The position numbers and the translations under genes were made by a program. Positions 1-64,000 of a stretch of DNA of 64,000 nt are shown here, one piece after another. The stretch lies in assembly GCF_009708005.2 (NCBI RefSeq), contig NZ_CP052757.1:1860001-1924000 (forward strand). The letters are read 5' to 3'. The notes beneath the pieces were generated by a model that saw only the letters and a program-made list of their open reading frames with translations, ran no database searches and was not told the DNA's origin. Positions within the stretch are counted from its first letter, which is position 1, and every line of letters begins with the position of its first letter. The DNA is from Cellulosimicrobium protaetiae. Its GTDB lineage: Bacteria > Actinomycetota > Actinomycetes > Actinomycetales > Cellulomonadaceae.

Positions 1-247
1 CGCGCGCGCCACGGGCGTGTACGTGCTCGTCGAGCGGCAGGGCAGCGGCCGCGGCGCCCGGCTGCGCCTGCGGGTGCGCGACGACGGCCAGGGCGGCGCG
101 CGCGTCGTGCAGCCGGGGTCCGACGGCCAGCGGTCGGGTCTCGCGGGCCTCGCGGAGCGCGTGCGCTCCGTGGACGGCTCGTTCGAGCTCACGAGCCCGG
201 TCGGCGGCCCGACGGTCGTCACCGTCCTCCTGCCCGTGCGGGTCTGA
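1..247 (+). CDS. Sensor histidine kinase, C-terminal fragment (NarL-type)
   Basis: The window opens inside this gene, so only about the last 81 codons are visible. They match the end of a HATPase_c domain: an R-V-R-D-D-G-Q-G-G stretch (G1 box, D-x-G-x-G type), then G-L-A-G-L-A-E-R-V (G2 region typical of HisKA_3/NarL-type kinases), then a closing beta strand ending in LLPVRV. The kinase would autophosphorylate upstream of this fragment and pass the phosphate to the LuxR-type regulator that follows 112 bp downstream on the same strand. The input domain and signal cannot be read. Confidence 0.85.
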   Translation, partial: ARATGVYVLVERQGSGRGARLRLRVRDDGQGGARVVQPGSDGQRSGLAGLAERVRSVDGSFELTSPVGGPTVVTVLLPVRV

Positions 248-359
248 CGTGCGCGCGGACGTCCGTGTCCTGCCCGGGCGCACCGCCGCCGTCGGGCACG
301 ATGTCCCGGGGAGGACCCACCCGCCCGGGCCGGACGGCCCGCCCGACCGGAAGGACACC

Positions 360-1019
360 ATGCGACTCGTCATCGCCGAGGACTCCGCCATCCTGCGCGA
401 CGGCCTCGTCGCGCTCGTCACGCGCCGCGGCCACGAGGTCGTGGCCGCGGTCGCGGACGGCGACGAGCTCGTCGCGCAGGTCGCGCACCTCGCCGCCACC
501 GGCGTGCTGCCCGACGTCGCGGTCGTCGACATCCGCATGCCCCCGACGTTCACCGACGAAGGGCTGCGCGCCGCCCTCGCGCTGCGCGCGGCGCACCCCG
601 AGCTGGGCGTGCTGCTCTTCTCCCAGTACGTCGAGACGCGGTTCGCGAGCGAGCTGCTCACGGGCGGAGCGCGCGGCGTCGGGTACCTGCTCAAGGACCG
701 CGTCGCCGACGTCGGCGAGTTCGTCGACGCGCTCACGCGCATCGCGGCCGGGCAGACCGTGCTCGACCCGGAGGTCGTGAGCCAGCTCATGGGCGCGTCG
801 CGGTCCGACGACGGGCTGGCGCGCCTCACGCCGCGCGAGACCGAGGTCCTGGAGCTCATGGCGCAGGGTCGGTCGAACTCCGCCATCGCCGAGGCGCTGT
901 TCCTCTCCTACGGCGCGGTCGAGAAGAACGTCACGTCGATCTTCGGCAAGCTCGGGCTGCCCCAGGACGCGGGCGACCACCGGCGCGTGCTCGCCGTGCT
1001 GCGGTACCTCAAGATCTGA
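360..1019 (+). CDS. LuxR/NarL-family response regulator
   Basis: A 219-residue two-domain regulator. The receiver domain (about 1-125) has the acidic pair E7-D8, phospho-acceptor D57 in V-V-D-I-R-M-P, S88 and K112 in Y-L-L-K-D. The C-terminal LuxR helix-turn-helix (about 150-212) starts with L-T-P-R-E-T-E-V-L and contains the typical V-E-K-N-V recognition region. The open frame extends upstream to 249, but ATG at 360 is preceded by AAGGA at good spacing and begins exactly at the receiver fold, so I chose it. It pairs with the kinase fragment upstream. Target genes are unknown; the membrane acyltransferase that follows is one candidate by proximity only. Confidence 0.9.
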   Translation: MRLVIAEDSAILRDGLVALVTRRGHEVVAAVADGDELVAQVAHLAATGVLPDVAVVDIRMPPTFTDEGLRAALALRAAHPELGVLLFSQYVETRFASELLTGGARGVGYLLKDRVADVGEFVDALTRIAAGQTVLDPEVVSQLMGASRSDDGLARLTPRETEVLELMAQGRSNSAIAEALFLSYGAVEKNVTSIFGKLGLPQDAGDHRRVLAVLRYLKI

Positions 1020-1166
1020 CGGGCGCTGCCCGGGGGACAGCCCCCGTCCGGCCGGGTGGGCTGCCGCGACAGGGTCGGGGGACCGTCCCGTACCGGGACG
1101 AACGGGATGTTTCGAGACTGGTGAGCACCGGGGATCCTCCCGGGAACGCCGACCTTGGAGCATCCC

Positions 1167-2567
1167 GTGGCCGTCCTGTCGCCGCCCCCCTCCCCGCCCC
1201 GCGCGCCGTCCCGGGCGCGCCCCCTGCCCGCCCGGCCCGCGTCGCCGGGCGGGCGGCCCGCCCTCCGGGACCGACCGTCGTCGGGCCCGGCGCGGACGCC
1301 CGGCGACGTCCCGACCCGCCTCCCCGCACCGGACGGACCACGCCGGCCCCGGCGCGACGTGTTCGTCGACGCCGTGCGCGCCCTGGCGACGCTCAGCGTG
1401 CTCACCGTGCACTGGCTCATGGCGGACGCGACGTGGGACGGCGAGCACCTGCGCACCGGCAACGCCCTGGCGCACGGCGCGGGCTGGACGGTCACCTGGG
1501 TGCTCCAGGTCCTCGCGCTGCTGTTCTTCGCCGCGGGCGCCTCGGCGGCCTACGGGCTGCAGCGCGGGGCCGACGGCGCTCGCCCGGCCGGGCCGGCGGG
1601 CGCGGGTCGGGTCGTGGCCCGCCCGAGCGTCCTCGCCGACCTCGCCTCCGGGGTACGGATCGCCGGGCGGCGCGTGCCGCGGCTGCTGCGCCCCGTCGGG
1701 GTCTTCGTCGGGGCCTGGGTGGTCGCGATCGGGGTCCTGCTCGCGGTCGGGCTGCCGGGCGACGCCGTGCGGTCGCTCGCGACGCTCGCGCCGCAGCTCC
1801 TGTGGTTCCTCGCGGTCTACCTCGGTCTCGTGGTGCTCACCCCGCTCCTGCGGCGCGCGCTGCACGCCGCGGGCTGGTGGGCCGTCGCCGCGCTCGTCGC
1901 CGCGCCGCTCGCGGTCGAGGCGCTGCGCTTCGGTGCCGGGCTGGAGCGCCTCGCGCTCGTGGACGTCGTGCTCGTCTGGGCGGTGCCCTACGCGATCGGT
2001 CTCCTCTACGCCGACGCGCGCTCCGGGGCTCGGGTCGTGCGCCGCGGTCGCGTCGTGCCGGTCGCCGTCCTCCCGCGTCCGCTCGTGCTCGTCGGGGTCG
2101 GGCTCGCGGCGGCGGCGCTCGCGGCCCTGCTCGTCGCCGTCGGGCCGTACCCGGTCTCGCTCATCGGCATGCCGGGGGACGCGATGTCGAACCTCGGCCC
2201 GCCGACGGCGCCCGTCGTCCTGCACGCGGTCGCGCTCGTCGCGCTCGCGCTCGCCGCCCGAGGTCCGCTCGCGCGCTGGGCGGACGGGCGCGGCCGGGCC
2301 GTCGTCGCGGGCCTCGCCCGCCGGTCCATGACGGTGTACCTGTGGCACCTCACGGCGATGATCGTCGTCGTGGGGACGGTGCTCGTGGTGCTCGGCCAGG
2401 AGCTCCCGGCGCCGGGCGGCGCCGACTGGTGGGCGAGCCGACCCGTGTGGTTCGGCGCCTTCGCGCTCGTGCTCCTGGGCATCTCCCGGGCGGTCGGCCG
2501 CTTCGAGGACGCACGCCCCGCGCAACCTGTCAGCGCGTCGTCGCGCTCGGTCACGACGAGGCGCTGA
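1167..2567 (+). CDS. Acyltransferase-3 family membrane protein
   Basis: About 466 residues. After a Pro/Arg-rich N-terminus (about 1-60) comes the acyltransferase-3 signature V-D-A-V-R-A-L-A-T-L-S-V-L-T-V-H-W, where the His is the conserved catalytic position of the family. Roughly ten hydrophobic segments follow, ending with M-T-V-Y-L-W-H-L-T-A, a usual closing motif. The family transfers acyl groups to surface sugars, peptidoglycan or lipids at the inner membrane; the substrate here is unknown. GTG at 1167 is chosen because GGAG lies six bases upstream; TTG at 1155 is also open. The true start could be further downstream, since the first 55 residues look unconserved. Confidence 0.82.
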   Translation: MAVLSPPPSPPRAPSRARPLPARPASPGGRPALRDRPSSGPARTPGDVPTRLPAPDGPRRPRRDVFVDAVRALATLSVLTVHWLMADATWDGEHLRTGNALAHGAGWTVTWVLQVLALLFFAAGASAAYGLQRGADGARPAGPAGAGRVVARPSVLADLASGVRIAGRRVPRLLRPVGVFVGAWVVAIGVLLAVGLPGDAVRSLATLAPQLLWFLAVYLGLVVLTPLLRRALHAAGWWAVAALVAAPLAVEALRFGAGLERLALVDVVLVWAVPYAIGLLYADARSGARVVRRGRVVPVAVLPRPLVLVGVGLAAAALAALLVAVGPYPVSLIGMPGDAMSNLGPPTAPVVLHAVALVALALAARGPLARWADGRGRAVVAGLARRSMTVYLWHLTAMIVVVGTVLVVLGQELPAPGGADWWASRPVWFGAFALVLLGISRAVGRFEDARPAQPVSASSRSVTTRR

Positions 2568-2577
2568 CGGGTGCGGG

Positions 2578-3396
2578 TCAGCGTGTCGGGTCGGGGACGG
2601 AGTAGGGGAGCCGGTGGAGCAGCTCGGCCTGTTCGTGCGCCGCGGCCTGCGCGCGCTGCGCCGTGGCCCGGTCCCGGTCCCGGCGCTCGGCGAGCACGGC
2701 CAGGAGGAACGTCTCGGGGTGCGTCCCGGGCGGCGGGCCCGGCGCGACGTACCGTTCGACCTGCCCCGCGAGCTCCTGCCCGAGCCGCGCCCGAGACGCC
2801 GGGTGCAGCCGGTCAGCGCGCCCCAGGAACTGCCGCGCGGCGAGCGCGAGACCGTCGGGGAGCCGCCGCATGTCGGCGTGCGACGCCCAGGCGCCGAGGA
2901 ACGGCGGCATGACGAGCGGCACGAGCGTCGGCCGCCCGCCCCGCACCCGGATCGCGTACGTCCCGGCGGCCATGTCGCCGAGCCGCTTGCCCTTGTCGTT
3001 CGTCAACGACGCGACCAGCGCCACCGAGCCGAAGGTCAGCCAGATCTCGCCCACCCCGACCAGGGCGCGCAGGAACGCGTGCCGGAAGCGGACCGGGCCG
3101 CCGTCGTCGCGCACGACCCGGATGCCGAGCGCGAGCTTGCCGAGCGACCGCCCGCGCGACAGCGTCTCGACCGTCGTCGGGATCACGACCATGACGAGGA
3201 CCGAGAACGCGATGACGATCGCCGTGGCCATGTCGAGCTCGAGCGAGTCGAGCGACCACGCGAACGCGAAGAGCGACGCGAGGACGAGCACGAGCAGGAC
3301 CAGCATGTCGAGGAAGAGCGCGAGCCCGCGCGTCGCGAACGACGCGGGCCGGGCGTCGAGGACGACGCCCTCGCCGATCAGGATGCCGTCGCGCAC
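2578..3396 (-). CDS. RDD family membrane protein
   Basis: A 272-residue protein. An N-terminal RDD domain (about 15-150) has R-P-A-S-F-A-T-R-G, hydrophobic segments and R-G-R-S-L-G-K-L-A-L-G-I-R-V-V, the family hallmark. The C-terminal 100 residues are charged and cytosolic, with an Arg/Gln/Ala-rich helix near the end. The open frame continues upstream to 3606 into the neighbouring gene's start region, but GTG at 3396 has GAGG five bases before it and starts at V-R-D-G-I-L-I-G-E-G, as expected. RDD genes commonly sit beside SpoIIM-family and DUF58/MoxR genes, as here; the function of the group is not established. It is divergent from the SpoIIM-like gene. Confidence 0.85.
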   Translation of the reverse strand: MRDGILIGEGVVLDARPASFATRGLALFLDMLVLLVLVLASLFAFAWSLDSLELDMATAIVIAFSVLVMVVIPTTVETLSRGRSLGKLALGIRVVRDDGGPVRFRHAFLRALVGVGEIWLTFGSVALVASLTNDKGKRLGDMAAGTYAIRVRGGRPTLVPLVMPPFLGAWASHADMRRLPDGLALAARQFLGRADRLHPASRARLGQELAGQVERYVAPGPPPGTHPETFLLAVLAERRDRDRATAQRAQAAAHEQAELLHRLPYSVPDPTR

Positions 3397-3532
3397 GTCC
3401 GCCTCGCTCTCGTCGTCACGGGCCCAGCACCCGCCGTCGGTCGGCGCACCGGCGGCACGCCCCGTGTGGCAGGGTATCGGTCGTGGACCTCGACGCTCTC
3501 CGTGCGGCACGTTCCCGGGTGGTGCCCGGCTG

Positions 3533-4522
3533 ATGGACATCGACGCCTTCACCGACGTGCACCGCGCGGAGTGGGACCGCCTCGAGGCGCTCACCTCGCG
3601 GCGCACCCTCGACGGCGCCGAGGCGGACGAGATGGTCCGGCTCTACCAGGCCGTCGCGACCCACCTGTCGACCGTCCGGTCCGTCGCACCGGACCCGGTG
3701 CTCATCTCGCGGCTCTCCGTCCTCCTCGGTCGCGCGCGGACGCGCATCGCCGGGGCCCACGAGCCCGCGTGGCGCGACGTGGTGCGGTTCCTCACGGTCG
3801 CGCTCCCGGCCGCCCTCTACCGCATCCGCTGGTGGTCCGTCGGGGTGACGGCGGCCTGCCTCCTCGTCGCGCTCGTCGCGGGCACGTGGGTCGCCACGAC
3901 GCCCGAGGGTCTCGCCTCGATGGGGACGCCGAGCTCCCAGGAGGAGTACGTGAACGACGCGTTCGCGTCGTACTACGACCCCGGCGTCGACTTCGCCGCC
4001 GTCGTGTGGACGAACAACGCGCGCATCGCGATGTTCTGCATCGGCCTCGGGATCACGGGCCTGTTCCCCGTCTGGGTCCTCTTCCAGAACGCCCTCATGG
4101 TCGGCTCGATCGGCGGCATGATGGCCGCGCACGGCGAGCTGGGGCTGTTCCTCCAGCTCATCGCGCCGCACGGCCTCCTCGAGCTCATGTCGATCTTCGT
4201 CGCGGGCGCCGCGGGCCTGCGCATCTTCTGGGCGTGGGTCGACCCGGGGCCGCTGCCCCGGTCGCGTGCGCTCGCCCAGGAGGGGCGCGCGCTCGTCACC
4301 GTCGCGATCGGGCTCGCGATCGCGCTCGCGGTCTCCGGCGTCATCGAGGGCTTCGTCACGGGCTCGACCCTGCCGTGGTGGCTCAAGATCGTCGTCGGCG
4401 CGATCGCCCTCGCCGCGTTCTGGGTCTACACGATCGTCCTCGGCCGTCGTGCCGTGCAGGCGGGCGAGACGGGCGACCTCACCGCCGACCACGCGGGCGA
4501 CGTCGCCCCCGTCGCGGCCTGA
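3533..4522 (+). CDS. SpoIIM-family (DUF95) integral membrane protein
   Basis: A 329-residue protein starting MDIDAFTDVHRAEWDRLE. The soluble N-terminal helical part (about 1-85) is followed by several membrane helices, including the conserved N-A-L-M-V-G-S-I-G-G-M-M and the A-P-H-G-L-L-E-L segment that marks the stage II sporulation M superfamily. In actinobacteria that do not sporulate these proteins accompany RDD and MoxR/DUF58 genes; no role in engulfment should be assumed. ATG at 3533 is the first start at the conserved N-terminus; the upstream open frame (from 2663) is a shadow of the RDD gene. It points away from the RDD gene with about 136 bp between the two starts. Confidence 0.87.
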   Translation: MDIDAFTDVHRAEWDRLEALTSRRTLDGAEADEMVRLYQAVATHLSTVRSVAPDPVLISRLSVLLGRARTRIAGAHEPAWRDVVRFLTVALPAALYRIRWWSVGVTAACLLVALVAGTWVATTPEGLASMGTPSSQEEYVNDAFASYYDPGVDFAAVVWTNNARIAMFCIGLGITGLFPVWVLFQNALMVGSIGGMMAAHGELGLFLQLIAPHGLLELMSIFVAGAAGLRIFWAWVDPGPLPRSRALAQEGRALVTVAIGLAIALAVSGVIEGFVTGSTLPWWLKIVVGAIALAAFWVYTIVLGRRAVQAGETGDLTADHAGDVAPVAA

Positions 4523-4603
4523 GCGGCGGTCGTCGGGGATCTCCGGGGACTGCCGGGGATCTGCTGGGGGAGTCGAGGTCTCCGTCGGGTAGGCGCGACC
4601 GGC

Positions 4604-5926
4604 TCATTCCAGCACGGCGACGTGCGCCCGGGCCCCGGGCCAGGCGCACCGCACCCAGTCCTCGGCACGGGCGACGAGCGCGTCGATGACGGCCGGGTCA
4701 CCGAGCCGGTCGGCCGGCGAGCGGCGAGCGTCGCGCGCCGTGACCGCGTCCGACCCGGCGGCCGTCGGCGCCGCACGCGCGGACGTCGCGCCCGCCGGAC
4801 CGTGCAGGGGCCGCACCTCGACCTCCACGACGGCGTGCGCGGTCGCGCTCGTCGGCGTGCCCTCGGCCGTGGCGCGCACCGCACGCCGGGACGCCGTGGC
4901 TCCGGCGGGCCGGGCCGTCCACGCCCCGGCCACCCGGCCGTCGACCAGCACCGTCGCCGCGACCTGGCCGTTGACGCTCACGACGCTCTTGACCGGGACG
5001 TCGCCGAGGACCCGCGTCCGGTCGTCGTGCGCGAGGACGAGGTTGTCGAAGTCGCCCGCGAGGATCGTCGGCACGGGCGCGTCCCCGGGTGGGCGCGGCG
5101 CGTCGGGGAGGTCGAACAGCTCCTTGCCGTCCGGGCCGGTGAACGTCACGAGCCCGGGACGCAGGACGTCGAACGCGGCCTTGAGCCGGGTGAGCCCCGC
5201 CCAGCGCTGCGCGTCGACCACGGACGCCGGGCCGAACGCCGCCAGGTAGCGCCGCACGAGCCCGACGCGCGTCGCGAGGACGGCGTCAGGATCCGTGTCG
5301 TGCGCGACCGCGTCGAGGACCGCGTCGGTCCGGCCCAGCCACGCCTGCGCCGTCGTCCACGTGGTCGTGGTGCCCGGCCCGCTCGCGCCCCAGAGCCCGC
5401 GCGGCGGCACCTGCACGAGCGGCAGCAGGCAGCGCGCTCCGTACGCGAGGTGCTTGGGGTCGACGTCGGGCCACCGCCGGGCGAGTCGCTGCCCGAGCTC
5501 GACCGAGGTCAGCGGCTCGGCGAGGAGGTCGCGCGCGACCTCCTCCAGGTCGTCGAGGTCGACGTCCGCGAGCGAGGTGCCGTGCTGGTTCTTCGCGCGC
5601 AGGTACGCGGCGAGCGTCGGACGCACCAGCGCCGTGAGCCCGAGCGCGTCCTCCGCCGCGACGAGGTGGACCGTCCCGCGCAGCGTCGCCACGCGCACGA
5701 CCTCGCGGTCGGTGAGGAGCGAGCCCAGGTCGTCCGGCGCGAAGGCCGCGAGCCGCGACCACAGGGCGGGGTACGGCGACGACGGCACCTGTGACTGCAA
5801 CCCCACGAGGTGCCGCACCTCGTCCACGACCGACGCGTCGCGCGGGGCGTCGAGGTGCTGCCGCGCGAGCAGCGCACGGTTCAGGTCGTCGTGGCTCAGC
5901 CGCGGCCCGAACCGCCCGTCCGGCAT
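4604..5926 (-). CDS. HTH_42 winged-helix protein (AlkZ-like superfamily)
   Basis: A 440-residue protein of the winged-helix DNA-binding superfamily that includes AlkZ and YcaQ/AlkX DNA glycosylases. Visible marks are H-L-V-G-L-Q-S-Q-V-P-S-S-P-Y near residue 40 (the Q-x-Q position that is catalytic in AlkZ-type enzymes), R-G-T-V-H-L-V near 85, and a domain around residues 210-310 ending in I-L-A-G-D-F-D-N-L. The last 90 residues are Ala/Thr/Arg-rich. The start ATG at 5926 lies seven bases beyond the stop of the 40-aa membrane protein, so it closes the leftward operon. Glycosylase activity is inferred from the motif only; many family members are uncharacterised. Confidence 0.8.
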   Translation of the reverse strand: MPDGRFGPRLSHDDLNRALLARQHLDAPRDASVVDEVRHLVGLQSQVPSSPYPALWSRLAAFAPDDLGSLLTDREVVRVATLRGTVHLVAAEDALGLTALVRPTLAAYLRAKNQHGTSLADVDLDDLEEVARDLLAEPLTSVELGQRLARRWPDVDPKHLAYGARCLLPLVQVPPRGLWGASGPGTTTTWTTAQAWLGRTDAVLDAVAHDTDPDAVLATRVGLVRRYLAAFGPASVVDAQRWAGLTRLKAAFDVLRPGLVTFTGPDGKELFDLPDAPRPPGDAPVPTILAGDFDNLVLAHDDRTRVLGDVPVKSVVSVNGQVAATVLVDGRVAGAWTARPAGATASRRAVRATAEGTPTSATAHAVVEVEVRPLHGPAGATSARAAPTAAGSDAVTARDARRSPADRLGDPAVIDALVARAEDWVRCAWPGARAHVAVLE

Positions 5927-5933
5927 CGGCGGG

Positions 5934-6056
5934 TCAGGACAGCACGATCGCGAGCGCGGGGATGAGGAACGTCGCGAGGAGCGCCGCCACGACGATCATC
6001 GCGACACGGCGGTTGCGCCGTTCGCGCTGCCGGGGATCGGTCGGCTGCCAGGCCAC
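5934..6056 (-). CDS. Small single-span membrane protein (40 aa)
   Basis: The GTG start at 6056 is preceded by a strong AGGAG six bases upstream, which decides the start. The product has a charged N-terminus (R-Q-R-E-R-R-N-R-R) followed by one hydrophobic helix of about 22 residues running to the C-terminus (ending A-L-A-I-V-L-S). This positive-inside layout predicts a tail-anchored cytosolic N-terminus. It sits between the DUF58 gene and the HTH_42 gene, after an intergenic repeat array, and may be the first gene of a small unit with the HTH_42 gene. No family is recognised. Coding status rests on the ribosome site and the membrane pattern. Confidence 0.65.
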   Translation of the reverse strand: MAWQPTDPRQRERRNRRVAMIVVAALLATFLIPALAIVLS

Positions 6057-6102
6057 GGGTTCTCCTGAGGTCGATGGACGTACCCGCACGACCCTACCGC
6101 CC

Positions 6103-6174
6103 GCGAGGGAGAACCCTGGTCCGACCACGGTTCTCCTCCGGCGGAGCCGGGTTCTCCCTCGGCAGAGCGGGGTC
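6103..6174. repeat. Inverted array of 21-bp-pitch repeat, locus 1
   Basis: One forward unit at 6103-6121 (GCGAGGGAGAACCCTGGTC) is followed by inverted units at 6123-6141 and 6144-6162 (GAGCCGGGTTCTCCCTCGG), then a partial unit GAGCGGGGTC at 6165-6174. Inverted units keep a 21-bp pitch. The array fills the gap between the DUF58 stop and the start region of the 40-aa gene. The same family occurs at 18445-18690. Confidence 0.8.
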
Positions 6175-7465
6175 AAAGGCGGCCTGCCGCCTTGAGGGCG
6201 AGGTAGGTGTCGGCGAGGCGGGGGGCGAGGTCGTCGGGGAGGGCGTCGACGACCTCGACACCACGACGGCGCAGCACGGTCGTCACGGCGGCGCGCTCGA
6301 TCTCCCCGCGTGCGGCCGCGGCGGCGTCGTAGATCTCCGCGGTGCCCGACCGGTCGTCGCGCAGGGCGACGACCTCGGGGTCGGCCGCCGCGGCGAGGAC
6401 GACCTGGTGCTTCGCCGTGAGCTGCCCGACGACGGGCAGCAGCCCGGTCTCGACGGCGGCGGCGTCCAGCGTCGACAGGAGCACGACGAGCGCGCGCTGC
6501 GACAGACGCTCGTGCACCGCGCCGACCAGCCCGGGCCAGTCGGTCTCCAGGAGCGCGGGCTCGAGCGGCGCGAGCGCGTCCGCCATCGCAGGCATGAGGC
6601 GCGGGCCGGCCGCGCCGGCGACGCGCGAGCGCACGGTGCGGTCGTAGGCGATGAGCTCGACGCGGTCGCCCGCGCGCCCGGCGAGCGCGGCGAGCAGCAG
6701 CGCGGCCTCGATGCTCGCGTCGAGGCGCGGCTCGTCGCCGACGCGCGTCGCGGACGTCCGGGACGTGTCGACGACGACGAGCACGCGCCGATCGCGCTCG
6801 GGCCGCCACGTGCGCACGACCATGTCCCGCCCGCGGGCGGACGCGCGCCAGTCGATCGAGCGGACGTCGTCGCCGAGGACGTACTCGCGCAGCGAGTCGA
6901 ACTCGGTGCCCTCGCCGCGCACCTGGACCGCTGCGCGGCCGTCCATCTCCCGCAGGCGCGCGAGGCGGCTCGGGAGGTGGCGGCGGGACGCGAACTCGGG
7001 GAGCACGCGCAGGCGTCCGGGCACGGGGATCGACGCCTGGCGCGCGGCGAGCCGCAGCGGGCCGAAGGACCGGATCGTGACCCGGTCGGCCACGCGCTCG
7101 CCGCGCCGCGTGGGGACGAGCGCCGTGGTCACGCGCGCGGCCTCGCCGGGCGGGAGGTCGACCGGGTGCCGGTTGACCTGAGTCCCGGCCGACGGCGGCC
7201 ACGCGTCGCGCACGAGCGCGCGCAGCCGCCGCGACGCGAGGTTGGTGAGCGTGAGGCGCGAGGTCGTCGTGTCCGTGAGGCGGACCGACCCCGGGACCCG
7301 GCGCTCGACCGCGACCCGGCGCGGGGACGCCGCGAGGGCCACGTCGAGCGCGCACAGCGCGACGACGAGCAGCGTCCACACGAGCACCGTCCCCGGCACG
7401 GGGAACAGGAGCACGGGGACGACACCGAGCGCCGTCAGCACGACGGCGCGCCACGTCAGGGCCAC
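6173..7465 (-). CDS. DUF58 domain protein (MoxR-associated)
   Basis: A 430-residue protein. Two membrane helices span about 8-48. A beta-rich region follows, then the DUF58 core at about 187-215: G-T-E-F-D-S-L-R-E-Y-V-L-G-D-D-V-R-S-I-D-W. Next is a von Willebrand A-like strand V-L-V-V-V-D-T-S-R-T-S (MIDAS-like D-x-S). The start lies 10 bases after the MoxR stop, so the two are co-translated in practice. MoxR ATPases with DUF58 partners are thought to act as chaperone/metal-insertion pairs, but the client here is not known. The stop codon overlaps the last unit of the 21-bp-pitch repeat array. Confidence 0.9.
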   Translation of the reverse strand: MALTWRAVVLTALGVVPVLLFPVPGTVLVWTLLVVALCALDVALAASPRRVAVERRVPGSVRLTDTTTSRLTLTNLASRRLRALVRDAWPPSAGTQVNRHPVDLPPGEAARVTTALVPTRRGERVADRVTIRSFGPLRLAARQASIPVPGRLRVLPEFASRRHLPSRLARLREMDGRAAVQVRGEGTEFDSLREYVLGDDVRSIDWRASARGRDMVVRTWRPERDRRVLVVVDTSRTSATRVGDEPRLDASIEAALLLAALAGRAGDRVELIAYDRTVRSRVAGAAGPRLMPAMADALAPLEPALLETDWPGLVGAVHERLSQRALVVLLSTLDAAAVETGLLPVVGQLTAKHQVVLAAAADPEVVALRDDRSGTAEIYDAAAAARGEIERAAVTTVLRRRGVEVVDALPDDLAPRLADTYLALKAAGRL

Positions 7466-7475
7466 GAGCGGCGCC

Positions 7476-8686
<1,211 letters not shown>

Positions 8687-8690
<4 letters not shown>

Positions 8691-9955
8691 GAGTGGTAGA
8701 CCTCGCTCTCGATCCGGTCAAGGTGACGCGCGAGCTCGAGCAGCGCCGCGTCGTCGGCGGGTGGTGGTCCGTACAGGAGCTGGGCGACCTGCTCGCCCGG
8801 TCGGCCCGTCGCGCGGGCGACGGCGTCGACGAGGGCGGGCGCGTCGGCGGAGCGTGGGAGGCCGAGGCGGCCCGCGAGCCGGTCCGCGGCGCTCGCGCGC
8901 AGCCCGGCCGCGGCGTGCCCGCGGGCCCCGGCGCGCCGGTAGAGGCGGCCGCGGCCGCGCGTGGTCTCCGCGGCGCGCACGACGACCGGCAGGTCCTCGG
9001 TGACGAGCGGGCCGAGCCGGCGGCCGCGCCACAGCATGACGACCAGCGCGACGACGAGGGCCTGGAGCGCGACCACGCCGAACCACGGCGGCAGGGAGAG
9101 CGCCGGCGTCTGCGCGTCCTCGCCGCCGAGCGACGTGTCGAACGGGTCGGGCACGAGCCACACGAGCCGGTCGTTCGCGCCGAGCGTCCACAGCGCGAGC
9201 GCGGCGTTGCCGTCCTCGGCGACCGCGTCGTTGCGCAGCACGGCCGTCGTGTCGACGGCGCGCACGCTCCGCCCGTCCGTCTCCTGCACGAGGTACGCGC
9301 CGGTCGTCGGGTCGTCGGGGGAGGGGAAGCAGAGGGTGGCGCGCGCCCCGTCGACGAGGAAGAAGCCGACACCGTCCGAGCGCAGAGTCCCCGCGGCCTG
9401 CGCGGCCGGGTCCTCGCAGCGCGCGGGACGGTCCGCGGTGCCCGACCCCCAGTCGTAGGCGAGCCCGGCGTCGCCGCCGGTCGCGACGTCCAGCAGGTGC
9501 TCGGGGGGCGCGACCAGCACGAGGTCGGTGGGCGTCCGCACGAGGGCGTCGACCTGCTCGTCCAGCAGGTAGTCGCCCTGCGCGACGAGCAGGGTGCCGC
9601 CGTCGGCGGACGCCGCGACGGCGTCGGCGACGGTGGTCACGTAGGTCACCTCCACGCCCTGGTCGCCCAGCACCTCGGCCACGGCCCGCGCGCCCGCGGG
9701 CCCCGGGTTGTCCGGGGCGAGCGGTGTCGACGACGTCGTGGGCCGGGCGATCGCGGACAACCCGGCGAGCACGAGGAGGGCGACGACGATCATGAGCGGC
9801 CAGCGGGCGCGGCGCCACCGGCTCCGGGCGCGGGACCCCGTCGTCGTGCCGTCCCCGACGACGGGGTCGTGCGTCGTGGTGACGGCGCGGGGGTCGCCGC
9901 CCGCCGAGCGCGCCGGGGGCGCGGGCCGGGAGGTCGGGGGTGCGGGGACGCTCAC
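8687..9955 (-). CDS. DUF4350 domain protein
   Basis: A 422-residue membrane protein. An N-terminal cytosolic tail (about 1-50) and one helix (about 52-70, M-I-V-V-A-L-L-V-L-A-G-L) precede an extracytoplasmic DUF4350 domain. That domain opens L-A-P-D-N-P-G-P-A-G-A-R-A-V-A-E-V-L and contains D-Y-L-L-D-E. A second helix near residue 305 (W-F-G-V-V-A-L-Q-A-L-V-V-A) leads to a cytosolic tail. It overlaps the MoxR start by four bases and the DUF4129 stop by four bases, so the three are translationally coupled. The fold resembles a ThuA/glutamine-amidotransferase-like sensor domain; its ligand is unknown. Confidence 0.85.
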
Positions 9956-10623
9956 GCGACGTCACCCCCGCCGGACGGGGCGGACGCCGCGACCTGCGTG
10001 CGCAGCACGGGCCGGGTCGCGAGCGCGCGCTCGTCGAGGGCGCGCAGGAACGCGTCGGCCTCCGGCCCGACGTCCGCCTTGCCGTACGCGACGTCGTCGA
10101 ACAGGTGCGCGCCGCGCGCGAGGCCGTCGGCGACGTCGGGCACGCGCTCGCCCGCGGCCTCCGCCGCCTCCCAGGCGGTGCGGCCGGGGCGGGCGTCGAG
10201 GACCGCGCGCTCCTCGAGCGAGCGCACGACGGCGCGGAAGCGCTCGAGCGTGGCCGTCGCCCAGTCGCCCCGTGCCGCGGCCGCGTCGGCCGCCGCGCGC
10301 ATCTCGGCGGCGGTCCGTGCGTCGTCGTCGAGCAAGACGGCCGAGGCCGCCGCCCGGCGCGACAGCCGCACCGGTCCCGCGACCCAGTACGCGATCCCGG
10401 CGACGATCGCGACGGCCACGACGACGACCACCGCGGTGAGCGGGCCCCCGAGGTCGAGCGCGGGGGCACCGTCGAAGAGACCCTGGAGCCACTCGAGGAG
10501 CCGCTGCAGGAGCGACGGGTCGGTGCTGTACTCCGGCTTCGTGAGCTCCTCGACGAGCCAGCGGCGCGCCTCGTCGGCACCCGGCTGCACGGGCACGTCG
10601 GCCGCGAGCGACCGCAGGGTCAT
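9952..10623 (-). CDS. DUF4129 domain protein
   Basis: A 223-residue protein: short extracytoplasmic N-terminus with W-L-V-E-E-L-T-K-P-E-Y, one strong helix (about 63-88, L-T-A-V-V-V-V-V-A-V-A-I-V) and a cytosolic domain. The latter has R-G-D-W-A-T-A-T-L-E-R-F-R-A-V-V-R-S-L-E-E-R near 143 and A-W-E-A-A-E-A-A-G near 175, the DUF4129 pattern. DUF4129 often occurs fused to transglutaminase-like proteins or in MoxR/DUF58 operons. It overlaps its neighbours on both sides by four bases. Confidence 0.85.
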   Translation of the reverse strand: MTLRSLAADVPVQPGADEARRWLVEELTKPEYSTDPSLLQRLLEWLQGLFDGAPALDLGGPLTAVVVVVAVAIVAGIAYWVAGPVRLSRRAAASAVLLDDDARTAAEMRAAADAAAARGDWATATLERFRAVVRSLEERAVLDARPGRTAWEAAEAAGERVPDVADGLARGAHLFDDVAYGKADVGPEADAFLRALDERALATRPVLRTQVAASAPSGGGDVA

Positions 10624-12014
10624 GCGCGCGGCTGCTCGTTCGCCGCGGCCGCGAGCTCGACGTCCAGCCCCTCACGCCGCATGCGCACGTCGATGTAGAG
10701 CAGCGCGACGACGCTCCCGATGAAGAGGGTCAGGACCGTGGTCGAGACCGCCGTCCCGAGGGTCGTGACCGCCGTGCTGACGAACGCCTGGCCCGCGCCG
10801 AGCGCGATCCCGCTGACCAGCCCGAACGGCATGGCGATGATCTGGTTGACCACGAGCATCGCGACGTAGGCCAGGAGGTAGATGCCCACGAGGCGCCAGA
10901 AGCTCCCGCGGGTGAGCCGCCACACACGGGTGATCGTCGTCCAGAAGGGCTGGCCCTCGAGCGCGAGCGCGGCGGGGGCGAGCCCCGTCCGCGCGCCCAG
11001 CCACACGTAGAGGGCGAGGTAGGCGAGGATGCCGACGAGGACGAGGACCACCCCGAGCCCGACGTTCACCGCGAAGCCCAGCACGACCAGCAGGGCGAGG
11101 AGGACGCCGGCGGCCGCCATGGCGAGGCCGAAGAGCAGGGAGTAGGCGATGAGGAACCAGGCCCGGCGCCCGACCTGCGCCCAGACCTCGCCGACGGTGG
11201 CCTTGCGCCCGATGACGGACTGGCCGATGGACACCGTGAGCAGGCCGCTGACGATCGGCGTCGCGAGGCCCATCGTCAGGCCGGTGCCGACGGCGCTCGC
11301 GTAGAGGGTCGCGAAGTCGTTCTCCAGGCCGCCGAGCCCGGCCTCCGACGGCAGGGAGACGAAGAGGTCGGCGACGTACCCCGAGAACGCCCACCCGAGG
11401 AGCGCCCCGATCACGGTGGCGATCACGACGACGAGCGTGCTCATGCCGAGCATCACGCGCGGGTTGTGCCGGATGGCCCCGAACGCGCCGTCGAAGATCT
11501 CACCGAGCGACAGCGGCCGCAGCGGCACGATGCCGGGCTTCGCGGCGGGCGGTGCGTAGGGCGCGCCGGCGAGGCCGGGCGGCGGCCCGTACCCGGGGGC
11601 GCCGTACTGACCCTGCCCGTACTGGCCCTGCCCGTACTGGCCCTGCCCGTACTCGCCGTGTCCGAACTGACCCTGCGGGCCCGGGGCGTACTGCGGCTGC
11701 CCGTACCCGGGCCCGCCGTACGGCTGCTGGTCGGCCGGCGTCCCCGCCGGACCAGCGGGCTGGCCCCAGGCCCCGGGCGCCGCGGGCGGGACCGCCGGAC
11801 CCTGGCCGGGACCGTACCCGGGCGCGTACTGCCCGTACTGCGGCTGCGGTGCGGGGTGCCCGGGCGCGCCGTAGCCGGGCTGCCCGTGCGTCGGGGCCCC
11901 CCACCCGCCGGCGTCGCCGGACTGCCCAGGACCGGCGGGCGTCGTCGGGCCGGGCGTCGCCGTCGGGTCCGGCGTGGCACCGTCCGGCGCGCCGGAGGTG
12001 TCGGGTGTGCTCAT
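10620..12014 (-). CDS. Multi-span membrane protein with Gly/Pro/Tyr/Gln-rich N-terminus
   Basis: A 464-residue protein. Residues 1-160 are disordered and rich in Gly, Pro, Tyr and Gln, with tandem Y-G-Q-G-Q units. From about 165 (P-L-R-P-L-S-L-G-E-I-F-D-G-A-F) it is a six-helix membrane domain of the type annotated as glycerophosphoryl diester phosphodiesterase membrane domain, although no phosphodiesterase catalytic domain is present. It is first in the leftward operon leading to DUF4129, DUF4350, MoxR and DUF58, and its start is divergent from mtrA. A TAGGGT hexamer at 12095-12090 on this strand is a candidate -10, giving a leader of about 70 bases. The function is unknown. Confidence 0.8.
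   Translation of the reverse strand: MSTPDTSGAPDGATPDPTATPGPTTPAGPGQSGDAGGWGAPTHGQPGYGAPGHPAPQPQYGQYAPGYGPGQGPAVPPAAPGAWGQPAGPAGTPADQQPYGGPGYGQPQYAPGPQGQFGHGEYGQGQYGQGQYGQGQYGAPGYGPPPGLAGAPYAPPAAKPGIVPLRPLSLGEIFDGAFGAIRHNPRVMLGMSTLVVVIATVIGALLGWAFSGYVADLFVSLPSEAGLGGLENDFATLYASAVGTGLTMGLATPIVSGLLTVSIGQSVIGRKATVGEVWAQVGRRAWFLIAYSLLFGLAMAAAGVLLALLVVLGFAVNVGLGVVLVLVGILAYLALYVWLGARTGLAPAALALEGQPFWTTITRVWRLTRGSFWRLVGIYLLAYVAMLVVNQIIAMPFGLVSGIALGAGQAFVSTAVTTLGTAVSTTVLTLFIGSVVALLYIDVRMRREGLDVELAAAANEQPRA
11611..11655 (-). repeat. 15-bp tandem repeat inside the membrane-protein gene
   Basis: Three head-to-tail copies of CCCTGCCCGTACTGG (third copy ends CG), in frame. They encode the Y-G-Q-G-Q repeat of the N-terminal disordered region, so repeat number can change without breaking the frame. 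Confidence 0.85.
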
Positions 12015-12284
12015 GTGCTCGTGGTCCCCCGGGTCGGCTCGGGCGTCGTTCCAGGCCGCCGGGCGAGGATCGGCAACGGCGGCGAGGCCACCCTAGTACG
12101 CGCCCCTGTCCGTCGTGCCGCGTCGGAGGTCTGGTGACGTGACGGAGAGGCGTGGTCATACCCGCCGACGCTGCCGCCACTCGGGTGACCAGGCCTCGAC
12201 CTTCGGTGCGCGACGTGGCGGGTTCACCCGCGCCGCGGCGCCGGGCCGCCCCGAGGAGCGACCTGTCGATGGCAAGATGTCCGC

Positions 12285-12968
12285 ATGAAGGTTCGTGTGC
12301 TCGTGGTCGACGACGACACCGCCCTGGCCGAGATGATCGGCATCGTCCTGCGCTCCGAGGGCTTCGAACCCGTCTTCTGCGCCGACGGCGACCTCGCGCT
12401 CGAGACGTTCCGCAGCACCCAGCCGGACCTGGTGCTGCTCGACCTCATGCTCCCGGGCAAGGACGGCACCGAGGTGTGCCGCCTCATCCGCGCGGAGTCG
12501 GGCGTGCCGATCATCATGCTCACCGCGAAGAGCGACACGGTGGACGTCGTGCTCGGGCTCGAGTCCGGCGCGGACGACTACATCTCCAAGCCCTTCAAGC
12601 CCAAGGAGCTCGTCGCCCGCATCCGCGCGCGCCTGCGCCGCACGGAGGAGCCGGCACCGGAGCACCTGTCGATCGGCGACGTCGAGATCGACGTGACCGG
12701 GCACCGCGTCTCGCGCGGGGGCGACCAGGTCGCGCTCACGCCGCTCGAGTTCGACCTGCTCGTGGCGCTCGCGCGCAAGCCGTGGCAGGTCTTCACGCGC
12801 GAGGTCCTGCTCGAGAAGGTGTGGGGCTACCGGCACGCCGCGGACACACGCCTCGTCAACGTCCACGTGCAGCGCCTCCGCTCGAAGATCGAGCACGACC
12901 CCGAGAACCCGGAGATCGTGCTGACCGTGCGCGGCGTCGGGTACAAGGCGGGCGCGACCCGCACGTGA
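12285..12968 (+). CDS. mtrA: DNA-binding response regulator MtrA
   Basis: A 227-residue OmpR-family regulator. The receiver domain has the acidic cluster D9-D10-D11, phospho-acceptor D53 in L-L-D-L-M-L-P-G, T80 and K102 (I-S-K-P-F). The winged-helix output domain (about 130-225) has V-A-L-T-P-L-E-F-D-L-L and R-L-V-N-V-H-V-Q-R-L-R-S-K-I. It is followed directly by mtrB and lpqB, the standard actinobacterial cell-wall and division-control operon. CAAGAT sits six bases before the ATG and no ribosome site is visible, so the mRNA may be leaderless. Confidence 0.97.
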   Translation: MKVRVLVVDDDTALAEMIGIVLRSEGFEPVFCADGDLALETFRSTQPDLVLLDLMLPGKDGTEVCRLIRAESGVPIIMLTAKSDTVDVVLGLESGADDYISKPFKPKELVARIRARLRRTEEPAPEHLSIGDVEIDVTGHRVSRGGDQVALTPLEFDLLVALARKPWQVFTREVLLEKVWGYRHAADTRLVNVHVQRLRSKIEHDPENPEIVLTVRGVGYKAGATRT

Positions 12969-14809
12969 GCACGACGGCCGGCACCACCGACCGGCGCCGG
13001 CAGGGGTTCTGGCGCCGGTCCCGGCGCCGCGTGCGCGCCGCCGCCCGCCGCGTCGTCTGGCGGTGGCGCTCCTCGATGCAGCTCCGCGTCGTCACCTCGG
13101 CGCTCGTCGTGGGCGTGCTCACCGTCGGCGCTCTCGGCGCCTACCTGACGGACGCGATGCGCGACGGGCTGTACGAGCGGCGCGCGGCCGAGGTCGACCT
13201 GGAGAGCGCGCAGTCGACGCAGCAGGCGCGCAGCACGCTCGACGCGTCGCCCGCGTCTACCGCGACCGAGGCGCAGTCGCTGCTGTTCGACCTCTTCTCC
13301 ATGCTGCAGTCCACCGGGTCGTCGCGCGACGTCTTCCTCTGGCAGGCCGGGGGGTCGAGCACGGTGGGCTTCCTCGACCAGTCGACGAACCCGCAGCTCG
13401 CCGACCTCGTCTCTCCCGAGATGCGCGAGGCGACCGTCGCCGCCGACGGCGAGCAGTACCTCCAGTCGGTCGCGATCCCGGTCGACCCGGCCCGCCCGGG
13501 GAGCTCCGGGGTGGTGCCGGGCATCGTCGTCGGCTCGACGGTCGAGGTGCCCGTCGCCGGGACGTACGAGCTCTACTACCTCTACGACCTCGAGGCCGAC
13601 CAGGAGACGCTGCGCTTCCTGCAGTCGGTCCTGCTCGTGGGCGCGCTCGTGCTGCTCGCGCTGCTCGTCGGCATCACCGCGCTCGTCACGCGGCAGGCGG
13701 TGCTGCCGGTGCGGCAGGCGGCGGACGTCGCGGAGCGTCTCGCCGACGGACGCCTCGACGAGCGGCTCCCCGTCAAGGGGCACGACGAGATGGCGTCGCT
13801 CGCGCACTCGTTCAACGAGATGGCGCGGAGCCTGCAGGACCAGATCGGCCGCATGGAGGAGCTGTCCATGCTCCAGCGCCGGTTCGTCTCCGACGTCTCG
13901 CACGAGCTGCGCACGCCGCTCACGACGATCCGCATGGCGTCGGAGGTGCTGCACTCCTCCCGCGAGGACTTCGACCCGGTCTCGAAGCGGTCGACCGAGC
14001 TGTTGCAGACCCAGCTCGACCGGTTCGAGGACCTCCTCGCCGACCTGCTGGAGATCAGCCGGTTCGACGCCAACGCGGCGGTCCTCGACGCGGAACGGCG
14101 CGACCTGCGCGACGTCGTCAACGCCGCCGTCGACCACGCCGCCCCGCTCGCCGAGCGCAAGGGGGTCTGGCTCTCGGTGCACCTCGGCGACGAGGCCGTG
14201 ACCGCCGACATCGACCCTCGGCGCGTCGAGCGCATCGTGCGCAACCTCGTCGTCAACGCGATCGAGCACGCCGAGGAGCGTCCGGTGGAGATCACGGTCG
14301 AGGGAGACGGGCACGCGGTCGCGGTCGCGGTGCGCGACCACGGCGTCGGCATGACCGCCGGCGAGGTCCAGCACGTGTTCGACCGGTTCTGGCGCGCCGA
14401 CCCCGCGCGTGCGCGCACGACGGGGGGCACGGGACTCGGCCTCGCGATCTCCCTCGAGGACGCGCACCTGCACGGCGGCTGGCTCGAGGCGTGGGGACGT
14501 CCCGGGCGCGGCGCGAGCTTCCGGCTCACCCTCCCGCGCCGCGCCGGCATCCGTCTCCAGTCGTCCCCGTTGCCGCTCGTGTCCGAGGCGGCCGCGGGGC
14601 GCGGGCTCCCGGCGGAGTGGAGCGACGGCACACCGGTCGTCGAGGACGTCGAGGGGACGGCGGGGCCCGCCGACCTGCCGTCCGTCACGGGCGGCATCCC
14701 CGTCGTCCTCCCGACCGAGCACGCGCAGCACCCGGGACGGGGCGCGGAGCCGCCCACGGGCACGGGTGCGGGGTCCGTGGCCACCGACGACGTGCAGGAG
14801 GCGCGATGA
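12965..14809 (+). CDS. mtrB: Sensor histidine kinase MtrB
   Basis: A 614-residue kinase. Basic N-terminus, helix 1 at about 38-60, extracytoplasmic domain about 61-218, helix 2 at about 219-241, HAMP, then the H-box V-S-H-E-L-R-T-P with H313. The HATPase_c region has N-L-V-V-N-A-I-E-H-A and G-T-G-L-G-L-A-I. The GTG at 12965 overlaps the mtrA stop (GTGA), which fixes the start; the open frame from 12152 is upstream noise. MtrB phosphorylates MtrA. The 70-residue C-terminal tail rich in Gly, Thr and Pro is beyond the catalytic core. Confidence 0.97.
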   Translation: MSTTAGTTDRRRQGFWRRSRRRVRAAARRVVWRWRSSMQLRVVTSALVVGVLTVGALGAYLTDAMRDGLYERRAAEVDLESAQSTQQARSTLDASPASTATEAQSLLFDLFSMLQSTGSSRDVFLWQAGGSSTVGFLDQSTNPQLADLVSPEMREATVAADGEQYLQSVAIPVDPARPGSSGVVPGIVVGSTVEVPVAGTYELYYLYDLEADQETLRFLQSVLLVGALVLLALLVGITALVTRQAVLPVRQAADVAERLADGRLDERLPVKGHDEMASLAHSFNEMARSLQDQIGRMEELSMLQRRFVSDVSHELRTPLTTIRMASEVLHSSREDFDPVSKRSTELLQTQLDRFEDLLADLLEISRFDANAAVLDAERRDLRDVVNAAVDHAAPLAERKGVWLSVHLGDEAVTADIDPRRVERIVRNLVVNAIEHAEERPVEITVEGDGHAVAVAVRDHGVGMTAGEVQHVFDRFWRADPARARTTGGTGLGLAISLEDAHLHGGWLEAWGRPGRGASFRLTLPRRAGIRLQSSPLPLVSEAAAGRGLPAEWSDGTPVVEDVEGTAGPADLPSVTGGIPVVLPTEHAQHPGRGAEPPTGTGAGSVATDDVQEAR

Positions 14810-16536
14810 CCACGACCGGAGTCCCGCTGCGCAGAGCCGGGCGTGCGCTCGCGGCCGGGCTCGCGACGGCGCTCGTCGTCGCGCTCGGGGCGTGCGCGTC
14901 GATCCCCACGTCCGGGCCCGTCACCGAGGGTCAGGCGACGCCCGAGGACCCCGGCCAGCCCTTCGTCAGCGCCGCGTCCCCGATCCGTGACGCGTCGCCG
15001 GACCAGATCGTGCGGGGCTTCCTCACGGCCCAGGCCCAGGGCGCGCGCAGCTCGTTCGACGTCGCCTCCGAGTTCCTGACGGACGACGCGCAGGCCTGGT
15101 CGCCGCTCGCCCAGGTGGCCGTCCTCGAGGACGTGCCGCAGCTCGAGGTCGACGAGGCGACCCTCGAGGAGGGCACGACGACGGTGCGCGCGACGGCGGA
15201 CGTCGTCGGGACGGTCGACGAGCGCGGCGTGTACACCGAGGAGGTGCCGGGCCGGACGGTCGAGATCTCCTACGGCCTCGTGCGCGACGCCGACGGGCAG
15301 TGGCGCATCGCGACCGTCGAGGACGGGCTGTCGATCACCGCGACCAACTTCGCGCGGACCTTCAAGCAGGTCAACCTCTACTTCCCGACGCTCGACCGCA
15401 CGTACCTCGTGCCCGACGCGCGCTGGTTCCCCAGCCGCAACTGGCAGACGCTCGCCGTGCGCGAGACGGTGCGCGGCCCGTCGGAGTGGCTCGCCGGATC
15501 GGTCGGCACGGTCGTCCCCGAGGGCACCGCGCTGAGCATCGACTCCGTCACGCCCTCCGACGAGGGCACGGTCGCCGTCCCCCTCAACGACGCGGTCACG
15601 GCGGCGTCCTCCGCCGACCGGGCGCTGCTTCTCGCGCAGCTCCAGGCGGCGCTCGGTGGGCGCGTCGAGATCACGATCGGCGTGGGCGGGACGACGCTCT
15701 CGGCCGACGACGTCCCGGCGATCGGCGTCGCGACGACACCCGACGATCCCGTGGTGCTCGCGGGTGACCAGATCATGAGCCTCGAGGGCCGGACGACGCA
15801 GCCCGTCGGGTCGGCCGCCCCGCTCGCGGGCCTGCAGCCCACGGCGCTCGCCTTCCGGGGGAGGTCGTCCGACGCGTCGTACGTCGTGCGGGACGGCGCG
15901 ATCCGGATCGTCACGGCTCCCACGGCCGACGCGGGCCCGACGACGCTGCTCACGGGGGCGAACCTCCTCGCGCCCTCGATCGACCGCTTCCAGTTCCTGT
16001 GGAGCGGCCCCCAGGTCCAGCCCGGCTCGCTGCAGGTGGTCGACCTCCGGGAAGGGGGGTCGGACACCGCCGTCTCCGAGGTCGCGGTGCCCTGGCTCGA
16101 CGGGCGCACGATCATGTCGGTGCGTGTCGCGCCGGACGGCGCGCGCATCGCCGTCGTGAGCGACGCGGGGAGCGGCGCGCAGATCCACGTCGCCGGGATC
16201 GTGCGGGACGAGGCCGGGCGACCGACCCAGCTCTCGGACCCGATCAGGGTCGGTCAGCCCGTCCTCACGGCCACCCAGGTCACGTGGGTGGACCGCGTCC
16301 TCCTCGGCGTGCTGGGCCGTGCCGCCGGGCAGGCCGAGCCCGTCGTCCAGCGGGTGCCCGTCGGAGGGCCGACGGTCGCCGCATCACCGGTCGAGGACGC
16401 CGTCTCGCTCGCTTCCGCGACCGGTGTCGGCACGATGCTCGTCGGGACGAGCGACAGCAGCCTCTACGCGGCGGGCACCTCGACGCTCTGGACGCGTGTC
16501 GCGACCGAGGTGCGCCTGCCCACCTACCCCGGCTGA
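14806..16536 (+). CDS. lpqB: Lipoprotein LpqB
   Basis: A 576-residue lipoprotein. The signal peptide ends in the lipobox V-A-L-G-A-C with lipid-modified C30. A GerMN-like domain (about 170-310) contains N-L-Y-F-P-T-L-D-R-T-Y-L-V-P. The C-terminal half is the LpqB beta-propeller region. ATG at 14806 overlaps the mtrB stop (ATGA). LpqB is known to modulate MtrB in actinobacteria. A weak 7-bp hairpin lies just after the stop (16537-16553). Confidence 0.95.
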   Translation: MTTTGVPLRRAGRALAAGLATALVVALGACASIPTSGPVTEGQATPEDPGQPFVSAASPIRDASPDQIVRGFLTAQAQGARSSFDVASEFLTDDAQAWSPLAQVAVLEDVPQLEVDEATLEEGTTTVRATADVVGTVDERGVYTEEVPGRTVEISYGLVRDADGQWRIATVEDGLSITATNFARTFKQVNLYFPTLDRTYLVPDARWFPSRNWQTLAVRETVRGPSEWLAGSVGTVVPEGTALSIDSVTPSDEGTVAVPLNDAVTAASSADRALLLAQLQAALGGRVEITIGVGGTTLSADDVPAIGVATTPDDPVVLAGDQIMSLEGRTTQPVGSAAPLAGLQPTALAFRGRSSDASYVVRDGAIRIVTAPTADAGPTTLLTGANLLAPSIDRFQFLWSGPQVQPGSLQVVDLREGGSDTAVSEVAVPWLDGRTIMSVRVAPDGARIAVVSDAGSGAQIHVAGIVRDEAGRPTQLSDPIRVGQPVLTATQVTWVDRVLLGVLGRAAGQAEPVVQRVPVGGPTVAASPVEDAVSLASATGVGTMLVGTSDSSLYAAGTSTLWTRVATEVRLPTYPG

Positions 16537-16649
16537 CGTCGTCCGGGACGACGGCACGATCCGCGGTCGACCACAGGTGACGTCGCCGTGGTGCAGGGCC
16601 GGGGTCGTCCACAGGCCGGCCGGTCCCCGGCGCCAGCGGGACGCGGCTG

Positions 16650-17528
16650 GTGCACGCTCGTCCGGTGCTCCGCCAGGCCCTCGACGACGTGACCCGCCTC
16701 GTGCTCCCCGTGGCCTGCCCGGGCTGCGGGCTGCCCGACGTCCGGTGGTGCCGTGCGTGCGTCGCCCCGCTCGTCGCCCCGCCCCGTCGCCGCGAGCGGG
16801 GCGTGCCGCGCCTCGACCGCCTCGACGGCGTACCGCCCCTGCCCGTCTGGGCGCCGGCGGACTACGCCGGGCCGGTGCGCGGCGTCGTCGTCGCGTGGAA
16901 GGACCGTGGCCGCGCGGACCTCGACCGGCCGCTGGGGGGCGCCGCGTCGCGTGCCGGCGCGGCGGTGGGCCGACTCCTCCTCGCGGGTTCGCCCGCACCC
17001 CTCCCGCCCCGGGCCGCCGTGCTGGTCGTGCCCGCGCCGACCTCGGCCGCGGCCCGACGGGCGCGGGGGCGGGACCCGGTCGCCGTCCTCGCCCGGTCCG
17101 TCGCGTCCGGGCTCGTCGCGACGGGGGTCGCCGCCCGGACCGCGCCCCTCCTCGGGCAGCGGGGCCACCCGCGCGACCAGGTCGGCCTCGGCGCGCGGGC
17201 GCGCGGGGCTCGCCTCGGCACGGTCGGGCTCGCCACCGGTCCCGCGGCGCGCCGCCGCGCCGAGGACGCCCGGCGGGACCGCGTCGCGTGCCTCCTCGTC
17301 GACGACGTCGTCACCACGGGCGCGACCCTCGCGGCGTGCGAGACGGCGCTCGCGGACGCGGGCCTGCCCGTTCTCGGAGCCCTCGTGCTCGCCGCGACCC
17401 CCGCCCCGGCGGAGCGTCGGGAGCCCGTCGTCGGGCCGTCGCGGGGCGCTCCGTGGCAGCCGGGTCGAAGGTCCTCCGGTTCACCTCCCGTTGGTGCTGC
17501 CGACACCCTCGCCCGCGGGTTAGTCTGA
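16650..17528 (+). CDS. ComF family phosphoribosyltransferase-like protein
   Basis: A 292-residue protein. The N-terminal zinc-finger-like segment has C-P-G-C at about 23 and C-R-A-C at about 34, as in ComF. The phosphoribosyltransferase-type PRPP loop V-A-C-L-L-V-D-D-V-V-T-T-G-A-T-L lies near 212-227. ComF proteins support DNA uptake in competent bacteria; here no late competence genes are nearby, and the conserved lpqB-comF-hpf order is simply the actinobacterial arrangement. GTG at 16650 is chosen because the zinc-finger region begins soon after. The C-terminal 60 residues are low-complexity. Confidence 0.88.
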   Translation: MHARPVLRQALDDVTRLVLPVACPGCGLPDVRWCRACVAPLVAPPRRRERGVPRLDRLDGVPPLPVWAPADYAGPVRGVVVAWKDRGRADLDRPLGGAASRAGAAVGRLLLAGSPAPLPPRAAVLVVPAPTSAAARRARGRDPVAVLARSVASGLVATGVAARTAPLLGQRGHPRDQVGLGARARGARLGTVGLATGPAARRRAEDARRDRVACLLVDDVVTTGATLAACETALADAGLPVLGALVLAATPAPAERREPVVGPSRGAPWQPGRRSSGSPPVGAADTLARGLV

Positions 17529-17607
17529 GGGCCAGTCGCCGCGGACGACGGTCGTGCGGAGCACGTCCGGCGCCGCGCGAGCGTACCGAGCGCGCGGCCC
17601 TGCGCCG

Positions 17608-17692
17608 CAAGGAGGTGGTAGCCCACCGCACCCGCAACGGGTGCACCTACCGAATCCGAACGAGGCGCTCGGACGCAACCAGCCGGGCGCCG
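17608..17692 (+). ncRNA. Candidate structured leader RNA upstream of hpf
   Basis: The 188-bp gap before hpf holds nested helices. GCACCCG pairs with CGGGTGC across a three-base loop (about 17628-17644), enclosed by GGTAG/CTACC, followed by a second small hairpin (CCGA/TCGG). A GGAGG sits just before this structure and another precedes the hpf start. Structured leaders upstream of raiA/hpf genes (the raiA-hairpin motif) are reported in actinobacteria; I cannot confirm membership without a covariance-model search. Confidence 0.4.
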
Positions 17693-17716
17693 CACCAGAT
17701 CCTCGCGGAGGCTCAC

Positions 17717-18370
17717 ATGGAGATCGTCGTCGTCGGCAGGCACACGGAAGTGGCAGACCGCTTCCGCCGACACGTGGAGGACAAGCTCGCCAAGGTCCAG
17801 CAGCTCGCGCCCACGGCGCAGCGCGTGGACGTCGAGGTCACCCACGAGAACAACCCGAGGCTCTCCGGGGTCCGCGAACGCGTCGAGCTCACCGTGCGGG
17901 CCAAGGGCCCCGTCGTCCGCGCCGAGGCAGCGGCCGACGACCGGTTCGGCGCGCTCGACCTCGCGATGGACAAGCTCGCCGAGCGCCTGCGTCGCGCCCG
18001 CGACCGTCGCAAGGACCACCGCAACCACACCGTCGTGCCGCCCGTCGACGTGCGTCCCTACGACCCGTCCACGCACGACGCACCCCCGCCGCCGACGCCG
18101 ACCGCGCCGACCGAGCCGGGGGAGGCCGTCGAGACGACCCTCGGTGACTCGCCCGTCGTCATCCGGCAGAAGCTGCACACCGCCGAGCCCATGACCGTGG
18201 ACGACGCTCTGTACGAGATGGAGATGGTCGGTCACGACTTCTTCCTCTTCGTCGACGTCGAGACGTCGCGCCCGTCCGTCGCCTACCGGCGCCGCGGGTG
18301 GACGTACGGGGTCGTCGCGCTCGACACGTCCTGCGACTGCGCCACGCCCTCGGTCGAGAAGACCGCCTGA
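17717..18370 (+). CDS. hpf: Long-form ribosome hibernation promoting factor
   Basis: A 217-residue protein with an N-terminal S30AE/RaiA domain (about 1-100, starting [12 protein letters not shown]) and the C-terminal dimerisation domain of long HPF (about 150-217, V-V-I-R-Q-K through S-V-A-Y-R-R-R-G-W). The Pro-rich linker lies between. Long HPF drives 100S ribosome dimer formation in stationary phase. GGAGG six bases before ATG 17717 fixes the start; the open frame further upstream overlaps comF. A strong terminator follows at 18379. Confidence 0.95.
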
Positions 18371-18378
18371 CCTCACCC

Positions 18379-18413
18379 GACGCGCCCGGACCCTCGACGG
18401 GTCCGGGCGCGTC
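18379..18413 (+). terminator. Terminator after hpf
   Basis: A perfect 15-bp stem (GACGCGCCCGGACCC and its complement) with a five-base loop, nine bases after the hpf stop. No T-run follows, as is usual at this GC content. Confidence 0.8.
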
Positions 18414-18444
18414 GCGCTGCCCGACCGGGTCTGGTGCCGCCCCG

Positions 18445-18690
18445 CCGAGGCAGCACCGCAGCCCACCGAGGTAGAACCGTGGTTGGCCGGGGTAGAACCG
18501 TGGTTCATGTGTACGTCGGACCGTACGAGCGGCTCGGTGCAGCGAGGCAGGTCCGGCACCACCACCCAGCGCGACCACCCGAGCGAGCCACACGCCGTCG
18601 GGCACGGTGACCAGGGCTCTACCTCGGGCAACCAGAGTTCTACCTCGGGCAACCAGGGTTCTACCTCGGCGGAGCGGGGTCGTGCCTCGG
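18445..18690. repeat. Inverted arrays of 21-bp-pitch repeat, locus 2
   Basis: Forward units start at 18445, 18466 and 18487; the best copy is CCGAGGTAGAACCGTGGTT. Inverted units start at 18609, 18630, 18651 and, degenerate, 18672; the best is AACCAGGGTTCTACCTCGG. Every unit is 19 bp plus a 2-bp spacer, an exact 21-bp pitch. The two arrays face each other across about 103 bp of unrelated sequence. Confidence 0.9.
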
Positions 18691-18753
18691 TCGCGTGTGG
18701 GTGGGGTCGGGCAGGATCGGGGGGTGGTCGCCACCCCGTCGAGGTCCGAGTCG

Positions 18754-19998
18754 ATGTCCCTGTCCCAGGCGCGCCGTGTCGCTCTCGCCGCGCAAGGGCT
18801 GCACCGCCCGCGCCCGGACGTCGGGACCGGCGGCACGCCCGGTCGGCGCACGCCGACGATGCGGCAGGTCCAGGGCGTGATCGACCGGCTCGGGCTGCTG
18901 CAGATCGACTCGGTGAACGTGCTCGCGCGGGCGCACCTCATGCCGCTGTACGCGCGCCTCGGCCCGTACGACACGGCGCTGCTGGACCGCGCGGCGGGAC
19001 GCGCCCCGCGCCGGCTGGTGGAGACGTGGGCGCACGTCGCGTCGTACGTCCCGCCGAGCACGTGGCCGCTGCTCGAGTGGCGACGCCGCCGGTACCGGAC
19101 GGAGGCGTGGGGCACGATCAGCGCGGTCGAGATGAGCCACAGCGACGCCGTGGAGGACGTGCGGCGCCTGGTCACCGAGCGCGGGCCGATCACGGCGAGC
19201 GAGGTGCACGAGATCCTCGAGGCGGAGGGGCGTGCGCACCCCAGGGACCGGTCGCAGTGGGGCTGGAACTGGACCGTCGCCAAGCAGGCGCTCGAGTTCC
19301 TCTTCTTCACGGGCGAGATCACGTCGGCGCGTCGCAACGGGGCGTTCGAGCGCTGCTACGACCTGACGGAGCGCGTGCTCCCGCCCGAGGTGGTGGCGGC
19401 CCCGCCCGTCGCGGACGCCGACGCCGTCCGGGCTCTCCTGGAGATCGGCGCGCGGGCGCACGGCGTCGGCACGCTGCGCTGCTTCAAGGACTACTTCCGG
19501 CTCAAGGGCCCGGCGGTGCGCACGGCGCTCGACGAGCTCGTCGAGGCGGGGACGCTGCGGCCGGTGACGGTGCGGGGCTGGGACGAGCCCACCTACCTGC
19601 ACGCCGACGCGACGCTCCCTCGCCGGGCGACCGCGACGACGCTGCTGAACCCGTTCGACCCGCTCGTGTTCGAGCGCACGCGGCTGGAGCGGCTGTTCGA
19701 CGTGCACTACCGGATCGAGATCTACGTGCCGGCAGCGAAGCGGGTGCACGGCTACTACGTCCTGCCGTTCCTCGAGGGCGAGGACCTCACGGCGCGCGTC
19801 GACCTCAAGGCGGACCGGCGCGCGGGTGTCCTGCGCGCCCTGTCGGCGCACCGCGAGCAGGCGGCGGGGGAGCAGACGGCGGCGCGGCTCGCGGCGGAGC
19901 TCCGGGTGCTCGGGGGGTGGCTGGGCGTGCCCGAGGTCGAGGTGGCACCCTCGGGCGACCTGGCCCCGGCACTGGCGGCCGAGGTGGCTGTCGCCTGA
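18754..19998 (+). CDS. YcaQ/AlkX-like winged-helix DNA glycosylase family protein
   Basis: A 414-residue protein beginning [16 protein letters not shown]. The motif [16 protein letters not shown] (about residue 45-60) is the diagnostic Q-I-D region of the YcaQ/AlkX branch of HTH_42 DNA glycosylases, which unhook interstrand cross-links or remove alkylated bases. Later marks are E-T-W-A-H-V-A-S-Y and [16 protein letters not shown] 18754 starts at the conserved N-terminus; GTG 18724, with AGGA seven bases before it, is a real alternative adding ten residues. The gene stands alone behind the repeat array and before secA. Confidence 0.85.
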
Positions 19999-20130
19999 CG
20001 GGACGCCCGTCGCCGCCGGTGGGCGGGGCCGACAGACGGGGCGCGGTCGTCGTACCCTGGCGCGCGGGTCTCGTCGGCGAGGTTCGTCGTCGGCGAAACC
20101 CGGGCGGGTCCGACGTCGCTCCGACTCGCC

Positions 20131-20136
20131 TACGAT
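20131..20136 (+). promoter_or_regulatory. Candidate secA promoter -10
   Basis: TACGAT, in a 245-bp gap that is otherwise GC-rich, lies about 108 bases before the secA start. No clear -35 hexamer is seen at 16-18 bp, so this is a weak call. Confidence 0.35.
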
Positions 20137-20243
20137 GTTGTGTGACGTTGCCGACGTCCGCTGCCGTGCGCGCCCGTGCGGGAGAGCGTCGGCGCTGCTC
20201 CCGGACCAGCCGGCCCGGGCACCGATCGATACGGGAGTCCTGC

Positions 20244-23291
<3,048 letters not shown>

Positions 23292-23322
23292 TCCTCACCC
23301 CGTCCGGCCCAGGCCGTGACGG

Positions 23323-23370
23323 GACGACGACGGCGGGGCTCCCTGAGCGGGGAGCCCCGCCGTCGTCGTC
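23323..23370. terminator. Bidirectional terminator secA / Rv3235-like
   Basis: A perfect 21-bp stem with a six-base loop between the convergent secA and Rv3235-like genes. Confidence 0.85.
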
Positions 23371-23393
23371 CGGACGCAGCCCGGGCCGGGCGG

Positions 23394-23990
23394 TCACCCG
23401 ATCTCGAGCGCCACGACGCGCCACGCGCCGCGGCGTGCCTCGAGGCGTGCCGCCGCGGCCCGCACGCGGTCGCCGTCCTCGACGACGACCGTCCCCTCCG
23501 CGACGCCCTCGCCGATCCTCAGTACCCGGGCACGCAGGACGGCGGCCGGCCGGGTCGTGGTCTCCCGCGGTCCGTCGGCGACGATGCGCGCACGCCGGGC
23601 GAGGGTCTCGTAGATCTCGGGAGAGACCCAGCGGGCGAGCTGGCTCACGGTGCGCTCGCCGCGGAGCACCTCGACGGCGGCACGCACGACGGCGCAGCAC
23701 AGCGCGGTCGGGTCGGGCAGCGGGACCGGGGAGGTCGGCGGCGCGAGAGGGCGGCCGCGGACGACGTGCCGCGGCACGGTCGCGCCCGGGTCGGTCAGGT
23801 CGACGGCGGGTGCGGCCCGCTCGCCGACGCAGCGCAGGAGACGTGCCCGTGCGTCGGCCGGGACGCTCGTGGCGCGCACGGGACGGGTGCGCGTCGAGCT
23901 CGGCTCCCGGTGGCGCGGGGAACGGTCGGTCGTGGTCCGGGCGTCGACGTCGTCCTGCAGCGGGACGTCGGTCAGCAGGGGAGCGGTCAT
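23394..23990 (-). CDS. Rv3235-family protein
   Basis: A 198-residue protein whose C-terminal half matches the small actinobacterial Rv3235 family found beside secA: P-D-P-T-A-L-C-C-A-V-V-R-A-A-V-E-V-L-R-G-E-R-T-V-S-Q-L, then a two-strand end V-R-A-A-A-A-R-L-E-A-R-R-G-A-W-R-V-V-A-L. The N-terminal 75 residues are disordered and Thr/Arg-rich. AAGGAG precedes ATG 23990. It lies 30 bp after the LysM gene and is probably its operon partner. The fold suggests an NTF2-like domain; function unknown. Confidence 0.75.
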   Translation of the reverse strand: MTAPLLTDVPLQDDVDARTTTDRSPRHREPSSTRTRPVRATSVPADARARLLRCVGERAAPAVDLTDPGATVPRHVVRGRPLAPPTSPVPLPDPTALCCAVVRAAVEVLRGERTVSQLARWVSPEIYETLARRARIVADGPRETTTRPAAVLRARVLRIGEGVAEGTVVVEDGDRVRAAAARLEARRGAWRVVALEIG

Positions 23991-24020
23991 GGTCGGGCTC
24001 CTTCGTCGAGCGGATGGCCG

Positions 24021-25061
24021 TCAGGCGGACGGTGCGGCGAGCACCTGGCCGGGACGGATGAGGTCCGGGTCGTCGCCGACGACGTCGGCGTTCGCCACGT
24101 ACCAGCGCTGCACCGCCGTGGCCACGTCGGCGTCGGCAGAGCCCGGGGGCAGTTGCCGCGCCGCGATGGACCACAGCGAGTCCCCGCGCAGGACGACGAC
24201 CTCGCGGGGCACGCCGTCGGTGTCGTCGACGGCAGCGCGGGAGACCGACAACGCCGCGTCGCGCGACGCGGTCGGCTCTACCGACAGGGCGACGTCGCCC
24301 GACGCGGACGCCGAGCCGAGGCCGGTCCGCCCGGCGTCGTCCGCCGAGGTCGGGGACGGTGCAGCGGGTGCAGCGGGTGCAGCGGGTGCAGCGGGTGCAG
24401 CGGACGCGGCGGTGGGCACGTGGGCAGGTGCCTGCGCGGGGGGCGCCTCGGAGGTGGCCCCTGGGGATGGCGAGGTGGCGGTGTCGTCCCCCGGGGCAGG
24501 GGTCGCCGGAGCTTCCTCGTGCGTCCGGGGCGGCGTCGGGGCGGTGGCCGTGCCGTCGGCCGGGGCGCCGGTCGTGGCCGGGGCCGGCGCGTGGTCGGCT
24601 CCCGGGGCGTCGTCCGGCGTGAGGGCCGAGCTCTGCCACCCGAGATCGACGGCCACGACAGGTTCCGCGTCCGGCGCCGGTGCGGCGTGCGCGGTGCCCG
24701 CGCCGAGGACGAGGCCCGCACCGACCGTGAGCCCGACCCCGACCCGGGCGGCCCGGCGGACCACGGCCGGGGCCGCCCGAACGACGAGGCGCTCGCCGGC
24801 ACCCCAGGACCGCCCCAGCGAGCGCGCGGCGACGCACGCGAGACCCAGCAGGGCGCTGCCGCCGACCCACGCCGCGGTCGACGCCCCCACGGCGAGGGCG
24901 AGGAGCTCGAGGTAGGGCTCCGCGCGACCGGTGGTCAGGGACGTGGCGACCTGGATGCCGCGCAGCGCGAGCACCGTGACGGCGGCGCTCATGGTGACGA
25001 GCAGGACGAGGAGGACGGCGAGCCCCCCGGCTCGTCCGGGTACGGCGGTGCGACGCTTCAT
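24021..25061 (-). CDS. LysM-domain membrane protein
   Basis: A 346-residue protein. Two N-terminal membrane helices (about 11-35 and 50-75) and a third near 108-125 anchor it. A long Ala/Pro/Thr-rich linker (about 130-265) follows, then a C-terminal LysM domain (about 285-345) with V-V-L-R-G-D-S-L-W-S-I-A-A-R-Q-L and L-I-R-P-G-Q-V-L. LysM binds peptidoglycan, so the linker likely spans the periplasm-like space. AGGGGG precedes the ATG. A palindrome and three TTGATG direct repeats lie in its upstream region. Confidence 0.85.
   Translation of the reverse strand: MKRRTAVPGRAGGLAVLLVLLVTMSAAVTVLALRGIQVATSLTTGRAEPYLELLALAVGASTAAWVGGSALLGLACVAARSLGRSWGAGERLVVRAAPAVVRRAARVGVGLTVGAGLVLGAGTAHAAPAPDAEPVVAVDLGWQSSALTPDDAPGADHAPAPATTGAPADGTATAPTPPRTHEEAPATPAPGDDTATSPSPGATSEAPPAQAPAHVPTAASAAPAAPAAPAAPAAPSPTSADDAGRTGLGSASASGDVALSVEPTASRDAALSVSRAAVDDTDGVPREVVVLRGDSLWSIAARQLPPGSADADVATAVQRWYVANADVVGDDPDLIRPGQVLAAPSA
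24361..24405 (-). repeat. 9-bp tandem repeat in the LysM gene linker
   Basis: Four perfect and one degenerate copies of GCAGCGGGT, encoding an A-A-P triplet repeat in frame. The array can lengthen or shorten the cell-wall-spanning linker without a frameshift. Confidence 0.85.
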
Positions 25062-25074
25062 CTGTGCCCCCTGC

Positions 25075-25094
25075 CTGTCGCTGTCGAGCGACAG
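25075..25094. promoter_or_regulatory. Palindrome upstream of the LysM gene
   Basis: CTGTCGCT-gtcg-AGCGACAG, perfect 8-bp arms, 14 to 33 bases upstream of the LysM start. It is placed to act as an operator or as a leader hairpin. Confidence 0.5.
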
Positions 25095-25097
25095 TCA

Positions 25098-25123
25098 TTG
25101 ATGTCGTTTGATGCTGTTTGATG
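25098..25123. promoter_or_regulatory. Three 10-bp-spaced TTGATG direct repeats
   Basis: TTGATG occurs at 25098, 25108 and 25118, exactly one helical turn apart, in an unusually AT-rich stretch between the divergent LysM and Lsm-like genes. Phased direct repeats suit a protein that binds head-to-tail, such as BldC-type regulators; an excisionase-type HTH gene is about 750 bp away. The link is inference. Confidence 0.5.
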
Positions 25124-25229
25124 TGTCCGAGGCGATCTAAGCGTGCCTGGGGGTGGCCTGTCCAGAGGGTCTTCTCGTGATGTGGACGTGCCCGGGTCCC
25201 GAGGCGCCGGGCACCGCTACGGTGTCCGG

Positions 25230-25769
25230 GTGCGATGGGACGCCCTCTTCGACGACCTCGCGGCCCAGCTCGCCGCGGCCCGGTCGCAGGACCGGTCCGT
25301 CGCGGTCGCGGACCTCACGCGCGCGGAGCACGCGACCATCTCGCTCGTCGAGCGGCTCCGGGGTGCGCCCGGTGCGGTCACGCTCGAGCTGCGCGACGGC
25401 TCGACCGTGACGGGCGCGCTGCGCGACGCGGCGGACGAGTGGGTGCTCGTCGGGGAGTCCCGGCGTCAGCACCTCGTCCCGACGGGGGCGATCTCTGCTG
25501 TTCTCGGCCTGGGCCGGCACGCGGAGCCCGCGCGCTCGGCGCGAGCGGCCCGGCTGGGTCTCGGGCACGCCCTGCGCGCGCTCATGCGCGACCGCCGGCC
25601 GGTCCAGGTGCGGACGCCCGCGGGCACCTTCCCGGGCTGGGTCGCGCGCGTGGGCAAGGACCACGTCGACCTCGAGGTGTCGCCGGGAGTCGCGCACGGG
25701 TCGCGGGTCGTCCCCTGGTCCGCGGTCCTGTGCGTCAGCGACACGGAGACGGGGCACGTGCCGAGGTGA
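25230..25769 (+). CDS. Hypothetical protein with two Lsm-like beta segments
   Basis: A 179-residue protein I cannot name. Two segments look alike: one near 55-95 (V-T-L-E-L-R-D-G-S-T-V-T-G-A-L, then H-L-V-P-T-G-A-I-S-A-V), one near 128-170 (V-Q-V-R-T-P-A-G-T-F-P-G-W-V, then V-V-P-W-S-A-V-L-C-V). Both resemble short Sm/Lsm-type beta barrels, suggesting an internal duplication. The GTG at 25230 has TACGGT six bases before it and no ribosome site, a leaderless layout. It is divergent from the LysM gene. Confidence 0.65.
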   Translation: MRWDALFDDLAAQLAAARSQDRSVAVADLTRAEHATISLVERLRGAPGAVTLELRDGSTVTGALRDAADEWVLVGESRRQHLVPTGAISAVLGLGRHAEPARSARAARLGLGHALRALMRDRRPVQVRTPAGTFPGWVARVGKDHVDLEVSPGVAHGSRVVPWSAVLCVSDTETGHVPR

Positions 25770-25864
25770 CGACCGGGCAGGGGGAGCTCGCGGAGGACGA
25801 CCGACGGACCACCGGGCGGGTGGAGGCGCATCCGACGGGGCGACGGCGGCGCGCCGCCGAGCGG

Positions 25865-26080
25865 TCAGCCGTCGAAGTCGCCGGCCTCGATGCGCTGGCG
25901 CGTCTGCGCGTACATCCGCTGGATGTAGGCCTCGAGCTCGCTCACCTCGACGCGCCACTGACCCCGGCCGCCCACCTGGATCGCGGGCAGCTCCCCGGAG
26001 CGCACGAGCGCGTACGCCTGCGCCGCGGAGATGTTCAGCTCGTCCGTGACGTCGGCGAGGGTGAGGAACCGCTGGGTCAT
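25865..26080 (-). CDS. Excisionase/MerR-type helix-turn-helix protein (71 aa)
   Basis: The product starts MTQRFLTLADVTDELNISA. It is a single winged HTH_17/excisionase domain with the V-G-G-R-G-Q-W-R-V wing turn and an acidic C-terminal helix. It resembles BldC-like actinobacterial regulators rather than a phage excisionase, and no phage genes are nearby. The long upstream frame (to 26818) runs antisense through the SAF gene and is rejected. It is convergent with the Lsm-like gene and divergent from the SAF gene. Confidence 0.8.
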   Translation of the reverse strand: MTQRFLTLADVTDELNISAAQAYALVRSGELPAIQVGGRGQWRVEVSELEAYIQRMYAQTRQRIEAGDFDG

Positions 26081-26206
26081 GGCGTCAGTCTGGCACGCGA
26101 GCCACGCGCACCGGTGCTCGTCCACAGGCCTCTGCGCGCACGACGCGGACCAGGGATCATGAAGCCGCGGCACGGCTGACGTGCCGGACCACCGAGGGGG
26201 AGATCG

Positions 26207-26911
26207 ATGACGACGACTGTGGGGCGACGACCCGAACCGGTCGTGACGACGGCACCGCCGGTCGCGCGACTGAGACGACCGGGCTGGAAGGACCCACGGC
26301 TCCTCGTGGGGATCGTCGTCGTGGCGCTGTCGGTCGCGCTCGGCTCGTGGGCTGTGAGCGCGGCGAGCCGAACGGTCGCCGTGTTCGCGGCCGGGTCGGC
26401 ATTGACCCCCGGGACCGCCGTGACGGCGTCGGACCTGCGGACCGTCGAGGTGCGCCTCGGGTCTCAGACGGACCGCTACCTCCTCGCCGAGGAGGGGCTC
26501 CCGGACGACACCGTCGTGCTGCGGACCGTCGGAGAGGGCGAGCTGCTCCCGGCCTCGGCCCTCGGTGCGGCGACGGAGCTCGCGGTGCGCGCCGTCGCGG
26601 TGCCGGTGGCGACCGGGCTCTCCGAGCGGATCGTGGCCGGTGCGGCGGTCGACGTCTGGTACGTCCCGGGGCAGGACGACAGCGCTCCCGTGGCCGACGA
26701 CGACGTCGCCGACGAGGGCTCGAGCGCGGAGCCGGAGCTGCTCGTCGGTGGTGTCGACGTCGCCCAGGTCGACGAGGGCGACGGGTCGCTCGTCGTGGGC
26801 GGTCCCGTGACGGTCCACCTCCTCGTCGGCGTCGACGACCTCCCCGCCGTGCTGGCCGCGGTCGCGGGCGAGGGGACGATCGCGCTCGTCCCGGTCGGCG
26901 GTGCCGGATGA
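26207..26911 (+). CDS. SAF-domain (CpaB-like) membrane protein
   Basis: A 234-residue protein with a short cytosolic N-terminus, one membrane helix (about 33-55, L-V-G-I-V-V-V-A-L-S-V-A-L) and a SAF domain. The domain has A-L-T-P-G-T-A-V-T-A-S-D-L at about 65 and A-V-A-V-P-V-A-T-G-L-S-E-R-I near 130, with an acidic insert around 160-190. SAF/CpaB proteins belong to Flp-pilus machines, but no pilin, secretin or TadA gene is in the window. Its stop overlaps the next start (ATGA), so the two proteins are coupled. Confidence 0.85.
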   Translation: MTTTVGRRPEPVVTTAPPVARLRRPGWKDPRLLVGIVVVALSVALGSWAVSAASRTVAVFAAGSALTPGTAVTASDLRTVEVRLGSQTDRYLLAEEGLPDDTVVLRTVGEGELLPASALGAATELAVRAVAVPVATGLSERIVAGAAVDVWYVPGQDDSAPVADDDVADEGSSAEPELLVGGVDVAQVDEGDGSLVVGGPVTVHLLVGVDDLPAVLAAVAGEGTIALVPVGGAG

Positions 26912-28281
26912 GCGGCGCGACCACCCTGGTGACCGTCCTCTGCGCGGTCCGCGGGGCGCGCGAGGCCGACGTGGTCACGACCCTCGGCGCGAGCGGGCTC
27001 CAGGTCACCCGCAGGTGCGCGGACGTCGTCGAGCTGCTCGCCGCCGCGGCCGCGGGCGCCGGGCGCGTCGCCGTGGTCTCGTGCGACCTCCCGGCGCTGG
27101 ACCGCCAGGTCGTGGCGGACCTGCACGCGCACGGCGTGCGGATCGTCGCGCTCGCGCCGCCGGGGACGTGGGAGGAGGGCAGGCTGCGGGCCTTCGGGGT
27201 CGACGCCGTCGTCGACGTGGACCCCGCACCCGACATCCTGCGCGACGCGGTCCGCGCGGTCCTGCCCGAGCGGTCGACCGACGGCGGGGCGCCCGGAACC
27301 CCCGGGCGCCCCGCCGGCACGGGCTCGGCGGGACTCGTCCCGGAGCGGCGCCCCGGGCGGGTCGTCGCCGTGTGGGGCCCGACCGGTGCGCCCGGCCGCA
27401 CGACGGTCGCGACGAACCTGGCGGCCGAGCTCGCGGGGGCGACGCCGGCGCGACGCGCACCGCACCGCCGCGGGCGCCGGCGGACGGACGTGGTCGCCCC
27501 GGCCACGGTGCCGCCGGCTCCCGACGCGGAGGTCCTGCTCGTCGACGCGGACACCTACGGCGGGAGCGTCGCCCAGCGGCTCGGACTGCTCGACGAGTCG
27601 CCCGGACTGGCGGCGGCCGCCCGCAGCGCGGGCCAGGGCGTGCTCGACGCCGCGGGCCTGCTCGCCCTCGCCCCCTCGGTCGTGGCGCGCCTGCGGGTGC
27701 TCACCGGCCTGACCCGGGCGGCGCGCTGGCCGGAGCTCCCCGGGGCGTCGCTCGACGCCGTGTGGGAGGTCGCACGCTCGGTCGCGGACTGGACGGTCGT
27801 GGACTGCGGGTTCGGCATCGAGCGCGACGAGCCGCTGACGTACGACACGCGCGCGCCCCAGCGCAACGACGCGACGCTCAGCGCGCTCGCCGCGGCGGAC
27901 GTCGTGGTCGTCGTCGGAGCGGGCGACCCCGTCGGGCTCCAGCGGCTGGTCCGCGGGCTCGACGAGCTCGCCGAGGCGGGCACGGCCGTGGGCGCGTCGC
28001 GGCTCGTCGCGGTGAACCGCGTGCGCGCGAGCGTGGTCGGCCCCCGGCCGGAGCGTGCCGTGCGCGACGCGCTGGCGCGCTACGCAGGGGTGGAGGACCT
28101 GCACGTCGTCCCCGAGGACGGCGCCGTCGACCTCGCGCTCCGCGAGGGGCGCACGCTCGTCGAGGTGGCACCGACGAGCCCGGCCCGGCGCGCGCTCGCG
28201 CGTCTGGCCGCGGACGTGCGCGAGGCCGTGCCGTCCGGGCGTGGTGCGGCGCACGGTGCCGTGCTGGAGGCGGCACACTGA
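26908..28281 (+). CDS. CpaE/MinD-like P-loop protein with altered Walker A
   Basis: A 457-residue protein. The N-terminal receiver-like domain (about 1-120) resembles CpaE. The P-loop domain begins at about 150: V-V-A-V-W-G-P-T-G-A-P-G-R-T-T. The catalytic lysine of Walker A is arginine (R164) and the MinD signature lysine is also missing. A basic insert (about 181-192) separates it from L-L-V-D-A-D-T-Y-G-G-S (Walker A' type). Later V-V-D-C-G-F-G-I and V-V-N-R-V-R fit the MinD fold. It is coupled to the SAF protein; likely a membrane-localised partner, but ATPase activity is uncertain. Confidence 0.82.
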   Translation: MSGATTLVTVLCAVRGAREADVVTTLGASGLQVTRRCADVVELLAAAAAGAGRVAVVSCDLPALDRQVVADLHAHGVRIVALAPPGTWEEGRLRAFGVDAVVDVDPAPDILRDAVRAVLPERSTDGGAPGTPGRPAGTGSAGLVPERRPGRVVAVWGPTGAPGRTTVATNLAAELAGATPARRAPHRRGRRRTDVVAPATVPPAPDAEVLLVDADTYGGSVAQRLGLLDESPGLAAAARSAGQGVLDAAGLLALAPSVVARLRVLTGLTRAARWPELPGASLDAVWEVARSVADWTVVDCGFGIERDEPLTYDTRAPQRNDATLSALAAADVVVVVGAGDPVGLQRLVRGLDELAEAGTAVGASRLVAVNRVRASVVGPRPERAVRDALARYAGVEDLHVVPEDGAVDLALREGRTLVEVAPTSPARRALARLAADVREAVPSGRGAAHGAVLEAAH

Positions 28282-28285
28282 ACCC

Positions 28286-28816
28286 ATGCGCATCTACCTC
28301 CCCGCGACGCTCGACGAGCTCGACGCCGTCACCGTCACCGCCGACGCCGCCCGCTGGACCGTCGCCCCGCGGGGCGCCCACGCCGTGACGGCCGCGCTGA
28401 CGCGCGCGCTGCCCGACGAGGACGAGGAGGGCCTGGAGTACGCGGCGGCGCTCGAGGCGGCGGACGACTCGCTCGCGCTCGTCGCGGCGCGCCCGGACGC
28501 GCCGCGCCAGCGGCTCGTCGTCACGGTCGAGGTGCCCGACGGCGCGGTGCAGGTCGTGGGCGCCGACGACTCCGACGACGAGGACGCCCCCGCACCCAGC
28601 GCGGTCGAGGTCCTGCGGACCGTGACCGACGTCGCGATCGTGTGCGTGCACGTCGACGAGCCCGAGGCGGTCGCGGACGTCGAGGCGGTGCTCGCCGCTG
28701 CCGACGACGACGGTCCCGACGCCGACGCCGCGCTCGACGCCGCGATCGACCGCGTGGGCGAGCGCGACCTGCTCTGGTACGACTGGTCGGAGCTCAAGGA
28801 CGTCCCGCGCGGCTGA
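28286..28816 (+). CDS. DUF6912 family protein
   Basis: A 176-residue acidic protein starting MRIYLPATLDELDAVTV, the conserved opening of an uncharacterised actinobacterial family (DUF6912). It ends with D-L-L-W-Y-D-W-S-E-L-K-D-V. It starts four bases after the CpaE-like stop, so it is probably in the same operon. No catalytic motif is visible. Confidence 0.8.
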   Translation: MRIYLPATLDELDAVTVTADAARWTVAPRGAHAVTAALTRALPDEDEEGLEYAAALEAADDSLALVAARPDAPRQRLVVTVEVPDGAVQVVGADDSDDEDAPAPSAVEVLRTVTDVAIVCVHVDEPEAVADVEAVLAAADDDGPDADAALDAAIDRVGERDLLWYDWSELKDVPRG

Positions 28817-28826
28817 CTAGGTCGCG

Positions 28827-28847
28827 CCGCGCCGTCGCACGGCGCGG
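28827..28847. terminator. Bidirectional terminator DUF6912 / hisN
   Basis: Perfect 9-bp stem CCGCGCCGT / ACGGCGCGG with a three-base loop between convergent genes. Confidence 0.7.
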
Positions 28848-28855
28848 CGGGGTGG

Positions 28856-29650
28856 TCAGCCCAGGCGGCCCAGCACCTCGTCGTGCAGGAGGCCGTTCGT
28901 CGCGACCGCGTCGCCGCCCCACGGGCCGTCGGCGCCGTCGAGCGACGTGAAGCGGCCGCCGGCCTCGGTGACGATCGGGACGAGCGCCGCCATGTCGTAG
29001 AGCTCGAGCTCGGGCTCGGCCGCCGCGTCGGCAGCGCCCTCGGCGACGAGCATGTACGACCAGAAGTCGCCGTACCCGCGCGTGCGCCACGCGTCGCGCA
29101 TGAGGCCGAGGAACGGGTCGAGCTTCCCGCGCTCCTCCCACCCGGAGAGCGACGAGTAGGCGAGGGACGCGTCGGACCACGACGAGACGCCCGAGACCTG
29201 CAGCCGCGTCGCCGCGGCGAGCGACTTGCCCGTCCACGCGCCGGTGCCCTTCGCCGCCCACCAGCGCCGCCCCAGCGCGGGTGCCGAGACGAGCCCGACG
29301 ACGACCTCGTCGCCGTCGGCGAGCGCGATGAGCGTCGCCCAGACGGGGACGCCGCGCACGAAGTTCTTGGTCCCGTCGATCGGGTCGACGATCCAGCGCC
29401 GCGCGCCGTGGCCCGTCTCGCCGAACTCCTCGCCGACGATCGCGTCGCGGCCCCGCGCCCGGCCCAGCTGGCCGCGGATGATCTCCTCCGCGGTGCGGTC
29501 GGCGTCGCTCACGGGCGTCGAGTCCGGCTTCGACTCGACGTGCAGGTCGAGCGCCTTGAACCGGGACATCGTGTGCGCGTCGACCTGGTCGGCGATCACG
29601 TGGGCGAGGCGCAGGTCGTCGTCGTAGCCGCGCGTCGAGGGGGGAGTCAT
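28856..29650 (-). CDS. hisN: Histidinol-phosphatase, inositol-monophosphatase type
   Basis: A 264-residue IMPase-fold phosphatase. Metal-binding G-E-E at 73-75 and the signature [12 protein letters not shown] at 86-97; the second metal site is in [10 protein letters not shown] near 218. HisN removes phosphate from histidinol phosphate, the penultimate step of histidine synthesis in actinobacteria. The aroA-rsgA-hisN order supports HisN rather than a general inositol phosphatase. TACGGT lies seven bases before ATG, so it may have its own leaderless transcript in addition to read-through. Confidence 0.88.
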
Positions 29651-29754
29651 GGCTCACACCGTAGCGGTGCGGGTCCCGGTGGGGGAGTCGCCGCGCGGGC
29701 CTCGCGCGGGGGCGGTGCGGTGCCGGGACGGTGCGGCGCCGGGGTGGTGCGTGC

Positions 29755-30825
29755 TCAGGCCGCGCCGGTGCGCGACGCGAGCACGCGGCGGAACGACTCG
29801 AGCCGGGCGGCACGCGCGGCACGGGTCTCGTCGTCCGGTGACGTCTCGACCCAGTCGTCGAGCGCGCAGTCCGGGGCGTCGTCGAGGTGCGTGCACCCGC
29901 GCGGGCAGTCCGCGGCGACGGCGTCGAGGTCCTCGAACGCGCGCAGCAGGTGCTCGACCTGCACGTGCGCGAGCCCGAACGACCGCACGCCGGGCGTGTC
30001 GATGACCCACCCGCCGCCCGGCAGGCGCAGCGCGACGGCCGACGTCGACGTGTGGCGGCCGCGCCCCGTGACGTCGTTGACGTGGCCCGTCGCGCGCTGC
30101 GCGTCCGGGACGAGCGCGTTGACGAGGGTCGACTTGCCGACGCCCGAGTGCCCGACGAACACCGACGTGCGCCCGGCCAGCGCCTCGCGGACCGCCCCGA
30201 GAGGCTCGATCGCCCAGCCGTCCGGCGCCAGGCCGTCCGGCGCGCGGCGTGTCACGACGACGGACACCCCGAGCGGCTCGTACAGCGCCCGCAGGGGTCC
30301 CGGGTCGGCGAGGTCCGCCTTGGTGAGGCACAGGAGGACGTCCATGCCGGCGTCGTACGCGGCGACGACGCACCGGTCGATCATGCGCGTGCGCGGCTCC
30401 GGGTCGGCGAGAGCGGTGACGATCACGAGCTGGTCGGCGTTCGCGACGACGACCCGCTCGTACGGGTCGGTGTCGTCGGCCGTGCGCCGCAGGACCGACG
30501 AGCGCTCCTGGATCCGCACGATCCGGGCGAGCGTGCCGTCGTCGCCGCTGACGTCCCCCACGAGGTCGACCCGGTCTCCGCAGACCACCCGCGTGCGGCC
30601 GATGTCGCGGGCCTTCATCGCGACCACCGTGCGCTCCTCACCGGCCGCGACGTGCTCGTCCTGGTCTCCTCCGCCGACGAGCAGCGTGTAGCGCCCCCGG
30701 TCCACGCCCGTGACGAACCCCGTCACCGCGTCCGCGTGCTCGGGCCGCTGCTTGGTGCGGGGCCTGCTGCCGCGCTTGCCGGGGCGCGAGCGGAAGTCGG
30801 ACTCGTCCGGGACGCGGCGCGCCAT
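29755..30825 (-). CDS. rsgA: Ribosome small-subunit-dependent GTPase RsgA
   Basis: A 356-residue circularly permuted GTPase. An OB-fold precedes the G domain. G4 is L-T-K-A-D (about 167-171), G1 is G-H-S-G-V-G-K-S (225-232) and G3 is D-T-P-G near 277. The C-terminal zinc motif is in C-P-R-G-C-T-H-L-D-D-A-P-D-C. RsgA checks 30S maturation. ATG 30825 overlaps the aroA stop by one base (TGATG), deciding the start. Confidence 0.95.
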   Translation of the reverse strand: MARRVPDESDFRSRPGKRGSRPRTKQRPEHADAVTGFVTGVDRGRYTLLVGGGDQDEHVAAGEERTVVAMKARDIGRTRVVCGDRVDLVGDVSGDDGTLARIVRIQERSSVLRRTADDTDPYERVVVANADQLVIVTALADPEPRTRMIDRCVVAAYDAGMDVLLCLTKADLADPGPLRALYEPLGVSVVVTRRAPDGLAPDGWAIEPLGAVREALAGRTSVFVGHSGVGKSTLVNALVPDAQRATGHVNDVTGRGRHTSTSAVALRLPGGGWVIDTPGVRSFGLAHVQVEHLLRAFEDLDAVAADCPRGCTHLDDAPDCALDDWVETSPDDETRAARAARLESFRRVLASRTGAA

Positions 30826-32180
30826 CAGCGGGCCGCCGCTCCCGTGCCGGATCCGGTCCCGCCCCCGAGCATGCGCTCCCACATCCCCGCGAACCCGGGC
30901 AGCGTCTTGGCCGTCGTCTCGACGTTCTCGATGCCGACCCCCGGGACGCGCAGGCCGATGACGGCCGCGGACGTCGCCATGCGGTGGTCGTGGTAGGTGC
31001 GGAACAGCGCGCCGTGCAGCGGGCGCGGCGTGATGACGAGGCCGTCGCGCGTCTCCTCCGCCTGCCCGCCGAGGCGCGTGATCTCGGTCGCGAGCGCGGC
31101 GAGCCGGTCGGTCTCGTGCCCGCGCAGGTGGGCGATGCCGCGCAGGCGGCTGGGGGAGTCGGCGAGGGTGGCCAGCGCCGCGATCGTCGGCGCGAGCTCG
31201 CCGGCGGCGTGCAGGTCCACGTCGACGCCGCGCACCTCGCCCGTGCCCGTCACGGACAGCACGTCGCCGTCGAGGGACGCGGTGGCGCCCATGGACTCGA
31301 GCAGCTCGGGGACCATCGCGCCGGGCTGGGTCGTCGCCGTCGGCCAGCCCGTGACGCGCACGGTGCCGCCCGCGACGAGCGCGGCCGCGAGGAACGGCGC
31401 GGCGTTCGACAGGTCGGGCTCGACCTGCACGTCGCGCGCCGCGATCGGGCCCGGCTCGACCCGCCAGATCGCCGGCCGCGAGTCGTCGACGACGACGCCC
31501 ACCTCGCGCAGGACCGCCACCGTCATCTCGATGTGGGGGATGCTCGGCAGCGTGTGGCCGATGTGCCGCACGGTGAGGCCCTGGTCGTAGCGTGCCGCGG
31601 CGAGCAGGAGCCCGGAGACGAACTGGCTCGACGCCGACGCGTCGACGTCGACCGACCCGCCGCGCACCCGGCCGCGGCCGCGGATCGTGAAGGGGAGCGT
31701 CGTCGGCAGCCCGTCGCCGTCGCCCTCGACCGGGACGTCGAGCGCGCTGAGCGCTGCGAGCACCGGGCCCATGGGGCGAACGCGCGCCTCCGCGTCGCCG
31801 TCGAAGCGCACCGCGCCGTCGGCGAGCGCCGCGAGCGGCGGGAGGAAGCGCATGACGGTGCCCGCCAGGCCGCAGTCGACCTCCACCGGCCCGCGCAGCG
31901 CGCCGGGCGTGACGAGCAGCTCGCTCGGCGACGCCCCCTCCTCGACGGCGACCCCCAGCGTGCGCAGGGCGGCGATCATGAGGTCCGCGTCGCGGCTGCG
32001 CAGGGCGCCGCGCAGCGTCCCCGGCCCGTCCGCGAGCGCGGCGAGCACGAGCAGCCGGTTCGTCAGCGACTTCGAGCCCGGGACCTCGACCGTCGCGTCG
32101 AGCGGCCCGTCCGCCGTGGGCGCGGCCCAGCCCTGGTCGGCGGAGGGGGGCACGGGCGCGGCGGAGGGCGTGGTCGTCAT
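30825..32180 (-). CDS. aroA: 3-phosphoshikimate 1-carboxyvinyltransferase (EPSP synthase)
   Basis: A 451-residue EPSP synthase joining shikimate-3-phosphate and phosphoenolpyruvate in aromatic amino acid synthesis. Marks: [10 protein letters not shown] near 34, [10 protein letters not shown] near 105, E-P-D-L-S-N-A-A near 255 and H-D-H-R-M-A-T-S near 413. GGAGG is close to the ATG, and TAGCCT lies seven bases upstream, so both normal and leaderless initiation are possible. First gene of aroA-rsgA-hisN. Confidence 0.96.
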
Positions 32181-32252
32181 GGCCTCCAGGCTAGTGGAGG
32201 CGCACCGTCCGACGGCGGACGGTCCCGCCGGACGGACGGGTCGCCTCCGGTG

Positions 32253-32945
32253 TCAGGCGACCTTCGCGCGGACCGCGGCCTCGGCGTCGTGCACGGCACC
32301 CGCGGCGAGGCTGGCAGCGTGCTCGGCGGCCTCCTGCGCGGCCTTGGTGGCACGCCTCGCGGAGCGGGCCGCCTCCTTCGCGGCGTCCTTCGTGGAACGC
32401 CCCGCCTCCTTCGCCGCGCCCCGCACCGAGGACGAGACATCCTTCACGGCGCCCTTCGTGCCCGCGACGACGGCCCCCTGCTTCGCCTGCCGGGCGAGCG
32501 CGAGGTCGTGCCGGGCCTTCTCGAGACGCCACTGCACGCCCGGGCGGCCCTCGTAGTCCGCGCCCGCGATGAGCGCCGCCCCGATGGCCCCGACGTTCGC
32601 GACGAACTTGCGCGTGCGCTCGGCGCGCGTCGCCTCGCCGGACGTGAAGGGCTGGTTGACGACGGCGAGCGGGACGGTGAGCGCGGCGAGCGTCAGGGCG
32701 GCGGTGCGGGGAGCCTTCCCGACGGCGAGGAACAGCCCCGCGACCGCGGTGGCTGCCCCGTGCGCACGCACGAGCGCCGTGACCTGCTTCTCGCTGAGCG
32801 GGGCCTCGATGCCGGCGCTCTTCTCGACGAGCTCGACGCCCGAGCGCGCGGCTCGCACGTGCTCGGCGGGCTTGAGCGCGGCCTGGACCCCGTCGTAGAC
32901 GAACCACGAGGCCAGCATGGGCCTCGCGAGGTGACGCAGCAGCAT
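32253..32945 (-). CDS. DoxX family membrane protein with Ala/Lys-rich tail
   Basis: A 230-residue protein. The DoxX domain (about 1-135) opens L-A-R-P-M-L-A-S-W-F-V-Y-D-G and has four hydrophobic segments. The C-terminal 80 residues form a long Ala/Lys/Arg helix with periodic K-A-A/K-E-A repeats, likely a coiled coil. AGGAG sits seven bases before ATG 32945. DoxX proteins associate with redox and membrane homeostasis in actinobacteria; specific function unknown. Confidence 0.85.
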   Translation of the reverse strand: MLLRHLARPMLASWFVYDGVQAALKPAEHVRAARSGVELVEKSAGIEAPLSEKQVTALVRAHGAATAVAGLFLAVGKAPRTAALTLAALTVPLAVVNQPFTSGEATRAERTRKFVANVGAIGAALIAGADYEGRPGVQWRLEKARHDLALARQAKQGAVVAGTKGAVKDVSSSVRGAAKEAGRSTKDAAKEAARSARRATKAAQEAAEHAASLAAGAVHDAEAAVRAKVA

Positions 32946-33072
32946 CGGTTCTCTCCTCATCGCCGGTGACTCGCCGGTGTCCGCCTCGGGCGTCCGCCGG
33001 TCGGTCCCAGCCTGCCGCGCCGGTCGGGACGGCGCCACCCACGGGCCGTGAGGCCCACGTCACGACGGCTCG

Positions 33073-33618
33073 TCAGAGCGCACCGCCGGCGGCCTCGGGC
33101 GCGTCGGCCGACTCGCCGGAGTCGCCGATCGTCTCGCGCGCGACGAAGTTCTCGAGGTCGAACAGGTTGTCGCCCGCGCGCTGCGCCACGGTGAGCAGCG
33201 TCGTCGCGGACGCGACCTCCTCCACCTGCTCCTTGAGGAACCACAGGAGGAACTGCTCGCCCAGGGCGTCGCCCTCCTCGCGCGCGGCGCGGAAGATCGC
33301 CTCGATCTGGGCCGTGACCTGCTTCTCCTGGTCGAGCGCGAGGCGCAGGGGCTCGACGACGTCCGCGAAGTCGTTGCGGACCGGTCCGGAGCCGGGGATC
33401 TCGACGGGCAGGTCCCGGTCGAGGTGGTACTGCACGATCATCATCGCGTGGTTGCGCTCCTCCACCGACTGCCGGTAGAAGTGCGCGGCGAGCTGCGGCA
33501 GGTCGTGCGCGTCGAACCACACGGCGATCGCGATGTACTGCTGGTGCGCGTCGAGCTCGTGCCCGACCTGCTCGCGCAGCAGGGTGAGGAAGCGGGACGG
33601 GGTCTGCGAGGTCGTCAT
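33073..33618 (-). CDS. Bacterial non-haem ferritin
   Basis: A 181-residue ferritin. The four-helix bundle has ferroxidase residues in E-L-D-A-H-Q-Q-Y and S-V-E-E-R-N-H-A-M, and a third in K-E-Q-V-E-E-V. The protein oxidises and stores iron in a 24-subunit shell. TAGCGT lies six bases before the ATG with no ribosome site, a leaderless layout. It is divergent from sigR, which might link iron storage with oxidative stress, but the SigR motif faces only sigR. Confidence 0.9.
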   Translation of the reverse strand: MTTSQTPSRFLTLLREQVGHELDAHQQYIAIAVWFDAHDLPQLAAHFYRQSVEERNHAMMIVQYHLDRDLPVEIPGSGPVRNDFADVVEPLRLALDQEKQVTAQIEAIFRAAREEGDALGEQFLLWFLKEQVEEVASATTLLTVAQRAGDNLFDLENFVARETIGDSGESADAPEAAGGAL

Positions 33619-33694
33619 GGCGCCACGCTAGCGACGCCGCGCCCACCGCGCGCCCGGGGCCGCGCCGGGATCGCCCGACGGCGGCCCGTGCGGC

Positions 33695-33722
33695 GGGAAT
33701 GCGCGAGGGCGTACTCGGGTTG
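33695..33722 (+). promoter_or_regulatory. SigR-type autoregulatory promoter
   Basis: GGGAAT at 33695-33700, an 18-bp spacer and GTTG at 33719-33722 match the SigR/SigH consensus GGAAT-N18-GTT. The predicted start of transcription (about 33728-33731) falls on or next to GTG 33731, the first codon of the extended sigR frame. Confidence 0.8.
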
Positions 33723-33730
33723 CACCACTC

Positions 33731-34603
33731 GTGACCGTCGTGCTCGATACCTCCGCACCCGCTGCCCGGGCCGCGTCGTCGACCCGCGAGGCGTCGACGA
33801 CGGACGCGGCGTTCGCCGCCGCGTGGTCGGCACCGGTCACGTCACCGGACACCCAGACGAACAGGGGACTAGGCTCGTTGTTGATGACAGAGCGAATCTC
33901 CGGCAGCGACGTCTCCGGCAGCCCCGCGACGACGTCGGGAACGACGCCGGTCGAGGGTACGGCGCTGCCCGCGGACGCCACCGACGCCGAGGACACGAAC
34001 CGCGCGCCGCGGGCCGAGAGCGACGCCGAGCGCGCCGCGCGGTTCGAGCAGGACGCGCTGCAGTACCTCGACCAGCTCTACTCCGCGGCGCTGCGCATGA
34101 CGCGCAACCCGTCGGACGCCGAGGACCTGGTGCAGGAGACGTTCGCGAAGGCGTTCGCGGCGTTCCACCAGTACCGGCCGGGCACGAACCTCAAGGCGTG
34201 GCTGTACCGCATCCTCACGAACACGTTCATCAACACCTACCGCAAGAAGCAGCGCGAGCCGCAGCAGGCCCAGACGGACGACGTCGAGGACTGGCAGATC
34301 GCGCGCGCCGCGTCGCACACGTCGCAGGGGCTGCGCTCCGCCGAGGCGGAGGCGCTCGACCGCCTGCCGGACTCGGACGTGAAGCGCGCGCTGCAGGAGC
34401 TGCCCGAGGACCGACGCATGGTCGTGTACTACGCGGACGTCGAGGGCTTCCCGTACAAGGAGATCGCGGAGATCATGGGGACACCGATCGGTACGGTCAT
34501 GTCCCGCCTGCACCGAGGCAGGCGCCAGCTGCGAGAGCTGCTGGCCGACTACGCCGCGAGGCGAGGACTGGTGGGGGCCAAGAGCCCCGGAGGTGAGTCG
34601 TGA
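33731..34603 (+). CDS. sigR: RNA polymerase sigma factor SigR (extended and short forms)
   Basis: An ECF sigma factor of the SigR/SigH redox group. Region 2 has [19 protein letters not shown], region 4 has [17 protein letters not shown]. Two starts are plausible: ATG 33884 (239 aa, the usual SigR size) and GTG 33731 (290 aa), which sits at the expected transcription start of the SigR-type promoter. In Streptomyces the SigR-driven transcript yields an unstable N-terminally extended isoform; the layout here fits that. I give the longer frame and regard both as real. It overlaps rsrA (GTGA). Confidence 0.93.
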
Positions 34604-34935
34604 GCACGTCGGAGAACCGGAACCCCGGGAACGTCCCGGTCGCGGAGTCGGTGACGCCCATCCCGCACTCGACCGCGGGGGAGTCCGAGTGCGAGCACGC
34701 GCTCACGCACCTCTACGAGTACCTCGACTCGGAGATGACGCCGGACGACGAGCTGCGCATGCGTGCGCACGTCGCGCACTGCTCGCCGTGCCTCGCCGAG
34801 CTGAGCGTCGAGGAGCTCGTCAAGCAGCTCGTGCGCCGCTCGTGCCACGAGAAGGCGCCCGCGGGGCTGCGGGAGCGCATCCACACGCAGCTCACCGTCA
34901 TGGTCACGACGACGACGGTCGTGGAGACCCGCTGA
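34600..34935 (+). CDS. rsrA: Mycothiol-system anti-sigma factor RsrA
   Basis: A 111-residue zinc anti-sigma factor. The H-x3-C-x2-C motif is H57-V-A-H-C61-S-P-C64, with further cysteines C31 and C82. Under thiol oxidation the zinc is lost and SigR is released. GTG 34600 overlaps the sigR stop, so the pair is made together. A terminator follows at 34971. Confidence 0.95.
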
Positions 34936-34970
34936 GAACCCCGTCGTCGTCCGCCACCGCACGACGACGA

Positions 34971-35009
34971 GAGAGGGCCCGGACCGACGACGTCGGTCCG
35001 GGCCCTCTC
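34971..35009. terminator. Bidirectional terminator rsrA / bL37
   Basis: A long perfect inverted repeat (about 17-19 bp arms, 1-5 base loop) between the convergent rsrA and bL37 genes. Confidence 0.85.
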
Positions 35010-35035
35010 GGCATCCCCCGCAGGGGTGCGTCGGC

Positions 35036-35110
35036 TCAGGCGTTGGGGCGCTTGCCGTGGTTCGCGGCGTTGCCCTTGCGGCTGCGACGCTTGCGTCCGC
35101 GCTTGCTCAT
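35036..35110 (-). CDS. 50S ribosomal protein bL37 (24 aa)
   Basis: The 24-residue product starts MSKRGRKRRSRKG and ends N-H-G-K-R-P-N-A, matching the mycobacterial ribosomal protein bL37, a tiny basic large-subunit protein specific to actinobacteria. AGGAGA lies upstream of the ATG. It is too short for most gene finders, so I record it explicitly. It is convergent with rsrA. Confidence 0.9.
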   Translation of the reverse strand: MSKRGRKRRSRKGNAANHGKRPNA

Positions 35111-35233
35111 GGTGTTCTCCTGACGGTCGGGGAGGGTTGCCGGTCTCGGCGGTTCTCGACGTGGAACGACCGGTCTCGGCTGTCCAGTCCGCCTCCCATG
35201 GTCCCACACGTGACCCCTTGCCAGGCCCGAGCA

Positions 35234-35269
35234 CGCGATATATCGTGTTGGTAAACGAGATATATCGCG
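35234..35269. promoter_or_regulatory. Palindromic operator before DUF4097-PadR operon
   Basis: CGCGATATATC (35234-35244) and its inverted copy GATATATCGCG (35259-35269) are separated by 14 bp. The left half itself is a 10-bp palindrome CGATATATCG. ATAT-centred inverted repeats suit PadR regulators, and a padR gene is the second gene of the operon, so autoregulation is inferred. Confidence 0.75.
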
Positions 35270-35334
35270 AGTGTCGCCGCCACGTCCGGGCCGTCGTCCG
35301 GCCCCGCGGCGCACCGACCAGGACGGAGCGCGGG

Positions 35335-36258
35335 ATGACGCAGGAGACCTGGACCGTCACCGGTCCGCAGGCCATCGACCTCGCGCGCGTGACGGCGCTC
35401 GACGCGACGGTCATCGGTGGGCGCCTCGACGTCGTCGCCCACGACGACCCGACGCGCACCGACACGCGCGTCGAGGTGCACTCGGTCGTCGGTCGCCCCT
35501 TGGAGGTACGCCTCGACGGCACCACGCTCCGGGTCGGCTACGGGTCGTTCGTCGCCGGCTGGAAGGGCTTCCTCGAGCGGTTCCGCACGTACACCGGGAA
35601 GGACGCGGCCGACGTGCACGTGGCCGTCCCGGCGACGACGGCGGTCAAGGTCGCGACGGTGCAGGGCGAGGCCCTCGTCGCGGGCGTGCGCGACGGCGCC
35701 CGGCTGGCGACCGTCTCCGGCTCCGTGATGACGAGCCGCACGCGCGGCGAGCTCCGTGTCGACACGGTCTCGGGGGAGGTGTCGGCGAGCGAGCACGACG
35801 GCGCGGTCCGCATGGACTCCGTGTCCGGCGGGCTCACGGCCACGGGCGCGCTGCGCTCGCTGCGGCTCGACTCGGTCTCGGGTTCCGTCACCGTCGACAC
35901 CCGCACGACGCCGTCCGAGATCACCGTGAGCGCGGTCTCCGCCGACGTGCTCGTGCGCCTGCCCGACCCGGACGCGATGGACTACGCGATCCGCTGCGTG
36001 AGCGGGCGCCTCCTCGTGGACGGCGCGGAGCAGCGCGGGTCCGCGCGCTCGTTCCACCAGCCCGCACGGCACGGGAAGGGCTCGCCGGTCCGGGTCTCCG
36101 CCGTCTCCGGCGACGTGACCGTCCTGCGCGGGGCGCCTGACGGGACCCCGTGGGACGGGAACCCGGTCGAGGACGCCCCCGCCGACGCGGACGCCCCCGC
36201 GTGGGGGAGCCCGGGAGCCGGGAGCGCCGCGCCGTCGAGCGGACCGGTGGACCGCTGA
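35335..36258 (+). CDS. DUF4097 beta-helix protein 1
   Basis: A 307-residue protein with repeated beta turns such as D-T-V-S-G-E-V, D-S-V-S-G-G-L, D-S-V-S-G-S-V and S-A-V-S-G-D-V: a DUF4097 beta-strand repeat. The C-terminal 45 residues are Pro/Asp/Gly-rich. No signal peptide is seen. ATG 35335 starts at M-T-Q-E-T-W. It is first in the operon behind the ATAT operator and overlaps padR by one base. Confidence 0.85.
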   Translation: MTQETWTVTGPQAIDLARVTALDATVIGGRLDVVAHDDPTRTDTRVEVHSVVGRPLEVRLDGTTLRVGYGSFVAGWKGFLERFRTYTGKDAADVHVAVPATTAVKVATVQGEALVAGVRDGARLATVSGSVMTSRTRGELRVDTVSGEVSASEHDGAVRMDSVSGGLTATGALRSLRLDSVSGSVTVDTRTTPSEITVSAVSADVLVRLPDPDAMDYAIRCVSGRLLVDGAEQRGSARSFHQPARHGKGSPVRVSAVSGDVTVLRGAPDGTPWDGNPVEDAPADADAPAWGSPGAGSAAPSSGPVDR

Positions 36259-36857
36259 TGGCCACGGTCTTCGCCCACGGCCAGCTCCGGCTCTACCTGC
36301 TGGCGCTGCTCGACTCCGGGCCCAAGCACGGCTACGAGCTCATCACGGAGCTCTCGGACCGCTTCGGGGGCACGTACCGGCCGAGTGCCGGGACCATCTA
36401 CCCGCGTCTCGCGCGGCTCGAGGACGAGGGTCTCGTGCACCGCAGCGCGGACGGTCGCAAGACGACGTACGAGCTGACGCCGGCCGGCCGCGCGGAGATC
36501 GAGGCGCGCCGCGACGACGTCGCCGCCCTGGAGCACGGCATCGCCGAGACGGTGCGGCAGCGGGCCGAGGCGCTGCGCGCCGACGTGCAGGGGTCGCTCC
36601 AGGGCCTGCGGGCCGAGCTCGCGGCCGCCGCCCAGACGGCGCGCGCGCGGCCCCGCGAGGGCGAGCCCGACCCGCGTCGTCGCGAGTCCTACGCGTGGCG
36701 CATGGAGGCCGAGGCCGTGCTGCAGCGCTTTCGCGAGGACGTGCGCGCGGACCTGCGCCGGGCCGACGCCGCGAGCGTCGTCTCGGAGCTCACGGTCGAC
36801 ACCTTGCGCACCGTCCTCGACAGCGCGCGCAAGGCCGTGCGAGCGACGCTGCCCTGA
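36258..36857 (+). CDS. PadR family transcriptional regulator
   Basis: A 199-residue regulator. The N-terminal winged helix (about 1-85) has G-P-K-H-G-Y-E-L-I-T-E-L and P-S-A-G-T-I-Y-P-R-L-A-R-L-E-D-E-G-L-V, both diagnostic of PadR. A helical C-terminal half is for dimerisation. It is sandwiched between two DUF4097 genes and probably represses them through the ATAT operator; the inducing signal is unknown. Confidence 0.92.
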   Translation: MATVFAHGQLRLYLLALLDSGPKHGYELITELSDRFGGTYRPSAGTIYPRLARLEDEGLVHRSADGRKTTYELTPAGRAEIEARRDDVAALEHGIAETVRQRAEALRADVQGSLQGLRAELAAAAQTARARPREGEPDPRRRESYAWRMEAEAVLQRFREDVRADLRRADAASVVSELTVDTLRTVLDSARKAVRATLP

Positions 36858-36934
36858 CCGACGATCACGAGTACCCCTCGACGAACGACACAGCACCGAA
36901 CCCCCGAACCACGGAACCGAACGAGGAGAAGCGC

Positions 36935-37738
36935 ATGAGCACCGAGTCCTGGGTCATCAACGCCCCCCAGACCGTCGACGTCGCCGACGTCCGGCGCGTC
37001 GTCGTCCAGCTCACGGACGGCGCGGTCGACGTCGTCGCCGACCCCGCGCGCGAGGCCGGGGCCCACCTCTACGTCAGCGAGGTGTCCGAGCGTCCGCTCC
37101 AGGCGAGCGTGCACGACGGCGAGCTGCGCGTCGGCTACGACTTCGCCGGCGTCGAGGGCCTCGTCGAGCGGGCGAAGGGCCTGCGCGACAAGGACCGCGC
37201 CGTCGTGCGCCTGACGGTCCCCGCCCACGTGCCGGTCAAGGTGACGACGGCGCGTGCCACCGCGAGCGTCCTCGGCACGCAGGCGGACCTGTCCGTGACC
37301 ACGGCCACGGGCGCCGTCCGGGTCCAGGGCGTGTCGGGCACGGCGTCGATCAAGACGGCGACCGGCGCGGTCGACGTCGGCGAGCACGTCGGCGACGTCC
37401 ACGTGAGCACCGCGTCCGGGGCGGTCACGCTCGGCGGGACGCTCGGCCGGGTGTCCGTGAACACCGTGACGAGCGGCGTCGAGGTCGTCGCGCGCGAGAG
37501 CACCCCGCTCGTCGACGCGCGCACCGTCTCGGGCGACGTGGCCGTGCGCCTCGGCGCCGGCTCGCCGGTCAACCTCAAGGCCCGCAGCGTCACGGGCAAG
37601 GCGGTGCTCGACGGCGTGCGTCTCGACTCCTCCGCGCAGCGCACGACGTCGGTCGACCACGTCGACCAGCCGGGCGCCGGCGGTGCGTACGTCTCGGCCA
37701 ACACCGTCTCGGGCGACCTCACCGTCTCGCGCGGCTGA
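36935..37738 (+). CDS. DUF4097 beta-helix protein 2
   Basis: A 267-residue paralogue of the first DUF4097 protein. It starts M-S-T-E-S-W-V-I-N-A-P-Q-T-V and carries repeats such as T-A-T-G-A-V, S-T-A-S-G-A-V and N-T-V-S-G-D-L. GGAG lies seven bases before ATG 36935. It follows padR by 77 bp, so the operon has duplicated surface- or membrane-associated beta-repeat proteins flanking their regulator. Function unknown. Confidence 0.85.
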   Translation: MSTESWVINAPQTVDVADVRRVVVQLTDGAVDVVADPAREAGAHLYVSEVSERPLQASVHDGELRVGYDFAGVEGLVERAKGLRDKDRAVVRLTVPAHVPVKVTTARATASVLGTQADLSVTTATGAVRVQGVSGTASIKTATGAVDVGEHVGDVHVSTASGAVTLGGTLGRVSVNTVTSGVEVVARESTPLVDARTVSGDVAVRLGAGSPVNLKARSVTGKAVLDGVRLDSSAQRTTSVDHVDQPGAGGAYVSANTVSGDLTVSRG

Positions 37739-37744
37739 CTCACC

Positions 37745-37798
37745 GACGACGACGGCCCGTCGCCCCGGGATCGCTCCCGGGCGGCGGGCCGTCGTCGT
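37745..37798. terminator. Bidirectional terminator after DUF4097-2
   Basis: Long interrupted inverted repeat (ACGACGACGGCCCG and its complement, with an inner CCCGGGA stem) between convergent genes. Confidence 0.8.
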
Positions 37799-37808
37799 GC
37801 GCGAGGCG

Positions 37809-38411
37809 TCAGACCGTGTCGTCGGGCAGGCCCAGCCAGGCGTGCCAGCCCGTGTGCAGCACGAGCCAGGCCATGAGCCCGTAGCCCGCCTGACCGGGGA
37901 ACCCGTTGCCGCTCTGCGCGAGGTCCGCGAGCCACTGCTCGTGCGTGACGAGCGGGCTGAACGTGTCGACGTACGGCACGCGACGCCGGTTCGCGACGTC
38001 CGAGAAGGCGTGCGAGAGCTCGGCGAGCCGCTCGGCGTCCCGGGCGTGACCGGGCGGGGGTCCCACGACGAACGTCGGCAGGCGGTGCGACTCCGCGACG
38101 TCGAGCACGTTCGCGAGGTTGAGGCGCGAGCGTGCGACCGAGAGCCCAGCGTCGAGGTCGTGGCGACCGAGGCCGATGACGAGGCGGTTGTCCACGTCCG
38201 GCTCGGGCGCGAACCGCCGCGCCGTCTCCGCCTCCCAGCGCTGGCTGAGCGCCGTCGTCGTCTCGCCGGGGATGGCCAGCGGGAACACGTACGCCGGCTG
38301 GGGGAAGCGCGTGCGTGCGACGACGCGCCCCGCCCACCCCAGTGCCTTCGCGTCGCCGACGCCGGCGCTCAGCTCGTCGCCGACGACGCAGATCCGTACC
38401 TCACGACTCAC
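37809..38411 (-). CDS. SGNH/GDSL-like hydrolase
   Basis: A 200-residue protein. Block I is V-V-G-D-E-L-S-A-G-V-G-D (G-D-S-like, with G-D-E-L), block III resembles G-L-G-R-H-D-L near 67. It lacks a classic D-x-x-H pair near the C-terminus, though H-E-Q-W and H-T-G-W-H are present. GTG 38411 with GGAAG six bases before it is preferred over ATG 38432, whose ribosome site would touch the codon. Esterase activity is inferred from the fold. Confidence 0.75.
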   Translation of the reverse strand: MSREVRICVVGDELSAGVGDAKALGWAGRVVARTRFPQPAYVFPLAIPGETTTALSQRWEAETARRFAPEPDVDNRLVIGLGRHDLDAGLSVARSRLNLANVLDVAESHRLPTFVVGPPPGHARDAERLAELSHAFSDVANRRRVPYVDTFSPLVTHEQWLADLAQSGNGFPGQAGYGLMAWLVLHTGWHAWLGLPDDTV

Positions 38412-38524
38412 CGCGTCTTCCACGGGCGACATTCTCCCCGACGCGGGCCCCGCCGGTCGATCCGGTCGGGCGCCGACGGCGTGTCCAGCCGGGCATATCG
38501 GACGGACCGCCCACGGCTGTCGGT

Positions 38525-39445
38525 TCAGAGCAGCGTCGCGCCCCACGTGACCTCGTGCGAGGCGCCCGGTGCGAGCCGGACGAGGCGCTCGCCGGTGCGG
38601 AACGCGTCCGCGATGCAGCTCATCGGCTCGGCGGCGACGCCGGACCGGCGGAACGCGACGTCCCCGACGTGGTCGCCCGTGCACACCTGCCACGTGTCCA
38701 TCGAGCCGTCCATCCAGACGGCGGCCGTCCGGCCGTCGGGGGCCCCGAGCCGCATCCAGGACAGGCCGTCGGCGTCGCGCAGCACGTCGACGTAGGCGTC
38801 GTCCAGGTCGACGCCCGCGAGCAGGCGCGGCTCGCGCAGGTCGAAGCTCCCCGCGGCGGGCTCGGTGCCCGTGGGCAGCAGCCGGTCGTCGGTCGTGACG
38901 CGGGTCGCGGCGTCCAGGCGCAGCGTGCACTCGTCGAGGTTCGCGCCGTCCGCCGAGAGCCACGGGTGGAAGCCGATGCCGTACGGCGCGGTCGCGACGC
39001 CGACGTTCGTCGTGCGCACGTGGACGCGCAGCCCCGCGTCGTCGAGCGAGTAGGTCACGCGCGTCACGAGGTCGAACGGGTAGCCGGGTGACGGCGGCAG
39101 GTGCAGCTCGAGCGTCGCGTACGAGGCCTCGTGCTCGACGACGACCCAGCGCTGCCAGCAGGTGAGCCCGTGCAGCGCGGTGGAGCGGCCGGGCTCCGAC
39201 ACGGGCACCTGGTACGCCGTGCCGTCCACCTCGTACGCGCCGTCGCGCAGCCGGTTGGGCCAGGGGAGCAGCACGGCCCCGTTGAACGCGGGCGCGACCT
39301 CGTCCTCGGCGAACGGGGTGAAGACGGGCCGGTCGCCGACCGCGTACTCGCGCACGGCCGCTCCCACCTCGGTGATCGTCGCTGCGTGCTCGCCGTGGGC
39401 GATGCGGACCTGGGTCCCCGAGGGGGCATGGGTGTTCACGCTCAC
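38525..39445 (-). CDS. Aldose 1-epimerase family protein
   Basis: A 306-residue galactose-mutarotase-fold protein. Marks: L-L-P-W-P-N-R-L-R-D-G, H-G-L-T-C-W-Q-R-W and G-I-G-F-H-P-W-L, the region holding family active-site histidines. It interconverts sugar anomers; substrate unknown. GTG 39445 starts at the conserved region and the long upstream frame is antisense to the aldo/keto reductase. It is divergent from that gene. Confidence 0.88.
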   Translation of the reverse strand: MSVNTHAPSGTQVRIAHGEHAATITEVGAAVREYAVGDRPVFTPFAEDEVAPAFNGAVLLPWPNRLRDGAYEVDGTAYQVPVSEPGRSTALHGLTCWQRWVVVEHEASYATLELHLPPSPGYPFDLVTRVTYSLDDAGLRVHVRTTNVGVATAPYGIGFHPWLSADGANLDECTLRLDAATRVTTDDRLLPTGTEPAAGSFDLREPRLLAGVDLDDAYVDVLRDADGLSWMRLGAPDGRTAAVWMDGSMDTWQVCTGDHVGDVAFRRSGVAAEPMSCIADAFRTGERLVRLAPGASHEVTWGATLL

Positions 39446-39547
39446 ATACGGTACTCGGCGTGCGCGGGTGCGCGATGCGCGCTCGGCAGTCAGACTCGGT
39501 GCCCGGGTGTGTCTCCCGGCGTACCCGACGCAGCACGAGGAGGAACG

Positions 39548-40543
39548 ATGGAACGACAGGTGCTCGGACGCACGGGACGGCTCGTCTCGGTCGTCGGACT
39601 GGGAACCTGGCAGCTCGGCGCCGACTGGGGCGACGTGAGCGAGGACGACGCGCGCGCCGTCCTCGACGCCTCCGCCGCGGCCGGCGTGACGTTCTTCGAC
39701 ACCGCGGACGTCTACGGCGACGGCCGCAGCGAGCAGATCATCGGCGGCTACCTCGCGGACAACCCGGGCCACGCGATCACCGTCGCGACGAAGATGGGGC
39801 GCCGCGAGGCTCAGGACGCGGACAACTACACGCTCGCGAAGTTCCGCGAGTGGACCGACCGGTCGCGCCGCAACCTGCGCACCGACCGTCTCGACCTCGT
39901 TCAGCTCCACTGCCCCCCGACGGCGGTCTACTCGCGCGACGAGGTCTACGACGGCCTCGACACCCTGGTCGCTGAGGGCGCGATCGCGAGCTACGGCGTG
40001 AGCGTCGAGACCGTCGACGAGGCGCTCACCGCGATCGCGCGCCCCGGCGTCGCGACCGTGCAGATCATCCTCAACGCGTTCCGTCTCAAGCCGCTCGACG
40101 CCGTCCTGCCCGCCGCGTCCGCCGCCGGGGTCGGCGTCATCGCTCGCGTGCCGCTCGCGTCCGGCCTGCTGTCCGGGAAGTACACGAAGGACACGACGTT
40201 CGCGGCCGACGACCACCGCACGTACAACCGCGACGGGAGCGCGTTCGACGTCGGCGAGACCTTCTCGGGCGTCGACTTCGAGACCGGCGTCCAGGCGGCC
40301 GGCGAGTTCACCACGCTCGTGCACGACGTCGTCGGGCAGGACCTCACGCCCGCCCAGGTCGCGATCGCGTGGGTCTGGCAGCAGCCCGGCGTGTCCACCG
40401 TGATCCCCGGTGCGCGCAGCGTCGAGCAGGCACGGGCCAACGCCGCGGCCGGGGACGCGGACGTCCTCGGCCCGCTCTTCACCTCGGGTGTGCGCGAGAT
40501 CTACGACGAGCACCTGCGCGCGAAGATCCACGACCGCTGGTGA
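39548..40543 (+). CDS. Aldo/keto reductase
   Basis: A 331-residue NADPH-dependent reductase. It has V-G-L-G-T-W-Q-L-G near 15, F-F-D-T-A-D-V-Y-G near 55 (catalytic Asp and Tyr), K-M-G-R-R near 84, and the cofactor region S-T-V-I-P-G-A-R-S near 285. AGGAGG precedes ATG 39548. Physiological substrate unknown. Confidence 0.92.
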   Translation: MERQVLGRTGRLVSVVGLGTWQLGADWGDVSEDDARAVLDASAAAGVTFFDTADVYGDGRSEQIIGGYLADNPGHAITVATKMGRREAQDADNYTLAKFREWTDRSRRNLRTDRLDLVQLHCPPTAVYSRDEVYDGLDTLVAEGAIASYGVSVETVDEALTAIARPGVATVQIILNAFRLKPLDAVLPAASAAGVGVIARVPLASGLLSGKYTKDTTFAADDHRTYNRDGSAFDVGETFSGVDFETGVQAAGEFTTLVHDVVGQDLTPAQVAIAWVWQQPGVSTVIPGARSVEQARANAAAGDADVLGPLFTSGVREIYDEHLRAKIHDRW

Positions 40544-40549
40544 CCTGCG

Positions 40550-40612
40550 AGATCGGCCCGGACGTCGCCGGATCGACCCCCTGAGGGCGATCTCGGAGGC
40601 CCGGGCCGATCT
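40550..40612. repeat. Inverted array around AGATCGSCCC
   Basis: Perfect 12-bp arms AGATCGGCCCGG (40550-40561) and CCGGGCCGATCT (40601-40612) enclose a second weaker pair of GATC-centred units at about 40571 and 40589. The four units are about 20 bp apart: two forward then two inverted. This sits just after the aldo/keto reductase stop. Confidence 0.75.
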
Positions 40613-40671
40613 GGCGACCGGCCGGCGGTGGACGTCACCGTCGCCCGGGCGACCGTGCCGCACGCACCGAC

Positions 40672-40708
40672 GACGAAGGCCCCCTCCGCGACGGAGGGGG
40701 CCTTCGTC
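40672..40708. terminator. Terminator of kgd
   Basis: 17-bp arms, GACGAAGGCCCCCTCCG and complement, with a three-base loop, 25 bases after the kgd stop on the leftward strand. Confidence 0.85.
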
Positions 40709-40732
40709 AGGTCAGGGCCGGAGGCCCGGACG

Positions 40733-43700
40733 TCAGCGGGCGAACGCCTGCTCCAGGAGCACGGCCTGCTGGGCCTGGTGCTTCTTCGCCGTGCCGGCCG
40801 CGGTCGACGCCGACGCCGGGCGCGAGACGACGCTCACGCGCGGCAGGTCCTCGGGCAGGTTGATGTGCACGAACGACCAGGCGCCCTGGTTCTCGGGCTC
40901 GTCCTGGACCCACACGACCTCGGCGCCCGGGTACTTCGCGAGCTCGGCCCGGATGCCGTCGACGTCGAGCGGGTAGAGCTGCTCGAGGCGGACGAGCGCC
41001 ACGCCCTCGTCGCCGCGCTTGGTGCGCTCGGCGAGGAGGTCGTAGTACACACGGCCCGTGCTGAGCAGCACGCGGTCGACCTTCGCCGGGTCGGCCGTCG
41101 CGTCCGCGATGACGGGCTGGAACGTGCCGGTCGTGAAGTCCTCCACGCTCGACGCGGCGGCCTTGAGACGCAGCAGCTGCTTCGGCGTGAAGACGACGAG
41201 CGGACGCCGCGGGCGCGCGTACGCCTGCTGGCGCAGCAGGTGGAAGTACGACGCGGGCGTCGACGGCTGCGCGACCGTCATGTTGTCCTCGGCGGCCAAC
41301 TGGAGGAACCGCTCGATGCGCGCGGACGAGTGGTCCGGCCCCTGGCCCTCGTAGCCGTGGGGGAGGAGCATGACGACCGAGGAGTACTGGCCCCACTTCT
41401 GCTCGGCGGACGAGATGAACTCGTCGATCACCGTCTGGGCGCCGTTGACGAAGTCGCCGAACTGCGCCTCCCACAGCACGAGCGCGTCGGGGCGCTCGAC
41501 GGAGTAGCCGTACTCGAACCCGAGCGCGGCGTACTCCGACAGCGACGAGTCGTAGACCCAGAACTTGGCCTGGTCCGCCGACAGGTACAGCAGCGGCGTC
41601 CACTCGGCGCCCGTCTCGCGGTCGTGCAGGACGGCGTGGCGCTGCACGAACGTGCCGCGGCGCGAGTCCTGACCGGCGAGGCGCACCGGGGTGCCCTCCG
41701 CGAGGAGCGAGCCGAACGCGGCGAGCTCGCCGAAGCCCCAGTCGATGCCGCCCTCGACGGACATCTGCCGGCGCTTCTCGAGGAGCTGCGCGAGCTTGGG
41801 GTGGACGGTGAAGCCCTCCGGCGGCGCGACGTGCACCTGGCCGACGCGCTCGAGGACCGAGCGGTCGATCGCCGTCTTCCAGCCGACCATCGTGCCGGCG
41901 TCCTCGAGCTGGGACTCCGGGCGCTCGAGGCCGGCGACCGGCTCGCGGTCGGCGGCGGGCGTGAAGCCGCCCTCCTTGGTCTCCGTGAAGACCCGCTCGA
42001 GCTGGGCCTGGTAGTCCTGGAGGACGTGCTCGGCCTCCTCGAGCGTGATGTCGCCGCGCGCGACGAGGTTCTCGGTGTAGAGCTTGCGCACCGAGCGCTT
42101 GGCCTCGATGAGGTTGTACATGAGCGGCTGCGTCATCGAGGGGTCGTCGCCCTCGTTGTGACCGCGGCGGCGGTAGCAGATCAGGTCGATGATCACGTCG
42201 CGGTCGAACTGCTCGCGGAACGCGAAGGCCAGCTCCGCGACGCGCACGCACGCCTCGGGGTCGTCGCCGTTCACGTGGAAGATCGGGACCTGGTAGCCCT
42301 TGGCGACGTCGGTCGCGTACGTCGTCGAGCGGGACGACGACGGACCGGTCGTGAACCCGACCTGGTTGTTGATGATGACGTGCACGGTGCCGCCCGTGCG
42401 GTACCCGCGCAGCTGCGCGAGGTTGAGCACCTCGGGCACGACGCCCTGGCCTGCGAAGGCCGCGTCGCCGTGGATGAGGATCGGCAGGACGGAGAAGCCG
42501 TCGCCGCCGAGGTCGATGCGGTCCTGCTTGGCGCGCACGATGCCCTCGAGCACCGGGTCGACCGCCTCGAGGTGGGACGGGTTGGCCGCGAGGTAGACCT
42601 TCGTCGTCGCCCCGCTCTCCGCGGTGAAGACGCCCTCGGTGCCGAGGTGGTACTTCACGTCGCCCGAGCCCTGCACGCTCTTCGGGTCGAGGTTGCCCTC
42701 GAACTCCGCGAAGATCTGCGCGTAGCTCTTGCCCGCGATGTTGGCGAGCACGTTGAGGCGGCCACGGTGGGCCATGCCGATGCCGACCTCGTCGAGGCCG
42801 TTCTCCGCCGCCTTCGACAGGATGGCGTCGAGCAGCGGGATCACCGACTCGCCGCCCTCGAGCGAGAAGCGCTTCTGCCCGACGAACTTCGTCTGGAGGA
42901 ACGTCTCGAACGCCTCGGCCGAGTTGAGGCGGCGCAGGATGCGGAGCTGGTCCTCGCGCGGCGTGCGGGCGTAGCCCGACTCGAGCCGCTCCTGGAGCCA
43001 CTTGCGCTGCGTGCGGTCGGCCAGATGCATGTACTCCACGCCGACGGTGCGGCAGTAGGAGTCGCGCAGCAGGCCGAGGATGTCGCGCAGCGAGGACTTC
43101 GACTTCCCGCCGAACCCGCCCGTGGGGAACGTCCGGTCCAGGTCCCACAGCGTCATGCCGTGGTTCTGGATGTCCAGGTCGCCGTGCTTGCGCTGGCGGT
43201 ACGCGAGCGGGTCGGTGTCCGCCATGAGGTGGCCGCGGGACCGGTAGGAGTGGATGAGCTCCGCGATCTTCGCGGGCTTGGCCGCCTCGATCTCGGCGTC
43301 CGTCGTGTTGTCGCGGACCCAGCGCACCGGCTCGTACGGGATGCGCAGCGCGGCGAACACGCGGTCGTAGAAGCCGTCCTCGCCGAGGAGCTTCTGCGAC
43401 AGGATCCGCAGGAACTCGCCCGACTGCGCGCCCTGGATGATGCGGTGGTCGTAGGTCGACGTGATCGTCAGGACCTTCGAGATGCCCAGGCGCGCGAGGC
43501 GCTCGGTCGAGGCCCCAGCGAACTCGGCGGGGTAGTCCATCGCGCCGACGCCGATGATCGTGCCCTGGCCGGCCATGAGGCGCGGGACCGAGTGCACGGT
43601 GCCGATGCCACCCGGGTTGGTCAGCGAGATCGTCGTCCCGGCGAAGTCGTCGACGCCGAGCTTGCTCCCGCGCGCCCGGCGCACGAGGTCCTCGTAGGCC

Positions 43701-44587
43701 GCCCAGAACTGGGCGAAGTCCATCGTCTCGGCCTTCTTGATGCTCGGCACGAGGAGCTGGCGCGACCCGTCCGGCTTGGCCAGGTCGATCGCGAGACCGA
43801 AGTTGACGTGCGCGGGCTGGTTCACCGCGGGCTTGCCGTCGAGCTGCGCGTAGCTCGCGTTCATCACCGGCATGTCGCTCAGCGCCTCGACGAGCGCGAA
43901 CCCGATGAGGTGCGTGAACGAGATCTTGCCGCCGCGGCCGCGCGCGAGGTGGTTGTTGATGACGATGCGGTTGTCGACCATGAGCTTGGCCGGCACCGCG
44001 CGCACCGACGTCGCCGTCGGCACCTGGATGCTGGCCTCCATGTTCGTCACGACGCGCGCGGCGGGGCCACGGAGCTTCTGCACGTCGTCCGCGGCGGCCT
44101 CGGCCTCGGCCACCGGGGCGCCCGCGACCTTGCGCGCCGGCACCTGGGCGTACGGCGCGGTGGCCGGCTGCGCGGTCGCGACGGGACGCGTCGCCCGCAC
44201 GGCCTCGGCGGCCGCGTTCACCTCGGGGTCGGCGGGGAGCTTCGGGGGCTTGACGCGCTGCGCCGCCTCGGCCGCGGCGGACCCGTCCGTCGCGGCGGCG
44301 GGCGCGGCGGGTGCCGGCGCGGCCGGTGCCGTGGGCGCCGGGGCGGCGGACGCGGCACCGTTCACCGGCGCCGCGGGGGCGTCGGCCGCGGGGGCGGACT
44401 CGGCGCGCTCCGCCGGGCGGTAGTCCTCGAAGAAGTCCCACCACGCGGGGTCCACCGCGTTCTTGTCCTGGAGGTACTGCTCGTAGAGCTCGTCGACCAG
44501 CCACTCGTTCGCTCCGAACACGGAGCTTGCGTCGCTGATCGCCTCTGACTCAGCCTTCGGGGACACGCGAGGATCGCCCACTTTCAC
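40733..44587 (-). CDS. kgd: Multifunctional 2-oxoglutarate decarboxylase/dehydrogenase (Kgd)
   Basis: A 1284-residue actinobacterial E1/E2 fusion. The N-terminal E1o segment has [10 protein letters not shown]; after an Ala/Pro linker comes a succinyltransferase domain (about 110-340) with [11 protein letters not shown] and the catalytic Y-D-H-R-I-I-Q-G. No lipoyl domain is present. The thiamine-diphosphate E1 domain follows with [23 protein letters not shown] and N-N-Q-V-G-F-T-T. It runs the 2-oxoglutarate to succinyl-CoA step of the TCA cycle with partner E2/E3. GTG 44587 has no clear ribosome site; GTG 44566 (V-S-P-K-A-E-S) is an alternative start. Confidence 0.96.
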
Positions 44588-44854
44588 ACAGGTCGCTGTC
44601 GGTCACGGTCTGCGAGCGACGAACGCACGCGAGAGCGAGGCGTCCGACGTCGGCACAGACCCGGTCCGGATCCCGGACCACTCCAGCGTAGGCCCTCGGC
44701 GACGGCCCAGCGGGCCGCGCGGGGCGTTCCGTCCCCGCCTGTTCGCGGGTTCTTCACGCCACGTCTGGGCAAGGCAAACGCGACGCCACGCATCGATGGT
44801 CGGAGGGCAAGATCGCGGAATTCCACGCCATACCGAGGTATCCGACCGTCGCGG

Positions 44855-44870
44855 TGTGACGGATCTCACG
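44855..44870. promoter_or_regulatory. CRP/GlxR-type binding site
   Basis: TGTGA-cggatc-TCACG matches the TGTGA-N6-TCACA consensus at 9 of 10 positions. It lies about 160-170 bp upstream of the candidate kgd -10. GlxR/CRP control of TCA-cycle genes is known in corynebacteria; here it is inference. Confidence 0.55.
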
Positions 44871-44879
44871 CGGGATGGT

Positions 44880-44905
44880 GCGGTTCCCGGCCCGCCGGGA
44901 ACCGC
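44880..44905. terminator. Terminator of the histidine kinase gene
   Basis: Perfect 11-bp stem GCGGTTCCCGG / CCGGGAACCGC with a four-base loop, directly after the kinase stop on the leftward strand. Confidence 0.8.
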
Positions 44906-44910
44906 GACAC

Positions 44911-46119
44911 TCACGAGGCCTCTGCGTGCCCGGTCCCGTCGTCGGTACCGGGTCCCGGAAGGTCGGGCAGGGCGTCGGGGTGCGCCGGGAGCGTGACCCG
45001 CATCGTGGCGCCGCGGCGCGAGTCGGCCACCTCGATCCGTCCACCGTGGAGGTCGACCGCCCACCGGACGATCGCCAGGCCGATCCCCGTCCCGCCCGTC
45101 GACCCTCCGGTCGTCGTGTGGGTGCCCGTCGCGCTGGCCCGCGCGAAGCGCTCGAAGATGCGCTCCCGGTCCTCCTTCGCGATCCCCGGACCCTCGTCCA
45201 CGATCTCGAGCACGACGTCGTCGTCCACGGGGTAGGCCTCGAGCCGGATCTCGCCGCCCTGCGGGCTGTGGCGGATCGCGTTCTGCAGCAGGTTCGTCAC
45301 GACCTGGTGCAGGCGCTCCCGGTCCGCCTCGAGCACGAGGTCCGGCGGCGTCACGTCGACGACGTAGCGCAGCTGCTTCCCGGCCTCGACCATCGACACG
45401 CCCTCGGCGTTCTCCTCGAGGAAGTCGCCGACGTCGATCTCGGTGATGTTGAGGGCGGCCGCCCCGGCCTCGATGCGCGAGAGGTCCAGGAGGTAGGAGA
45501 CGAGCCGCGTGAGCCGCTCGGTCTGCGCCAGCGCCATCTCCATCGTCGCGGGCGTCGGGGGCGTCACGCCGTCGACGACGTTCTCGAGCTGCGCCTGGAG
45601 CGCCGCGACGGGGGTCCGGAGCTCGTGCGAGACGTTCGCGATGAGCTCGCGTCGCACCTGGTCGCTCGTCGCGAGGTCCTCCGCCATGACGTTGAACGCG
45701 ACCGCGAGCTGGCCCACCTCGTCGCGGCTCGTCGCGCGCACGCGGCGGGTGTAGTCGCCGTCGGCCATCGCGCGCGCCGCCGCGGTCATCTCGCGCAGCG
45801 GGGACGTCATGCCGCGCGCGAGGAGCTGGGTGAGCAGCAGCGACAGGACGATCGCGAGCGGGAACGTGCGGGACGGGCCGAGCTGGTTCTGCAGCCCGAT
45901 CCACGTGATGAGCACCGCCAGCGTCACGGTCGCCGCGACGAGCACGCCCAGCTTGATCTTCAGCGAGCGGAACGAGTCGAGCGGCCGGACGTCGGGCAGG
46001 TGCGGGCGGATCGCGTGCGCCCGGTGGACGCCGTTGCGCCCCGGTGCCGGGTTCGTCGGCCCGACCGCGGGCCGGGCCGGGCCCGCGCCGTCGGCAGGGT
46101 CGGCGGGGGAGGGGGTCAT
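44911..46119 (-). CDS. Sensor histidine kinase (MprB/PhoR-like)
   Basis: A 402-residue kinase. Two membrane helices (about 55-75 and 85-105) with almost no extracytoplasmic loop between them, then HAMP, H-box A-N-V-S-H-E-L-R-T-P near 182, N-box L-L-Q-N-A-I-R-H-S, and G-T-G-I-G-L-A-I. The very short loop suggests sensing within the membrane or from a partner protein. ATG 46119 overlaps the regulator stop (ATGA). Confidence 0.9.
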   Translation of the reverse strand: MTPSPADPADGAGPARPAVGPTNPAPGRNGVHRAHAIRPHLPDVRPLDSFRSLKIKLGVLVAATVTLAVLITWIGLQNQLGPSRTFPLAIVLSLLLTQLLARGMTSPLREMTAAARAMADGDYTRRVRATSRDEVGQLAVAFNVMAEDLATSDQVRRELIANVSHELRTPVAALQAQLENVVDGVTPPTPATMEMALAQTERLTRLVSYLLDLSRIEAGAAALNITEIDVGDFLEENAEGVSMVEAGKQLRYVVDVTPPDLVLEADRERLHQVVTNLLQNAIRHSPQGGEIRLEAYPVDDDVVLEIVDEGPGIAKEDRERIFERFARASATGTHTTTGGSTGGTGIGLAIVRWAVDLHGGRIEVADSRRGATMRVTLPAHPDALPDLPGPGTDDGTGHAEAS

Positions 46120-46919
46120 CCGGCGGGCGGCTCGAACGCGTAGCCGACGCCGTGCACCGTGCGGATGAGGTCGGCGCCGAGCTTGCGGCGCAGCGCCTTG
46201 ATGTGCGAGTCGACGGTGCGCGTCCCGCTCGCGTCGGCCCAGTCCCACACCTCCGCGAGGAGCCGCTCACGCGTGAGCACGGTCTTGGGCGAGCTCGCCA
46301 GCATGACGAGGAGCTCGAACTCGGTGGGCGTGAGGTGGACCTCCTCGCCCGCGCGGTAGACGCGGCGCTGGGCCTTGTCGATCGTCACGTCGCCCACCGT
46401 CATCGGCGGGTCGGACGGTGCGGTGCTCGCGGCCTGCGTGGCGCGGTCGACCCGGCGCAGGAGCGCCTTGATGCGCGCGACCAGCTCGCGCATCGAGAAC
46501 GGCTTCGTCATGTAGTCGTCGGCGCCCACGCCGAGGCCGATGAGCATGTCGGTCTCGTCGTCGCGCGCGGTGAGCATGAGGATCGGGACGGGCTGCTCCG
46601 CCTGGATGCGCCGGGTCACCTCGAGGCCGTCGATGCCGGGCAGCATGACGTCGAGCACGATGACGTCCGGGCGCAGCCGGGTCGCGGCGTCGACCCCCGA
46701 GAGACCGTCGCGCGCGACCTCGACGCGCCAGCCCTCTGCGCTCAGCCGCTGCGCGATCGCGGTCGCGATGGCCGGCTCGTCCTCGACGACGAGCACCGTG
46801 GCCGCCTGCTGCGGGGTCCCGCCGGTCAACGGCGCCGTCGTGGGCACGGGCCCGCGGCCCGGGACGGGACCGGCGCCCGCGCCGGTCGGTGATGCGCTCG
46901 CTGCCCTCGGATCTGCCAT
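46116..46919 (-). CDS. OmpR-family response regulator (PhoP/MprA-like)
   Basis: A 267-residue regulator with a 40-residue disordered Ala/Pro/Gly N-terminus before the receiver domain. It has V-E-D-E-P, phospho-acceptor in V-I-V-L-D-V-M-L-P-G, and Y-M-T-K-P-F. The winged helix has H-L-T-P-T-E-F-E-L-L and T-V-D-S-H-I-K-A-L-R-R-K. ATG 46919 has no visible ribosome site; GTG 46937 would add six residues. Confidence 0.9.
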   Translation of the reverse strand: MADPRAASASPTGAGAGPVPGRGPVPTTAPLTGGTPQQAATVLVVEDEPAIATAIAQRLSAEGWRVEVARDGLSGVDAATRLRPDVIVLDVMLPGIDGLEVTRRIQAEQPVPILMLTARDDETDMLIGLGVGADDYMTKPFSMRELVARIKALLRRVDRATQAASTAPSDPPMTVGDVTIDKAQRRVYRAGEEVHLTPTEFELLVMLASSPKTVLTRERLLAEVWDWADASGTRTVDSHIKALRRKLGADLIRTVHGVGYAFEPPAG

Positions 46920-47085
46920 GGCTACAGCGTGGCACACGTCGGTCCAGGTCGGCCGGATTTCGGGACCGCGTGGAAGGCGTGCGTCCCCGGTCGTCGAGGG
47001 TCGTCCGCCCAGGCGTCCCGCCCGGTGCGGGCGCTAGCATCGTCGGCACGATGAAGAGCACCTCCCGATATCGGTGGAGCACCTC

Positions 47086-48462
47086 GTGGTAGGCGACTGG
47101 GTCATGGTCGCGCTCGGGGTGCTCCTCACCGCAGGTACCGCCGTCTTCGTGGCCAGCGAGTTCTCCCTGGTCACGATCGACCCCGCCGTCCTCCCCGCCA
47201 CGGACGACCCCGAGCAGGAGGGCGACGGACGCGGCTCCCCGTCGTCCCGAGCCGCCCCCCGGGCCGACCGCCGCGACCGCAGCGTCCGGGCCGGCCTCAA
47301 GCACCTGTCGACCGAGCTCTCGTCGGCGCAGGTGGGCATCACGCTCACGACCATCCTCCTCGGCTACACCGCCCAGCCCGCGCTGCTCTCGCTGTTCGGG
47401 GCCGGTCTGCGCGGGACGGCGCTCGGACAGGCGGCGTCCGCGGTGCTCGCCGGGGTCCTCGCCCTCCTCGTCGTGAACCTCGTCTCGATGCTCTTCGGCG
47501 AGCTCATCCCCAAGAACTTCGCGCTCAGCGCCCCGTACGCGACCGCACGGCAGGTCGTGCCGGTGCAGCGCCAGTTCACCAAGCTGTTCCGCCCCGTGAT
47601 CGCGGTGCTGAACGGCTCGGCCAACGCGATCCTGCGCCGGGTCGGCGTCGAGCCGCGCGAGGAGCTGTCCGGGGCACGCTCCGCGTCGGAGCTCGCGGCC
47701 CTGGTCCGACGCTCGGCCCAGGAGGGCACGCTCGACGTGTCCGTCGCGACGCTCCTCACCAACTCCATCGAGCTCGACGAGCTCAGCGCGGTCGACGTCA
47801 TGACGGACCGGATGCGGATGGTCGTCGTCGACCGGGACGCGACCGCCGCGGACGTCGTGGACGCCGCGCGCCGGACCGGGCACTCCCGGTTCCCCGTCAT
47901 CGGCGAGGACCGGGACGACGTCGTGGGGCTGGTCCACCTGCGCCGCGCCGTCGCGGTCCCGTTCGACCGCCGCGAGGACGTGCCGGCGGCCGCCCTGATG
48001 GTCGAGGCGCCCCGGGTCCCCGAGACCGTGCGTCTCGGCCCGCTGCTCGTCGAGCTGCGGGGCTTCGGGCTCCAGATGGCGGTCGTCGTGGACGAGTACG
48101 GCGGCACGTCGGGCGTCGTGACGCTCGAGGACGTCGTCGAGGAGCTCGTGGGGGACGTGGCGGACGAGCACGACCCGCGGCGCTCCGGCGCGGCGCGGCG
48201 CGCGGACGGTTCGTGGCTCGTGCCCGGCGTGATGCGGCCCGACGAGCTCACCGAGGTGACGGGGCTCCGTGCCCCGGAGGACGGCGCGTACGAGACGCTC
48301 GGCGGCCTCGTCATGGCGCGGCTCGGGCGGGTGCCGGAGCCGGGCGACGAGGTCGTCGCGGGCGACGGTCGCGACCGCGTCGTGCTGCGCGTCGAGGCGA
48401 TGGAGGGGCGGCGGGTCGAGCGGCTCTCGGTCCGCGCGACCCCGGTGGAGGTGGGGTCGTGA
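47086..48462 (+). CDS. CNNM/CBS-domain transporter (hemolysin family) 1
   Basis: A 458-residue protein. The CNNM/DUF21 membrane domain (about 1-190) contains S-S-A-Q-V-G-I-T-L-T-T-I-L-L-G-Y and F-G-E-L-I-P-K-N. Two CBS domains follow (about 210-330) with V-V-D-E-Y-G-G-T-S-G-V-V-T-L-E-D, then a C-terminal CorC_HlyC domain. An Asp/Arg-rich insert sits inside the first membrane segment pair (about 38-70). GGAG six bases before GTG 47086 favours this start over GTG 47074. CNNM proteins move or sense Mg2+/Co2+. Confidence 0.9.
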   Translation: MVGDWVMVALGVLLTAGTAVFVASEFSLVTIDPAVLPATDDPEQEGDGRGSPSSRAAPRADRRDRSVRAGLKHLSTELSSAQVGITLTTILLGYTAQPALLSLFGAGLRGTALGQAASAVLAGVLALLVVNLVSMLFGELIPKNFALSAPYATARQVVPVQRQFTKLFRPVIAVLNGSANAILRRVGVEPREELSGARSASELAALVRRSAQEGTLDVSVATLLTNSIELDELSAVDVMTDRMRMVVVDRDATAADVVDAARRTGHSRFPVIGEDRDDVVGLVHLRRAVAVPFDRREDVPAAALMVEAPRVPETVRLGPLLVELRGFGLQMAVVVDEYGGTSGVVTLEDVVEELVGDVADEHDPRRSGAARRADGSWLVPGVMRPDELTEVTGLRAPEDGAYETLGGLVMARLGRVPEPGDEVVAGDGRDRVVLRVEAMEGRRVERLSVRATPVEVGS

Positions 48463-49502
48463 GCTCGACCACCGCGCTCCTCGTCGCCGTCCTCCTGCTC
48501 GCGGGCAACGCGTTCTTCGTGGGCGCCGAGTTCGCCGTCATCTCCGCGCGCCGCTCGGCGATCGAACCGCTCGCGGCCCAGGGCAACCGGCGCGCGCAGA
48601 CCGTGCTGTGGGCGATGGAGAACGTGTCCCTCATGCTCGCGTGCGCCCAGCTCGGCGTCACGGTCTGCTCCACGGGTCTCGGCGTCGTCGCGGAGCCGGC
48701 GCTCGCGCACCTCATCGAGGACCCGCTGCACGCGCTCGGCGTGAGCACGTCCCTCGCGCACCCGATCGCCTTCGTGGTCGCGCTCGCGATCGTCGTCTAC
48801 CTGCACGTGGTGCTCGGGGAGATGGTCCCCAAGAACCTCGCGGTCGCGGGCCCCGAGACGGCGGTCATGTGGTTCGGCCCGCCGCTCGTGTGGATCGGGC
48901 GCGTGCTGCGGCCGGTCATCGTCGCGCTGAACTGGCTCGCGAACCACGCCGTCCGCGCGACGGGCGTCGAGCCCAAGGACGAGGTCGCCTCCGCGTTCAC
49001 CGCGCAGGAGGTGCAGTCGATCGTCGTGCACTCCCAGGCGGAGGGCGTGCTGCGGGACGAGCAGGGCCTCCTCTCGGGCGCGATCGAGTTCTCCGAGCGC
49101 ACCGCGCAGGACGTCATGGTCCCGGTCGCGGACCTCGTCACCGTCACCGAGGGCTGCACGCCGGACGAGGTCGAGCGGCTCGTCGCGAAGACGGGGTTCT
49201 CGCGGTTCGCCGTCGCCGACGCCACGGGCGAGCTCGTGGGCTACCTCCACGTCAAGGACGTGCTCTACGCGGACGAGACGACGCGCGGGGCCCCCGTCCC
49301 GTCGTGGCGCGTGCGGGCGCTCGCGACCGCCGCGCCGGGGGACGAGGTCGAGGACGCGCTCCGGGCGATGCAGCGTTCGGGCGCGCACCTCGCGCGGGTC
49401 GACGCGCCCGAGGGCGGCGGCGCCCTCGGGGTCGTGTTCCTCGAGGACATCCTCGAGGAGCTCGTGGGGGAGGTGCGCGACGCGATGCAGCGTCGTCCGT
49501 GA
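48459..49502 (+). CDS. CNNM/CBS-domain transporter (hemolysin family) 2
   Basis: A 347-residue paralogue of the preceding gene, coupled by GTGA overlap. The DUF21 domain has G-A-E-F-A-V-I-S-A-R-R-S and L-G-E-M-V-P-K-N. One CBS pair follows with F-L-E-D-I-L-E-E-L-V-G-E at the end. It lacks the C-terminal CorC_HlyC domain of its neighbour, so the two may form a heterodimer with a single regulatory tail. Confidence 0.9.
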   Translation: MSSTTALLVAVLLLAGNAFFVGAEFAVISARRSAIEPLAAQGNRRAQTVLWAMENVSLMLACAQLGVTVCSTGLGVVAEPALAHLIEDPLHALGVSTSLAHPIAFVVALAIVVYLHVVLGEMVPKNLAVAGPETAVMWFGPPLVWIGRVLRPVIVALNWLANHAVRATGVEPKDEVASAFTAQEVQSIVVHSQAEGVLRDEQGLLSGAIEFSERTAQDVMVPVADLVTVTEGCTPDEVERLVAKTGFSRFAVADATGELVGYLHVKDVLYADETTRGAPVPSWRVRALATAAPGDEVEDALRAMQRSGAHLARVDAPEGGGALGVVFLEDILEELVGEVRDAMQRRP

Positions 49503-49542
49503 CGTGCTCGCGCGGGTCCGTCCCTGGCGCTGAGCAGGGGAC

Positions 49543-49571
49543 TTGGCATCGACGGAGTGCTTCGTTACTGT
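49543..49571 (+). promoter_or_regulatory. Sigma70-type promoter of the VanY-like gene
   Basis: TTGGCA (49543-49548), 17-bp spacer, TACTGT (49566-49571). Transcription would start near 49578, leaving a leader of about 57 bases that contains the hairpin GGTGGC/GCCACC (49592-49609). Confidence 0.7.
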
Positions 49572-49634
49572 GCCGTGATTGATCGGTCGTCGGTGGCCCG
49601 AGAGCCACCCGGAAGCGTGAGAGGCAGGTGGCGG

Positions 49635-50444
49635 GTGGAGTCGCAGCAGACCGACGCACCCGCCCTCGAGTCCCGACGGGCACGGCGCGAGGCGGAGCAG
49701 GGTACGCGCCGCCGTCGCCCCCAGGCACAGGTCTCCAGCCAGCACCGCTGGGTGCCGCGCATGGCCGTCCTCGGGACGCTCGCGGCCGCGACGATCGCGA
49801 TGCCGCTGTCCGCCGGGGCGGACGACGCCCTCGGCACCGGCTCGCCCTTCGAGCCGGACACCCGCCCGCTGGGTCCCAGCGCCCTCGACCTCGCGACCGC
49901 CGCGTCGACGGCGCCCGCGGTCTCCGCGAACGTCGCCGCCGCCCCGCGCGTCGAGGTGCGGCGCGAGGCGGCGTCCCGCTCCGCCGCACGTGACCCGCTC
50001 CCGGGGTGCGACCCCACCGTGCGACCCGCCGGCACGAACGGCAAGCTCGACGAGCACGCGCTGTGCGAGCTCTGGCAGGCCGGCGAGCACCTGCGGCCCG
50101 ACGCGGCCGTCTCGCTGTCGGCCATGAACGAGGCCTTCCGGGCGACGTTCGGTCGCGACCTGTGCCTCGTCTCCTCGTACCGCACGCTCTCGACGCAGGT
50201 CTCGCTCAAGTCCTCGCGCGGCGCGTTCGCCGCACCCCCCGGTTGGTCGATGCACGGCTGGGGCCTCGCGATCGACCTCTGCTCCGTCGAGACCGGCTCG
50301 CGCGAGGTCTACGCGTGGATCAACCAGAACGGCGCCACGTACGGCTGGGCCAACCCCGCCTGGGCCAAGCGTGGCGGCAGCGGCGCCTACGAGCCGTGGC
50401 ACTTCGAGTTCGTCCAGGGCGTCGAAGAGGTCCAGAACTCCTGA
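49635..50444 (+). CDS. VanY-like D-alanyl-D-alanine carboxypeptidase
   Basis: A 269-residue exported peptidase. A basic N-terminus precedes the membrane or signal segment (about 43-60). The VanY/M15 domain (about 150-267) has C-L-V-S-S-Y-R-T, zinc ligands in M-H-G-W-G-L-A-I-D-L (His about 205, Asp about 212) and E-P-W-H-F-E-F (His about 255). The enzyme trims peptidoglycan stem peptides. GTG 49635 gives a compact cytosolic tail; the frame is open to 49557. Confidence 0.88.
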   Translation: MESQQTDAPALESRRARREAEQGTRRRRPQAQVSSQHRWVPRMAVLGTLAAATIAMPLSAGADDALGTGSPFEPDTRPLGPSALDLATAASTAPAVSANVAAAPRVEVRREAASRSAARDPLPGCDPTVRPAGTNGKLDEHALCELWQAGEHLRPDAAVSLSAMNEAFRATFGRDLCLVSSYRTLSTQVSLKSSRGAFAAPPGWSMHGWGLAIDLCSVETGSREVYAWINQNGATYGWANPAWAKRGGSGAYEPWHFEFVQGVEEVQNS

Positions 50445-50496
50445 CGCGCGGCCCGTCGCACGCCGCGGCGGCCCGGGGCGCCGTATCGTCGGAACC

Positions 50497-51060
50497 GTGG
50501 CCGACCTGCTCCTCGCCGCGGTCGTCCTGCGCCGCCCCGAGCACGCGCTCGCCGCGCAGGTGCTGAGCCTCGCGCTCACCGGCCTCGTCCGCGTGGAGCC
50601 GACGCCGTCCCCCGGGCCTCCGGCGCTCGTCCTCCTCGACGCGCCGCCCACCTCGGAACGCGAGCACGTCTCCCTGTCCGCGCTGTTCGGCGACGACGTG
50701 CGGCCGGTGGCACGCATCGTGCTCGACCCCGCCGACGACGACCTCCGCGGGAGGGTGCGCGAGGCGTCGCGCCGCGTCGTGCAGGGTGCGCGCCGCGACG
50801 GATACCTCGAGCCCGGCCAGGCTCGTCGCCTGACGGACAAGGGCGAGGCCGTGCGTGCCGAGCTCGTGGCGCTGGAGGACGCCGTGGAGCGGGAGGTCGC
50901 CGACGCCCGGGCGCACGACCACGCGCGCGAGCACGTCTCGTCGGGGATGCTGCCGTGGGCCGTGCTGTTCGGGCACGAGCCCGGGTGGGTTCCGGTCGAC
51001 CGCCGCACCGTCCGGTTCGACGTCGCCGCGGTGTGCGCCGCGGCCGACGCGCTGCGCTGA
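50497..51060 (+). CDS. Short DUF2207-like protein (C-terminal half only)
   Basis: A 187-residue cytosolic protein resembling the C-terminal half of DUF2207 membrane proteins: A-A-Q-V-L-S-L-A-L-T-G-L-V-R-V-E near 22, S-L-S-A-L-F-G-D-D near 57 and the tell-tale M-L-P-W-A-V-L-F-G-H-E-P-G-W near 150. The N-terminal Ig-like and membrane parts of the family are absent. TATCGT lies seven bases before GTG, a leaderless layout. Confidence 0.7.
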   Translation: MADLLLAAVVLRRPEHALAAQVLSLALTGLVRVEPTPSPGPPALVLLDAPPTSEREHVSLSALFGDDVRPVARIVLDPADDDLRGRVREASRRVVQGARRDGYLEPGQARRLTDKGEAVRAELVALEDAVEREVADARAHDHAREHVSSGMLPWAVLFGHEPGWVPVDRRTVRFDVAAVCAAADALR

Positions 51061-51130
51061 CGCCCTGCAGGCAGCGTGCGCTCGTCACGCTCGCCCCCGT
51101 GCGCCGAGCAGCGACGTCCGGCGGCGGGAC

Positions 51131-51763
51131 CTACGGACCCGCGAGCCGCTCGTTGTGCCCGAAGTCCTGGAGGAACCTCGGCCCCGACGCCGCGAGCTCG
51201 GCCTCGAACGTCGCGCGCCACGCGCCGTAGGGCCGGCTCGCCAGGGCGTCGTTGGAGAAGCGGGGGTCGTCCGTGAGCTCCGTGACGCAGAACGCGGGGA
51301 TCTGCAGGTCCGTCACCGGCCCGGTGCGCTCGCACTCCGCGACGACGAGCGGGTGGTTCGCCCCGCCGAAGACGTCGACGACCCAGCCGTCCGCACCGAC
51401 CCAGAGCGAGTACCGCGTCTTGACGACGCGTGCGCCGCCGCGACGGATCATCTGCACGCCGACCGCGACGTCGACCTCGCGCTCCGCCTCGTACCGCGTG
51501 CCGCCCGCCATCGGCCCCTTCACCGTGAGCGTGCACAGGTCGACGGCGGGCGCGAACCGGTCGAGCAGGCGCACCGGGTCCGTCTCCGTGTCCATCGTCG
51601 CGTCGACCGTCGGCACCTTGGCGCGCAGCCGCAGCGCGTAGCCCTCGTCCGCCAGGTAGTAGCTCTGCACGATGAGCGCGGGCGCGTCGCGCAGGTCCTC
51701 GGGCAGGTCGCGCACGAGGAACCGCCGCTCGAACTCGAAGTCCCCGTAGCCGCCGTCGGTCAT
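51131..51763 (-). CDS. CYTH-domain protein
   Basis: A 210-residue CYTH/triphosphate-tunnel protein: F-E-F-E-R-R-F-L-V near 9 (the E-x-E-x-K-like opening, with R for K), L-R-L-R-A-K near 46, E-A-E-R-E-V-D near 95 and V-V-D-V-F near 130. The family acts on organic triphosphates or nucleotides; substrate not predicted. TACGGT is six bases before ATG 51763, again leaderless. Confidence 0.85.
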   Translation of the reverse strand: MTDGGYGDFEFERRFLVRDLPEDLRDAPALIVQSYYLADEGYALRLRAKVPTVDATMDTETDPVRLLDRFAPAVDLCTLTVKGPMAGGTRYEAEREVDVAVGVQMIRRGGARVVKTRYSLWVGADGWVVDVFGGANHPLVVAECERTGPVTDLQIPAFCVTELTDDPRFSNDALASRPYGAWRATFEAELAASGPRFLQDFGHNERLAGP

Positions 51764-51871
51764 CGCCCCACCGTAGCGGGCCCTACGCCGGGCGTCGTCG
51801 TACCCGGGGGACGTCGTACGCGGGGAGCGTCCTCCGCAGGGTCGTGGGACGGCAGTGGGCCCGGAGGCGGC

Positions 51872-51905
51872 ACGAGCCCGGCCGCAGGAAGCGGGCCGGG
51901 CTCGT
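51872..51905. terminator. Terminator of tRNA-Arg
   Basis: 12-bp stem ACGAGCCCGGCC / GGCCGGGCTCGT with a 10-base loop, just past the tRNA 3' end on the leftward strand. Confidence 0.8.
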
Positions 51906-51920
51906 CGGAGCGGTGCAGGG

Positions 51921-51993
51921 TGCCCTCGATAGGATTCGAACCTACGACCTTCTGCTCCGGAGGCAGACGCTCTATCCACTGAGCTACGAGGGC
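51921..51993 (-). tRNA. tRNA-Arg (anticodon CCG)
   Basis: 73 nt, fits a cloverleaf. Acceptor GCCCTCG/CGAGGGC with discriminator A, D-stem GCTC/GAGC, anticodon stem TCTGC/GCAGA with loop CTCCGGA (anticodon CCG, reads CGG), T-stem GTAGG/CCTAT around TTCGAAT. CCA is not encoded. Confidence 0.96.
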
Positions 51994-52142
51994 GAGCGCC
52001 GACGGTGTCCGTCGACGCGATGCACGAGACTACCAGCCCGCCCGGGGTGCGTGGACCCCGTTGGCGTCGCGGCCCGTCCGTGGCCCGGGCGCCCTGCGGG
52101 CGTCCCCGCGACATGACGCCACCGAGCGTGCTCGTGCCTCGG

Positions 52143-52148
52143 TAGAAT
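52143..52148 (+). promoter_or_regulatory. argS -10 with leaderless start
   Basis: TAGAAT, six bases before GTG 52155. The transcription start would coincide with the start codon. Confidence 0.65.
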
Positions 52149-52154
52149 CGCCCG

Positions 52155-53840
52155 GTGACCCCCGACGAGCTCTCCGAAGCGCTGAGCGCTGCCCTGGCCG
52201 CCGCCGTCGCCGACGGCACCCTCGCCCTGGACCCGACCGCGGTCCCCGAGCGCGTCCACGTGGAGCGACCCCGCCAGCGCGAGCACGGCGACTGGGCCAC
52301 GAACGTCGCGCTCCAGCTCGCCAAGAAGGCGGGCACGACGCCGCGCGCCCTCGCCGAGGATCTCGCGACGCGGCTCGCCGCGACCCCGGGCGTCAAGGCC
52401 GTGGACGTCGCCGGCCCGGGCTTCCTCAACATCACGCTCGACGCGGCCGCCGCGGGCGAGCTCGCGCGCACGATCGTCGACGCGGGCCCGGCCTACGGAC
52501 GCAACGACTCGGAGGCGGGCACGAAGGTCAACCTCGAGTTCGTCTCCGCCAACCCCACCGGCCCGATCCACATCGGCGGCGTCCGCTGGGCCGCCGTCGG
52601 CGACTCGCTCGCGCGCGTGCTCGAGGCGAGCGGCGCGGACGTGACGCGCGAGTACTACTTCAACGACCACGGTGCGCAGATCGACCGCTTCGCGCGCTCG
52701 CTCCTCGCGCGCGCCCGCGGGCTGGAGGCGCCCGAGGACGGGTACGGCGGCGAGTACATCTCCGAGATCGCCGACGCGGTGATCGCCGACGCGCTCGCCG
52801 CGGGCGACCCGGACCCGCGCACGCTGCCCGACGCCGAGGCGCAGGAGGTCTTCCGGTCGCGCGGCGTCGAGCGCATGTTCGGCGAGATCAAGGCGTCGCT
52901 GCACGACTTCGGCGTCGACTTCGACGTGTACTTCCACGAGGACTCGCTGCACGAGTCCGGTGCCGTGGAGCGGGCCGTCGAGCGCCTGCGCGCGTCCGGC
53001 CACATGTTCGAGCAGGACGGCGCGACGTGGCTGCGCACGACCGACTTCGGCGACGACAAGGACCGCGTCGTCATCAAGTCGGACGGCGACGCTGCGTACA
53101 TCGCGGGCGACATCGCGTACTACCTCGACAAGCGCGAGCGCGGCTTCGACGAGGCCATCATCATGCTCGGCGCCGACCACCACGGGTACGTGGGCCGCAT
53201 GATGGCGGTGTGCGCCGCGTTCGGCGACACCCCGGGGAAGAACCTGCAGCTCCTCATCGGGCAGATGGTCAACCTCGTCAAGGACGGCCAGCCCGTGCGC
53301 ATGTCCAAGCGCGCCGGGACCGTCGTGACGCTCGAGGACCTCGTGGACGCGGTCGGCGTCGACGCCGCGCGCTACTCGCTCGCGCGCTCGTCCGCGGACC
53401 AGAACATCGACCTCGACCTCGACCTGCTCGCGCGGGCGACGAACGAGAACCCCGTCTACTACGTGCAGTACGCGCACTCGCGCACGGCGGCCGTGGACCG
53501 CAACGCGGCCGACCGCGGCGTCGCGCGCGCCGACGGCTTCGAGCCCGCGCTGCTCGACCACCCGAGCGAGGCCGCGCTCATCGGGCGCCTCACCGAGTTC
53601 CCGCGCATCGTGGCCCAGGCCGCCGAGCTGCGCGAGCCGCACCGCGTCGCGCGCTACCTCGAGGCGCTCGCGGGCGACTACCACACGTGGTATCAGCAGA
53701 AGTCGCAGCGCGTCCTGCCCTACCCGGACGAGGAGGTCACGGACACGCACCGCACGCGCCTGTGGCTCAACGACGCGGTGCGCCAGGTGCTCGCCAACGG
53801 CCTCGGCCTGCTCGGCGTCTCCGCGCCGGAGCGCATGTGA
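52155..53840 (+). CDS. argS: Arginyl-tRNA synthetase
   Basis: A 561-residue class I synthetase. HIGH-like motif in [10 protein letters not shown] near 137, KMSKS-like V-R-M-S-K-R-A-G-T near 382, DALR-type anticodon-binding domain at the end with N-A-D-G-type [10 protein letters not shown] close. It sits beside a tRNA-Arg gene on the other strand. First gene of argS-lysA; overlaps lysA (GTGA). Confidence 0.97.
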
Positions 53841-55225
53841 GCACGGGTCTGCCGGGCCACCCCGGCGAGCCGTGGTCGCGGGGCGTGCGCCGTCGGGAGG
53901 ACGGGTCCGTCGAGGTCGCGGGCGTCGACGTCCACGACCTCGTGGCCGAGCACGGCACGCCCGTCTACGTGCTCGACGAGGCGGACTTCCGGGCCCGCGC
54001 GCGCGGGTACCGCACGGCGTTCGAGACGGCGTTCCGCGCCGTCGGGTCCGACGTGGACGTCTACTACGCCGGCAAGGCGCTGCTGACGGTGGCGGTCGCG
54101 CGCTGGGCGCGCGAGGAGGGCCTGCGGGTCGACACCGCGAGCGGCGGAGAGCTCGCCGTCGCGCTGCGGGCGGGAGTGCCCGGCGCGGAGATCGGGCTGC
54201 ACGGCAACAACAAGTCCGACGCCGAGATCGGCCGGGCGCTCGACGAGGGCGTGGGCCGGATCATCGTCGACTCGCTCGTCGAGGTCGAGCGCGTCGCGCG
54301 CCTCGCGGGGGAGCGCGGCGTCGTCGCGCCCGTCATGGTGCGCGTGACCACGGGGGTCCACGCGGGCGGGCACGAGTACATCTCGACCGCGCACGAGGAC
54401 CAGAAGTTCGGCCTGTCGATCGCGGCGCCCCGCGGCACGGAGGGCGGCCCGGCCGGCGACTCCCCGGCCATGGCCGCGCTGCTCGACGTGGTCGTGCGTC
54501 CCGAGCTGCACCTGCTCGGGATCCACTCGCACATCGGGTCCCAGATCCTCGACCCGTCGGGGTTCGAGGTCGCGGCGCGCGCGGTGCTGGAGCTGCGGGC
54601 GGAGCTCGCCGCACGCACGGGCGTGCTCGTCGACGAGGTCGACATCGGCGGCGGCTACGGGATCGCGTACCTCCCCGGGGAGGTCGCGCTCGACCCGGAG
54701 CGCGTCGCGAAGGACGTCGCCGCCGCGGTCGATGCGGCGGCCGCGGAGCTCGGCACCCCGCTGCCGCGGTTCTCGATCGAGCCGGGTCGCGCGATCGTCG
54801 GGCCGGCCGGCCTCACGCTCTACACCGTGGGCACGGTCAAGCCCGTGACGCTCGACGACGGCCGCGTGCGCACGTACGTCTCGGTCGACGGCGGCATGAG
54901 CGACAACATCCGCCCGGCGCTCTACGAGGCGCAGTACCACGCGGAGGTCGTCGGCCGGGCGTCGGACGCGGAGCCCGTGCTCGCGCGCGTGGTCGGCAAG
55001 CACTGCGAGAGCGGCGACATCGTCGTCCACGAGGTGCGGCTCCCCGGCGACGTACGCGCGGGCGACCTGCTCGCCGTGCCCGCCACGGGTGCCTACGGCC
55101 GCTCGATGGCGTCGAACTACAACATGCTGACGCGCCCGCCCGTCGTCGCGGTGCGCGACGGCGCGAGCCGCGTGCTGGTACGGCGCGAGACCGTCGAGGA
55201 CCTGCTGGCGCTCGACGAGGGCTGA
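53837..55225 (+). CDS. lysA: Diaminopimelate decarboxylase
   Basis: A 462-residue PLP enzyme making lysine from meso-diaminopimelate. PLP lysine in Y-Y-A-G-K-A near 79; H-S-H-I-G-S-Q near 232, G-G-G-Y-G near 270, E-P-G-R-A-I near 315, and the active-site H-C-E-S-G-D near 392. GTG 53837 overlaps the argS stop. A terminator-like hairpin (55236-55264) follows. Confidence 0.96.
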
Positions 55226-55235
55226 CCGCCGGCAC

Positions 55236-55264
55236 GCCCACGGTCCGGCATCCGACCCGTGGGC
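55236..55264 (+). terminator. Terminator after lysA
   Basis: 8-bp stem GCCCACGG / CCGTGGGC with a 13-base loop, 11 bases after the lysA stop. A TATCCT -10 candidate for hom follows at 55293-55298. Confidence 0.6.
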
Positions 55265-55381
55265 ACGCCCCGGGCGGGAGCACTCGTCGCCGTATCCTGT
55301 GCCTGCGGCTCCCGGGCCGCCCGGGCACGACCCGGGCCGCGCGGCGCCGCACCCGTCCTGACCACCCGAGGAAGGTCCGTC

Positions 55382-56719
55382 GTGCCGTCTGCCGCCGAGT
55401 CCCACCCGCCCCTGCGCGTCGCCCTCCTGGGCTGCGGCGTCGTCGGCACCCAGGTCGCGCGGCTCCTCACGGAGCAGGCCGACGACCTCGCCTCGCGCGT
55501 GGGCGCACGCCTCGAGCTCGTCGGGATCGCGGTGCGGGACGCGGCGGCCCCGCGCGACGCCGCGATCGACCGGTCGCTGCTCACCGAGGACGCGGAAGGC
55601 CTCGTCGCGCGCGCGGACGTCGTCGTGGAGGTCATGGGCGGCACCGAGCCCGCGCGCGCGCTGCTGCTGCGCGCGATCGAGGCGGGCGCCGCCGTCGTCA
55701 CGGCGAACAAGGCGCTGCTCGCCGAGGACGGGCCCACGCTCTACAAGGCCGCCGACGCGGCCGGCGTCGACATCTACTTCGAGGCCGCCGTCGCGGGCGC
55801 GATCCCCATCGTGCGCCCCGTGCGCGAGTCGCTCGCGGGCGACCACGTGCGCCGCGTCCTCGGCATCGTCAACGGGACGACCAACTACGTCCTCGACCAG
55901 ATGGCCACCACCGGCATGGGCCTCGAGGAGGCCGTCAAGGAGGCGCAGGACCTCGGGTACGCGGAGGCCGACCCGACGGCGGACGTCGAGGGCTACGACG
56001 CCGCGGCCAAGGCCGCGATCCTCGCGAGCCTCGCCTTCCACACGCGCGTCTCGCTGGACGACGTCGCGCGCGAGGGCATCATGTCCGTCACCGCCGCCGA
56101 CGTCGCGTGGGCCGCGCAGACCGGCCACGTCATCAAGCTGCTCGCGATCGCGGAGCTGCGCGACGGCACGTCGGCGGGCGGGTCCGCCGGAGTGTCCGTG
56201 CGCGTGCACCCGGCGCTCGTGCCGACGTCGCACCCGCTCGCGAACGTGCGCGGGTCGTTCAACGCCGTGTTCGTCGAGGCGGAGTCCGCCGGCGAGCTCA
56301 TGTTCTACGGGCGCGGCGCGGGCGGCGCGCCGACGGCGTCGGCCGTGCTGGGCGACGTCGTCTCGGCCGCGCGCCACCGCGTGCTCGGGGGCAAGGGTCC
56401 GCAGGAGTCCACCTACGCGGAGCTCGCCATCCTCCCCGCGAGCGCGGCCGTGACCCGCTACCAGGTGCGGCTCGACGTCGACGACCGCCCGGGCGTGCTC
56501 GCGCAGGTCGCGCACGCGCTCGCCGAGCACGGCGTCTCCATCGAGGCGGTCCGCCAGCCCACGGCCCCCGGGGGCGCCGACGCCGAGGGCGGGGTCGCGG
56601 AGCTGCTCATCACCACGCACGCCGCGCCCGAGTCGGCGCTCGCGGCCACCGTCGCCGCGGTGGCCGGGCTCGATCCCGTCCGCACGATCACGTCCGTCCT
56701 GAGAGTCGAGGGAGCCTGA
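55382..56719 (+). CDS. hom: Homoserine dehydrogenase
   Basis: A 445-residue enzyme reducing aspartate semialdehyde to homoserine. Rossmann G-C-G-V-V-G near 17, M-G-G-T-E-P-A near 84, T-A-N-K-A-L near 106, N-G-T-T-N-Y near 165, and a C-terminal ACT domain (about 360-440) with D-R-P-G-V-L-A for threonine feedback. GAGGAAGG precedes GTG 55382. Stop overlaps thrC start by one base. Confidence 0.97.
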
Positions 56720-57879
56720 TGGCTCACCGGGAGGCACACCACCAGATGGCACACCACCAGATGGCACACCACCAGATGGCACACCAGTGGCAGGGCATCA
56801 TCGCCGAGTACCGTGACCGGCTGCCCGAGCACGTGTCCGAGCGGATCGTCACGCTCGGCGAGGGCGGCACGCCGCTCGTCGAGGCCCCGGCGCTCTCCGC
56901 GCGCACGGGCGCGCAGGTCTTCGTCAAGGTCGAGGGCATGAACCCCACGGGGTCGTTCAAGGACCGCGGCATGACGGCGGCCATCTCCGCCGCAGCGGGC
57001 CGCGGCGCGCGGGCGGTCGTGTGCGCGTCGACGGGCAACACGTCGGCGTCGGCGGCCGCGTACGCGGTGCGCGCCGGGATGACCTGCGCCGTGCTCGTCC
57101 CGGACGGCAAGATCGCGATGGGCAAGCTCAGCCAGGCGATCGCGCACGGCGCGCGCCTGCTCCAGGTCGACGGCAACTTCGACGACTGCCTCGTCGCCGC
57201 GCGCAAGCTCGCCGACTCCTACCCGGTCGAGCTCGTCAACTCGGTGAACCCCGACCGCATCGAGGGTCAGAAGACCGGCGCGTTCGAGATCGTCGACGCG
57301 CTCGGCGACGCGCCCGACATCCACGCGCTGCCCGTCGGCAACGCGGGGAACATCACCGCGTACTGGAAGGGCTTCCGGGAGTACGCCGGCCAGGGCGCCC
57401 CCGGCCACGCGGGCGAGGGCCTGCCGGCCGTCGCGACGCACGTGCCGCAGATGTGGGGCTTCCAGGCGGCGGGCGCCGCACCGATCGTCGCCGGGCACCC
57501 GATCACCGAGCCGGAGACGATCGCGACCGCGATCCGCATCGGCAACCCCGCCTCGTGGGAGCTCGCCGAGACGGCGCGCGACGACTCGGGCGGCGTCATC
57601 GAGTCCGTCACGGACGAGCAGATCCTCGCCGCGCACCGGATCCTGTCGAGCGAGGTCGGCGTGTTCGTCGAGCCCGCATCGGCGGCCGGCGTCGCCGGGA
57701 TCCTGTCGCGCGCCGAGCGCGGGCTCGTGCCCGCGGGCTCGCGCATCGTCGTCACGGTCACGGGCCACGGGCTCAAGGACCCGCAGTGGGCGCTGCGCAC
57801 GCTCGACGGCAGCGAGGTGACGCCGACGCGCGTGAGCGCCGACGTCGTGTCCATCGCCGACGCCCTCGGGCTCGACTGA
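56719..57879 (+). CDS. thrC: Threonine synthase with repeat-expanded N-terminus
   Basis: A 386-residue PLP enzyme. PLP lysine in [10 protein letters not shown] near 80; S-T-G-N-T-S-A-S near 103; P-V-G-N-A-G-N-I near 210. The N-terminus carries M-A-H-H-Q repeats encoded by a 15-bp tandem array, so in-frame ATGs occur at 56719, 56746, 56761 and 56776. The last (M-A-H-Q-W-Q-G-I) matches the usual family start, but the ribosome site (GGAG) lies before 56719, which I chose. Coupled to hom by TGATG and to thrB by TGATG. Confidence 0.95.
56731..56790 (+). repeat. 15-bp tandem repeat at the thrC start
   Basis: Four units on a 15-bp pitch: 56731 (GAGGCACACCACCAG), 56746 and 56761 (both ATGGCACACCACCAG), and 56776 (degenerate, ATGGCACACCAGTGG). 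Each of the last three brings an in-frame ATG. Confidence 0.95.
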
Positions 57880-58805
57880 TGCAGCTCGGCGCGGACCACG
57901 TGCGGGTGCGCGTCCCGGCGACGAGCGCGAACCTCGGCCCCGGCTTCGACGCGCTGGGTCTGGCGCTCGCGCTCCACGACGTGCTCGAGGTGCGGGCGCT
58001 CGCGAGCGACGACGTCGTCGTCGAGGTGGAGGGAGAGGGCGCCGGCGAGGTCCCGGGCGACGAGTCGCACCTCGTGGTGCGGGCGCTGCGCGCCGCGCTC
58101 GACGCGGCCGGTGCCCCTCGGACCGGGCTGCACCTGTCCTGCGTCAACCGCGTCCCGCACGGGCGGGGCCTCGGCTCGTCGGCGGCCGCCGTCGTGGCGG
58201 GCGTCGTGGCGGCACGGGCGCTCGTCGCGGACCCCTCCGTGCTCGACGACGACGTGGCGCTCGGCCTCGCGACCGCGATCGAAGGGCACCCCGACAACGC
58301 GGCGCCCGCGCTCCTGGGCGGCGCGACCGTCGCGTGGGACGCCGGACCCGGTGCCGGGCCCCGCGCCGCGCGGCTGGAGGTGCACCCCGACGTGCGGGCG
58401 ACCGTGCTCGTGCCCTCGGCGCGCCTCGCGACCAGCCGGGCGCGTGGCGTGCTCCCGGCGCAGGTGCCGCACGCAGACGCCGCCTTCAACGCCGGGCGGG
58501 CGGCCCTCCTCGTCGAGGCGCTGACCCGGCGCCCCGACCTGCTGCTCGACGCGACCGACGACCGCCTGCACCAGGGGTACCGGGCCGACGTCATGCCGTC
58601 GTCGTTCGAGCTCGTCCAGGCGCTGCGGGCCAGCGGGCTTCCCGCGACCGTGTCGGGGGCCGGCCCGACCGTCCTCGTGCTGTCGACGGCGGACGACCTG
58701 GCCGCCGTCGCGCGCGTCACGGACGAGCTCGTCGGGGGGAGCACGGACTGGGCCGTGCACCGCCTCGACGTCGACACGCGCGGCGTCGTCGCCGAACGGC
58801 TCTGA
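57879..58805 (+). CDS. thrB: Homoserine kinase
   Basis: A 308-residue GHMP kinase. Opening V-P-A-T-S-A-N-L-G-P-G-F-D, ATP loop V-P-H-G-R-G-L-G-S-S-A-A near 94, C-terminal V-S-G-A-G-P-T-V. It phosphorylates homoserine for ThrC. Starts one base into the thrC stop (TGATG). Confidence 0.97.
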   Translation: MQLGADHVRVRVPATSANLGPGFDALGLALALHDVLEVRALASDDVVVEVEGEGAGEVPGDESHLVVRALRAALDAAGAPRTGLHLSCVNRVPHGRGLGSSAAAVVAGVVAARALVADPSVLDDDVALGLATAIEGHPDNAAPALLGGATVAWDAGPGAGPRAARLEVHPDVRATVLVPSARLATSRARGVLPAQVPHADAAFNAGRAALLVEALTRRPDLLLDATDDRLHQGYRADVMPSSFELVQALRASGLPATVSGAGPTVLVLSTADDLAAVARVTDELVGGSTDWAVHRLDVDTRGVVAERL

Positions 58806-58829
58806 CCTCGGGCGGGCCGGTGCTAGGAT
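58801..58829 (+). promoter_or_regulatory. Promoter of rho
   Basis: TCTGAC (58801-58806), 17-bp spacer, TAGGAT (58824-58829). The -35 overlaps the thrB stop. It yields a leader of about 215 bases, long enough for Rho autoregulation; the leader holds GCCCGCC/GGCGGGC near 59009-59029. Confidence 0.65.
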
Positions 58830-59050
58830 GGGTCAAGCCTTCGGTCACGCTCTCGCATCAGCAGTCGAGCGTTCTCCAACGCGGAAGTGCCGCGAAAGAG
58901 CCGTCCGAGAGAAGGCAATCCAGCCCGCGTCAGCTGACGTCGTCGTACCACTGACGCGTGACACCTGCGCACCGGCCGTCACGGCCGGGCGTCGACCACC
59001 CGCGGCCCGCCCTCTGAGAGGCGGGCGCAAACGAGGGGGAAGGGTCCTTC

Positions 59051-61201
59051 GTGACAGACACCATCGACACCGCCACGAGCAGCGCGACCGGTTCGGCCGC
59101 TGCCGGCGGGAACGCCCGGAGCGGCGCGCTCTCCACGCTGCGCCTCCCGGAGCTGCAGGCCCTCGCCTCGCAGCTCGGGGTCAAGGGCACGTCCAAGATG
59201 CGCAAGGGCGATCTTGTGGACGTCATCCGCGCCCGCACCGGCGAGCAGAGCGCCTCGGAGCGCCCCGCCGCGCCGCGGCGCGACACGGACGGGGCGAACG
59301 CCGCGGGCCGTGAGACCACCGAGGCGCCCGCCGCCTCCGGGCGCGGCCGCAGCCGCCGCGCCGAGCGGCCCGCCGCGAGCCCGGTGAGCACCACCGACAC
59401 CACGCCGGCGACGCGACAGGACGCGCCGTCGGCCGCGAGCCGCGAGGAGCGCACCGCCGCTCCCGTGCTCGACCTGCCCGTGCGTGCCGACGAGCAGCGC
59501 GCGGAGCGCCGCGACGGCCGTCGCGACTCTCGGTCCGAGGCCGCGGCCGCGGTCGCGGAGGCGCTCGGCGAGCAGGGCGTGCGCACGCGCGACACGTCCA
59601 ACGAGTCCGCCGACGAGCGCGCCGCGCGCGCCGCGGCGGCGGTCGGCCTCGTGACGGGCGAGCGCGGCTCGCGCCGCTCGGGCCGTGGCGCCGGCGCCCC
59701 CCGGAACGGCGAGGGCGACGGCGACGCGTCGCGCGCCGACCGCCAGCGCGACCAGTCCGGTGGCGAGCGCCAGCGCGACCAGTCCGGTGGCGAGCGCCAG
59801 CGCGACCAGCAGGGTGGACAGCAGTCGGGTCAGCAGTCCGGCCAGCAGTCCCGTGGCGAGCGTCAGGGCGACCGCCGTGACGACCGCCAGCTGCTGGACG
59901 ACGAGCGCGGCGGCCGTCGCCGCCGGGGTCGTGACCGCGGCCGCGAGCGTGACCGCAAGCGCGGCCGCAACCGCCAGGGACCGGACCTCGCGGGCCTCGA
60001 CGACATCGAGGTCAACGAGGACGACGTCCTGCTCCCCGTCGCCGGCATCCTCGACATCCTCGACAACTACGCGTTCGTGCGCACCAGCGGGTACCTGCCG
60101 GGCCAGAACGACGTCTACGTCTCGCTCGGCCAGGTGAAGAAGGCCGGCCTGCGCCGCGGCGACGCGGTCACGGGCGCCGTGCGCCAGCCGCGCGAGGGCG
60201 AGAACCAGGGGAACACGGCGCGCCAGAAGTTCAACGCGCTCGTCCGCCTGGACACGGTCAACGGGATGTCGCCCGACGAGGCGCGCCAGCGTCCGGAGTT
60301 CACCAAGCTCACGCCGCTGTACCCGCAGGACCGCCTGCGCCTGGAGAACACCGAGGCGACGCGCCTGACGCCGCGCGTGATCGACATCGTCGCGCCGATC
60401 GGCAAGGGCCAGCGCGGCCTCATCGTCGCTCCGCCCAAGGCCGGCAAGACGATCATCATGCAGCAGATCGCCAACGCGATCACGGCCAACAACCCCGAGG
60501 TCCACCTCATGGTGGTGCTCGTGGACGAGCGGCCCGAAGAGGTCACGGACATGGAGCGGACGGTGAAGGGCGAGGTCATCGCCTCGACGTTCGACCGCCC
60601 CGCGTCCGACCACACGATCGTCGCCGAGCTCGCGATCGAGCGCGCGAAGCGCCTGGTCGAGCTCGGCCAGGACGTCGTCGTGCTCCTCGACTCGCTCACC
60701 CGCCTGTCGCGCGCGTACAACCTCGCGGCCCCGGCCTCGGGCCGCATCCTGTCCGGTGGTGTGGACGCGTCCGCGCTCTACCCGCCCAAGCGGTTCTTCG
60801 GCGCGGCCCGCAACATCGAGAACGGCGGCTCGCTGACGATCCTCGCCTCGGCGCTCGTCGAGACGGGCTCCAAGATGGACGAGGTCATCTTCGAGGAGTT
60901 CAAGGGCACGGGGAACATGGAGCTCCGCCTGTCGCGCAACCTCGCGGACAAGCGCATCTTCCCGGCCGTGGACGTCAACGCGTCCGGCACGCGCCGCGAG
61001 GAGATCCTCCTGTCGCAGGACGAGCTGAAGATCGTCTACAAGCTCCGTCGTGTCATGGGCGCCCTCGACCAGCAGCAGGCGATCGAGCTGCTGCTCGGCC
61101 AGCTCAAGAAGACGCAGACGAACGTCGAGTTCCTGCTCCACGTCCAGAAGACGACCCCCGGTGGTCTCGCGGACGACGACAACGTCGGCCGCACGATCTG
61201 A
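59051..61201 (+). CDS. rho: Transcription termination factor Rho with disordered insert
   Basis: A 716-residue Rho, much longer than the E. coli type. Rho_N (about 30-60, [10 protein letters not shown]) is followed by a 240-residue charged insert rich in Arg, Asp, Gln and Gly, then the RNA-binding domain (about 315-390) and the ATPase domain with [12 protein letters not shown] near 458. Such inserts are usual in actinobacterial Rho and bind RNA. The insert here contains three 9-residue R-Q-R-D-Q-S-G-G-E repeats. AAGGG precedes GTG 59051. Confidence 0.97.
59741..59821 (+). repeat. 27-bp tandem repeat within rho
   Basis: Three in-frame units (third degenerate) starting CGCCAGCGCGACCAG, each encoding R-Q-R-D-Q plus four residues, followed by shorter QQSG-type repeats. 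Confidence 0.85.
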
Positions 61202-61231
61202 CGGTCGTCCGGCAGGAGCTGACGGCGGGCT

Positions 61232-61252
61232 GCCCCGGGACGTTCCCGGGGC
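61232..61252 (+). terminator. Terminator of rho
   Basis: 9-bp stem GCCCCGGGA / TCCCGGGGC with a three-base loop, 30 bases after the rho stop. A CACAAT -10 candidate for rpmE lies at 61268-61273. Confidence 0.7.
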
Positions 61253-61366
61253 GCCCGTGCGTTCTGGCACAATGGTTCGTCGGCCTGCACTCGTCAGGCC
61301 GCCTGTCGCCGGTTCACAGGTGCGGTCGCCGCACCTGACCCGGAGACGTCACCCCAAGGAGAAACC

Positions 61367-61585
61367 GTGAAGTCTGACATCCATCCCGAGTACGTCCTCA
61401 CCGAGGTCACGTGCACCTGCGGGAACACGTTCGTGACGCGCAGCACCGAGGCGTCGGGCAAGATCAGCGCCGACGTGTGCAGCGCCTGCCACCCGTTCTA
61501 CACGGGCAAGCAGAAGATCCTCGACACCGGTGGTCGCGTGGCCCGCTTCCAGGCGCGCTACGCCAAGAAGGACGCCGCCAAGTAG
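61367..61585 (+). CDS. rpmE: 50S ribosomal protein bL31 (zinc-binding form)
   Basis: 72 residues starting [23 protein letters not shown] near 16-18 and C-S-A-C near 38-41 form the zinc site, so this is the C+ paralogue that serves as a zinc reserve. AAGGAG precedes GTG 61367. Confidence 0.96.
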
Positions 61586-61593
61586 CGACACCG

Positions 61594-61660
61594 CAGCGCC
61601 GGTGGTCCGAGCCCGACAACCTCTCCAGGGGCAGTCGGTGCGCTCGGACCACCGGCGCTG
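61594..61660 (+). terminator. Long hairpin between rpmE and prfA
   Basis: 18-bp perfect arms (61594-61611 and 61643-61660) around a loop that can itself form CCGAC/GTCGG. Outer AGCGA/TCGCT pairing and TTT right after the stem suggest a terminator; a regulatory structure is also possible. Confidence 0.65.
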
Positions 61661-61748
61661 TCGCTTTGCCCGAGCGATCCCCCCGATCCTCGCGCGGTCG
61701 CCGCCCGGGCCCGGCGACCACGACCCGCCCGCCACCGAGGAGCCGTCC

Positions 61749-62852
61749 GTGACCGAGTCGTTCGCCGCCGTCGAGCCGCTGCTGGCCGAGCACGCCGACA
61801 TCGAGACCCAGCTCGCCGACCCCGCCGTCCACGCCGACGCCGGCCGCGCGCGCACGCTCGGGAGGCGCTACGCCGAGCTCAACCAGGTCGTGGGCGCGTA
61901 CCGCGCGTGGCGCGAGGCGAGCGACGACGCCGAGGCCGCCGCCGAGCTCGCGGCGCTCGGGGGCGAGGACGGCGACGCGTTCGCCGCGGAGCTCCCGGGC
62001 CTGCGCGCCGCCGAGGAGGAGACGCGCGAGCGCCTGCGCCGCGTGCTCGTGCCGCGCGACCCCGACGACGGGCGCGACGTCATCCTCGAGATCAAGGCGG
62101 GCGAGGGCGGCGAGGAGTCGGCGCTGTTCGCGGGCGACCTGCTGCGCATGTACCTGCGGTACGCGGAGCGCCGGGGCTGGAAGACCGAGGTCCTCGAGTC
62201 GACCGACTCCGACCTCGGCGGCTACAAGGACGTCCAGGTCGCGGTCAAGGCGCGCAGCACACCGTCCGACCCGGCCGACGGCGTCTGGGCGAACCTCAAG
62301 TACGAGGGCGGCGTGCACCGCGTCCAGCGCGTCCCCGTGACCGAGTCGCAGGGGCGGATCCACACGTCCGCGGCGGGTGTCCTCGTGTTCCCCGAGGTCG
62401 AGGACGCGGGCGAGGTCGAGATCGACCCGAACGACCTGCGCATCGACGTCTACCGCTCGTCGGGACCGGGCGGGCAGTCCGTCAACACGACCGACTCGGC
62501 CGTGCGCGTCACGCACCTGCCCACCGGCATCGTCGTGTCGATGCAGAACGAGAAGTCCCAGCTCCAGAACCGCGAGCAGGCGATGCGCGTCCTGCGCGCG
62601 CGGCTGCTCGCCGCCCAGCAGGAGGCCGCGGCCGCGGAGGCGGCGGACCTGCGACGCTCCCAGGTCCGCACCGTCGACCGCTCCGAGCGCATCCGCACGT
62701 ACAACTTCCCCGAGAACCGGATCGCGGACCACCGCACGGGCTACAAGGCGTACAACCTCGACCAGGTGCTCGACGGCGACCTCGACCCGGTCGTGCGCTC
62801 GGCGGTCGAGGCCGACGAGGCGGCCCGGCTCGCCGCCGCGGGCGAGGCCTGA
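61749..62852 (+). CDS. prfA: Peptide chain release factor 1
   Basis: A 367-residue RF1. G-G-Q motif in [11 protein letters not shown] near 243, Domain 2 P-V-T-type recognition segment V-P-V-T-E-S-Q near 195. Decodes UAA and UAG. GAGGAG seven bases before GTG 61749 fixes the start. It ends one base before prmC's leader. Confidence 0.96.
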
Positions 62853-62853
62853 C

Positions 62854-63846
62854 GTGGGCGACGCGCTCACGGCCGACGGCCTGCGCCGCGCCGTCCGCGC
62901 CGCGGAGAGCATCCTCACGGAAGCGGGCGTCGGGTCGGCCCGGCACGACGCCGAGGCCCTCGCCGCCTGGTGCCTGGGCCTCCCGCGCCTCGAGTGGTAC
63001 CGGCTCCCCGCGGGCGACGCGGCGCTCGCGCCCGCGCTGCCGGGCGGGACGACCGACGGCTTCCTCGGGGAGTACGCGGAGGTCGTCGAGCGGCGGCGCA
63101 CGCGCGAGCCGCTCCAGCGCATCGTCGGGCACACGGTGTTCCGGCACGTGACGGTCGAGGTCGTCGACGACGTGTTCGTGCCCCGGCCCGAGACGGAGAC
63201 GGTCGCGCAGGTCGCGATCGACGAGGCCGCTCGCCTGCGCGCGGACCCGGCGCGGGCCGACGACCCGCCCCTCGTCGTGGACCTGTGCTGCGGCTCGGGC
63301 GTCATCGGGATCAGCGTCGACGTCGAGGTCCCCGGCACGCGGGTCGTCGCGGTGGACCTCTCGCCCGAGGCGGTGCGCGCGACGAGCGCGAACGCCGCCC
63401 GCGTGGGGTCGCTCACGCAGCGCACGCTCGTCGGCGACGTGACCGACCCGGCACTGCTCGCCGAGCTCGACGGGACCGTCGACGTCGTCGTGTCCAACCC
63501 GCCCTACATCCCGCCGGACGCCGTCCCCGTCGACCCCGAGGTGCGCGACCACGACCCCGACCTCGCGCTCTACGGGCGCGGGACCGACGGCCTCGAGGTG
63601 CCGCGCGCCGTCGTGCTCGCCGCGGCGCGCCTGCTGCGGCCCGGTGGCCTCTTCGTCATGGAGCACGCGGAGGTGCAGGCCGCGCAGGTGCGCGAGGCCG
63701 CCCGGGCGGCGGGCGCGTTCACCGACGTGCGGACGCTGCCCGACCTCACGGGGCGCGACCGCATGGTCGTCGCCCGGCGTGCCGACGACGGCAGCGTCCC
63801 GGGTGCGCCGGTCCCGGCCCGCGACCGTGGAAGGATGGACCCGTGA
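62854..63846 (+). CDS. prmC: Release factor glutamine methyltransferase
   Basis: A 330-residue enzyme methylating the GGQ glutamine of release factors. N-terminal helical domain, then V-P-R-P-E-T-E near 110, V-D-L-C-C-G-S-G near 145 and the catalytic V-S-N-P-P-Y near 213. Directly follows prfA. It overlaps the next gene by four bases (GTGA). Confidence 0.96.
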   Translation: MGDALTADGLRRAVRAAESILTEAGVGSARHDAEALAAWCLGLPRLEWYRLPAGDAALAPALPGGTTDGFLGEYAEVVERRRTREPLQRIVGHTVFRHVTVEVVDDVFVPRPETETVAQVAIDEAARLRADPARADDPPLVVDLCCGSGVIGISVDVEVPGTRVVAVDLSPEAVRATSANAARVGSLTQRTLVGDVTDPALLAELDGTVDVVVSNPPYIPPDAVPVDPEVRDHDPDLALYGRGTDGLEVPRAVVLAAARLLRPGGLFVMEHAEVQAAQVREAARAAGAFTDVRTLPDLTGRDRMVVARRADDGSVPGAPVPARDRGRMDP

Positions 63847-64000
63847 GCTCCGTCCACCCCGTGACCGACCCGAACACCTGGGGCGCCGGCATCGACGAGG
63901 CGGTCAACGCGATCTCCCGCGGTGGCCTCGTCGTGCTGCCCACCGACACCGTCTACGGCATCGGCGCCGACGCCTTCGACGCGGAGGCGGTCTCCGCGCT
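63843..64000 (+). CDS. Sua5/YciO/TsaC family protein, N-terminal fragment
   Basis: The window ends after about 52 codons. V-V-L-P-T-D-T-V-Y-G-I-G is the conserved opening of L-threonylcarbamoyladenylate synthases, which start t6A modification of tRNA. GTG 63843 overlaps the prmC stop; GGAAGG lies upstream. Confidence 0.93.
   Translation, partial: MSSVHPVTDPNTWGAGIDEAVNAISRGGLVVLPTDTVYGIGADAFDAEAVSA

Follow-up and report, generated by a model that had tools for sequence, protein, structure and literature searches.

To our knowledge, decades of work on REP-like repeats have not led to agreement on what they do. Eukaryotic foldback transposons carry inverted arrays of tandem subrepeats around a variable centre, and the DUS of Neisseriaceae are short single sites. 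By the account in PMC3630211, DUS variants are conserved within species and are present in thousands of copies. REP and BIME sequences, as PMC3733652 describes them, are found chiefly where neighboring genes converge or run in the same direction and are often no more than 20 bp from a 3' end, and REP repeats are described as targets of IS110-family elements (PMC1525189, PMC11208160). Here we report that arrays of a 21-bp repeat in Cellulosimicrobium are a genus-specific, REP-like gene-end repeat family with an unusual build, made of tandem 21-bp units and mostly of two arrays that point outward. Among the papers listed in a limited literature search (Cellulosimicrobium repeats and IS110, and actinobacterial REP), none concerned this repeat.

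Facing arrays between hpf and an AlkZ/YcaQ-like gene

The window, a stretch of 64,000 nucleotides from Cellulosimicrobium protaetiae, contains a left array with units starting at 18445, 18466 and 18487 in the CCGAGGTAGAACCSTGGT sense and a right array with units starting at 18610, 18631, 18652 and 18673 in the ACCASGGTTCTACCTCGG sense, both with a pitch of exactly 21 bp. On the left (minus strand), the innermost unit (18487..18504) has two mismatches to the family consensus and its neighbor (18466..18483) has one; the outermost (18445..18462) is degenerate, keeping the 21-bp register with the adjacent unit and not being recovered at ≤5 mismatches. On the right (plus strand), the two inner units (18610..18627 and 18631..18648) have one mismatch each, the third (18652..18669) is the exact consensus, and the outermost (18673..18690) is degenerate, with 5 mismatches of 18. 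A two-unit pattern allowing ≤3 mismatches matched the window three times, always within 18445-18690, against 0.00 matches expected from 100 shuffles. The initial annotation of this DNA, made from the sequence alone, had described facing arrays of three and four units on an exact 21-bp pitch, and these are confirmed and were never reproduced in shuffled windows; the gap between them, given there as about 103 bp, measures 105 bp.

The neighboring genes also bear out that annotation. Upstream lies hpf, of the ribosome hibernation factor family (17717..18370, plus strand; PF02482 and PF16321 above cut-off), and downstream an AlkZ/YcaQ-like gene (18754..19998, plus strand; PF06224, E 1.3e-65). A terminator-like hairpin of hpf, read from the sequence at 18379..18413 (plus strand), is a neighbor that lies outside the array; 10 of 16 genus relatives show the same hairpin there. 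Within the gap, 18554..18609 (plus strand) is what is left of the inner arm on the right side of the island core, and similar sequence adjoins the arrays in many other islands; this right arm alone is kept, and the central hairpin that many of those islands contain (hairpin H) is absent. Pattern matching identified a second, smaller island of the family at 6103..6162, in which one left-pointing unit is followed by 3 bp and two right-pointing units; a DUF58 gene (6173-7465, minus strand) has its 3' end 10 bp from this island. The window holds two further tandem repeats, one of 15 bp (GGCACACCACCAGAT, 3.6 copies with 100% matches at 56733-56786) and one of 9 bp (GGTGCAGCG, 5.1 copies at 24358-24403).

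The unit consensus for the family is ACCASGGTTCTACCTCGSSSG, in which C and G together predominate, about equally, at positions 5, 18 and 19. A unit with roughly 17 conserved bp and 3-4 positions that vary fits better than the 19 bp plus 2-bp spacer originally proposed, and the GGTAGAACC/GGTTCTACC that the units were said to keep is exact in two of the three units and one of the four, with the other units deviating. The exclusion of a CRISPR holds, since the conserved parts of units are 3-4 bp apart with no unique spacers of tens of bp. The description of the arrays as noncoding is correct at this locus and fails elsewhere, where the neighboring gene often takes its final codons and stop from the outermost unit.

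A repeat family at gene ends

We fetched 68 stretches of the C. protaetiae genome, which yielded 107 arrays and 418 units; at least 58 islands were recognized, drawn from the matches listed (part of 182, and 100 of 285), and further places exist. Linked steps within these arrays are exactly 21 bp in 301 of 311 cases, and when same-strand steps of ≤70 bp are counted with no step limit, 21 bp accounts for 301 of 317 in C. protaetiae and 563 of 630 in the loci of relatives. Part of this exactness could be due to tandem duplication alone. The inner edge of an array is sharp and its outer edge decays. Among facing pairs at the loci of relatives, the commonest gap is a 4-bp centre (20 of 81, overlapping loci not removed), the remaining gaps reaching up to 826 bp with three longer; among distinct islands of C. 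protaetiae and relatives with a gap <30 bp, the centre is exactly 4 bp in 22 of 29. In many islands only one array is present, or the two are 100-800 bp apart. The three longest gaps in relatives (1270, 1270 and 2775 bp, the first two probably one locus) were considered as autonomous copies and rejected, the translated genes in two of them (L083 and L162) being ordinary ones by eye.

Larger gaps often contain a conserved core with hairpin H, in which conserved loops (GTGG..GGCGGGA, GAGGAACGA and GGATGGTA) sit on stems that vary among copies yet are still paired. Of 53 distinct copies, 29 are of the non-island type and have 13 inner-stem sequences; their inner stem is fully paired in 24, has one mismatch in four and was left unscored in one, and five outer stems pair poorly without gaps. 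The hairpin occurs in island cores (for example L013 and L019), in isolation (L019:397-500, L205-L216) and at the hpf site of three relatives (G012, G014 and G015; L254-L256), and is present in 6 of 297 genomes of a sample of the order, C. protaetiae included. At the hpf site, G014 carries it within the loop of a stem, and G003 has the same stem without it. Searching Rfam with the window piece and six other stretches gave nothing at the gathering score, and one of the matches that fell below it was a weak hit to a miRNA precursor on hairpin H. A tRNA-like core was rejected after ARAGORN found none in the 14 stretches scanned (of 40).

The initial annotation took a lack of further copies in the host genome or its relatives as evidence against its reading. 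Further copies do exist: in the C. protaetiae genome there are 285 tandem unit pairs (≤3 mismatches), against 0 for a reversed-pattern control, and tandem pairs were found in 16 of 59 genomes searched (C. protaetiae included), namely 15 of 17 Cellulosimicrobium and 1 of 42 others, the sole genome outside the genus having a single match. Numbers per genome are very uneven, from 0 to 307; two genus genomes (G003 and G014) have no tandem pair and three carry only 1 to 7, which makes the arrays dispensable, though these counts come from a pattern in the T form (see below) whose sensitivity to C-type arrays is lower. Among the matches listed (80 of at least 120), all named records with the pattern are Cellulosimicrobium except one labelled Sphaerisporangium cinnabarinum ATCC 31213. 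The records under that label (QAPD; L070, L087 and L140) carry Cellulosimicrobium-type arrays, and the label may be wrong. Viral contigs gave 0 exact pattern matches.

Gene contexts were assigned with a codon-usage gene caller trained on the open reading frames of the window. Of the 58 C. protaetiae islands, 30 lie between convergent genes, 24 between tandem genes and two between divergent genes, with two unassigned. At 120 loci of relatives, intergenic gaps of ≥60 bp with arrays were convergent, tandem and divergent in 51, 55 and 4 cases, compared with 43, 167 and 121 for gaps of this size without arrays (these counts, like those of facing pairs, include overlapping loci). Arrays adjoin gene 3' ends in the sense orientation in 65 cases and in the opposite orientation in 13, and at 22 of the 65 sense-adjoining ends the stop codon falls inside a unit and is always TAG; among the other genes in these stretches, 8 of 96 use this stop. 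Arrays at convergent ends are natural material for testing the effects of repeats on transcription and topology. This convergent placement, together with a pitch that equals two helical turns, would fit loading sites for DNA gyrase between converging genes, as for BIME-2 of E. coli; the account in PMC6379681 gives the gyrase motif a 10.75-bp GC periodicity and reports gyrase sites to be over-represented in BIME-2. We nevertheless regard gyrase as a very improbable explanation, because so degenerate a motif would not account for a one-base difference between species, and the same source reports that stopping transcription does not lower the BIME-2 signal.

The facing arrays might instead act as a structure, either a DNA cruciform or an RNA hairpin serving as a two-way terminator or as a stabilizer of mRNA 3' ends. 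For the complete window island, 0 of 200 shuffles fold as well (z = -5.5), so the cruciform suggested in the initial annotation is physically possible for this copy, and both the placement at gene 3' ends and the prevalence of a centre of 4 bp, the size of a tight loop, point the same way. However, each window array alone folds no better than shuffles, many islands have only one side or are widely gapped, and hpf retains a terminator-like hairpin of its own. In islands with a gap ≤6 bp, moreover, similarity between facing units of matching index (0.655) barely exceeds that between facing units of other indices (0.616) and falls short of that between neighbors within one array (0.72). A structural role for the facing arrays is thus unlikely.

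Comparison with relatives shows that sites can be occupied or empty. At the hpf site, the window island is missing in 15 of 16 genus relatives, and G015, the one relative with an array there, has different content; the site measures 7, 10 and 38 bp in G005, G006 and G008, against about 265 bp in C. protaetiae. In six relatives (G001, G002, G009, G010, G011 and G016), the site between hpf and the YcaQ-like gene holds a different palindrome of about 80 bp (AGCAGGTGGTC...GACCACCTG type). Two further sites have an island in C. protaetiae and are empty in a relative (L193/L100 and L198/L139), and because another relative has an array at the first of these (L159), loss occurs as well as gain. Between G011 and G016, which align at 96-100%, 16 of 20 G011 stretches find a counterpart among 20 G016 stretches; this sharing is weak evidence because the stretches were picked for arrays in both. 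Unit numbers differ between these two genomes (for example 9 vs 4 and 5 vs 2).

Such observations are what one would expect of a purely selfish dispersed repeat, of a foldback or MITE-like kind, which some unspecified activity spreads and which the host tolerates at the 3' ends of genes without reading it. Array-free sites in relatives, restriction to one genus with uneven copy number, hairpin cores and other palindromes nested in islands, and a sharp inner boundary with decayed outer units all favor such a repeat, which would likewise accumulate at 3' ends and avoid promoters. Against it, no clear target-site duplication was seen at the few sites read (the hpf site, L193/L100 and L198/L139), and PF01797, the marker of the RAYT/Y1 transposase, was found in 0 of 17 genus genomes and in 5 of 14 control genomes, which rules out this transposase as the mover. 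The mobile element proposed in the initial annotation accordingly keeps its dispersal, empty sites, changes in copy number and use as an IS110 target (below), but no transposase and no target-site duplication were seen. We give a selfish repeat rather less than even odds, and a difficulty for it is a coordinated change at one position of units at shared sites, which would be unexpected for inert copies.

The position-8 variant

Position 8 is T in 93% of C. protaetiae units (n = 422). C predominates in G011, G016, JNBQ, QAPD, BJNZ and SOZH (0.78-0.93) and T in JAFGYF (0.79), and JAQSXO has a mixture of the two (C 0.61, T 0.36); when mixed JAQSXO is counted, 7 of 8 records of relatives are mostly C. 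The C. protaetiae stretches were chosen partly by a T-type pattern, and the T state was therefore rechecked with a pattern accepting T or C: 42 of 45 exact matches in C. protaetiae had T in both units, three were mixed and none had C in both, while in G011 the 32 exact matches listed comprised 30 with C in both units, two mixed and none with T in both. A variant characteristic of the species is thus present genome-wide at a defined position of the unit, JAQSXO being mixed. Comparing C. protaetiae with SOZH, G011 and BJNZ, base frequencies differed by 0.74-0.90 at position 8 and by no more than 0.31 at any other position.

The same difference is seen where units are aligned at shared sites, with orthology taken from alignments of ≥400 bp at ≥82% identity rather than established locus by locus. 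The aligned set of 293 unit columns from 84 locus pairs covers all relatives, with ≤2 mismatches allowed in the C. protaetiae unit and no filter on the relative, and its columns are not independent, one C. protaetiae unit being compared with several relatives. Position 8 differs in 203 of the 293 columns, the spacer-like positions 5 and 18 in 137 and 124, and positions 2, 3, 7, 9 and 10 in 7, 8, 13, 11 and 8, respectively. With C-type relatives alone, position 8 differs in 98 of 120 columns, or in 95 of 111 when both units are held to ≤2 mismatches, a filter that favors conservation at positions other than 8; the unfiltered counts are somewhat weaker than the filtered ones and have the same direction. 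JAFGYF and C. protaetiae both have T in 30 of 36 columns, and BJNZ retains T in 16 of 43.

Wholesale gene conversion among islands would be expected to have homogenized positions 5 and 18 as well. A general mutation at GGCTCT was not seen, as this motif outside arrays keeps C in 17 of 21 aligned cases, and three of the four T cases are array units at alignment edges. Position 13 shows an excess of C-to-T changes in C. protaetiae (21 vs 2 in the filtered set), a possible sign that the unit is subject to a mutational process. Whether through a switch or a mutational process, something seems to act on the unit sequence.

The REP-like distribution, the rigid pitch, the constrained core and this species dialect together favor a binding site for a sequence-specific factor. 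We therefore prefer the reading in which this is a gene-end repeat family whose units are recognition sites for a putative sequence-specific DNA-binding factor, and give it a probability of about 0.5. Each unit would bind the factor, copies of which would line up next to one another along a single helix face at gene ends, and the switch at position 8 would be the record of a changed preference of the factor. Such binding might, as a guess, handle the ends of converging transcription, through topology, termination or nucleoid organization. A fuller version, in which a putative genus-specific protein coats gene ends and a one-base shift in its preference between species dragged hundreds of sites along in place, is considerably more tentative. 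The initial annotation had offered a multisite protein target as one possibility, and the rigid spacing of the units, the constraint on core positions and the coordinated change at one position speak for it, although no protein was found; overall, its reading of the arrays as a protein target or a dispersed element is partly supported. The single-base change also offers a handle, since any reader that exists would be expected to differ between genomes of the T and C types, and could be fished out with units in either form.

IS110 insertion and comparison with known systems

IS110 elements are described as guided by an RNA from their upstream non-coding region and as able to target REP repeats (PMC11208160, PMC11187229, PMC1525189). 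G011 carries five copies, one of them broken, of a 1.37-kb IS110-family element (PF01548 and PF02371) at loci L263, L270, L299 and L302-L305, each inside a 21-bp unit, and the insertion point within the unit is identical in all five. The upstream non-coding region of the element holds 13 nt of the unit, a length reached or exceeded in 11 of 20,000 Markov samples, and this match may be the guide of the element; a right-hand guide was not identified in that region, where a second match is wrongly oriented. A close form of the element occurs in 1 of 17 genus genomes, and two others have distant relatives of it (39% and 30% identity), at whose fetched loci no units were found. With one point of the unit hit and a match to the unit upstream, the G011 element resembles the bridge-RNA-guided insertion of IS621 into REP and adds to the natural cases in which IS110 elements insert into chromosomal repeats. 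The element uses the arrays and does not account for them. Because the stretch it carries matches the C form, the switch to T could be an escape from guided insertion or could be tracked by it.

Three described systems share features with the 21-bp family. As in eukaryotic foldback transposons, inverted arrays of tandem subrepeats flank a variable centre; the family differs in being bacterial and in that no transposase or target-site duplication was found. Like the DUS dialects, it has species-specific variants, but it amounts to a few hundred units that stand in tandem arrays at gene ends. In distribution the family resembles REP and BIME, being likewise dispersed, multicopy, intergenic, biased to 3' ends and hit by IS110. 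Whereas REP is a short hairpin tagged with GTAG or CGTC, the unit here is a 21-bp tandem repeat, each of the two facing arrays of the window folds no better than shuffles on its own, and paired arrays point away from the centre between them; unlike GTAG-class REP, the family has no RAYT in 17 Cellulosimicrobium genomes. It also differs from REP and BIME in having a species dialect at a single position. We conclude that the 21-bp family is a new variant of REP-like repeats and that the dialect is its surprising part.
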